From the IMG/VR virus record IMGVR_UViG_3300034073_002535, positions 1-33,729 of that record: DNA of 33,729 nucleotides, one strand, 5' to 3'. The DNA is from a virus. The position numbers and the translations under genes are program-made. Below the pieces are notes generated by a model, which had not been told where the DNA came from, searched no databases, and worked only from the letters and a program-made list of their open reading frames with translations. The stretch's first letter is position 1. Every line of letters starts with the position of its first letter. Shown piece by piece: positions 1-33,729 of this stretch.

Positions 1-450
1 TGAAGTACCAGATGAACCACTTGTACCTGTACTACCAGATGAACCAGATGTTCCTGTAGATCCTGAAGTTCCACTACTTCCACTAGTACCAGTCGATCCT
101 GAAGTACCTGAGGTACCAGAAGAGCCTGTAGAACCTGAGGAGCCACTTGACCCTGTTGATCCGCTTGTACCTGATGTACCGCTAGTACCAGTTGAACCGG
201 AAGATCCAGAGGATCCTGTAGTTCCAGAAGTTCCCGATGTGCCGGAAGTACCACTACTTCCTCTAGTTCCTGAAGTTCCTGATGACCCAGAGCTGCCAGA
301 AGTACCTGTAGATCCGGAAGAACCAGATGTACCTGTACTACCGCTTGATCCGCTTGTTCCTGAACTACCGTTTTGTCCTGAAGTTCCTGATGACCCACTA
401 GAACCAGAAGTACCAGATGATCCGGAACTACCGTCTCCCCCACTAGCACC
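1..450 (-). repeat. Gly-X-Y repeat block C (open at window edge)
   Basis: At least 50 consecutive 9-base Gly-Ser/Thr-Ser/Thr codon triplets, with rare Asn, Gln or Arg substitutions (GQNG, GTRG). The block continues past the left edge. Confidence 0.9.
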
Positions 451-2877
451 TGCCAAATTTATACTCCAAGAAGAATAAGTTCCGCTACCTACTGTTGTAC
501 TAGGTGTAATAAATGTCAACAATCCTGTTATAGGATCATAAGATGATACTTGAGCTTCTTGATAATTATTTAAATCATAAGCTATTACTACAGTTTGTGT
601 AATAGAATAAGCTAAGCCTGTTCCAACATAAAGGCTTCCACTGTTTCCTAAAGTAAATGATCCAGTAGAAGATGTTAGATATCTATCTCCAGATAAACCT
701 GCAGTACCTGAAGATCCAGAAGAGCCTGATGTTCCGGTTGATCCGCTAGAGCCGGATGAACCTGAAGAGCCTGATGTTCCGGTACTACCGCTAGTACCAG
801 TGGACCCTGATGATCCAGATGTGCCTGTAGATCCGCTACTGCCAGAAGAGCCTGATGTACCAGATGACCCACTAGAACCAGAAGTACCAGTTGATCCTGA
901 TGTACCTGTTGTTCCTGAGCTGCCACCAGTACCCGAAGTACCTGTACTACCAGAAGATCCTGAACTTCCAGAAGAGCCAGATGAACCTGCTGTACCAGAT
1001 GTTCCAGAACTTCCTCTAGATCCAGAAGATCCACTAGAACCTGAGGTACCTGTTGAACCGCTTGAACCACTAGTCCCACTAGAACCTGACGATCCCGTAG
1101 TTCCAGAAGTACCGGAAGATCCAGAAGTACCTGTAGTTCCTGACGATCCAGTAGACCCTGATGACCCGCTAGACCCAGACGTACCTGCTGTACCTGTTGA
1201 TCCACTACTTCCTGCTGAACCTGAAGAGCCTGATGTTCCTGTTGTTCCTGACGATCCAGTAGATCCTGAACTTCCTGATGTACCTGTAGACCCCGAACTT
1301 CCTGTTGATCCGCTACTTCCACTAGTACCAGACGTGCCTGATGTGCCAGTAGATCCTGAAGATCCTGATGTGCCACTTGAACCAGATGTTCCTGATGTGC
1401 CTGTAGAACCGCTAGATCCTGTAGATCCAGAAGATCCTGTTGAACCAGATGTACCGGATGATCCTGAGGTACCAGTTGATCCTGAAGAACCAGAGGTACC
1501 AGTAGAGCCTGATGAGCCTGTAGATCCACTACTTCCACTAGAACCAGAAGAGCCTGATGTTCCGGTTGATCCGCTTGTACCTGATGTACCGCCAGTACCA
1601 GATGTACCTGTGGATCCACTAGACCCTGAATTTCCACTAGAACCGGATGTGCCTGAGGAGCCAGAACTACCTGAAGTACCTGATGAGCCGGATGTACCAG
1701 AAGATCCGGATGTGCCTGAACTGCCGGAAGACCCGGAAGTACCGCTTGTACCTGTAGAACCTGAACTGCCAGAAGTTCCTGATGAGCCTGTAGAACCTGA
1801 GCTACCGCTAGATCCTGAAGTTCCAGTAGAACCGCTTGATCCAGAGCTTCCAGACGTGCCAGTAGATCCGCTAGATCCGGTGGTGCCTGATAAGCCTGAG
1901 GAACCGCTAGAGCCAGAACTTCCGGAGGTGCCGCTAGAACCTGAGGTACCTGAAGTACCACTAGAGCCGTCAGCTCCACTAGTTCTATAATAAAATTGTC
2001 CAGTTACAGGGTCTACTACTACAAAAGTTGTTGAACCAGAATTTAAAGATAAATCTTTTACGCTTAAAGACCCTGTTATAAGTACACTTCCAGTAAATTG
2101 ATGTGTATCAGTTAAACTATCCCCAAATATATTACTACCGCTGCTGTATACTACTGAAGATGTTACATACTCTACTACTAAAGTAGTTGCATATATGTTT
2201 CCTGGGGTTACTATATCTCCGCTAACATTTAAAGATCCAGTAACAGTTAAAGTATTATTGTTATATACTAAATTAGCAGAAGCTGTTGCTGCGTTTACAG
2301 AACCATCGGATAAAATTATTCTTCCTGGTCCGGGATCATGTATAGTATCAAATCCTGTTCCAGAAGAACCAGCTGTACCACTTGTACCTGTTGTTCCAGA
2401 TGTGCCTGAAGTACCGCTTGTACCTGTTGTTCCAGATGTGCCTGAAGTACCGCTTGTACCTGTTGTTCCAGAAGAACCAGCTGTACCGCTTGTACCTGTT
2501 GTTCCACTTGTTCCACTAGACCCGTTAGTGCCAGAAGATCCTACGCCTCCAGATAAAGTATATTGAAACTGCCCAGATACAGGATCTACTACTACAAAAT
2601 AAGATGCACTAGAAGTTACCAGTAAGTGTTTATTATATATGGACCCAGAAATGTCTAAGGACCCAGTAAAAGTTTGAATACCTATAAAAATATTGGATCC
2701 AGTAGTTGCTAATGATGCAGATTTTGAAGAAAATATAGGGTCGTTTTCTGGAAAAGAACCTGAGAAAGAACCTGTAAAAGAGCCTGAGAAAGATCCCGCA
2801 GTTACGGTATTCGATACTGTTAGATTTTTAAAATTTGCATCAGAACCATCTCTGGCTATCTGGATCCATGTTGCCAT
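1..2877 (-). CDS. Collagen-like (Gly-X-Y) fibre protein, 3' end outside window
   Basis: An uninterrupted minus-strand frame starts at ATG 2877 (MATWIQIARDGSDANFKNL) and is still open at base 1, giving at least 959 residues with the C terminus missing. After an N-terminal part with GSFSGSFTGSF-type fibre repeats come three collagen-like blocks of Gly-X-Y triplets in which X and Y are almost all Ser or Thr (GSSGTSGSTG pattern), at about residues 111-174, 299-726 and 809-959+. The spacers carry a recurring hinge: VVVDPVSGQFQY, VVVDPVTGQFYY and a weaker YDPITGLLTF. Such proteins form trimeric tail or head fibres in phages; the position after gp15 and a small fibre-like gene favours a tail fibre or whisker. 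There is almost no proline in the triplets, so a hydroxyproline-stabilised helix is unlikely. Frame and repeat are certain; the fibre role is inferred. An ATATTTATAT motif lies 34 bases upstream. Confidence 0.93.
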   Translation of the reverse strand, partial: MATWIQIARDGSDANFKNLTVSNTVTAGSFSGSFTGSFSGSFPENDPIFSSKSASLATTGSNIFIGIQTFTGSLDISGSIYNKHLLVTSSASYFVVVDPVSGQFQYTLSGGVGSSGTNGSSGTSGTTGTSGTAGSSGTTGTSGTSGTSGTTGTSGTSGTSGTTGTSGTAGSSGTGFDTIHDPGPGRIILSDGSVNAATASANLVYNNNTLTVTGSLNVSGDIVTPGNIYATTLVVEYVTSSVVYSSGSNIFGDSLTDTHQFTGSVLITGSLSVKDLSLNSGSTTFVVVDPVTGQFYYRTSGADGSSGTSGTSGSSGTSGSSGSSGSSGLSGTTGSSGSTGTSGSSGSSGSTGTSGSSGSSGSTGSSGTSGSSGSTGTSGTSGSSGSSGTSGSSGTSGSSGTSGSSGSSGTSGSSGNSGSSGSTGTSGTGGTSGTSGSTGTSGSSGSSGSSGSTGSSGSTGTSGSSGSTGTSGSSGTSGSTGSSGSTGSSGSTGTSGTSGSSGTSGSSGSTGTSGTSGTSGSSGSTGSSGSTGTSGSSGSTGSSGTTGTSGSSGSAGSSGSTGTAGTSGSSGSSGSTGSSGTTGTSGSSGTSGTTGSSGSSGTSGSSGSTGTSGSSGSSGSRGSSGTSGTAGSSGSSGSSGSSGSTGTSGTGGSSGTTGTSGSTGTSGSSGSSGTSGSSGSSGSTGTSGSSGSTGTSGSTGTSGSSGSSGSSGSTGTSGSSGSSGTAGLSGDRYLTSSTGSFTLGNSGSLYVGTGLAYSITQTVVIAYDLNNYQEAQVSSYDPITGLLTFITPSTTVGSGTYSSWSINLAGASGGDGSSGSSGTSGSSGSSGTSGQNGSSGTSGSSGSTGTSGSSGSTGTSGSSGSSGTSGTRGSSGTSGTSGTSGTTGSSGSSGSTGTSGTSGTSGSTGSSGSSGSTGSSGTSGTSGSTGTSGSSGTSGSTGTSGSSGSTGTSGSSGTS
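700..1980 (-). repeat. Gly-X-Y repeat block B
   Basis: The longest collagen-like block, roughly 143 Gly-X-Y triplets. Synonymous Gly, Ser and Thr codons are mixed, so the DNA repeat is imperfect although the protein repeat is almost perfect. This points to selection on the protein rather than recent slippage. Confidence 0.9.
2355..2545 (-). repeat. Gly-X-Y repeat block A
   Basis: About 21 Gly-X-Y triplets (GSSGTNGSSGTSGTTG type). Unlike block B it contains near-identical DNA copies, including a perfect 36-base tandem duplication. Confidence 0.9.
2387..2458. repeat. Perfect 36-base tandem direct repeat
   Basis: Two identical adjacent copies, 2387-2422 and 2423-2458, each starting cctgttgttccagatgtgcc on the plus strand and encoding 12 residues (four Gly-X-Y triplets). 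A longer imperfect copy of the flanking GAGSSGTTG-type region occurs on both sides (about 2353-2396 and 2467-2505). The in-frame unit can expand or contract without breaking the gene. Confidence 0.9.
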
Positions 2878-2911
2878 TTACGCTTTTGATTTTAGTGTGG
2901 ACTCTCTTTAA

Positions 2912-2921
2912 ATATAAATAT
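2912..2921 (-). promoter_or_regulatory. ATATTTATAT motif before the fibre gene
   Basis: Coding-strand ATATTTATAT in the 52-base gap between the 83-residue protein and the fibre gene, 34 bases before the fibre ATG. One of nine such sites, eight of them in intergenic gaps. Candidate phage promoter. Confidence 0.5.
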
Positions 2922-2929
2922 CAAAAAGC

Positions 2930-3181
2930 TTAAAAAGACTCATCTCCAAGATCTATTACTGCATTGCTTCCTGTATCTGCAAATGTTCCTAGTCCTTGTA
3001 TAAATAAAGACCCGCTATAACTATCTATAGAGTGTACTATTTCTTGTGAGCCACTTACAACTAATGCTGGTATAGAAGAGGTTTGAACAAAAACACCTTG
3101 ACCAATAACTGTCAATGACCCTGTTAACACAAAGTCTCCTGATAATTCTTTACTTATTTGTTTAGCTCTTATTAATGCCAT
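2930..3181 (-). CDS. Small fibre-like structural protein
   Basis: Eighty-three residues from ATG 3181 (MALIRAKQISKELSGDF); a TTG nine bases upstream would add three residues but overlaps the gp15 stop, so the ATG is preferred. The ATG follows the gp15 TAA by one base, suggesting coupled translation. The sequence is rich in Gly, Ser and Thr with beta-type segments such as TGSLTVIGQGVFVQTS, resembling the N-terminal part of the fibre protein downstream (TGSNIFIGIQTFTGSLDI). It has no signal peptide or membrane segment. A fibre-attachment or minor tail role is plausible from context; I do not recognise a named family. Confidence 0.75.
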   Translation of the reverse strand: MALIRAKQISKELSGDFVLTGSLTVIGQGVFVQTSSIPALVVSGSQEIVHSIDSYSGSLFIQGLGTFADTGSNAVIDLGDESF

Positions 3182-3182
3182 T

Positions 3183-4442
3183 TTATTCAAATTTTCCTAC
3201 AGATATAATATCATCTTGACTATCAAAAGAATACCCTAAAGTACCTTCATTTATTGTCAACACTGTATTTACACCTGATTCAACAAAAGACGTTATATGT
3301 GTTGCATCAACATACACTCCATTTACAAAAAATTTAAAATCACTAACAGAAGTTGCAGGCAATCCTGATCCTGCTGGGGGCTCTTTGAACGATGTGTTCA
3401 AAAAAGTAGCCGTATTACTTGTTGTAGAAGCTGCGTCAGCCTTTTTAGTTTCTGATGTGTTTAAATACAATATAACATCAGTGTTAGTGTTAGTCGTTGT
3501 GTTTGTTATATTTGTCACATTCACTCCTTCTGGTATATATGATGTCAATGCTTGTTTAGGCTTAACTGGGGCTCTAAATGCTACTTGTTCTACGTCTTGG
3601 CTAGATGCTTCCATTGTGAAGAATACTTGCGCTTTAGACCTGTATTTAAGTGCATTTGCAGCCAAATGTTTACCTATATTACTAGGAGTTAAGTACCCAT
3701 TCATTGATAAAGTAAATGTACTTAGAAACCTTCTATCGGTCCCCTCATTAATTTCATTAGTAATAGGAAAATTATCTATCCTAGCTTTAAATAAAAACTT
3801 TCCAGGTTCTCCCCAATAAGAGTCTGCTCTAAAACTTATATCCTCAATAATTTTATTTATATCTTCATAAAAAGAAGTATAGGCTGTACACGTATAAGTA
3901 AGGGTGTAATAGTCTGGTACAACTACATTATAGAATTCTTTAACCGGAACCCTGTTAGTTAGAACAGCAAAATTATCATACTGATTTTTAGTAGTGTATC
4001 TCTTTTCATAAGTTTGAAAAATATTTACAGTATTGCCGTCTAACTTGTGACTGATGGATCTGTTTCTTTCCAGGTTGTCCCTTCTTATGGTTATTATAGG
4101 TAGCATTATTCTACCGTCCTTATCTCTGTAGATACCGTCTTTTTGTGCTGTTTTCCATCTTTCGGCATCTGCAAATATTACAGGAATATTTTGCTTTGTA
4201 CCCTCATTTATAACATAAGGCATTATAACCTCTTGAAAATAATACATTATCGCACTATCTATATCTTCTAACCCTACTGATATGTCTTTGAGGTCTTCTC
4301 CTCTCATTGACACATCTTCCCCTCTCTTATACTCATGTATAGGAGGTTTTTGTACGTTACTATAGTTAGGCTCTATTTTATCATTTAAAATTTCTGCCTC
4401 TGTTTTAGGTCTATTTTTTAGAACTCTTTTTTGTAAAGGCAT
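3183..4442 (-). CDS. gp15: gp15-like tail terminator / sheath stabiliser with C-terminal extension
   Basis: The 419-residue protein carries the T4 gp15 signature: a segment YTLTYTCTAYTSFYEDINKI (residues about 179-198) matches the gp15 stretch IYELSIFTRYEDDMFQIVEQ, and RRFLSTFTLSMNGYLTP (237-253) matches its RRRIEWSLTFEVNGWMYPP. IPVIFADAERWKTAQ (86-100) corresponds to the early gp15 strand. gp15 forms the hexameric ring that terminates the tail tube and sheath and docks on the neck, so the phage should have a contractile tail. T4 gp15 is about 270 residues; here an N/T-rich linker (about 305-325) leads to an extra domain of about 95 residues (FKFFVNGVYVDATHITSF). It lies directly downstream of gp14, two bases from its stop. 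Confidence 0.85.
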   Translation of the reverse strand: MPLQKRVLKNRPKTEAEILNDKIEPNYSNVQKPPIHEYKRGEDVSMRGEDLKDISVGLEDIDSAIMYYFQEVIMPYVINEGTKQNIPVIFADAERWKTAQKDGIYRDKDGRIMLPIITIRRDNLERNRSISHKLDGNTVNIFQTYEKRYTTKNQYDNFAVLTNRVPVKEFYNVVVPDYYTLTYTCTAYTSFYEDINKIIEDISFRADSYWGEPGKFLFKARIDNFPITNEINEGTDRRFLSTFTLSMNGYLTPSNIGKHLAANALKYRSKAQVFFTMEASSQDVEQVAFRAPVKPKQALTSYIPEGVNVTNITNTTTNTNTDVILYLNTSETKKADAASTTSNTATFLNTSFKEPPAGSGLPATSVSDFKFFVNGVYVDATHITSFVESGVNTVLTINEGTLGYSFDSQDDIISVGKFE

Positions 4443-4443
4443 A

Positions 4444-4932
4444 CTATGTAGATTTTATAATATTTAACTTGTTTACACCAGTAAGATGGGCTTTACACAC
4501 TATAGACCAAGACTCACCGTAATTCTGCAAGTCCTCTTCAAGAGAATACTCAGGATTTTTACCCATATAAAACTGATTTTCTACTACTACACCTACTTCA
4601 TAGTAAGATTCTTTTAAGTATATAATATCTCCAGACTCCATTACTAAGTTAATGTCTATAAGATCATCTCTTAAAAATCTAAACTCTGCTGTTTGTGATA
4701 CAGACTTACCGTAAGACTGATCGTCTGATGTTTGATCATCTATCATGTATAAACACGCTATTAAAATAGGCTGTTCATACATTTTATTTTTAGATTCTCC
4801 ATAAATATTATACCTAGTTTCTGAAAGAGATAGTTTATAATATAGTACCTCCTCAGCGACTATCCTATTTACGACTTGTCTACTATGGTGTCTAAAAAAT
4901 GATCTCGCTCTAGGTCCTCCGTAAAGTGCCAT
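4444..4932 (-). CDS. gp14: gp14-like neck / head completion protein
   Basis: A 162-residue protein between a gp13-like and a gp15-like gene, the T4 order. Residues 100-123 (SGDIIYLKESYYEVGVVVEN) match the gp14 pattern of a beta hairpin in which GDLIYF is followed by KLFEIKHVE-type strands, and ENQFYMGKNPEYSL follows as in gp14 (VFYQMGKLQ...). The N terminus is basic (GGPRARSFFRHHSRQ). gp14 binds gp13 at the portal vertex to complete the DNA-filled head and receive the tail. It is shorter than T4 gp14 (about 256 residues). Its ATG overlaps the stop of the upstream gene (TAATG), suggesting translational coupling. Confidence 0.78.
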   Translation of the reverse strand: MALYGGPRARSFFRHHSRQVVNRIVAEEVLYYKLSLSETRYNIYGESKNKMYEQPILIACLYMIDDQTSDDQSYGKSVSQTAEFRFLRDDLIDINLVMESGDIIYLKESYYEVGVVVENQFYMGKNPEYSLEEDLQNYGESWSIVCKAHLTGVNKLNIIKST

Positions 4933-5333
4933 TAATCAGTTTTTATTAGTGTATCTAATTTGGGAGTAGCAGCAACTATACCAGGAATATTATTTAATCC
5001 TTTTTCTTTATCTGATCTAACCATAGCATGTTTTATAAAATTCAAATGGGTTTTTGGATCTTTATTAGTTATGAATTTTACTTCTACAGTGCTATATTCG
5101 TAGTCTTTTAATGTTCTATTTATTTTATCAAGCCTTTCATCGCCTCTCAGGTCTACAATAGTTACCGTAGGTATGCCCCTAACTCTTTCAACTGCCTGTA
5201 CTCTATTTATTTTTCTTTTAAACTTTACAAGAAACACACAAGAATAGCTATGAAAGGTTTTTTTTATAGATTGTTTTCTTCTAAACCTATAATCATTATC
5301 TTTTTCTAATAATATGTCTAATAATTTAGTCAT
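4932..5333 (-). CDS. Small alpha/beta protein between gp13 and gp14, unassigned
   Basis: A 133-residue basic protein with no T4 counterpart at this position. The pattern VQAVERVRGIPTVTIVDL, then a helix (DERLDKINRTLKDYE) and YSTVEVKFIT, looks like a ferredoxin-like beta-alpha-beta fold (residues about 44-90). The N terminus, MTKLLDILLEKDNDYRFRRK, has the short leader ending in LLE (8-10) also seen in several other proteins of this window. It overlaps gp14 and gp13 by TAATG junctions on both sides, so it is made in step with the neck proteins. A minor neck or internal virion role is inferred only from position. Confidence 0.7.
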   Translation of the reverse strand: MTKLLDILLEKDNDYRFRRKQSIKKTFHSYSCVFLVKFKRKINRVQAVERVRGIPTVTIVDLRGDERLDKINRTLKDYEYSTVEVKFITNKDPKTHLNFIKHAMVRSDKEKGLNNIPGIVAATPKLDTLIKTD

Positions 5334-6499
5334 TAAGCTATAATAATTGGCATTGGAAAATTAACAAAAGTCTCTCTCATCATCGAAGCCTCTTGAGATT
5401 TCTTTTCTAACTGCTTTTGACGAGACGTATCATCTAAAGTTGCTCTTAATTGTTCAACTAAAGCAGTCTTTTCTGCATTTGCTTGATCAATTAATGTCTG
5501 TCCGTTAACTGTAACCTCCGCTCCTGGTACAGGTATCTGACTATATACACCCCTAATATTACCTAATGTCTCTTTTGTGACAGCTAAAGCGTAATCAAAT
5601 ATCCATTTTTTAAATATATCATTTATTTGATTGTAATTAATGTTATTATAAGGAACATTGCTTACATTAGTTATCAATCCATTAGAAGGGTTTCTATATA
5701 AAGCACTTCTTTCTGATTTTTTAATATAAGTAAAGAACATTTTTCTATTAAAAGTAGGTATTGGAAAAATCCTAAGCTTATTATTTATAAGTTCAAACCC
5801 GTACCCTGACTTTCTTATTTGATCATTAAACTCAATTGCTTGTATTTTTAATACATCAAAATAAACTGGCATCAACATAAAGTTAATTCCAGGAGAAAAT
5901 TGACCAAATCCAAAAGTTTCCATCAAAGATTGAAGACCAGTACCCGTTCCGGCATACGGATCAAAATACCTTACAATCGCTGGGGATGCCTCATAAAATA
6001 TTCTTTTTATTTCTATACTATCTCCGGGAGTTAAAGAGGCTGATGCGCTAGCCCATGCAGCTAAATCATAATGTTGTTGTCCTGCTATTAAGTCTATAGA
6101 CCCAGAATAGTAGTTTATATTACCTCCGCTACCTACTTCACTTCCATAATCAGCAGCTATTCTAAACATATTCTCAAAATTCGGTTGAATTAGAGTTGTG
6201 TTTAGTGAACTTCCAGTTGTATTTCCTTCTAAAGAAAGATAGTTTTCTCTTATTTTATACTCATATAACTCTTTGCCATACACAGCTACTGCATCTTCTA
6301 AAGAAGCGTAGAAATTTATGTCTTGCAATTCAATTTCCATGATTGGATAACCAAGTCTCCTAGCAGCAAACTTGACAAATTTTTGACCATCAGTCTGAAA
6401 TTCAGAGTCTGTATCAAAAAATCCAAATGGAGTATTTCCCGAAACAGGAAGTAACGGGACACTCGCATCATAATATTGTATTTCTACTTGGCCAGCCAT
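5333..6499 (-). CDS. gp13: gp13-like neck protein
   Basis: A 388-residue protein with two gp13 hallmarks: the N-terminal FVKFAARRLGYPIMEIELQD (41-60), and a C-terminal block KWIFDYALAVTKETLGNIRG followed by IPVPGAEVTVNGQTLIDQA, matching the gp13 motif (KE-LG-IR-KFS-IP-PGG-I-L-G--LL). gp13 forms the neck dodecamer under the portal together with gp14. The C-terminal helix is charged (about 345-375). It starts at ATG 6499 after a 27-base gap that contains an ATATTTATAT motif, so it probably heads the operon gp13 - small gene - gp14 - gp15 - fibre genes. Confidence 0.85.
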   Translation of the reverse strand: MAGQVEIQYYDASVPLLPVSGNTPFGFFDTDSEFQTDGQKFVKFAARRLGYPIMEIELQDINFYASLEDAVAVYGKELYEYKIRENYLSLEGNTTGSSLNTTLIQPNFENMFRIAADYGSEVGSGGNINYYSGSIDLIAGQQHYDLAAWASASASLTPGDSIEIKRIFYEASPAIVRYFDPYAGTGTGLQSLMETFGFGQFSPGINFMLMPVYFDVLKIQAIEFNDQIRKSGYGFELINNKLRIFPIPTFNRKMFFTYIKKSERSALYRNPSNGLITNVSNVPYNNINYNQINDIFKKWIFDYALAVTKETLGNIRGVYSQIPVPGAEVTVNGQTLIDQANAEKTALVEQLRATLDDTSRQKQLEKKSQEASMMRETFVNFPMPIIIA

Positions 6500-6514
6500 T
6501 ATAATTCTTTATAA

Positions 6515-6524
6515 ATATAAATAT
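6515..6524 (-). promoter_or_regulatory. ATATTTATAT motif before gp13
   Basis: Coding-strand AGTAATATTTATATTTATAA in the 27-base PhoH-gp13 gap, 15 bases before the gp13 ATG. Candidate promoter for the neck operon. Confidence 0.55.
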
Positions 6525-6526
6525 TA

Positions 6527-7216
6527 CTAACTCCTATATTGTTCAAATATAGCAAGCATAGGATCCACTATTGGATGTCTATGGTTTGTTTGTAGAGTTA
6601 TTATGGTAAATCCTGGAATATCTTTCATATGTTTACATACAAAATCAAATCCGGAATCTTTTTTATTTCTTAAATCGATTTGTGCAGAGTCACCGCATAT
6701 GATTATCTTAGATCCCATACATAATCTACCCATAATTAATTCTAATTGGTTCTCAGAACAGTTTTGTGCTTCATCAATTATAACTACACAATTAGTAAAG
6801 TTGAATCCTCTTAAAAAACCTACTGGGATTATCTCTATGAGTCCTTCTGTTACTATTTTTTCTATCTTTTCTTTACCGCAAAGCCTGAACATGTTATCAT
6901 ACACAGGTGCGGTAAATGGCGCCATCTTTTCTTCTTTGGTACCCGGTAAAAATCCTATTTGTTCTCCTGCTGTAATAGCTGGTCTTGCTATTATTATCTT
7001 CTCTACTTCCTTTTTAAACATCATATCTAGTGCTACTTGAGCTGCTAGTAATGATTTACCACTACCTGCTTTGCCTCTTATTACCGATATGTCGCTGTTT
7101 ATTATTTTATCTTTTGCATTTTTCTGTTCATCGTTTAATGATACATTAAATTTTATTGGATTTTTAGGAACTTTCTTTGACTTAAACACTGAATCGGTGT
7201 GGTGATTTGATGACAT
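6527..7216 (-). CDS. phoH: PhoH-like P-loop ATPase
   Basis: A PhoH-family protein of 229 residues from ATG 7216; an in-frame TTG two codons upstream is less likely. It has Walker A GKAGSGKS (48-55), IIIARPAITAGEQIGFLPGT (the conserved PhoH block) and Walker B VVIIDEAQN (144-152), then GDSAQIDL and NHRHPIVD, covering the whole family core. PhoH proteins are predicted RNA-associated ATPases, very common in phages, with an unproven role in phosphate stress or RNA metabolism. The setting is unusual: it separates the major capsid gene from gp13, isolated by a terminator on one side and by ATATTTATAT motifs before itself and before gp13, so it looks like a one-gene transcription unit. Confidence 0.93.
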   Translation of the reverse strand: MSSNHHTDSVFKSKKVPKNPIKFNVSLNDEQKNAKDKIINSDISVIRGKAGSGKSLLAAQVALDMMFKKEVEKIIIARPAITAGEQIGFLPGTKEEKMAPFTAPVYDNMFRLCGKEKIEKIVTEGLIEIIPVGFLRGFNFTNCVVIIDEAQNCSENQLELIMGRLCMGSKIIICGDSAQIDLRNKKDSGFDFVCKHMKDIPGFTIITLQTNHRHPIVDPMLAIFEQYRS

Positions 7217-7226
7217 AAACAATTTT

Positions 7227-7236
7227 ATATAAATAT
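7227..7236 (-). promoter_or_regulatory. ATATTTATAT motif before PhoH
   Basis: Coding-strand AAAATATTTATATAAAATTG, 10 bases before the PhoH ATG and just downstream of the capsid-gene terminator. Candidate promoter. Confidence 0.55.
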
Positions 7237-7248
7237 TTTAAAATAAAT

Positions 7249-7275
7249 AAAAAAGCCGGAAATAATATTCCGGCC
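7249..7275 (-). terminator. Rho-independent terminator after the major capsid gene
   Basis: On the minus strand a perfect 7-base stem GCCGGAA / TTCCGGC (7268-7274 with 7255-7261, loop of 6) is followed by six T. It begins 24 bases after the capsid stop codon. It is the only G+C-rich hairpin plus U-run I see in the window, fitting a highly expressed capsid transcript. Confidence 0.8.
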
Positions 7276-7298
7276 TTTCTATATTTTATCTTCTCAGA

Positions 7299-8939
7299 TT
7301 AGTAACCATTGTCAAGATCTGCTACTTCAACTTTACCGAAGAACTCGGAACGCAACATTTTCTTAGCGTACCTGGTCATCAGACCTTTTCTTGGAGTGAA
7401 AGTCTCAGGATCATACAACAGTGGAGTCATAATCAATGGGATATAAGGAGCAAACACAGCACCTGTTTCAAGGAACTGGCTACCTTTATAAGCCAAGAGA
7501 ATAGTGTTTTCGTTCATGTATGGATTAACATACACTTTGTAACGGCTATTCAGTTGTCCAGCTTTGTGTGAACCCATTGCAAATTCTTCTTTGCTACCAT
7601 CGGTATCAGCGGCATAGCCAGGGATAGATTCGATGATTGTTGCGATAGAAGGACCGCACATGAGAACGTTAGCTTGACCACGCAAAGTCTTCTGGTGAAT
7701 CTTACGAGCTACGCTCTGGATCTTAGTACCAAGAGTGGCGAACCACTGACCTTGAGTGTTGTAATAACCACCAGCACCAGCAGCAGACTGTGACCAAGTA
7801 CCAGCTACCCTGTTGTAGAAGGTGTTGGCAGAAGCAGACCAGTAATCTGTAGTGTTAGCGTTTTGGATCAACATGTCGATGATTTCGAGGTCGATCTCAA
7901 GAGAGATATATTCTGACAGAGTAGAAGTCAATTCAGCTTCAGCGTCAAGAGACTGGTAAGCATTCAGGTCTTGGCTGAATTCTGGAGTCCACTTAGCTTT
8001 AAGTTTCCTTGTTTTAGCAACTACGGCCTCAGAACGAAGTTCAACGTTAATCTCAGGGATAGCGTTAGAACCAGTTAAAGGAGATGATGCTGCATCTTCG
8101 AAGTCACCACGGCTGTTGTCAGCAGGTTGCTTCTGATAGAATACTACGCCAGAACCAGAACCCAAGTTCAATTGACCAGCAGAGCCAGATACAATGAAAG
8201 AAAGGGTGTCGTTAGAAGCGTAAGAAGTAAATTCAGCAAACAAGTTGCTTTCGTTTACACCACTACCAGTTACGATGAAACCACGAACAGCGTTGATGTC
8301 GAGGTTAGTCAAAGAACCGCTAGCAGAAGTTACAGACAACTTACGAAGTCTACCAGCAGCAGCAGAAGCGCTATAGATAGAGTTAAAGTTAACATCAGCA
8401 GCAGAAGCTGTAGTGATGGTGTAGTTTACAGAAGCAGAGTAGTTGTTGATTGAGTAACCAAAACGACCAGCACCGTAAAGACCACCAGCAGGGTTAACAT
8501 CTTTTACGTTAGTTGTACCGTACATGCTGTCACCAGATGTGAAACGGTTTGTCAGAGGAGTACCAGGACGGTTGTTACCATACTTGAATTCCAAGAAGAA
8601 CACAAGACCAGCAGGCAATGTCATTGGCTGCACGCTAACGAACTCTTTAGAAGAGATTTCAGCGAAGATCTTACGAACCAAAGGAAGAGCTACACCAGCC
8701 CATTGCTCACCAGCACCTACGGTAAATGTACCACCGGTACCAGTTTGAGATTGTTCTACGAGAAGCTGCTTAGCTTGGTTTTCGAGGATGATAGACATCC
8801 TTTCTTTACCGTAGGCTTGGTTCTTAAGGTCATTACCCTCAAGAAGACCCGTAGCTTCCCACTTCTTCACCAACCTTGTAGCTTCGTTCATTTGCGAAGC
8901 GTACGGATTGGAGCTTTCGAGGAGAGATTGTACGTTCAT
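7299..8939 (-). CDS. gp23: Major capsid protein, gp23 family
   Basis: The 546-residue protein aligns by eye with T4 gp23: LVKKWEATGLLEG, then a basic/helical stretch ending LENQAKQLLVE, then a Gly/Thr-rich segment, then LPLVRKIFAEISSKEFVSVQ and PMTLPAGLVFFLEFKYG, as in the gp23 segment VQPMNSPTGQVFALRAVYG. The delta domain should be removed by the gp21 protease; L60-V61-E62 fits the (L/I)-x-E rule and lies where T4 gp23 is cut after residue 65. The C-terminal half has the conserved GLMTRYAKKMLRSEFFGKVEV. The gene is visibly richer in G+C and in codons such as AAC, GGT and CGT than its neighbours, as expected for the most abundant virion protein. The leader is A-rich with no Shine-Dalgarno. 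Confidence 0.95.
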   Translation of the reverse strand: MNVQSLLESSNPYASQMNEATRLVKKWEATGLLEGNDLKNQAYGKERMSIILENQAKQLLVEQSQTGTGGTFTVGAGEQWAGVALPLVRKIFAEISSKEFVSVQPMTLPAGLVFFLEFKYGNNRPGTPLTNRFTSGDSMYGTTNVKDVNPAGGLYGAGRFGYSINNYSASVNYTITTASAADVNFNSIYSASAAAGRLRKLSVTSASGSLTNLDINAVRGFIVTGSGVNESNLFAEFTSYASNDTLSFIVSGSAGQLNLGSGSGVVFYQKQPADNSRGDFEDAASSPLTGSNAIPEINVELRSEAVVAKTRKLKAKWTPEFSQDLNAYQSLDAEAELTSTLSEYISLEIDLEIIDMLIQNANTTDYWSASANTFYNRVAGTWSQSAAGAGGYYNTQGQWFATLGTKIQSVARKIHQKTLRGQANVLMCGPSIATIIESIPGYAADTDGSKEEFAMGSHKAGQLNSRYKVYVNPYMNENTILLAYKGSQFLETGAVFAPYIPLIMTPLLYDPETFTPRKGLMTRYAKKMLRSEFFGKVEVADLDNGY

Positions 8940-8964
8940 TTTACTTTGTTTTTATTTTTTTATT

Positions 8965-10056
8965 TTATTTTATAATACCAGCGAGCTTCTGCCACCTAGA
9001 TACTTGCGCATCTGCATTAGTAATCACGCCTTCATTTATAACACGCTTAGTTGAGGTACCAGCTGCCTTAGAAGCAAACCCAATAGACTCTTTCAGACTT
9101 CCTTTAGTATTGTCGTTCTTAACGCTAAATGCTTGATCCAGAGATTCGTGTACAATTTTTGCTTCCCTAGTTGTTCCAGCTTTGTCAAAAGCGCTAATAA
9201 CTTTTAATTTTTGTTGTTCAGAAAGATTATACTTACGTAAAATCTTATTCAGATAAAGAAGTTTAGCATTAATCAAGTTAGTTTCATTAACTTTTTGAGC
9301 TAATACAGCAGCTTGACGCTTGATTTCTTGAAGTTCTTGAGCTTCAGGTTTTTCCTTCATCTTTTTTTCTTTATGAAGTTTAGCCTTTTTCTTTTCCTGA
9401 ATTTTTTCAAGAAGACTCATCATCTCCTCTTCTAAAATAGCTACTTCGTCTTTATCAGATTTTTCATCATCTGGATCTTCGTCATCGCCTTCTTTAATTT
9501 CATCATCTTCATCTCCCATTTCAGCAAGAAGTTTAGCTATGTCGATTTCTTCGTCTACATTTTTATCACCATCTTCATCGTCATTAGCTTCGTTCACATC
9601 ATCTTCTTCAGGCTTTTCTTTAGGTTCTTCTTTATGCTCTTCGTCATCTTCGTCTTCGTCTTCGTCTTCGCCTTCCATTACATCACCTTCACCTTTTTCA
9701 CCTTTTTCAAGTTCAGCTATGATTTCATCAAGATCGAAAGCTTCATCAGCACCTTCATCTCCTTCTGAATAGGCTTCTTCTTCAGATTCCATATCTTTTT
9801 CGGCTTCTTCCATACCATAGCCTTCGTAATCACCTTCTTCATGCTTTTTTTCATCCATCTTCTCTTTATCATCGTACCCTTCTTCGTAGTCTTCTTCAAG
9901 TTCTGCATCATCAGCTTCTTCTGATAAACGAGCGGCAAGCATTGCCTTAACTTTAGAATCAAAAGCTTCGTTTAAACTAGCTTTTGCGTTTTCAATAGCC
10001 ATTTTTTTGATAGCATCCGCTTCTGCGATTGCTTCTTTGAGCAAATTTGTGTTCAT
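8965..10056 (-). CDS. gp22: Prohead core scaffold, gp22-like
   Basis: A 363-residue protein just upstream of the capsid gene. The middle (about 45-225) is extremely acidic, with runs of Glu and Asp (EDEDEDEDD). The C-terminal third contains NAKLLYLNKILRKYNLSEQQ followed by KLKVISAFDKAGTTREAKIV, a pattern typical of gp22-type scaffolds of T4-like phages. The N terminus MNTNLLKEAIAEADAIKK resembles that of T4 gp22 (MLKEQLIAEA) and includes I-A-E at 10-12, a likely protease site. gp22 builds the prohead core and is degraded to small peptides by gp21 during maturation; many (L/I)-x-E sites are present. An AT-rich hairpin and a 157-base leader precede it. Confidence 0.85.
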   Translation of the reverse strand: MNTNLLKEAIAEADAIKKMAIENAKASLNEAFDSKVKAMLAARLSEEADDAELEEDYEEGYDDKEKMDEKKHEEGDYEGYGMEEAEKDMESEEEAYSEGDEGADEAFDLDEIIAELEKGEKGEGDVMEGEDEDEDEDDEEHKEEPKEKPEEDDVNEANDDEDGDKNVDEEIDIAKLLAEMGDEDDEIKEGDDEDPDDEKSDKDEVAILEEEMMSLLEKIQEKKKAKLHKEKKMKEKPEAQELQEIKRQAAVLAQKVNETNLINAKLLYLNKILRKYNLSEQQKLKVISAFDKAGTTREAKIVHESLDQAFSVKNDNTKGSLKESIGFASKAAGTSTKRVINEGVITNADAQVSRWQKLAGIIK

Positions 10057-10083
10057 TTTTCCTTAAATTTTTTTTTGGATTTA

Positions 10084-10150
10084 CGCCTATTAAAGAGGTG
10101 TAATAGATTTCTTTTTATTCAACTCTTTATAAGAAAAAGAGTATTAGGCG
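10084..10150. repeat. Nested inverted repeats in the scaffold leader
   Basis: This lies in the longest gene-free stretch of the window (10057-10213). An outer 6-base arm cgccta / taggcg (10084-10089 and 10145-10150) encloses a 7-base hairpin actcttt / aaagagt (10122-10128 and 10136-10142, loop of 7). No U-run follows, so it is not an obvious terminator. It may form structure in the 5' leader of the scaffold-capsid transcript. A variant of the ATATTTATAT motif (ATATTTATTA, 10161-10170) lies beside it. Confidence 0.4.
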
Positions 10151-10169
10151 AATATGTCGATAATAAATA

Positions 10170-10215
10170 TATAAAAAAAGTAAAAAACTATATTTTATAT
10201 AAAATTTTTACTTTT
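10170..10215 (-). terminator. Possible AT-rich terminator after the protease gene
   Basis: On the minus strand AAAAGTAAAAA (10205-10215), starting in the protease stop codon, can pair with TTTTTACTTTT (10176-10186); the distal arm runs on into a T tract. The loop holds a further TTTTATATAAAA palindrome. The stem is long (11 bases) but almost all A-U, so termination strength is uncertain. Confidence 0.45.
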
Positions 10216-10822
10216 AGCAATGACAAACTCCTGTATTATTACAGATAAGATCTTTTATAATAGTATCTATACTTTGAAAAGATTGGCCTATTTCGTACCC
10301 TTCTTTTAAACTTAAATTAGCTCCTTGAGTTGACTCAAAAGATACTAAATCGAATGTCAATAACTTAAAATCATCGTTTACAGTTACAATACCATCATGT
10401 CCTTCCTGAACACTCCCCATACCTCTAGAGCTGATTCCTACTGGTATTCCTCTGCGAAGAAGCCCTGCAGCAATTCTTCCTGCTGGAAACTCATCCCCAT
10501 CTAATATTTCTATATCTCCCATTACATCATCTCCTTTCCAGTAAATGTTTACTATGTTATGGGACACATTTTTAAGATTAACCACGTTAGAATCGCTATG
10601 ATCCAACTCTCCTAAAGCACGGTTTTGCTTTACCATGGTATTGTTATACTCTTCTATTTCTTTACGCAGTACTCCTTCCGGATAAACCCTACCATTCCTA
10701 TTTTTAGCATTAGCCCTTTGTATGACTACGTTCTTAATAATCATTCTCTCACCAGGCTTGTAAGCCTCCGTAAGCTTTATAGGGTTTACATCTAACTTGT
10801 AATATTCTGTAAGTACTTGCAT
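10214..10822 (-). CDS. gp21: Prohead maturation protease, gp21-like
   Basis: The 202-residue protein has the herpesvirus/T4-type prohead protease core. ALGELDHSDS supplies the catalytic His (H75), and IPVGISSRGMGSVQ the nucleophile Ser (S131 or S132) in the family G-[IV]-S-S-R-G motif. FDLVSFESTQGANL (157-170) is the third conserved block. NRNGRVYPEGVL near residue 42 is the standard early motif. It cleaves head proteins after (L/I)-x-E during maturation, then itself; two LTE sites (4-6, 17-19) near its N terminus are candidates for self-processing. It lies directly upstream of scaffold and capsid, the T4 order 21-22-23. Confidence 0.92.
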   Translation of the reverse strand: MQVLTEYYKLDVNPIKLTEAYKPGERMIIKNVVIQRANAKNRNGRVYPEGVLRKEIEEYNNTMVKQNRALGELDHSDSNVVNLKNVSHNIVNIYWKGDDVMGDIEILDGDEFPAGRIAAGLLRRGIPVGISSRGMGSVQEGHDGIVTVNDDFKLLTFDLVSFESTQGANLSLKEGYEIGQSFQSIDTIIKDLICNNTGVCHC

Positions 10823-10833
10823 GTTATATATAA

Positions 10834-13809
10834 TTATCTATATTTGTTCATTTGTCTATCGGATATTACCTGTAGTGCTTGTAGTATTTTACTTTTAGGG
10901 TCTATATCTTTTCTAGTTCCTTTTTCTGAGGCTTTTTGTATAAACTTTACTATTGTTTTTTCTACGTGACCTAAATTAGGATTTTTTTGTATTCCTTTAG
11001 ATAATGTTCTATCTCTCATGTAATCACTAGCTAACTCTTCAGCATTTTTAAGCTGCTGGTCCATTGGTACATTGTCATTAAACATAGAGTCTATTTCTTG
11101 TTCTGTGGCTTCAGCTACTCTACCGCCTCTCATAGTCAATGTATTTGGCTCAAAAGGACGTGCCATTTGAGATCCTAATGGACTATCAGCCATATCATTT
11201 AAGTCGTCAGGACGAGCTATTTCGTAGCCTTTAGGGGCGTAAGAATTAAATATAGAAACTCCTTCGTCTCCTAACTCATGAACAAGTTTATTTACAATAG
11301 AGTGTTTTTCTGTTCCATTAGATCTTACATAAGGATCTTCACTTTCTTGAAATCCCCACTCATATTTTTTCATGTATTCCTCAAGACGCTTTTTTTTTAC
11401 TTCAGGACCTTGTACTCCCATGTATTGAGATAATTCAGCTTCTTGAAGAGCTCTTTGAATGCGTTTACGAATGTATGATTCTAATTTAGATTCTGTTTTT
11501 GATGGTTCTTTTGAAGGAGAAAATACCTTTTTCAATACTGAACTAAGATTTTGTGGAATAAAACTAACAACACTAAAAGTATTTTTATCTTGAGGATTTT
11601 TATAATATTTACCTGTATCTTTATTACTAAATATTACTTGTGAATTATCATCCATAGTAATAACTAACCCATCTTTTTTATTAAAAGTAGCACTTTTTGC
11701 ATTCCCACTTACGTCCCCTTCAACATCAGGATCCTTAGGATTTTTGGGGTCTATTGGATCTTTAGGATTTGATTTTATATTAAAAGATATTTGATTAGAT
11801 ACGATTTTGCTTTTTTCTTTATCTGTAAACTCTTCGTATATGTCTCCTGTATATTTTGATACTGCTGTTTTTGGAACAGCTTTATAGTAAGAGACATTCT
11901 CCTTACTATTAAGATTAGCAGCTGCTAATTTAGCATCTCCCCAATTATCAAATCCTCTCGGTACATACTTTTTATTTTGAGTATCTACAACATAATAAGA
12001 ACTTTTAAGTTGATTAGGAGTAGCATTTACCTTAGTAACGCCTCTGTTGTCAGGAGCTTTATAAAATCCAGCAGGTTGTCCTGCTATACTAGTCCTAAAA
12101 TTTTTATCTTTTTCTTTTGAAGCAGTATTTGTATTTACAGATTTTCCTGTGGAGTCTCTTTTCCCTTTTAACATTAGATTTCTATCAGGAACAATACCCC
12201 CAAGAGGTCTTAAAACAGTTATCTTACCTGATACGGTTTCTCTTTCATACGTTGTTGACCCTTTTTTTACAGGAACTTCAACCACTTTTTGAAAATCGTA
12301 CTCTTTTTTAAATTCTATAGAGTTTTTCTTTATTAGTGCTTTTATAGCCTTTCCTTTCATTTTAGCTTCTTGTGTCTTTTCATACCCAGGTTTTACGCTA
12401 TCACTAGAATATTTTATAATCACATTAAAAAGCATATCATCAGGAAGATCTCCTTCCATTTCTAATAATGAGTTTTCTTGTTTATTATTTTCCATTTTCT
12501 GTTTTTTTTGGTATTCGTAAGCTCTGCTAAGCATGCTGTATAGTTCGGTATCGTCTTGGCCTGCTAATGCAGCAATTCTATTCCTTATCATTTCATTAAC
12601 TATGTAATCTGTTACTTCAACTTTTTTACTAGTTTTATAAATATTATTTAATAGTTTTCCTATATACTCAAGAACCTTTCCTCTTTGATACTCTCTTTCT
12701 TCTCTGCTATTTTTTCTATCTTCAAATTCAGAAAAAGCTTTTATCATATTATTCAAAAGATAGATATTGTTATTATCAAGCATAAACTCTTGTCCTTTAG
12801 ACTTAGCATCATCTTTATTTACTTTTCCATTTGTAGAGGATTTAGACTTATCTATTTTTTGTTTTTTAGGCTCAGATTTTGGTTCTGGGCTTATGTCAGA
12901 CGAGGGTTTAGTTTTTGTATCTGTACTTGTATTTGTATACTCCGATACTAACATGTTGTACAATGTCATTTTATCTGAAAACCTTTCTTTCAAAGTTGAC
13001 CATACTTTTGCAATAACTGTATCGTTTTTTTCATCTTTTAGGCTATCAGTATACCTTTTAATAAACCTCACTAAAAGACTCTTATACTCTTCTACCGCAT
13101 CTGCTTTTTGTCCAGGCTTCTTATACTGATCGTATAGGCTCTCTATTTTATCTAAAGTGCTGCTATTATTGATTAAAAAATTCTTTGTTTCCTGCTCTAT
13201 GTCACTTTTAGGTTTTTGTAGCGATTGCTTTTTAAACTTTTTTGACTTTTCTAAATTTTCTACATAATCTATATAATCTTTTATAGACGTACTTCTGACG
13301 CCTATTCCTTTTTCATATATATCTTTTAGGGGTACAAGTTCTAGTTTGTATTCATCAGGAAGTTCTCTGTTATATTGATCTACTTCTTTTTTTGATAGAT
13401 ATATAAATTGTTTGCTCTCGTACTTTTTTGGAGGATTATAATCATCTTCAGAATCTTTTTTACTTTTATCCCCCTTAGTATACTGCTTAACTGCTGTATA
13501 ATATACATCTTTAAAATGTTCCTCTTCTTTACTTGGTACTACGGCAGCTACTATTTTATAACTTCTTTTTAAACTGTCATACTCAGCTTTACTAATTTTT
13601 CTGTATATTTCTCTGTACACTCTTTTTTGCCCGTCAACAATATTTTTAAATGGGATCATATGAACACTACCCTCTTCAAAAGAAGATTTAGTGCTCGGAT
13701 AAGTATCTCTGGTTCTTTGTGGGTCATTAGAGGCTGCTGCTAATCTTAAAGATCGTAGACTGTCCGAATCTTCGTTTAGAATGTTATATATTATGCTTTC
13801 AAAATCCAT
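10834..13809 (-). CDS. 991-residue hydrophilic protein, candidate internal head protein
   Basis: I do not recognise a family. The protein is long, highly charged (Lys, Glu, Asp, Ser), with no signal or membrane segments, and has low-complexity parts: a Lys/Ser/Pro stretch near residues 295-330 and Pro/Lys/Asp repeats (NPKDPIDPKNPKDPD) near 690. The C-terminal third (from about 775) looks better conserved, with YIRKRIQRALQEAELSQYMG and GWGFQESE-like aromatic segments. The N terminus MDFESIIYNILNEDS carries the [L/I]-x-E leader (L11-N12-E13), and further LQE and VAE sites occur near the C terminus. It sits between portal-proximal genes and the protease, where core or internal proteins are usually encoded. 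An internal or ejected head protein is my inference. Confidence 0.75.
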   Translation of the reverse strand: MDFESIIYNILNEDSDSLRSLRLAAASNDPQRTRDTYPSTKSSFEEGSVHMIPFKNIVDGQKRVYREIYRKISKAEYDSLKRSYKIVAAVVPSKEEEHFKDVYYTAVKQYTKGDKSKKDSEDDYNPPKKYESKQFIYLSKKEVDQYNRELPDEYKLELVPLKDIYEKGIGVRSTSIKDYIDYVENLEKSKKFKKQSLQKPKSDIEQETKNFLINNSSTLDKIESLYDQYKKPGQKADAVEEYKSLLVRFIKRYTDSLKDEKNDTVIAKVWSTLKERFSDKMTLYNMLVSEYTNTSTDTKTKPSSDISPEPKSEPKKQKIDKSKSSTNGKVNKDDAKSKGQEFMLDNNNIYLLNNMIKAFSEFEDRKNSREEREYQRGKVLEYIGKLLNNIYKTSKKVEVTDYIVNEMIRNRIAALAGQDDTELYSMLSRAYEYQKKQKMENNKQENSLLEMEGDLPDDMLFNVIIKYSSDSVKPGYEKTQEAKMKGKAIKALIKKNSIEFKKEYDFQKVVEVPVKKGSTTYERETVSGKITVLRPLGGIVPDRNLMLKGKRDSTGKSVNTNTASKEKDKNFRTSIAGQPAGFYKAPDNRGVTKVNATPNQLKSSYYVVDTQNKKYVPRGFDNWGDAKLAAANLNSKENVSYYKAVPKTAVSKYTGDIYEEFTDKEKSKIVSNQISFNIKSNPKDPIDPKNPKDPDVEGDVSGNAKSATFNKKDGLVITMDDNSQVIFSNKDTGKYYKNPQDKNTFSVVSFIPQNLSSVLKKVFSPSKEPSKTESKLESYIRKRIQRALQEAELSQYMGVQGPEVKKKRLEEYMKKYEWGFQESEDPYVRSNGTEKHSIVNKLVHELGDEGVSIFNSYAPKGYEIARPDDLNDMADSPLGSQMARPFEPNTLTMRGGRVAEATEQEIDSMFNDNVPMDQQLKNAEELASDYMRDRTLSKGIQKNPNLGHVEKTIVKFIQKASEKGTRKDIDPKSKILQALQVISDRQMNKYR

Positions 13810-13811
13810 TG

Positions 13812-14366
13812 TTAAGACTTCTTTGGAGTTTTCTTTTTTGGTGCATTTTTCATTTGATTTTCCTTGTCTTTGAAGTTATTCTTTTTAACTTCAGTAGGAA
13901 GATCAGCACGCCCTTTTTTCTTCTTTGCCTTAAACTCAATCATATCCAAACGTGTATAATAATTTGGATCCTCTGCTAAATGATCTAGAGCTATTTCCTT
14001 AGCTTTATCTATATCATCAGTATGCTCAAGCTCATGTTTCCAACCTTTAGTAAACTCATAATAGTTAACTTGATCAGGAGTAAGTTTATCACCTTTTCCA
14101 CCTTTAAGCTTTTGTTTTTTACCTTCAGTAAGAGACTCTTGCAATGCTTTAAAAGCGCTAAAAAAGTTATACCCTTGCTTTATTTCTGATTTTGGTTGTG
14201 CTTCCCATACGTGTCCTTTTCCTTTTAATTTAGACACAGTGTCATCGTATGACATAGTATTAGTAATAGACTCCTGATATAGGGGGTTTCTCCTTATGTG
14301 CCATAAGAATTCAGATTTAGACATTTCTTCTTTTAGCACTTTTTGATATAATTGCTGTGTTGTCAT
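13812..14366 (-). CDS. DUF5661-like protein with basic C terminus
   Basis: A 184-residue protein. Residues 104-140 (EFTKGWKHELEHTDDIDKAK, then EIALDHLAEDPNYYTRL) show the compact helical motif I associate with DUF5661, a domain of unknown function found in phages and some bacteria. The last 45 residues are strongly basic (KAKKKKGRADLP, KKKTPKKS), which could bind DNA. The N terminus MTTQQLYQKVLKEEMSKSEF contains L11-K12-E13, fitting the candidate head-targeting leader. It lies between a small Gly-rich protein and the 991-residue protein with 2-base spacing. Packaging into the head with DNA is plausible but unproven. Confidence 0.75.
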   Translation of the reverse strand: MTTQQLYQKVLKEEMSKSEFLWHIRRNPLYQESITNTMSYDDTVSKLKGKGHVWEAQPKSEIKQGYNFFSAFKALQESLTEGKKQKLKGGKGDKLTPDQVNYYEFTKGWKHELEHTDDIDKAKEIALDHLAEDPNYYTRLDMIEFKAKKKKGRADLPTEVKKNNFKDKENQMKNAPKKKTPKKS

Positions 14367-14582
14367 TTATAGTTCTTTTTTAAAAAGTCTTTTATATTCT
14401 GTGGCTAAATCTATTGATTCTGCCCATTTTCCTATTTTTTTAGTAACTAGTATTCCTTTTTTTCTTTTTGCTTTTGTCCCTCCAGCTCCACCAAATGAAT
14501 GTTTGGTAGCCACTCCTTCTCCATCACCAGGGGTAACGTGCCCTTGATCTGCTGCAGGAGCTCCTCCTCCAGTTGTAGACAT
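14367..14582 (-). CDS. Small Gly-rich head-region protein
   Basis: Seventy-one residues from ATG 14582, ten bases after the stop of the upstream gene. The reading frame also extends to TTG 14624 (85 residues), which overlaps the upstream gene by 32 bases and would add MKKNSKILKDKVDE, ending in V-D-E like the candidate leaders elsewhere in the window. The start is therefore uncertain. The body begins MSTTGGGAPAADQGHVTPGD, a Gly/Thr/Pro-rich segment of a kind I recall from small head-region proteins in T4-like phages, and ends in a basic part (KAKRKKGILVTKKIGKWAE). Function unknown. Confidence 0.65.
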   Translation of the reverse strand: MSTTGGGAPAADQGHVTPGDGEGVATKHSFGGAGGTKAKRKKGILVTKKIGKWAESIDLATEYKRLFKKEL

Positions 14583-14592
14583 TTCGTCTACT

Positions 14593-15441
14593 TTATCTTT
14601 TAATATTTTCGAGTTCTTTTTCAAGTTGATAAAAATATAGTAAATTTTCTAACTCTAAATCTGATACCTGTCTTCCGGCTGGTATAGGTTTTATTATATT
14701 TACAACCTCTTCTAACTTAACTTTTCTAACTGTATCTTCTATATTTTTTGTTAATTTAGTTAATTTAGTTTTTATTCTGTCGTACTCCTCATTTACATAC
14801 TCTTTAAAAGATTCAGGAGTGGATATGTCAGTTATATACCTTTTTAAAAGATTTTTTTGGCTCTCATTGAGATTTGAATACTTCTCATTGAATTTCTGAA
14901 TTACAAGTTTATATACAAGAGCTTTGGTGCCCTTATCATAAGAAGCAAACTCTGTTAACAATGGATCAATCTCTTTATTTTTTGACCCATTACAAATGTC
15001 TTCCATTATAGAAAACTTGTACTTTATTTCAGATTCTGGGTCTACTTTATCGCTTTGTTGTATCTCAAAAAGCATGTAAACAGATGCTATGCTTTTGTAG
15101 TTATCTACCTTAGTTTTAAAAAAATCATCAAGGTTGTAATGCTCTTTAATTTGGGATATTAAATCGTATTTTTGTTTACTTAAAGTTTTTTTATTTATCT
15201 TTTTATGTGCCTGTAAAGCGGTGTCTATTACAACGTTTGCTTTAGATTCAGAAAGATTTTTACTAGTTAAAAGTGCTTTGTAAATACGATATTCTTTGGC
15301 AATAAGAGTATTGTTGAAATTCTTTTTAAGAATATCTACAGCTCTAGACTCTTTATTATTTAAAGTATCCGTAGTTATTTGTCTGACTAGCAGTTCAAAT
15401 AAGAGTCCCGTGTTTCGAAGTTTATTATGCTTAAGCTTCAT
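14593..15441 (-). CDS. Conserved phage protein near portal, function unknown
   Basis: A 282-residue, Lys-rich, almost entirely helical protein starting MKLKHNKLRNTGLLFELLVR; the NTGLLFELLVRQIT segment is one I associate with conserved but uncharacterised proteins of T4-like phages. There are no membrane segments and no catalytic motif I can identify. It is the first gene after the portal and is preceded by a 26-base gap that contains a TATTTATA motif, so it may head a transcript running through the small Gly-rich, DUF5661-like and 991-residue genes. A structural or assembly role is suggested only by position. Confidence 0.75.
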   Translation of the reverse strand: MKLKHNKLRNTGLLFELLVRQITTDTLNNKESRAVDILKKNFNNTLIAKEYRIYKALLTSKNLSESKANVVIDTALQAHKKINKKTLSKQKYDLISQIKEHYNLDDFFKTKVDNYKSIASVYMLFEIQQSDKVDPESEIKYKFSIMEDICNGSKNKEIDPLLTEFASYDKGTKALVYKLVIQKFNEKYSNLNESQKNLLKRYITDISTPESFKEYVNEEYDRIKTKLTKLTKNIEDTVRKVKLEEVVNIIKPIPAGRQVSDLELENLLYFYQLEKELENIKR

Positions 15442-15456
15442 TTTATGTTGATCTTC

Positions 15457-15465
15457 TATAAATAT
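15457..15465 (-). promoter_or_regulatory. ATATTTATA motif between portal and next gene
   Basis: Coding-strand AGTAATATTTATAGAAGATC, 15 bases before the ATG at 15441. It matches nine of the ten core bases and shares the AGTA prefix with the gp13 site. Confidence 0.5.
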
Positions 15466-15467
15466 TA

Positions 15468-17324
15468 CTAAATATCTTCATTAAGTATGTTACTCTCATT
15501 TAAAAGGTCAGATTCTTCATTTTTTTGTTCAAAAAGAACTATTTTCTTTGTTCTTTTAGATTCTAGACCTTTTAAAGAAGTTTCTAGTTGGAAGGCACCT
15601 ATTTTATCTTTTCTAGTCTTATCAAACGGAGTTTCTGGTTTCATATCTTTGGACCCTAGAGGATCTCTTCCAAAAGCAGATTTATCCGTTTTAAAAATAG
15701 AAGACTTTTCTTTTGGTCTTCCTACTGGATTTTTTTCCATCTCATCATACCCATTAGGAACATCTGGTCTACCTTCTTTCTCATCTGTTTTAGAGTAGAC
15801 TGATGCAAGATCATGAGGGGTCCCATAAGACTCGCCAGAGATGGCTGGGTCGTTTCCTTCGTTTTCAATTTGATTATACCTGTACACCCTTTTAACATCT
15901 TCAACAATAAGATCTCTCTCTTGATTAAGTTGATCCTCTGACATCTGGAATATCTTATCCCCTATCCAATCACTAGAAAATATTTTCTTATCCATGATAT
16001 CCCCAGCAAGAGCTACTTTCTCTTTCAACAAAGCAATCTTCTCTTGTTCATAAATTATAGACGGATTGTTTAACTCTAAGGTAAAGTTCAACAAATCTGC
16101 ATCTTCAAATCCTTGAACATATAAATGAATAATAGCTATCTTTTCAAGCTCACTTATTATAATTCTTTGAAGTCTTTCTACAGTCCTACTAAACCTAACG
16201 TCTAATGCACTTATGGTGGATTTACCATTAAGTTCATCAGAGTAGTTCAAAAATGATTTAGGTACTTTTAACGATCCTAACATTAAATCTCTTAAAAATT
16301 CAACGTCTTCTATACCAGCATACTCAAGACCTTTAGTTGTATCTATTTTTGTAGTATTATCTCCAGGTCTAACAGGAATATAAAAGTCCTCAAGCATGTT
16401 CTGTACATTGAACTTAAGGTTATAATCTCCTGTTTGTTGGTCCACAAATGGAGTTTTTTTCATTCCGTTTATAGTGTTCTGCACAAACGCATTTACTTCG
16501 TTTGGAGGGATATTTCCTACATTAATGTAAAATACACGCTTCTCAGGAGCTCTCATAATTCTGTGCAATAACATTGCGTCCATCATAAGAGTGTACTGCT
16601 TAAAATATTTTCTAGCAGGCTCTATATAAGATCTACCAAATGGAAGATAGTTAGTATCTGTAAGAAGTCTAAAATGAGCTATTTCAAAATTCTCAAAAGC
16701 TTCTTTACTTTTAGTAGCAGTTGTACCTCCAGCTACTGCCACTGGATCATATATAAACTTAATGTAGGATGGATTATTAGGATCTTGACCTTCCTCTCTG
16801 ATCATATCATAAACAGATAGAGGCCTTACACTATATACTCCGTATTTTTCAGCTATATCTAATTTTAAAAAGAAGTCTCCATATTTACACATGGATCTAA
16901 TCCACATCGGTAGATTAAATTCTACATTTAATACTTGATAAAATAAATTATAAAGTATTTTTTGAATGTTTTCATTACTACTTCTAATCTTTAAAACCTC
17001 ATTACTTTCCCCTTTTAGTGTTGCTTCTTCACAAAGAATGTCTAAAACAGAGGATATTATACCATCTGTGTCCATTGCTTCGTAATCAGCATACAACTGA
17101 AGCCTAAGAGTTTGATAGTTTAGGGTTGGATTAAATTGCATCCTTTGCCCAGCTTTATGCAAGCGAGTAAATCTATCTACTAAACTATTAGTTTGTAACT
17201 GGCCAAAAGACTGTATTCTCTCTACATCTGCCACCTTAAGCTGCTTACCTCCAACATTACGTATTACTACGTCTGTTGAAAATAATCGTTTAAGACGGGG
17301 AAAAAGTGACTTATCTACTGGCAT
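15468..17324 (-). CDS. gp20: Portal protein, gp20 family
   Basis: A 618-residue T4-type portal. The diagnostic stem region MDAMLLHRIMRAPEKRVFYI followed by NVGNIPPNEVNAFVQ is clear, as are YEAMDTDGIISSVLDILCEE, GSLKVPKSFLNYSDELNGKS and SALDVRFSRTVERLQRII. Portals form the dodecameric DNA gate at one head vertex, nucleate head assembly and dock the terminase. The C-terminal 130 residues are polar and low in hydrophobics (QIENEGNDPAISGESYGTPH and on), ending LLNESNILNEDI, longer than in T4. The gene starts at ATG 17324, 42 bases after the terminase stop, with an ATATTTATAT motif in the gap. In T4 the sheath and tube genes lie here; they are missing. Confidence 0.95.
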   Translation of the reverse strand: MPVDKSLFPRLKRLFSTDVVIRNVGGKQLKVADVERIQSFGQLQTNSLVDRFTRLHKAGQRMQFNPTLNYQTLRLQLYADYEAMDTDGIISSVLDILCEEATLKGESNEVLKIRSSNENIQKILYNLFYQVLNVEFNLPMWIRSMCKYGDFFLKLDIAEKYGVYSVRPLSVYDMIREEGQDPNNPSYIKFIYDPVAVAGGTTATKSKEAFENFEIAHFRLLTDTNYLPFGRSYIEPARKYFKQYTLMMDAMLLHRIMRAPEKRVFYINVGNIPPNEVNAFVQNTINGMKKTPFVDQQTGDYNLKFNVQNMLEDFYIPVRPGDNTTKIDTTKGLEYAGIEDVEFLRDLMLGSLKVPKSFLNYSDELNGKSTISALDVRFSRTVERLQRIIISELEKIAIIHLYVQGFEDADLLNFTLELNNPSIIYEQEKIALLKEKVALAGDIMDKKIFSSDWIGDKIFQMSEDQLNQERDLIVEDVKRVYRYNQIENEGNDPAISGESYGTPHDLASVYSKTDEKEGRPDVPNGYDEMEKNPVGRPKEKSSIFKTDKSAFGRDPLGSKDMKPETPFDKTRKDKIGAFQLETSLKGLESKRTKKIVLFEQKNEESDLLNESNILNEDI

Positions 17325-17350
17325 TTATGTTTTGTTTACTGTTTTAATAT

Positions 17351-17360
17351 ATATAAATAT
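17351..17360 (-). promoter_or_regulatory. ATATTTATAT motif before portal
   Basis: Coding-strand GTAGATATTTATATATATTA, 26 bases before the portal ATG, in the 42-base terminase-portal gap. Confidence 0.55.
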
Positions 17361-17366
17361 CTACTT

Positions 17367-18953
17367 TTACTCTAATAACCAAGTTATGTTTTCTTGTTGT
17401 CCATTGACATTCATTTGGTAGGGATTTTGAAATTGATTTGGATTATGTCCAGTAGTTGTTGTTGTATTATACCCGCTTCCCCTAGATATGTTATTTATCA
17501 AGGCCCTTTGTAAATCAATCCCTCTAGCCCTATATTCTACAGCACTGTCTCTTAGGTACAGTCCTATAGCATATGCCATAACACAATCATCATGGTACCC
17601 AGTTTGAGCTATAGGCTTACCATTTTTCCATACAAAAGTAGACATTTCAGAAGATAATCTCCTAGAATTCAAAGATATACTGTGATCTCTTACATATTGT
17701 TTAAAGGCTAGTAATACTTCCGGTCTTGTTTTTGTAGATGTTGTAAACCCTGGTGTCATTTTACTAGTATCATAATCATATATTTGAGTCAGATACTGAG
17801 ATACATTTGTTGTGTCTCCTTTAGGAGAGTAGTATATGTTACTGTAATTGAGTTCTAAAACATCGGATATGGTTGCATGCCCCAGTCCAGTATTTTCTAC
17901 AACAAGCAAAGCAGAATTATACTCTGTAGCTATTGAAACAGCAAACTTAGATAGCGATTTGGTATCCATATCACCTTTGTACTCGGCTACTTGAGACCCA
18001 GTAAAAACGTCCATTACTTGAATTACTGAAGAGTCTGACCCATCTCCCTTAGCAGTGTCTATTATTACTATATAAGATCTCTCTGGTACGGGATATTCCC
18101 AAATCCAATAGTCTTTTTTGGGGCCTCTCATTTCTATTGGATCTTTTACTCTTTCTGTATAGTATTCTAAATCTTCAGCTTCAAAGTAAGTGTCTCCAGA
18201 TGAATTAAAATTACAATCACACTCTTGTGCAGCCAATCTTTTTCCAAGTTCTTTGTCCTGATCTTCTCTCCATTTTTGGTTTCTTAGGGGGTGCACACTC
18301 CAAGGAAGTCTTACAGGAATAAAATTATTTTCTTCTGATTCAGCTCCTACCCATTGTTGGTGGAACCATTGACCTATTCCATTTGGAGTAGAAAGTACTA
18401 TAGCTCTACCACCTGTGGCAAGTGTTTGTTGTGCTGATCCCCATAAATCCTCCGCATTTTCTATAAACGCAGCCTCATCTAATATAAGAACATTAGCAGT
18501 ATAGCCCCTAGCACTCTCAGAAGCTCCTGAAGCAGCCTTTATCTTAGAACCATTCTCTAGTATTAAACTTAATTTATTGTCTTCTAATGCGGCTATTTTA
18601 AGCCAACTAGGTAACTGGGAATACGCAAATCTAACTTTATCTACTATATTCCTAGCTTTTTCTTGAGTAGGAGCCAGTGCTAGTATAGATTGGTCTTTTT
18701 TAAACAGCATTAACCATAAAGCATAAGCAGCTGTTAAAGTAGTTATACCTAGCTGCCTAGACTTTAAAATAAGAGTCCTATCATGTTTGTTTAAAAGATA
18801 TAAAAGCTTCTCTTGAAACAGATAAGGGGTGAATAACATTCTCCCCTCTGAAGTCTGTATAAAAACAAACTTTTTTAAAAAGTATATAGGATCTCCGGCA
18901 CACTTGAGATATTCCTCACGAATAATCTCTTTTATTGATTTCTCATTCGACAT
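17367..18953 (-). CDS. terL: Terminase large subunit, gp17 family
   Basis: A 528-residue DNA-packaging motor. The N-terminal ATPase has KSRQLGITT (64-72, the phage-type Walker A), LALAPTQEKA (motif Q-like/helicase part), VLILDEAAFI (155-164, Walker B plus catalytic Glu) and VLSTPNGIG (coupling motif). The C-terminal RNase H-like nuclease shows VIIDTAKGDGSDSSV with D299, VVENTGLG with E353 and HDDCVMAYA with D455/D456 as metal ligands. It translocates DNA through the portal and cuts concatemers at the end of packaging. It is placed after two membrane-protein genes and before the portal. No small terminase is recognisable nearby. Confidence 0.96.
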   Translation of the reverse strand: MSNEKSIKEIIREEYLKCAGDPIYFLKKFVFIQTSEGRMLFTPYLFQEKLLYLLNKHDRTLILKSRQLGITTLTAAYALWLMLFKKDQSILALAPTQEKARNIVDKVRFAYSQLPSWLKIAALEDNKLSLILENGSKIKAASGASESARGYTANVLILDEAAFIENAEDLWGSAQQTLATGGRAIVLSTPNGIGQWFHQQWVGAESEENNFIPVRLPWSVHPLRNQKWREDQDKELGKRLAAQECDCNFNSSGDTYFEAEDLEYYTERVKDPIEMRGPKKDYWIWEYPVPERSYIVIIDTAKGDGSDSSVIQVMDVFTGSQVAEYKGDMDTKSLSKFAVSIATEYNSALLVVENTGLGHATISDVLELNYSNIYYSPKGDTTNVSQYLTQIYDYDTSKMTPGFTTSTKTRPEVLLAFKQYVRDHSISLNSRRLSSEMSTFVWKNGKPIAQTGYHDDCVMAYAIGLYLRDSAVEYRARGIDLQRALINNISRGSGYNTTTTTGHNPNQFQNPYQMNVNGQQENITWLLE

Positions 18954-18954
18954 G

Positions 18955-19374
18955 TTACTTTATAATCAAAAACCCAATTGATATTACTAAAAGTCCAATA
19001 GCGGATTTTTTTATAAGTTTTTGTTTTTTAACTTCCTTTTCTAAACCTTTAATGGTTCCTGTGTATACTACTTCTTTTTCTTGATTGATATTTATAATAT
19101 CTTTATAAGAAAATATTTCTTTGTCTTTATGTGCTATTATAGAATCTTTATAAGACTTTTGATTCTCAAGCGTATCTATACTTTCTAATAAAAGATTTCG
19201 CTCTTGTTTAAGAACATCTGAATGTACTAAATCTTTTATAACTCTTTTGGCTACATTTTTGTGTAACCTTAAAGTATCAGTATTCGGTACTTGTTGAATC
19301 TTTATAACGGTTTGAGAAGAAGCGCTCAAGCTCATCAATATCATAGCTATCAACAGACAATAAATGTATTTCAT
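18955..19374 (-). CDS. Exported coiled-coil protein with C-terminal membrane anchor (spanin-like partner)
   Basis: A 139-residue protein from ATG 19374, chosen because it starts a clean signal-type sequence (MKYIYCLLIAMILMSLSASS); an upstream in-frame start would put 25 charged residues before it. A charged coiled-coil region (about 45-115, many Lys/Glu and heptad-like Leu/Ile) follows, then a C-terminal hydrophobic stretch SAIGLLVISIGFLIIK. There is no lipobox: the only early Cys is inside the hydrophobic core without an L-A-G-C context. Its first 98 bases overlap the previous gene in another frame, like Rz/Rz1 pairs. A role in disrupting the host envelope at lysis is plausible; a classic o-spanin would be a lipoprotein, so this is uncertain. 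Confidence 0.6.
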   Translation of the reverse strand: MKYIYCLLIAMILMSLSASSQTVIKIQQVPNTDTLRLHKNVAKRVIKDLVHSDVLKQERNLLLESIDTLENQKSYKDSIIAHKDKEIFSYKDIININQEKEVVYTGTIKGLEKEVKKQKLIKKSAIGLLVISIGFLIIK

Positions 19375-19621
19375 ATTCCTTGTATATTTTTTTAATCTTA
19401 AGTTTATTTTCCTGCAATTGTAATTCGGCTCTATGAACTTTGTCAACAAATATCTCTACTTTCTCTCTATAAGCAATTATAGAATCCTCTCTTAGATGTA
19501 TCTGATAATTTAAACTGTCAATGGCTTTTTTATACTCTATTTCTTTTTTTACATTAGATCTGTAAAATATTATAGCAGCTCCTATAAAAACAAAAACGGT
19601 TATTATTATAAATTTTTTCAT
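19277..19621 (-). CDS. Inner-membrane coiled-coil protein, i-spanin-like
   Basis: A 114-residue protein from ATG 19621, one base after the metallopeptidase stop. It starts MKKFIIITVFVFIGAAIIFY, an N-terminal membrane anchor, followed by a periplasm-type coiled coil (residues about 25-95: KKAIDSLNYQIHLREDSIIA and on) and a C-terminal ELERFFSNRYKDSTSTEY. This single N-terminal anchor plus helical rod is the architecture of Rz-like i-spanins, which link inner and outer membranes at lysis in Gram-negative hosts. The downstream gene begins inside it. No endolysin or holin is identified next to it, so the lysis role is inferred. Confidence 0.6.
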   Translation of the reverse strand: MKKFIIITVFVFIGAAIIFYRSNVKKEIEYKKAIDSLNYQIHLREDSIIAYREKVEIFVDKVHRAELQLQENKLKIKKIYKEYEIHLLSVDSYDIDELERFFSNRYKDSTSTEY

Positions 19622-19622
19622 A

Positions 19623-20057
19623 CTATTTAATTGAATCTTCCCAAAATCTAAACAATATATTGCCTCTAAGATACGCATCTTTTTCCATTTCTAACAAATA
19701 TTTGTCATTTTGTGCGTATTTAGGATCAGATAAAGCTTGCATATTTAATGAATCAAACTTTCCAGAAAGGTTTTGATTATGATGTATTAATTCGTGAGCA
19801 TAGCTTCTCAAAACATCTTTTATGTGCCTTCCTGCCACAAATAAAGTTATTGACTTTCCCTGTGGGTCATAATATGCAGTTTTACCAAAAGGATCCGTAG
19901 CATACTCTTGACTGCTTGATATTATTACAGACGGGTATGGCATTATTTTAACTCCTGAATTTTGGATCCACTCTGCCAAATTAAGTAGGTACGGAACTAC
20001 GTTATGTCCCGAAACTGGTACCTGTTGATTTATATTTTGATATTTAGTAAGATCCAT
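19623..20057 (-). CDS. Predicted HExxH zinc metallopeptidase
   Basis: A 144-residue protein with the zinc motif H88-E89-L-I-H92 in SYAHELIHHNQNLSGKF; a downstream LLEMEKDAYLRGNILFRFWE offers E123 or E125 as third ligand. The fold before it (KSITLFVAGRHIKDVLRSYA) fits a small gluzincin-type domain. I recall similar small HExxH proteins in T4-like phages, with no established substrate. There is no signal peptide, so it is either cytoplasmic, virion-associated or released at lysis through membrane holes. It overlaps the upstream gene by TAATG and precedes the spanin-like pair, so a lysis or envelope function is possible. Confidence 0.75.
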   Translation of the reverse strand: MDLTKYQNINQQVPVSGHNVVPYLLNLAEWIQNSGVKIMPYPSVIISSSQEYATDPFGKTAYYDPQGKSITLFVAGRHIKDVLRSYAHELIHHNQNLSGKFDSLNMQALSDPKYAQNDKYLLEMEKDAYLRGNILFRFWEDSIK

Positions 20058-20611
20058 TATGCTTCTGGTTCTGGGGTTTCTTCTTCTCCTTCCGGTGGAG
20101 GTTCGTTCCCTCCAGGTGCCTCTCCTTCTCCTCCTTCAGCTTCTGGAGATGCTGGCTCTTCCCCTGGCTCCGGTTCATTAATTACAGATTTTGTTTTTAA
20201 TAATATATTTATCTGATCCAAAGCTTGTTCGAACTCAGATCTGTTAACAATATCGTATTTTTTCCCGTTTGCAATAACTTGAAAAAAATCAAAGTCTTTA
20301 TAATCTTCAGGATAATTTAACTCAAGAGGACTTGGATTATACTTTAAATCAAAAAAATTACCGTTAGGTATAACTACTCTAAAAGTAGTAGGTTTATATG
20401 CAATGCATCTAATATCAGAAACTACTTCTCTAAGTTGATTTATAGACTTTTCATTCTTTTTTTCCTGAGTGGTTAAAAGTTTTATGAGGGTATTTGTAAC
20501 TTTTGGAGATTTTCTAATAATTTTTTCTAAGTTAGATTCATTTTCTACTTTAGTTATTTCTACCTCCCAAAGGACTTTGTTTCTAAATATTTCGTAAAAT
20601 CTTGGCTTCAT
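20057..20611 (-). CDS. Conserved phage protein with acidic Pro/Glu/Gly tail
   Basis: A 184-residue protein from ATG 20611 (MKPRFYEIFRNKVLWEVEIT); longer in-frame starts would overlap the Cys-rich gene upstream and read its sequence out of frame, so they are rejected. The globular part includes a helix with TTQEKKNEKSINQLREVVSD and beta segments (TTFRVVIPNGNFFDLKYNPS). The last 39 residues are disordered and acidic (EPEPGEEPASPEAEGGEGEA). I do not recognise the family. An ATATTTATAT motif fills the 13-base gap in front of it and ends only three bases before the ATG, so a transcript beginning there would be almost leaderless. Confidence 0.72.
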   Translation of the reverse strand: MKPRFYEIFRNKVLWEVEITKVENESNLEKIIRKSPKVTNTLIKLLTTQEKKNEKSINQLREVVSDIRCIAYKPTTFRVVIPNGNFFDLKYNPSPLELNYPEDYKDFDFFQVIANGKKYDIVNRSEFEQALDQINILLKTKSVINEPEPGEEPASPEAEGGEGEAPGGNEPPPEGEEETPEPEA

Positions 20612-20614
20612 TAT

Positions 20615-20624
20615 ATATAAATAT
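20615..20624 (-). promoter_or_regulatory. ATATTTATAT motif abutting a start codon
   Basis: Coding-strand TTAGATATTTATATATAATG: the motif occupies nearly the whole 13-base gap between two genes and ends three bases before the ATG. Confidence 0.45.
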
Positions 20625-20945
20625 CTAATCTTCCTTAGATTTAGATTTTTTAAGTTCTCTGCCTTTTTCAGGTTCGCTAGTTTTTTTAGGTATTCCGCCT
20701 TTTCTAGGTTCCCACCAATCAGTACAATACTCTTTTGGATCGTATGGAATTGAGTCAGTACCTGCCCATTTTTGATAATACTCATTTATACAATGGTACT
20801 GCTCAGATTTATCTTTAGGCACCCACCATTTACAATTTGCACAACATGAGCCCCCATATGGAACTTTCATACCTGCTTTGTGGTTATTAGGAAGCTCGTA
20901 AGGACCGCCTCCGTACTCTTCTAATAATTTTAAAAATTTTATCAT
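20625..20945 (-). CDS. HiPIP-like Cys-rich small protein
   Basis: A 106-residue protein with five cysteines: C34, C35, C38, C52 and C74, in GGSCCANCKWW, QYHCINEYYQKW and EYCTDWWEP. The order C-x2-C, C, C followed by D/S-x-W resembles high-potential iron-sulfur proteins, which hold a [4Fe-4S] cluster, and short proteins of this type occur in phages; a zinc site is the alternative. The N terminus MIKFLKLLEEYGGG holds the candidate head-targeting pattern (L7-L8-E9). The C terminus is charged and disordered. Its ATG overlaps the stop of the DUF5872-like gene (ATGA). Confidence 0.72.
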   Translation of the reverse strand: MIKFLKLLEEYGGGPYELPNNHKAGMKVPYGGSCCANCKWWVPKDKSEQYHCINEYYQKWAGTDSIPYDPKEYCTDWWEPRKGGIPKKTSEPEKGRELKKSKSKED

Positions 20946-21460
20946 TGTTTATCTTTTTCTCTAGATTTAAAGGACACTTTAGCTTTATTTGTATTTGACA
21001 CAAACTGTTTTCCTTTTTTAGAAGCAGCTACTTTCTTTTTTGATGTAGCAGCTCTTTCTTCTTTTGATAGGCTTTTTGCTTTAGCTAATGGTAAACATCT
21101 TGTAGTAGGTTTTCCTTTTTTCATAGTCCCACAAGGGCCTGCTATATTGCCTTCAGTGTCTATTCTAACCCACTTCTCTCTTTTAAACCAACTATGTAAA
21201 CTTTCTTCTATATCCTCTAATCCTTCTTTTTTTACTTTCCTCTTTTTTCCTATACCTCCTTTACACACTTGAACAGCCCTTCCCATTAAATACGCAGAGT
21301 GTTTTTCTCCAGCAGCTTTTCTACGTTCTGCATAAGCTTTTCCTTTTGGACAAAGCTTTTCATACAACATCTCCATATTGGCATCTTGCCCACAACTTTC
21401 ACAATTCATGGCTTCTAGCTCTTCTAAAATCATTTTTTTTAGTATGTCTAAAAGTTTCAT
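20942..21460 (-). CDS. DUF5872-like basic protein
   Basis: A 172-residue, strongly basic protein. The part ESLHSWFKREKWVRIDTEGN followed by IAGPCGTMKKGKPTTRCLPL (about 86-124) and AKAKSLSKEERAA is the pattern I know as DUF5872, a domain of unknown function from phages and large DNA viruses. A first Cys-containing segment (MNCESCGQDANMEMLYEKLC, 18-37) may bind metal. The last 40 residues are Lys-rich. The N terminus MKLLDILKKMILEELEAMN is an amphipathic helix with I11-L12-E13, matching the leader shared with other genes here. DNA binding in the head is possible from charge and leader; not proven. Confidence 0.78.
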   Translation of the reverse strand: MKLLDILKKMILEELEAMNCESCGQDANMEMLYEKLCPKGKAYAERRKAAGEKHSAYLMGRAVQVCKGGIGKKRKVKKEGLEDIEESLHSWFKREKWVRIDTEGNIAGPCGTMKKGKPTTRCLPLAKAKSLSKEERAATSKKKVAASKKGKQFVSNTNKAKVSFKSREKDKQ

Positions 21461-22575
21461 TACTCAGCAGATTTAATTGCTTGTGCAGTTGCTATTGCAT
21501 ATTGTTTAGGACCCATCTTTTTTTTGCCTCCACCTTCTTTCTCCATTCCTTTTATTATCTCATCTTTCTTTTCTTTTTCAGCTTTAGTCAGTTTTTTTTC
21601 GTTTATGCTCTCTAGATCCTTTATATCTACTATAGTTTTTCCTATAGATGCTAAATACTTGTCTAGAGGTAAATCATCGCTTTTTATTGGAGTGTATTTT
21701 TTAGAAAGTTCTAAAGCCATTTTTTGGCCTGTATTGTCTTTCTGTGTAGGGAGCTTAGCATTAATTTTCCTATAAGGATCGTTATAATATATACTATTAC
21801 GATCTTTATTCTCATCTACTGGCTGTATCATTTGTGACTTTTCTTCATCATCATCTTCTTCTTCCTCATCGTGTCCACCTAATTCGTGGAATCCTTGAGC
21901 TGCTTGATCTATAAAGTTTTCTGCATTAGTTATATGATCTTGTATCCAGCCTGGAATGTCTCTTTCTTCGTCTCCTAGTTTTTGCATTAAATCCATTACC
22001 GATTTAGCTATAGATTTTAAACTATTTTTGGCCATAGATACTTCATGGTCCTCGCCTTCTTCTAAGCTTTTTGAGTATTTAGCAGTGTCTTTAATGTATT
22101 GTTTATCCTTTAAATCTAGATTTTTAATTTTATTAATATGAGGGAGTAGAGACTTTACAGCACTGTCAACATCTGGTTTTCCCGCATTTAGGAGTTCATT
22201 TTTAAATTTTTCAAATGTCGAATTACCCTTAATAGATAACTCCATATTTAATAACTCTCTTACTTTATCGTCACCATTTTGAAAAGCTTTTACAAGTACT
22301 AACCCTCCTAAATCTCCGGATCCAACTTCATCAACAGTACCTTCTTTAACTCTCTTAATATTCTTCCACATTGCTGCGGCAGCTATCTTTTTACCTTTCT
22401 CTCCCCCACCAGCTTTTTTGGCTAATTTCTCAAAGCCTTTACCTTTTTTTCCTATGTCTTCACCTGCTTTTGCCTTCTTGGCAACATCAGATTTTTGCTT
22501 TTTTGTAAGTCCAGCAGATGGTTTTTTCTTCTTAGCCTCAAGCAACGCTTCTTTAAAAATATCAGAGAGGTTCAT
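21460..22575 (-). CDS. Multidomain conserved phage protein, function unknown
   Basis: A 371-residue protein made of pieces that recur in T4-like phage proteins: a leader MNLSDIFKEALLEAKKKK (L11-L12-E13), a basic segment with GKGFEKLAKKAGGGEKGKKI and AAAAMWKN (about 46-72), a helical module EVSMAKNSLKSIAKSVMDLM followed by IPGWIQDHITNAENFIDQAA (about 178-230), an acidic stretch (HDEEEEDDDEE) and a C-terminal GPKQYAIATAQAIKS. The module composition suggests a virion-internal or DNA-associated role, but no catalytic motif is visible. It starts after a 27-base gap with an ATATTTATAT motif and probably heads an operon of head-packaged-type genes. Confidence 0.75.
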   Translation of the reverse strand: MNLSDIFKEALLEAKKKKPSAGLTKKQKSDVAKKAKAGEDIGKKGKGFEKLAKKAGGGEKGKKIAAAAMWKNIKRVKEGTVDEVGSGDLGGLVLVKAFQNGDDKVRELLNMELSIKGNSTFEKFKNELLNAGKPDVDSAVKSLLPHINKIKNLDLKDKQYIKDTAKYSKSLEEGEDHEVSMAKNSLKSIAKSVMDLMQKLGDEERDIPGWIQDHITNAENFIDQAAQGFHELGGHDEEEEDDDEEKSQMIQPVDENKDRNSIYYNDPYRKINAKLPTQKDNTGQKMALELSKKYTPIKSDDLPLDKYLASIGKTIVDIKDLESINEKKLTKAEKEKKDEIIKGMEKEGGGKKKMGPKQYAIATAQAIKSAE

Positions 22576-22592
22576 TTTTATATAATTTATAG

Positions 22593-22602
22593 ATATAAAT
22601 AT
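22593..22602 (-). promoter_or_regulatory. ATATTTATAT motif before the multidomain gene
   Basis: Coding-strand TTAAATATTTATATCTATAA, 17 bases before the ATG at 22575, in a 27-base gap. Confidence 0.55.
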
Positions 22603-23181
22603 TTAATTTTCTAGTCTTTCTTTCATTTCCTTAAGACCTTCTTTTAATTTATCAACTAATTTGTTCTTATCTAATCCTCCTTCCCACTCTTCTACATCTC
22701 CTTGTTCCGTAACATAAGTCTCTTTTATGTTAGATTTAGCAAACTCCTCTATAAACTGTTCAGCCTCTTCTATATGAGTTATTATGTTTTTAGTAACCAT
22801 GTTTCTAGAATATTCTTCGTACTTTCCCTCCATTTTTAACTGTGTTTCCATGCTAATTACGCAGTTAAAACACATACCATGTAAAGGATACATTTTCTTA
22901 TCTAGAGGGTTTTTAGTAGGCTGAGAACACTTTGGACATAATAAAGGTATTCTAGTTAGTTTTTTTATCCTATCTAGCTTTGTTACTGTTTGTTTTATAC
23001 CATCTTTTATAGTCCAAGTCTTATCCCCTTCTTCCCAAACATCCCCTTCTAAATGATCTTCCGTTTGTTTTTCGTAACCTACTTGTACTCCGGTGGCATC
23101 TCCATATTTTTTGGTAATGATGTTTCTCAGCCTTTGTACATCTCTCTCTCTAAACTCTTTTTTTAACTTTGTGTCTGACAT
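22603..23181 (-). CDS. Phage zinc-finger protein (CxxC...CxxC)
   Basis: A 192-residue protein with a four-Cys zinc site: C82-P-K-C85 and C104-F-N-C107. The preceding block GDVWEEGDKTWTIKDGIKQT and VTKLDRIKK is one I associate with conserved T4-like phage proteins that carry this finger. The rest is helical and charged (MKEGLKEMKERLEN end). The role is unknown; it might act in nucleic-acid binding or protein assembly. The gene is followed after 27 bases by the multidomain gene and preceded by the cupin-like gene with two bases between. Confidence 0.75.
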   Translation of the reverse strand: MSDTKLKKEFRERDVQRLRNIITKKYGDATGVQVGYEKQTEDHLEGDVWEEGDKTWTIKDGIKQTVTKLDRIKKLTRIPLLCPKCSQPTKNPLDKKMYPLHGMCFNCVISMETQLKMEGKYEEYSRNMVTKNIITHIEEAEQFIEEFAKSNIKETYVTEQGDVEEWEGGLDKNKLVDKLKEGLKEMKERLEN

Positions 23182-23183
23182 AA

Positions 23184-23444
23184 CTATAGTTTTTTTATTC
23201 TTATTTTTAAATCACCTGTACCTTTTATTGTTCTGTGCCACTGTCCCATAGGTATATTAATCTGCGCCTCTATTTTTATAGGAAGCTCATTTTCCCTTTG
23301 AAACATCCAATCAGTAGGTTCTATAGGTTCTACTATCCTATCTTCACGATCTCTGTGCCATACTAGCTCTCCTGATTCTATATCACTTTTAAAAACCCTT
23401 TCGTACCAGCCTTCATTATAATTTTCTGTGTATGGTTTATTCAT
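23184..23444 (-). CDS. Small cupin-like phage protein
   Basis: Eighty-six residues. The pattern LVWHRDREDRIVEPIEPTDW, then a beta stretch, then INIPMGQWHRTIKGTGDLKI (about 66-82) looks like a minimal double-stranded beta-helix (cupin) with the HRD-x2-DR and WHR-x-I-KG motifs found in short conserved phage proteins. The His residues could bind metal. No enzyme function can be assigned. It sits in a tightly packed run of small genes (three bases after the neighbour). Confidence 0.68.
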   Translation of the reverse strand: MNKPYTENYNEGWYERVFKSDIESGELVWHRDREDRIVEPIEPTDWMFQRENELPIKIEAQINIPMGQWHRTIKGTGDLKIRIKKL

Positions 23445-23447
23445 ATT

Positions 23448-24044
23448 CTACCAGTATCCTGTAAAACTCGATTTTAATCCAAGCATAGATGCATATCTAG
23501 GAAGCCTGCAAGCCCAATATCCTGCACTTGTCCTGTCTTTATTCTGTGCACACTTATGTCTGGCTGCAAATGATTTACGTGCCTTAGGATCGTTTATTTT
23601 AGCTTTTAAACCACTGGTATCACCAAACGAAACTTTCTTGATACCTCCGCCTGGTTTACGCACATAAACGTAGAACTTCTTTGATCCTCCACGCTTAGGT
23701 TTATTTAATGGAGGTTGCTTCTTCTTAGCTGCTTTTGCTTCCATTAATTGCTCTTCGCTCATAGGAAAATCAAGAGGCACTTTAATACCGTTGTAGTATC
23801 CGAATTCCCCAAGATCGGTATTTTTTATAAGCTTCTCTTCTTCTTCTGTAAGAATCAACTCTCCACTTCGGTATAATTCTCTAGCTTCTTTGAATAGTTC
23901 AAAATACTTTTTGGAGAATGGACGGTATACGTTTTCTGTAAGTAGTTTTTGATTGTCTATGTGATATTGTAAACCCTCTGATATGGGTTTTTTATTGCAG
24001 TTGCAATCTTCTGCTACCTCTCTTAAATAATCGGTGAACTTCAT
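23448..24044 (-). CDS. Conserved phage protein with RARHKC-type C-terminal domain
   Basis: A 198-residue protein with two parts. The first (about 40-95: YRPFSKKYFELFKEARELYR and GEFGYYNGIKVPLDFPM) is a short domain I recall in several T4-like phage proteins. The second (about 120-190) reads GGSKKFYVYVRKPGGGIKKV, SFGDTSGLKAKINDPKARKS and FAARHKCAQNKDRTSAGYWA followed by CRLP, a basic Cys-containing domain also seen in phages, possibly DNA- or metal-binding. The N terminus MKFTDYLREVAEDCNCNKK has V10-A11-E12, fitting the candidate capsid-targeting leader. I cannot name the function; virion-internal protein is the best guess. Confidence 0.75.
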   Translation of the reverse strand: MKFTDYLREVAEDCNCNKKPISEGLQYHIDNQKLLTENVYRPFSKKYFELFKEARELYRSGELILTEEEEKLIKNTDLGEFGYYNGIKVPLDFPMSEEQLMEAKAAKKKQPPLNKPKRGGSKKFYVYVRKPGGGIKKVSFGDTSGLKAKINDPKARKSFAARHKCAQNKDRTSAGYWACRLPRYASMLGLKSSFTGYW

Positions 24045-24415
24045 TATTGTAAATTTACAAGTTTATACTTAGTAGTTTGAATTAAAGTTTCTATCTCATC
24101 GTACTGATTCAACAGATAGCTATCTTGCGGAAGGGTGGGTTTTATTGATGTCATAAACATGCATAAGCCTTCAAAGTACATAGCATGCGCCCCATCTTCT
24201 CTTAAGGTGCCAGCCATTTTATATCCGTATAAGATACCGTATTTTCCTTGATATGATTCTACAAGCTCGTCTATTAAAGGTATAATACCTTCATAATACG
24301 CTTGTAAAGCTAAATGTGCTTGGCCAGAGCCAAGTCCTTTGGTCTGCCAATGATATATTTGTGCTTGGTTTCTACTTTGTAGTAATGTTCCTATTAGTAA
24401 AGGTAAATTATTCAT
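24044..24415 (-). CDS. DUF5856 ferritin-like phage protein
   Basis: A 123-residue, all-helical protein. LLQSRNQAQIYHWQTKGLGS, then ALQAYYEGIIPLIDELVESY and QGKYG matches the pattern I know as DUF5856, which looks like a four-helix ferritin/Dps-type bundle: an H-W-Q near the end of the first helix and an E/D-rich second helix. Whether it binds iron is unknown; in Dps the comparable residues form the ferroxidase site. It overlaps the large nucleotidyltransferase-LRR gene by TAATG and the downstream gene in the same way, so it is part of one operon. Confidence 0.8.
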   Translation of the reverse strand: MNNLPLLIGTLLQSRNQAQIYHWQTKGLGSGQAHLALQAYYEGIIPLIDELVESYQGKYGILYGYKMAGTLREDGAHAMYFEGLCMFMTSIKPTLPQDSYLLNQYDEIETLIQTTKYKLVNLQ

Positions 24416-27141
24416 TATTTCTTTTTTGATCTTTTTGCTTTAATTTTATCCCACTCTCTGGCTAAATAGGCGGGTGCCGCAATATCAACATAATATCCAG
24501 TTTTATTATATATTTTTAAGTCATCTGGCAATGACGTAATGTTTGTATCAGTTATATCAAGGCTTCCTCCTACTTTTAAATTTTTAGGTAGTTCGCTTAT
24601 TGAGGTGCCGGCAATTTCTAAATTTCCTCCTACTTTGAAGTTATCAGGTAATGAGGTTATTAGGCTATCTCTCAAATCTAAATCTCCTCCTACTTTTAAG
24701 TCAGCAGGTATTGAGGTTATTTTAGTGTCTCTTAAATATAGATTACCTCTTACTTGTAAATTATTAGGAAGTTTTTCTATTTTAGTATCTGAAATAACTA
24801 ACCTCCCAACTTTTAAGTTATCAGGTAGATACTTTATTTTAGTTCTACTTAAATCTAGCTCACCTCCTACTTTTAAATTATTAGGAAGTTTTTCTATTTC
24901 ACTATATGAAAGATCTAAGTAGTCTCGCACTTCTAAGTTATCAGGTAAATACTTTATTTTAGCGTCTTTTAAATCTAAATACCCTTTTACTTTTAAGTCA
25001 GCAGGTATTGAGGTTATTTTAGTCCCTCTCAAATCTAAATCTCCAATTTCTTTTAAGTTATCAGGTAGATTCAGTATTTGAGTATCTTTCAAACCTAAAA
25101 ATCCTTTTATTTTTAAATTAGCAGGTAATAAGGTTACTTGAGTGCCTCTTAAGTCTATTCCTCCAACTTTTAAATCATCAGGCAAGTCCTTTATTTTAGT
25201 ATTACCTAATTTTAAAGTTTTTACTACTTCTAAGCCATCGGGCAAGTATAATATTTCTTTACAACTTTCTAAATCTAGCCCACCTCCTACTTTTAAATTA
25301 TTAGGCAGATATTTTATTTTACTGTTATGTAGAACTAAGTCTCCTCCTACTTTTAAATTATTAGGTATAGAAGTTATTTTAGTGCTGTTTAAATATAAAT
25401 CCCCTCCAACTATTAATTTATTAGGTAGGGAAGTTATTTCACTATATGATAAATGTAAATCTTTTCCAACTGTTAAATTATTAGGTAAAGAAGTTATTTC
25501 ACTGCTCTGTAAGTATAAATTTCCAGATATTTTTAAATTATCAGGTATAGACTTTAATCTCTTGTTTCTTAAATCTAAATGTCCATGTATGTCTAAATCC
25601 TCAGGAGTAAGTTCATCCAGATAGTATATAAATTTAGCCTTTTGTCCGTAGCGTTGTATTCTATTATCTTTTAATTTTTTTCTGTCACTTGTAGGTAATG
25701 ACTTTTCAATATCTTTAGGAATATTCTCTCCTGTAGTTGTAACTGCATACTTAGATATTAATTGTTTAGGAGTGTTTCTTATTTGTTTCTCTGTTAAATC
25801 ATGGCTAAATCCTATGTACTTTTCCTTATCTGTATAATTTAATTTATCATACTGTTCATCAGATATTTCATTTTTAAATCTTTCATAATCTTTTCTTTCT
25901 TCTGCTGTTAATGGAATGTGTTTAAATAATTTTTGCAGTCCTTTTAATTTAGGTTGTATTTCTTCTATTTCTGACCAAGACATTTTTTTATCTCCAGGGT
26001 TATTTGATGTGGCTACATAGTAGTTCCCTTGAGCATTAATGTATATAACGATTGCATGATATATGTCTTCTTTTGGTTTGTCTTCATCAAAAACAAAATA
26101 AAAAACGGGCTCGTTAAGCCTCATACGATAGGAAAAGAACATATTAGAAGAATCTCTTCTAGATATACACCAACTATATCCTTTGCCGTACCTAACACAT
26201 TTTTCTTTAAGATCTCCTAATAAAATTAGTAATCCATTTTGATTATAAACTACATCTTCAGATCCTTTAAAATCTACTTCATCATCATCTGTTTTTTTGG
26301 AAACATCTGATGGAAAATTTGCATCTATTAGTTTTTCTAACTCATCAAATTTATATTGAAATATGTCTTTTTTTTGAAATACGTTAGATGATTGTTTATC
26401 ACTAAATTTATCTATATAATACTTTATCTGCTGATCTCCCAGTTCTGGTTTTTCTTTTTTAAACTTTTCTAATGCTTTTTTCTTGGCGGAATCAGATACA
26501 GCTTCTTGCAAGTTTATGGACTCAGCCATAGGCTCAAATACACTTTTCCAAAAACCATCGTTAAACATTTCTTGGTATTGTTCTGAGTAACTTTTAAGTA
26601 AAGGTGACTTATCTATTAAAGGTTCATCATGTACCTTTTCATTCATTATAGACAAATACTCATTTACTTGATCGTCAGTAAAATCATCTGGTAGTTGTTC
26701 TTTGGCTGCCTGTATATCATTATTCTGAGCTGCCTGATGTAATGCAGCGGATGACTTGTAGAACTGGGAGGGCAGTAGCTGCATCCCATAGTTAGAGAAC
26801 TTTGCAAATTTAGCCTGTAATTTTTTGTTTCTAGATGACTTTTCATCTAAAGCTATATAAGCAGGCTTATCGGGTTTAACTTCAAAAAGAGAATAGACCT
26901 CAGTTAAAGGCCCATTCTCTTTTGCTTTTATTATTGTTGCTTGAGGTGAAAAATGAGATTTTAACAACATTTCCCACATTCTTGCTTTTTGATCTTGACT
27001 TATAGGTCCATTAGTCTTACCTACTACTACATTAACATGGCTTACTTCAGGTCTGTTTAAAAGCCAATACAAAGCATTTAAATGCATTTTAGTAGGAGGT
27101 GCAAACTCTCCAGGATAATAACAAGGGTGCTGTGCTTCCAT
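24415..27141 (-). CDS. Nucleotidyltransferase-like protein fused to 18 leucine-rich repeats
   Basis: A 908-residue protein in three parts. Residues 1-170 resemble an NMNAT/cytidylyltransferase-type nucleotidyltransferase: YYPGEFAPPTKMHLNALYWL, with TKMH in place of the (T/H)-x-G-H motif, VVVGKTNGPI, and ISQDQKAR in place of ISSTxxR. Residues about 220-440 form a domain with YGKGYSWCISRRDSSNMFFS and VFYFVFDEDKPKEDIYHAIV that I cannot name. Residues about 521-879 are 18 repeats of 19-21 residues, consensus LDLRDTKITSLPDNLKVGGD, followed by a basic tail. The repeats resemble the short LPX-type leucine-rich repeats of bacterial effectors. The combination suggests binding of a host or virion protein with a possible nucleotidyl transfer activity; function unproven. 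Confidence 0.85.
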   Translation of the reverse strand: MEAQHPCYYPGEFAPPTKMHLNALYWLLNRPEVSHVNVVVGKTNGPISQDQKARMWEMLLKSHFSPQATIIKAKENGPLTEVYSLFEVKPDKPAYIALDEKSSRNKKLQAKFAKFSNYGMQLLPSQFYKSSAALHQAAQNNDIQAAKEQLPDDFTDDQVNEYLSIMNEKVHDEPLIDKSPLLKSYSEQYQEMFNDGFWKSVFEPMAESINLQEAVSDSAKKKALEKFKKEKPELGDQQIKYYIDKFSDKQSSNVFQKKDIFQYKFDELEKLIDANFPSDVSKKTDDDEVDFKGSEDVVYNQNGLLILLGDLKEKCVRYGKGYSWCISRRDSSNMFFSYRMRLNEPVFYFVFDEDKPKEDIYHAIVIYINAQGNYYVATSNNPGDKKMSWSEIEEIQPKLKGLQKLFKHIPLTAEERKDYERFKNEISDEQYDKLNYTDKEKYIGFSHDLTEKQIRNTPKQLISKYAVTTTGENIPKDIEKSLPTSDRKKLKDNRIQRYGQKAKFIYYLDELTPEDLDIHGHLDLRNKRLKSIPDNLKISGNLYLQSSEITSLPNNLTVGKDLHLSYSEITSLPNKLIVGGDLYLNSTKITSIPNNLKVGGDLVLHNSKIKYLPNNLKVGGGLDLESCKEILYLPDGLEVVKTLKLGNTKIKDLPDDLKVGGIDLRGTQVTLLPANLKIKGFLGLKDTQILNLPDNLKEIGDLDLRGTKITSIPADLKVKGYLDLKDAKIKYLPDNLEVRDYLDLSYSEIEKLPNNLKVGGELDLSRTKIKYLPDNLKVGRLVISDTKIEKLPNNLQVRGNLYLRDTKITSIPADLKVGGDLDLRDSLITSLPDNFKVGGNLEIAGTSISELPKNLKVGGSLDITDTNITSLPDDLKIYNKTGYYVDIAAPAYLAREWDKIKAKRSKKK
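24505..25581 (-). repeat. 18 leucine-rich repeats, period about 60 bases
   Basis: Tandem units of mostly 20 codons; each contains L-x-L-x(4)-I-x-x-[LI]-P-x-[ND]-L-K-V-G-G. Units 6 (21 residues), 7 (19) and 13 (19) deviate in length. Several neighbours are nearly identical in DNA, for example the repeats encoding LRDTKITSIPADLKV and LRGTKITSIPADLKV, indicating recent duplication. Confidence 0.88.
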
Positions 27142-27156
27142 ATATATTCAATACTC

Positions 27157-27166
27157 ATATAAATAT
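27157..27166 (-). promoter_or_regulatory. ATATTTATAT motif before the nucleotidyltransferase-LRR gene
   Basis: Coding-strand TTCAATATTTATATGAGTAT, 15 bases before the ATG at 27141. The motif overlaps an 8-base inverted repeat attcaata / tattgaat (27146-27153 and 27164-27171), so it could sit in a small hairpin. Confidence 0.5.
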
Positions 27167-27171
27167 TGAAT

Positions 27172-27723
27172 TTATCCATTAATCATCGTTTGCTTAAATG
27201 TTGATGTGGAACTCTTTACAGGAGGGTACAATTCTACATTTTCGTGGAATTCTGAAGTGTCTGGGTCTACTACATTCATTACTACAGACTCTTTAAGAGT
27301 TTTTAAGAAAGACTCTCTTTCTTTCATTTTTACTTTAAGAAGTTCTATTTCTTTACTCATCCTATTCCAGATAGGGTCCCCACAAGATTCATAATCAAAT
27401 TTTGTAGCTGCTTCAAACAATTCAAACTTTACACCGTGCTTAGATACATAAGTTTTACCGTCATCAGCATTTTTTTCAATCTCATCTCTTACTAGGTCCA
27501 CAAAAGTATTTTTACCATCATCGTCAGTTAATTCTTTCAATTGTTTACCTGTTTCCTCTACAAACTTAAGCATTATAGCAACGTCAGTGGCTGACATATG
27601 ACCTTCCATTAAAGCCACATAAATACTCATAGCCGCCTTTGCTACGCCTTTTTTAGTTAAATCTGGGGTTTGATACTGTGTTTCGTCTAATTTAATTAGA
27701 AAGTTTGATGTTGTTTCTGTCAT
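27172..27723 (-). CDS. Conserved phage protein, function unknown
   Basis: A 183-residue, mostly helical protein. It opens MTETTSNFLIKLDETQYQTP and its C-terminal end VVDPDTSEFHENVELYPPVK followed by SSTSTFKQT looks like a fixed tail. The middle (KERESFLKTLKESVVMN) has a helix that could be coiled coil. I do not recognise an enzyme motif. The gene overlaps the primase (ATGA), so a replication-linked role is possible. No leader of the head-packaged type. Confidence 0.7.
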   Translation of the reverse strand: MTETTSNFLIKLDETQYQTPDLTKKGVAKAAMSIYVALMEGHMSATDVAIMLKFVEETGKQLKELTDDDGKNTFVDLVRDEIEKNADDGKTYVSKHGVKFELFEAATKFDYESCGDPIWNRMSKEIELLKVKMKERESFLKTLKESVVMNVVDPDTSEFHENVELYPPVKSSTSTFKQTMING

Positions 27724-28661
27724 AACGATAGTTTATATTTTAACAATTTATCTGCACTTAAAGGATCTACTGTTTGAATTAAAGATAGAAATGCTTTAAA
27801 TCCCATTTCTGACGGGTCTTTGTCATCCATTTCAACTAAAAATACTTTTTTGCCTAGTGACATAAGAGTCTCACAATGCTTTAATGCCATCCTAATAGCA
27901 TCTTTATCTAAAGCTATATACACCTTTTTAATCTTAGCTTCAACAAGCCTTTTCATCAATTTAGGAGTTATGGACTTTCCCAAAAGAGGAATAGCATTTC
28001 TTTTTATAGATAGCATATCAAATCCACCTTCACATAAGACTATTGGCAAATCCCAATTTATATACATCTCAAAAGGTATTATGTCTCTAGAAGCTTGAGG
28101 GTATTTATATTTTAACCTTGTTTCCGGATCAAAGGATCTGCCTACAAAAAAGTTTATCTTACCGGAAGAATCAAAAGAAGGCATTATTATCCTTTCTGCG
28201 TATTTACCATCTTCACAATAACCTATTTGATATTTGATTATATCCTCCTCTGTTACGCCTCTTTTTTTAAGGTACAACATGGCGTGTTTTGCAAGTATAT
28301 CATGTGGTTTTGCATCTAGTAGAAACTTATATTCTATAGGCAAAACACCATCAAATTCCTCTGTATCCTCATCATCCCTATCATTTTTTACAACTATGTA
28401 CGATAGTTTTTTTAGTATGTCTGAAGTTACTCCTGTCTTTACGAATAGGGATCGTATTGTTCTACCTTTATTTCCACATACCCAGCAAGCCCATCTATTA
28501 TTGCCTTCTGAGTCGGTTAATATATCAACTTCTAGCTTTTTTTTGTGTGTCCCATGAGTAGGACAATCCGGGAAAGGACAGTTGTACTTTCGGTTGGTTT
28601 TAGATGCTTTTTCTCCATACCCTAAAACCTGATCTATAAGCCCAGAGAGAATCGTCTCCAT
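27720..28661 (-). CDS. DNA primase (zinc finger plus TOPRIM)
   Basis: A 313-residue DnaG/T4 gp61-type primase. The N-terminal zinc-binding domain has C28, C33, C59 and C62 (NCPFPDCPTHG and WACWVCGN). The TOPRIM domain shows the Glu motif PIVLCEGGFDMLSI (E211) and the D-x-D motif KVYIALDKDA (D252, D254). Between them, GRSFDPETRLKYKYPQA is a typical primase RNA-polymerase-domain segment. It makes RNA primers for lagging-strand synthesis with a DnaB-type helicase, not found in this window. A perfect 9-base hairpin lies directly upstream of its start codon. Confidence 0.92.
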   Translation of the reverse strand: METILSGLIDQVLGYGEKASKTNRKYNCPFPDCPTHGTHKKKLEVDILTDSEGNNRWACWVCGNKGRTIRSLFVKTGVTSDILKKLSYIVVKNDRDDEDTEEFDGVLPIEYKFLLDAKPHDILAKHAMLYLKKRGVTEEDIIKYQIGYCEDGKYAERIIMPSFDSSGKINFFVGRSFDPETRLKYKYPQASRDIIPFEMYINWDLPIVLCEGGFDMLSIKRNAIPLLGKSITPKLMKRLVEAKIKKVYIALDKDAIRMALKHCETLMSLGKKVFLVEMDDKDPSEMGFKAFLSLIQTVDPLSADKLLKYKLSL

Positions 28662-28666
28662 AGGTC

Positions 28667-28689
28667 AAAGATATAGACTATATATCTTT
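28667..28689. promoter_or_regulatory. 9-base hairpin before the primase start
   Basis: Perfect inverted repeat aaagatata / tatatcttt (28667-28675 and 28681-28689, loop of 5). On the minus strand it overlaps the SegE-like stop codon and ends five bases before the primase ATG. There is no U-run; it may affect primase translation or be chance in AT-rich DNA. Confidence 0.35.
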
Positions 28690-29112
28690 CTTCCAAAACT
28701 TACCTAAAATGTTTCCATTAAAACAGTTGTCAGATTCTAAGCATCCTTGTAATATTTGATGCCTCAGTTCCTGATATGTCATCTGTTTCTTGTGTGTACA
28801 AATATGTAAAACCTCTCTTTTAAAGGCTCCTTTACCTACTTCTTTTACCTCTGCTTTAAGGGACGCTTCAGATCCGTAATAGTCCTTCCAATCACTTTCA
28901 GCAATCACTTTCTTCTTTGTAGGCTTCTTTCCTTTTCCTGTATGTTCAGATAGTTCTTTTTTAGTTAAGGCTTTTGTCCTTTCTGAGTAAAGGTTTTTTC
29001 TACCTATATAGAACTTTCCTCCCTCTATTTTAGTTATTTTATAAATAAAACCGTAAGTATTTTCCGGAAATTCGGATATGTCTTTTATAACCTGTCCTTT
29101 GTAAAACCACAT
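28678..29112 (-). CDS. SegE-like GIY-YIG domain protein
   Basis: A 144-residue protein with a GIY-YIG core: GFIYKI (21-26), FYIG (34-37) followed by R38 and R45, then SDWKDYYGSEASLKAEVKEV and FKREVLHIC, and a helical C terminus (YQELRHQILQGCLESDNCFN ending GKFW). This corresponds to the GIY-YIG domain of putative SegE-type endonucleases of T4-like phages, which may be homing or junction-cutting enzymes. The second motif is YIGRK rather than YIGxS. It lies upstream of the primase. Either a selfish homing nuclease or a domesticated replication enzyme. Confidence 0.82.
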   Translation of the reverse strand: MWFYKGQVIKDISEFPENTYGFIYKITKIEGGKFYIGRKNLYSERTKALTKKELSEHTGKGKKPTKKKVIAESDWKDYYGSEASLKAEVKEVGKGAFKREVLHICTHKKQMTYQELRHQILQGCLESDNCFNGNILGKFWKKDI

Positions 29113-29113
29113 A

Positions 29114-29413
29114 TTATATATCCATTCTGATTAAAAAATTGGTATCTGTGTCTGGGGAAATTGGTATCGGTTGTGCAAATTTAGCTACCATCAATAAGTC
29201 ATTAGAATCATTGTAAAATCCTACCATGGTAGCATATGGAGTAAAATCAGACCCGCTGGCAAACCCAACCATAGTCTCCTTACTACATGCTGTTAATAAA
29301 GAAGGATTATAACTATATCCCATTTCGTGATCCTTAATAGTACACTTTATACTCCTCTCTATTATTAAGTGGTTATTAGAAAATTGTAGATTAAAGTCCT
29401 CGTATCCTGGCAT
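29114..29413 (-). CDS. Small conserved structural-type protein
   Basis: Ninety-nine residues with beta-rich pattern: DHEMGYSYNPSLLTACSK, SDFTPYATMVGFYNDSNDLL and AKFAQPIPISPDTDTNFLIR followed by MDI. This last block (a beta strand, Q-P-I-P-I-S, T-D-T, then a strand) is one I have seen in small proteins of phage tail regions. I cannot give it a name. It starts 10 bases after the Thr-Pro protein, and no ribosome-binding site is seen. Confidence 0.7.
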   Translation of the reverse strand: MPGYEDFNLQFSNNHLIIERSIKCTIKDHEMGYSYNPSLLTACSKETMVGFASGSDFTPYATMVGFYNDSNDLLMVAKFAQPIPISPDTDTNFLIRMDI

Positions 29414-29423
29414 ATATTATATT

Positions 29424-30182
29424 TTATGGACAAATTCCTGCATCTGAGCATGCATATGTCGTTTGTATAAAGTCCCCGTTAGTTACTGCAACACTATTTA
29501 CAGTTTTTATAGTTGCTTTTACACTTCCATTTGAGAATCCAGAAGTTAAGTTAGTCGTCCTGTAAACCAAAATAATGTCCTGATAACCTTCTGCTGGAAT
29601 AGTTATGTTAGTACTTGTTGCATCAGTTAATACACTTGGAACATTAGCAGCTAGTACTGTAGCAGATACCTGTGCTAAGAATGTAGACTCAGGAGGTGTA
29701 GTTTGAGGTAATATTGTAGTACTTAATCTACCGCTAATACAAGCAGAAGGTCCGCTTATACTTAGCATATAGTGCTGTGCGTACAATTCTACTCCTATTA
29801 CAGCTCCTACAGGACCTCTTAAACGAGTCCATACTTTACCCCCTTGTCCACATATATTTAAGTATCCTGTGTAGCTAGAATCAAATAGTACAGGCATTGT
29901 AGTTGGTGTTGAAGTTGGAGTAGGTGTGGATGTTACTGCAGGAGTTGGTGTTGGGGTCAATGTAGGGTTAACTAGATTATATGAAATACTGTCAGTGCAG
30001 ACTCCAGTAGATGTTACAGTTATTTGAGTAGAATTGACATCTGTATTTACATTAAACCCTGCTAATAACTGATCTCTGGTTACTCCTATTGCTATAGTAC
30101 CTAAAACATTATCTGATATTGTGAAAGGCCCTGCGGAAGTACCTATACTAGAAAGACTTACTGTGGCTACTCTTGTTGGCAT
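29424..30182 (-). CDS. Thr-Pro-linked adhesin-like protein, copy 2
   Basis: A 252-residue protein. The N-terminal domain (about 1-70: TSAGPFTISDNVLG and VTRDQLLAGFNVNTDVNSTQ) is clearly paralogous to that of the neighbouring gene (AAGPFDIYYNS and VDRASLLAGYSV). A Thr-Pro linker (TLTPTPTPAVTSTPTPTSTP, about 74-94) leads to a different C-terminal domain with three Cys near its start and end (NICGQGG, SACISG, ACSDAGICP). No signal peptide. This fits a modular virion surface protein; the Thr-Pro linker could be an O-glycosylation site. A GGAGGG sequence lies just before the ATG but is part of the previous gene. Confidence 0.75.
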   Translation of the reverse strand: MPTRVATVSLSSIGTSAGPFTISDNVLGTIAIGVTRDQLLAGFNVNTDVNSTQITVTSTGVCTDSISYNLVNPTLTPTPTPAVTSTPTPTSTPTTMPVLFDSSYTGYLNICGQGGKVWTRLRGPVGAVIGVELYAQHYMLSISGPSACISGRLSTTILPQTTPPESTFLAQVSATVLAANVPSVLTDATSTNITIPAEGYQDIILVYRTTNLTSGFSNGSVKATIKTVNSVAVTNGDFIQTTYACSDAGICP

Positions 30183-30183
30183 A

Positions 30184-30933
30184 CTATCCCTCCCATATTT
30201 GAATACTTACGAAATCGGTTGATATTATATTAACAGATAGATAAAAATCTATAACATCATTCATATTAAAGTTGTAAGATTGGTAAACAGTTCCATTAAC
30301 TTGTATCATAACGTATCCAGCATCCATTGCTGTATTCGTTGGAGATATTTTCCTAACCCTATACACAACTTCGTTTGATACTCCCTCTGTTATATAAGAA
30401 TCGTTTTTACCATAGGCTGGTATAGTGGAACTTGCCACGTTTATAGTATCTAAGCTAGCTCCTGCGGTGCTATTGAATATCTCAAACACATTTGAAGGGG
30501 ATATATCATTCAATACTACCTGGGCTCTATTCCTAACTGTAGCTCCAGTAGGTGTAGGCGTAGGCGTTGATGTAGCTGTTGGAGTTGCTGTAACAGTTGG
30601 AGTAGGTGTAGGAGTGGCATTTTCTGCTACGGTAACAGACATTCCAAACAATGTACAATTTAATATTGTCGGGAATGGGGTTGGTGTAGGAGTAGATGTA
30701 GGCACAGGAGTAGGAGTATACTGTATGACTTGGTAAACTTCAGAATTTCCGCAATACGGATCTGAATTTACTACTATAATTGTAGCAGGACTGCCAGCTA
30801 TGGTTACTGAATACCCTGCTAGTAAAGACGCTCTATCTACGCCACTATCTACCAGTGTTCCTTCAGAAATACTGTTATAGTAAATGTCAAACGGGCCTGC
30901 TGCGTCTCCTGATATAGTAACTATAAAATCCAT
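30184..30933 (-). CDS. Thr-Pro-linked adhesin-like protein, copy 1
   Basis: A 249-residue protein with the same plan as its neighbour: N-terminal domain (ISGDAAGPFDIYYNSISEGT, VDRASLLAGYSVTI), two Thr-Pro linkers (TPTPVPTSTPTPTPFP at about 72-88, TPTPTPTVTATPTATSTPTP at about 107-130) separated by a short insert, and a distinct beta-rich C-terminal domain ending VSIQIWEG. It has no signal peptide. Phage surface proteins of this style are rarely characterised. The stop is one base before the next gene. An ATATTTATAT motif lies three bases upstream of the ATG but inside the mutase gene end. Confidence 0.75.
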   Translation of the reverse strand: MDFIVTISGDAAGPFDIYYNSISEGTLVDSGVDRASLLAGYSVTIAGSPATIIVVNSDPYCGNSEVYQVIQYTPTPVPTSTPTPTPFPTILNCTLFGMSVTVAENATPTPTPTVTATPTATSTPTPTPTGATVRNRAQVVLNDISPSNVFEIFNSTAGASLDTINVASSTIPAYGKNDSYITEGVSNEVVYRVRKISPTNTAMDAGYVMIQVNGTVYQSYNFNMNDVIDFYLSVNIISTDFVSIQIWEG

Positions 30934-30934
30934 A

Positions 30935-32020
30935 TTATATAAATATAGTTTTGTTTACTTTTGACAAAGCGGATCCTATTACTTGATGCATATCGTAGTA
31001 TTTGTAATCAGCAAGTCTACCTCCAAAAATATATTTAGTTTCTATATTCATTAAACTTTTATACTTATTATACTTAATATTATTTTCAGTATCATTTATA
31101 GGATAATAAGGGTCTCCATTATTTTCAGGAAATTCCATAGATATTACAGTGTTACTTTGTTTGCCATACTCAAAATGCTTGTGTTCTGTTATCCTAGTAA
31201 ACGGGACTTCCTCGTCCGTATAATTCATCCCAGCAACTCCTTGATAATCACTCATTTGAAGATTGTATGTCTCAAATCTCAAACTTCTGTAATCTAGTTT
31301 TCCAAACTGATTATTATAAAATTCATCTATAGGTCCTGTATAGATTATTTTTTTAGCTATGGATTCAAAATAGTCCCTGTCTTTAAAATAATCATAGTTT
31401 AGTCTAACATTTATACCTTTTAACAGTTTTTGGAATATTTGAGTATAACCTCCTATGGGTATCCCAGAGTAAGTATCGTCATAGTAATTATCATCGAAAG
31501 ATAACCTTATTGGAAGCCTTTTTATTATACTAGTAGGTAAGTTTTTTGGATCCTTATTCCATTGTTTTTTTGTATATCCTTTTATAAAAATATTATAAAT
31601 CTCAGGACCTACTTGAGAAATAGCCCAATCTTCTAAATTCTTTGGGTCATTTATATTTACTTTAACATCCTCTAGCTTCCTAAAAGCTTCATCCGGAGTC
31701 GTCACTCCATAGATTTGATACAACGTCATTAAATTTATAGGAAAAGAATATATACTTCCTTTATAATTTACTTTCGGCCTATACTTAAAATCATTAAACT
31801 CTGCGTACTTTCTTACGTAGTCCCATATATTTTTATCAGAGGTATGAAATATGTGAGGACCGTATTTATGTACATTTATACCTTCCGTATTTTCAGTATA
31901 ACAGTTACCTCCTATATGAGATCTTTTGTCTATTACTAAACACTTAAACCCTCTATCGGTTAATTCTCTAGCACATACAGCTCCAAATAGACCTGATCCT
32001 ACAATTAAATAATCAAACAT
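30935..32020 (-). CDS. glf: UDP-galactopyranose mutase
   Basis: A 361-residue flavoenzyme close to the usual length (about 367). FAD-binding G8-S-G-L-F-G13, IDKRSHIGGNCYTE, HKYGPHIFHTSD (51-62, family motif), FIKGYTKKQW, TGPIDEFYNN, YRSLRFETYNL and the C-terminal ADYKYYDMHQVIGSAL all fit. It converts UDP-galactopyranose to UDP-galactofuranose, the donor for Galf glycans. It shares an operon with FkbM methyltransferase and glycosyltransferase genes, upstream of surface-protein genes. In a phage this suggests decoration of virion protein or modification of host glycan. Confidence 0.95.
   Translation of the reverse strand: MFDYLIVGSGLFGAVCARELTDRGFKCLVIDKRSHIGGNCYTENTEGINVHKYGPHIFHTSDKNIWDYVRKYAEFNDFKYRPKVNYKGSIYSFPINLMTLYQIYGVTTPDEAFRKLEDVKVNINDPKNLEDWAISQVGPEIYNIFIKGYTKKQWNKDPKNLPTSIIKRLPIRLSFDDNYYDDTYSGIPIGGYTQIFQKLLKGINVRLNYDYFKDRDYFESIAKKIIYTGPIDEFYNNQFGKLDYRSLRFETYNLQMSDYQGVAGMNYTDEEVPFTRITEHKHFEYGKQSNTVISMEFPENNGDPYYPINDTENNIKYNKYKSLMNIETKYIFGGRLADYKYYDMHQVIGSALSKVNKTIFI
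30937..30946 (-). promoter_or_regulatory. ATATTTATAT motif before the Thr-Pro pair
   Basis: Coding-strand ACTATATTTATATAATATGG: the motif overlaps the last codons and stop of the mutase gene and ends three bases before the ATG. Because it is partly coding, it is the weakest of the nine sites. Confidence 0.35.
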
Positions 32021-32629
32021 TTATTTCTTTATATATAGAGCATCTCCCCATTTATGAACTGTCATAAAAGTTTCAACTCTTGTTAAATTATATTTTGACA
32101 AATACTCATCTATTTCACTTACAAGTGCACAATCTTGATACAAATAATCTTCATTTACTTCGCAATACACGTAGTCAAATTTACTTAAATAATCCTTGAA
32201 TCCTTTAAAAACCTCTAATTCATATCCTTGTACATCTACATTTAAAAAGTTATACATGTCGATATTAATATTATTATCTAAAATTATATCTGACATTGTT
32301 TTTATTTGTATCTCTACTTCTTTTATAAAATTAACATGTGGATGTTCTTTTTCATGAGTTCCTAATTTTAAAAAAGAAGAAGATTCTCCATTATTTGCTA
32401 TTTTAAATGTCTCTATTTTATTCTCGTTACCTACCCCAGATATGATAACAATATCATTAGGACATCTTGATTTGAGACCCTCCTCATACTCTGGATTGGC
32501 CTCCACCCAAACAATAGGATTTATGCTATTACTTTCATACCAACCCTTTTCTTGTCCGTGGTGGGCTCCTATATGTATAGCTCCTTTTAGTGGGGTTATA
32601 AAGTGCTTCTTGAGATCTGTTATTAACAT
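32021..32629 (-). CDS. FkbM-family methyltransferase
   Basis: A 202-residue SAM-dependent methyltransferase. GAIHIGAHHGQEKGWYE (16-32) is motif I, VWVEANPEYEEGLKSR the acidic motif II, and NVDVQGYELEVFKGF (130-144) the conserved family block (D-V-Q-G-Y-E-L). FkbM proteins methylate hydroxyl groups, often on sugars of surface glycans. It lies between GT11 and the mutase with near-abutting junctions, so it probably caps or modifies the same glycan. Confidence 0.9.
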   Translation of the reverse strand: MLITDLKKHFITPLKGAIHIGAHHGQEKGWYESNSINPIVWVEANPEYEEGLKSRCPNDIVIISGVGNENKIETFKIANNGESSSFLKLGTHEKEHPHVNFIKEVEIQIKTMSDIILDNNINIDMYNFLNVDVQGYELEVFKGFKDYLSKFDYVYCEVNEDYLYQDCALVSEIDEYLSKYNLTRVETFMTVHKWGDALYIKK

Positions 32630-32632
32630 GTA

Positions 32633-33406
32633 TTATATTTTTAAAAAATTAGAACAATATAAATCATTCACATTCCAATCGGAATATCTTGATCCAAACC
32701 AAGTTATTGGAGCTATTATTTTTTTATTTTCATTGGTGCTTAGCCAAGATCCCCACCAACTAAAGGTACTATTTGCTATTATGTGATGGTCGCATTTTGA
32801 TATTAGACACATGTCATGAGCTAAGTCCTGTTTGTTGTATATTATGTTGGGGATTTTAAAATTATCTTTGCACCATACTATGTCATCTGAGGTACACACA
32901 AAAACTACATCTTCCCCATCTAACATTTTAATAGCCTTATTATAGTACTCTATAGTACATAAAGGATGGGCATCCGGATATAGCAAATAATCTCCTCTCC
33001 TCACATGCAAAGACACTTTTACTTTATTTTCATAGGGTTTTAAAAAATTATCTACCTTATTAGATATTTCTTTTTTGAAAGTATACTCTTTTTTAACTGC
33101 GCTAGGACAATGTTCAAAATACTTCTCAGTCTGGAAATACCCTCTAAAATTAGTACTTGTATCTATATTAAAGACTCCTTGATCAAAATGAAAGTGTTTT
33201 TCCTGATATAAGTTTAGTGTGTAAGTCTCTTTAATTTCACATTCTTTTATATCAAAAAAATCAAATAGATAACTTCTTTTTTTTACTTCTGGGTGTATTA
33301 CTATATCTGCCTCTATTTTATACTTTACTCCTAATAGTAATGCATATTGGAACATTTGATTTCCTAATTGTCCATATTTAGCAAGAAAATCATAAGTAAT
33401 TACCAT
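32633..33406 (-). CDS. GT11-type alpha-1,2-fucosyltransferase-like protein
   Basis: A 257-residue protein with GT11 signatures: YGQLGNQMFQYALLLGVKYK (11-30), SLHVRRGDYL (132-141, the GDP-fucose binding motif HxRRGDY), and ANSTFSWWGSWLS (211-223). GT11 enzymes transfer fucose from GDP-fucose to galactose in an alpha-1,2 link; acceptor specificity cannot be read here. GDP-fucose would have to come from the host or genes outside the window. The ATG overlaps the stop of the upstream glycosyltransferase, so they are co-translated. Confidence 0.88.
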   Translation of the reverse strand: MVITYDFLAKYGQLGNQMFQYALLLGVKYKIEADIVIHPEVKKRSYLFDFFDIKECEIKETYTLNLYQEKHFHFDQGVFNIDTSTNFRGYFQTEKYFEHCPSAVKKEYTFKKEISNKVDNFLKPYENKVKVSLHVRRGDYLLYPDAHPLCTIEYYNKAIKMLDGEDVVFVCTSDDIVWCKDNFKIPNIIYNKQDLAHDMCLISKCDHHIIANSTFSWWGSWLSTNENKKIIAPITWFGSRYSDWNVNDLYCSNFLKI

Positions 33407-33729
33407 TCTGCTGGTTTTTGAACTACATTATATATATACTTATCAGCTATAGATAAGGTATAGTCCACTTCTGAAGATTCTATATCAGAATAGTTTTTTC
33501 TCTGAGTTACTAAATTTTTAAGAGACATGTATATTTTATTTTCTTTCCTCTGACCTAAATTACCATAATACCCATCATTACAAGGATAACTTCTAAAAAA
33601 ATTTGAATTAGTCAATATTTTGTCATAAAATTTATTATTAATAGCATAAGCGTGATTAGTTGTTGTTCTTATAACTCTGCCTAAATTATCAGTTTCTTTA
33701 TAGTATTCTAATGGGTTGCACCCTAAATA
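33400..33729 (-). CDS. GT25-like glycosyltransferase, 5' end outside window
   Basis: The minus-strand frame is open from the right edge to TAA 33402-33400, at least 109 codons. A TTG at 33615 lies mid-frame and is not taken as the start. The visible part contains RTTTNHAYAINNKFYDKIL, SYPCNDGYYGNL, IYMSLKNLVTQRKNYSDIES and EVDYTLSI: the T-x-H-A-Y-x-I block and the late Q-x-x-x-S-D-I-E block are features of GT25-type glycosyltransferases (the family of LPS galactosyltransferases and of collagen galactosyltransferases). Only the C-terminal third is present, so the family call is tentative. It overlaps the fucosyltransferase-like gene by 7 bases. Confidence 0.68.
   Translation of the reverse strand, partial: YLGCNPLEYYKETDNLGRVIRTTTNHAYAINNKFYDKILTNSNFFRSYPCNDGYYGNLGQRKENKIYMSLKNLVTQRKNYSDIESSEVDYTLSIADKYIYNVVQKPAEW

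Follow-up and report, generated by a model that had tools for sequence, protein, structure and literature searches.

A predicted mucin-type O-glycosylation cassette, headed in relatives by a GT60-family enzyme, beside Thr-Pro-rich tail-region proteins of a T4-like phage

GT60 is a family of UDP-GlcNAc:polypeptide transferases. One member, TcOGNT, makes GlcNAc-alpha-Thr on the mucins of T. cruzi, which are later given Gal and Galf (PMC9472816, PMC6544316), and another, Skp1 Gnt1, acts on hydroxyproline (PMC6939170). A DxH motif in place of DxD is a signature common to GT27 and GT60 (PMC7185993). Few cases of protein glycosylation on phage particles are known. According to PMC12619734, which cites Freeman et al. 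2023, phage glycosyltransferases are thought to modify virion proteins in mycobacteriophages, where capsid and tail-tube subunits carry the glycans at their C-termini. Proteomic analysis of phage XacN1 found at least two virion glycoproteins, which are not named in the main text (PMC5852040), and that paper also cites chlorovirus PBCV-1, whose virus-encoded glycosyltransferases glycosylate a virion protein.

The locus described here resembles the T. cruzi system in having, in its relatives, a GT60 head enzyme with DxH, together with a supply of Galf and acceptors expected to be Thr-rich and Pro-containing. Unlike that system, it would operate in the phage-infected bacterial cytoplasm with no Golgi, its predicted acceptors are (TP)n proteins of the tail region, and it includes GT11 and FkbM genes. 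As in mycobacteriophages, phage enzymes would modify virion proteins, but here the targets would be long Thr-Pro (TP) stalks of fibre-type proteins and the initiator a GT60 enzyme. PBCV-1 differs in having a eukaryotic host and a capsid protein as target. The glycosyltransferase set of PBCV-1 is also different from that of the phage cassette.

The window spans an entire IMG/VR record (33,729 bp) and is a fragment of a T4-like myovirus genome. PHROGs matches identified in it a terminase, a portal, a major head protein and PhoH, and the terminase is nearest to that of Flavobacterium phage immuto (49%). A near-identity DNA search of the window against cultured phages gave no match. The host of this tailed phage probably belongs to Flavobacterium-like bacteria. 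The cassette and the genes that follow it are:

33400-33729, minus strand: GT25-type glycosyltransferase, C-terminal 109 aa; a fragment, the gene leaving the window (whole gene known from sister contig L154)
32633-33406, minus strand: GT11 (alpha-fucosyltransferase-type) glycosyltransferase (PF01531, E=1.2e-27; phrog_2644 glycosyltransferase; HVRRGDY)
32021-32629, minus strand: FkbM-type methyltransferase, candidate sugar O-methyltransferase (PF05050, E=1.8e-16)
30935-32020, minus strand: UDP-galactopyranose mutase (UGM; makes UDP-Galf) (PF03275, E=6.2e-75)
30184-30933, minus strand: TP1, predicted O-glycan acceptor (Thr-Pro tract score, alignment)
29424-30182, minus strand: TP2, predicted O-glycan acceptor (Thr-Pro tract, AlphaFold2 model)
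29114-29413, minus strand: u99, small domain homologous to the immuto_166 C-terminus (residues 249-357, E 1e-18)

A SegE-type GIY-YIG protein and a primase-like protein come next on the same strand. The gaps between successive genes from GT25 to TP2 are -7, 3, 0, 1 and 1 bp; TP1 starts one base from the UGM stop, and TP2 one base from TP1. An earlier note on this DNA had described a compact GT25-GT11-FkbM-UGM operon running into two Thr-Pro-rich proteins. Coordinates, spacing and profiles bear out that description, and both proteins have real Thr-Pro tracts. The 109-aa GT25 fragment alone had no Pfam match. The whole gene in L154 (L154:115-822, 235 aa) matched PF01755 Glyco_transf_25 (E=7.8e-16), so the note's GT25 call was right. 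Assignment of the GT11 protein follows from both its profile match and an HxRRxD motif; a sequence search with it against solved structures gave no match. The nearest solved relative of the UGM is E. coli UGM 1i8t (E 1.7e-127), to which it aligns over its full length, GRLADYKYYDMHQV block included. The PF00852 profile matched nothing in the window record, a negative that carries no information because it matched no control genome either.

TP1 and TP2 share a layout of a common N-terminal domain of about 65 aa, a TP tract of conserved composition and variable C-terminal parts. TP1 has an N-terminal 'GPF' domain and Thr-Pro tracts at about 30547-30717, and the tract of TP2 lies at about 29898-29966. 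In the AlphaFold2 model of TP2, residues 73-94 had pLDDT below 50, corresponding to the disordered tract, and residues 99-241, at about 92, formed a beta-sandwich. Fold matches to this C-terminal domain were weak (Z 7.1 or less; none below 0.001 by Foldseek in the PDB), so we do not claim a lectin fold for it. Both TP1 and TP2 are presumed virion proteins.

Relatives were collected by UGM similarity. The order UGM-TP1-TP2-u99-GIY-primase is kept in L002-L006, L065 and L068, and TP1 always follows UGM. Upstream, the order in the relatives is a 219-222-aa protein, a 342-356-aa protein, a 427-978-aa 'MSAYKR...' protein, a 417-aa glycosyltransferase, a GT4-like gene, the GT25-type gene, variable genes and UGM. 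The 417-aa protein at the head of the cassette is a PF11397 (GT60) protein in L003, L005, L006, L065 and L068 and in the L074 cassette; in six syntenic relatives the cassette starts with it, two genes upstream of GT25. The GT60 of L003 (L003:4832-6085) scored 204 bits against a curated cut-off of 21 (E=4.9e-60), and these proteins are about 75% identical among the cassette relatives. Large Thr-Pro regions are present in the 'MSAYKR...' protein, which sits just upstream of GT60. The variable genes before UGM are GT11, FkbM, other methyltransferases or unassigned glycosyltransferases, and in the synteny table the FkbM slot itself holds other genes in relatives. In a 137-kb relative, three of the four TP ORFs flank the cassette, one of them with 127 TP dipeptides. 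In L074 the six-enzyme set is complete but stands in another genomic setting, away from tail genes; no TP gene adjoins it, and TP tracts occur 70 kb away.

The window ends in the middle of GT25 and holds only the 3' portion of the cassette. Sister contig L154, 94% identical to the window, carries the window sequence only 492 bp further, and no other contig that extended the window past GT25 was found. In L154, a short open frame before GT25 has C-terminal residues like those of the GT4-like gene of relatives. From this fragment and the gene order of the relatives, we infer that the window's own genome has a GT60 gene two genes upstream of GT25, beyond the point at which both contigs end.

The DxH motif was present, as DSH or DAH, in 45 of 45 aligned GT60s (40 phage, 5 bacterial). 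Since a sequence search with GT60 against solved structures gave no match, we used an AlphaFold2 model of the L003 protein (pLDDT 93.6). In VIA-align, the top 29 rows for this model were all polypeptide GalNAc-transferases (Z 18.8-22.7), and the next match scored 17.1. As modeled, phage GT60 has a GT-A fold near the GT27 polypeptide GalNAc-transferases. From its sequence we predict a polypeptide alpha-GlcNAc-transferase that starts mucin-type glycosylation.

Conceivably, the TP tracts serve tail proteins simply as flexible linkers, and the cassette targets some other protein. Many GT60-less phages do have TP and T-rich linkers, including TP1/TP2-type N-terminal domains with T-rich or P-rich linkers. 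We scored TP tracts (at least 6 TP dipeptides per 30 aa) in 80 GT60 loci from viral contigs and in 131 control UGM/GT11 glycosylation loci without GT60. A TP-tract ORF was found in 62/80 GT60 loci and in 0/131 control loci, which argues against the linker explanation. The difference held after matching for GC and length (60/77 versus 0/67), and dereplication to one locus per 80% cluster left TP tracts in 21/29 GT60 loci. Both GT60 clades had them (30/42 and 32/38). The TP gene lay no more than two genes from GT60 in 56 of the 80 loci, against a mean of 21.5 and a maximum of 33 in 2000 permutations. Seven of 17 GT60 loci without a local TP ORF had (TP)4 elsewhere in the record. UGM was present in only 18 of 48 GT60 records, all within the closer clade, so the constant element is GT60 rather than UGM. 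The earlier note had grouped the cassette with the TP proteins, and the kept gene order and the clustering of TP tracts at GT60 cassettes, far above control, indicate that this grouping is beyond chance. The converse comparison, in which GT60 was found in 10/79 records picked by a (TP)5 pattern and in 1/50 control records, is a weak test, since TP linkers often occur where GT60 is absent. For the same reason, TP tracts alone do not imply a GT60 system. A literature search, largely outside subscription papers, found no report joining GT60 with Thr-Pro phage proteins, and the accessible text of a jumbo-phage review (PMC7824862) makes no mention of such a link.

The pairing also recurs in unrelated cultured jumbo phages, a further point against plain linkers, which we regard as a decidedly unlikely explanation. 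The GT60-positive phages XacN1, RAS14 and CM1 have 29, 19 and 19 (TP)3 tracts, respectively; because RAS14 and CM1 are nearly alike here, we treat them as a single case. No GT60 and 0 (TP)3 tracts were found in RaK2 and SCTP-2, picked for being compared in the XacN1 paper, or in immuto and Mel-JY01, which are relatives of the window phage. The reversed-pattern control gave 0 or 1 tracts. The TP tracts of XacN1 sit in many large ORFs, several adjoining baseplate, sheath or structural genes (ORF325, 350, 372), and its sheath, wedge, ligase, polymerase and RNR are without them. With its GT60, TP-tract ORFs and reported virion glycoproteins, XacN1 resembles the system predicted here. It differs from the window in having a single GT60 with no UGM cassette seen beside it, and its TP proteins are spread over the genome. 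Its GT60 is ORF334, with a DSH motif, and a GT9 and a carbamoyl transferase lie near it. This GT9, and the absence of names for the XacN1 glycoproteins in the main text of that paper, count against the reading favoured below.

A collagen-like fibre is indeed encoded in the same genome, as the earlier note had said: a Gly-X-Y fibre at 1-2877 has 144 consecutive GXY triplets and matches PHROG tail fibre and collagen-like minor tail families. The GT25 family includes collagen galactosyltransferases, and GT25 could on that ground be imagined to galactosylate this fibre, as in animal or mimivirus collagen. However, the fibre lies outside the operon, about 28 kb off, and we found no link between it and GT25. 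Known collagen galactosyltransferases require hydroxylysine at their acceptor sites, and the cassette showed no lysyl hydroxylase. A role in chain extension suits GT25 equally well, and the natural acceptors for GT60 are the TP tracts. Galactosylation of the fibre therefore seems very improbable to us, and it is not needed for the explanation; we prefer to see in GT25 an enzyme of LPS type that extends the chain.

In immuto, the slot from gene 166 to the GIY-YIG/primase genes contains genes that are annotated as tail fiber or tail spike and match phage tail PHROGs, but no glycosyltransferase. By gene order, the cassette occupies the tail fibre/spike position of cultured relatives. The N-terminal part of the 'MSAYKR' protein is matched by immuto gene 166 at 37.5% over 72 aa, with one further short match, and u99 is matched by the C-terminus of gene 166 (32% over 109 columns, E 1e-18). 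A comparable single gene exists in Mel-JY01, although there only the region matching u99 clears the E-value threshold. Most simply, the cassette and TP genes likely split an ancestral tail-region gene and left u99 as its detached C-terminal part. Alternatively, u99 may be a separate copy, since neighbouring paralogues too carry the C-terminal domain of gene 166.

DNA modification is a common role of glycosyltransferases in T4-like phages, and virus-encoded glycosyltransferases making diverse glycans on DNA are cited in PMC12619734. Hypermodification of phage DNA bases against nucleases, as by T4-type glucosyltransferases, would nevertheless leave the TP co-occurrence unexplained, and the cassette sits in the tail module. 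To our knowledge, GT60, GT11, GT25 and UGM are other families than the T4 DNA-glucosyltransferases. We consider this the least probable of the explanations discussed here.

The cassette might also alter host surface polysaccharide (LPS core, O-antigen or capsule), for example to block superinfection, in which case its adjacency to tail genes would be incidental. GT25, GT11 and UGM are of kinds typical for LPS/capsule synthesis, the L074 cassette stands apart from tail genes, and similar jumbo-phage clusters have been interpreted as outer-polysaccharide modifiers (PMC7824862). This explanation loses ground because the cassette contains no lipid-carrier enzyme, flippase, Wzx/Wzy or membrane protein. 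No strong transmembrane segment was found in the cassette proteins (maximum 19-residue Kyte-Doolittle value no higher than 1.85) or in their L003 and L068 counterparts, and GtrA, GtrB and membrane-bound Gtr, as in Gtr-type serotype conversion, are absent from the cassette and from its L003 and L068 counterparts. The head enzyme, moreover, is from a polypeptide glycosyltransferase family, and it is GT60, not UGM or GT11, that tracks with TP proteins. We find modification of the host surface unlikely.

We favour a phage-encoded mucin-type O-glycosylation acting on the phage's own tail-region TP proteins, to which we assign a probability of roughly 0.72. It is probable because the relatives' cassette is headed by an enzyme of the parasite mucin-initiating family, and it draws support from the gene families, synteny, GT60/TP co-occurrence, GT60 fold and motif, and tail-fibre slot. 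The note's central proposal, decoration of the phage's own fibre-type proteins, is strengthened by the GT60 head gene, the co-occurrence and the tail-module position, and survives without a collagen role for GT25. Its further idea, that the decoration would mask the particle or bind host glycans, gained no support.

The steps below, including the sugars, linkages and purpose of the glycan, are predicted from gene families and order. Late in infection, cytoplasmic glycosyltransferases would modify the TP tracts of TP1 and TP2 and, in relatives, also those of the large Thr-Pro fibre encoded immediately before GT60. GT60 would put alpha-GlcNAc on threonines of these tracts as the first sugar. The GT4-like, GT25 and GT11 enzymes would then lengthen the chain with hexose and fucose, UGM would make the UDP-Galf needed to cap it with Galf, and O-methylation of the glycan chain would fall to FkbM. 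No nucleotide-sugar epimerase family genes were found in the four close relatives G001, G003, G004 and G005, so GDP-fucose is probably supplied by the host. The glycosylated tracts may form stiff, protease-resistant stalks that keep the C-terminal beta domains off the particle, and swaps of the middle glycosyltransferase and methyltransferase genes would give different outer sugars between close relatives.

More tentatively, and at somewhat less than even odds, large phages may have a widespread, modular GT60-initiated mucin-type system with swappable outer glycosyltransferases, putting Galf/fucose glycans on (TP)n stalks in the cytoplasm without lipid carriers, the outer sugars serving surface variation or adhesion. 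On that broader view, the likeness to T. cruzi mucins, whose GlcNAc-alpha-Thr carries a Galf cap, would extend from the genes to the chemistry. The GT60-(TP)n pairing occurs in two uncultured clades and three cultured jumbo phages, and would serve as a sequence rule for recognizing glycoprotein tails and their modified residues. It would bring mucin-type O-glycosylation into phage biology, for which the existing public XacN1 proteome (PXD008065) is relevant, and would give meaning to the Thr-Pro repeats in at least some large-phage tail proteins.

A protein of about 260 aa, with the signature 'MKLGLFYQSGYKI.ACYYALKQF', recurs near the gene for GT60, a predicted polypeptide GlcNAc-transferase, in both GT60 clades. 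In the second clade, no enzyme besides this one and GT60 is encoded between the genes for Thr-Pro-rich proteins. It has no match in Pfam and is a probable glycosyltransferase.

L065:8443-9222, L068:9203-9994, L244:11164-11988 and L237:11200-11997, the ~260-aa probable glycosyltransferase

In Xanthomonas phage XacN1 (L441, ORF333-334), the gene after GT60 encodes a carbamoyl transferase, and a gene of similar size follows GT60 in phage RAS14. A carbamoylated glycan is possible.

The closest relative of the window, sister contig L154, has a counterpart of the FkbM-type methyltransferase gene (window 32021-32629) at 1593-2131. This counterpart is made up of two overlapping stretches in different frames, residues 1-77 and the remainder, explained either by a frameshift that arose recently or by an error in the assembly. 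Because the gene is split in this relative, methylation may be dispensable.

L154 also differs at the position of a 908-aa protein of the window, where its ORF (7001-7654) encodes only 217 aa and lacks the leucine-rich repeats.

Window 24415-27141, protein of 908 aa, nucleotidyltransferase-like in its N-terminal part and with a long leucine-rich repeat run ('LPDNLKVGGDLDL')
Window 28678-29112, GIY-YIG SegE-type protein, PHROG family phrog_447

The label 'NAD synthetase' carried by phrog_447 and by the counterpart of the GIY-YIG protein in Flavobacterium phage immuto is apparently a misannotation.

Several start codons on the minus strand of the window are preceded, at ~10-30 nt upstream, by TATTTATA, possibly a phage promoter element. 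The motif occurs 13 times on that strand, compared with an expectation of 5.6 under base shuffling.

Window 7235, 15464, 17359, 22601 and 27165, minus strand, examples of TATTTATA

Small Ser/Thr-Pro-rich proteins are also encoded within a few genes of bacterial GT60, so the GT60/Thr-Pro pairing may extend to cellular bacteria.

L273:8953-9741, L275:8657-9265, L289:7982-8449, L292:7962-8387 and L294:7418-7747, small Ser/Thr-Pro-rich proteins near bacterial GT60 genes
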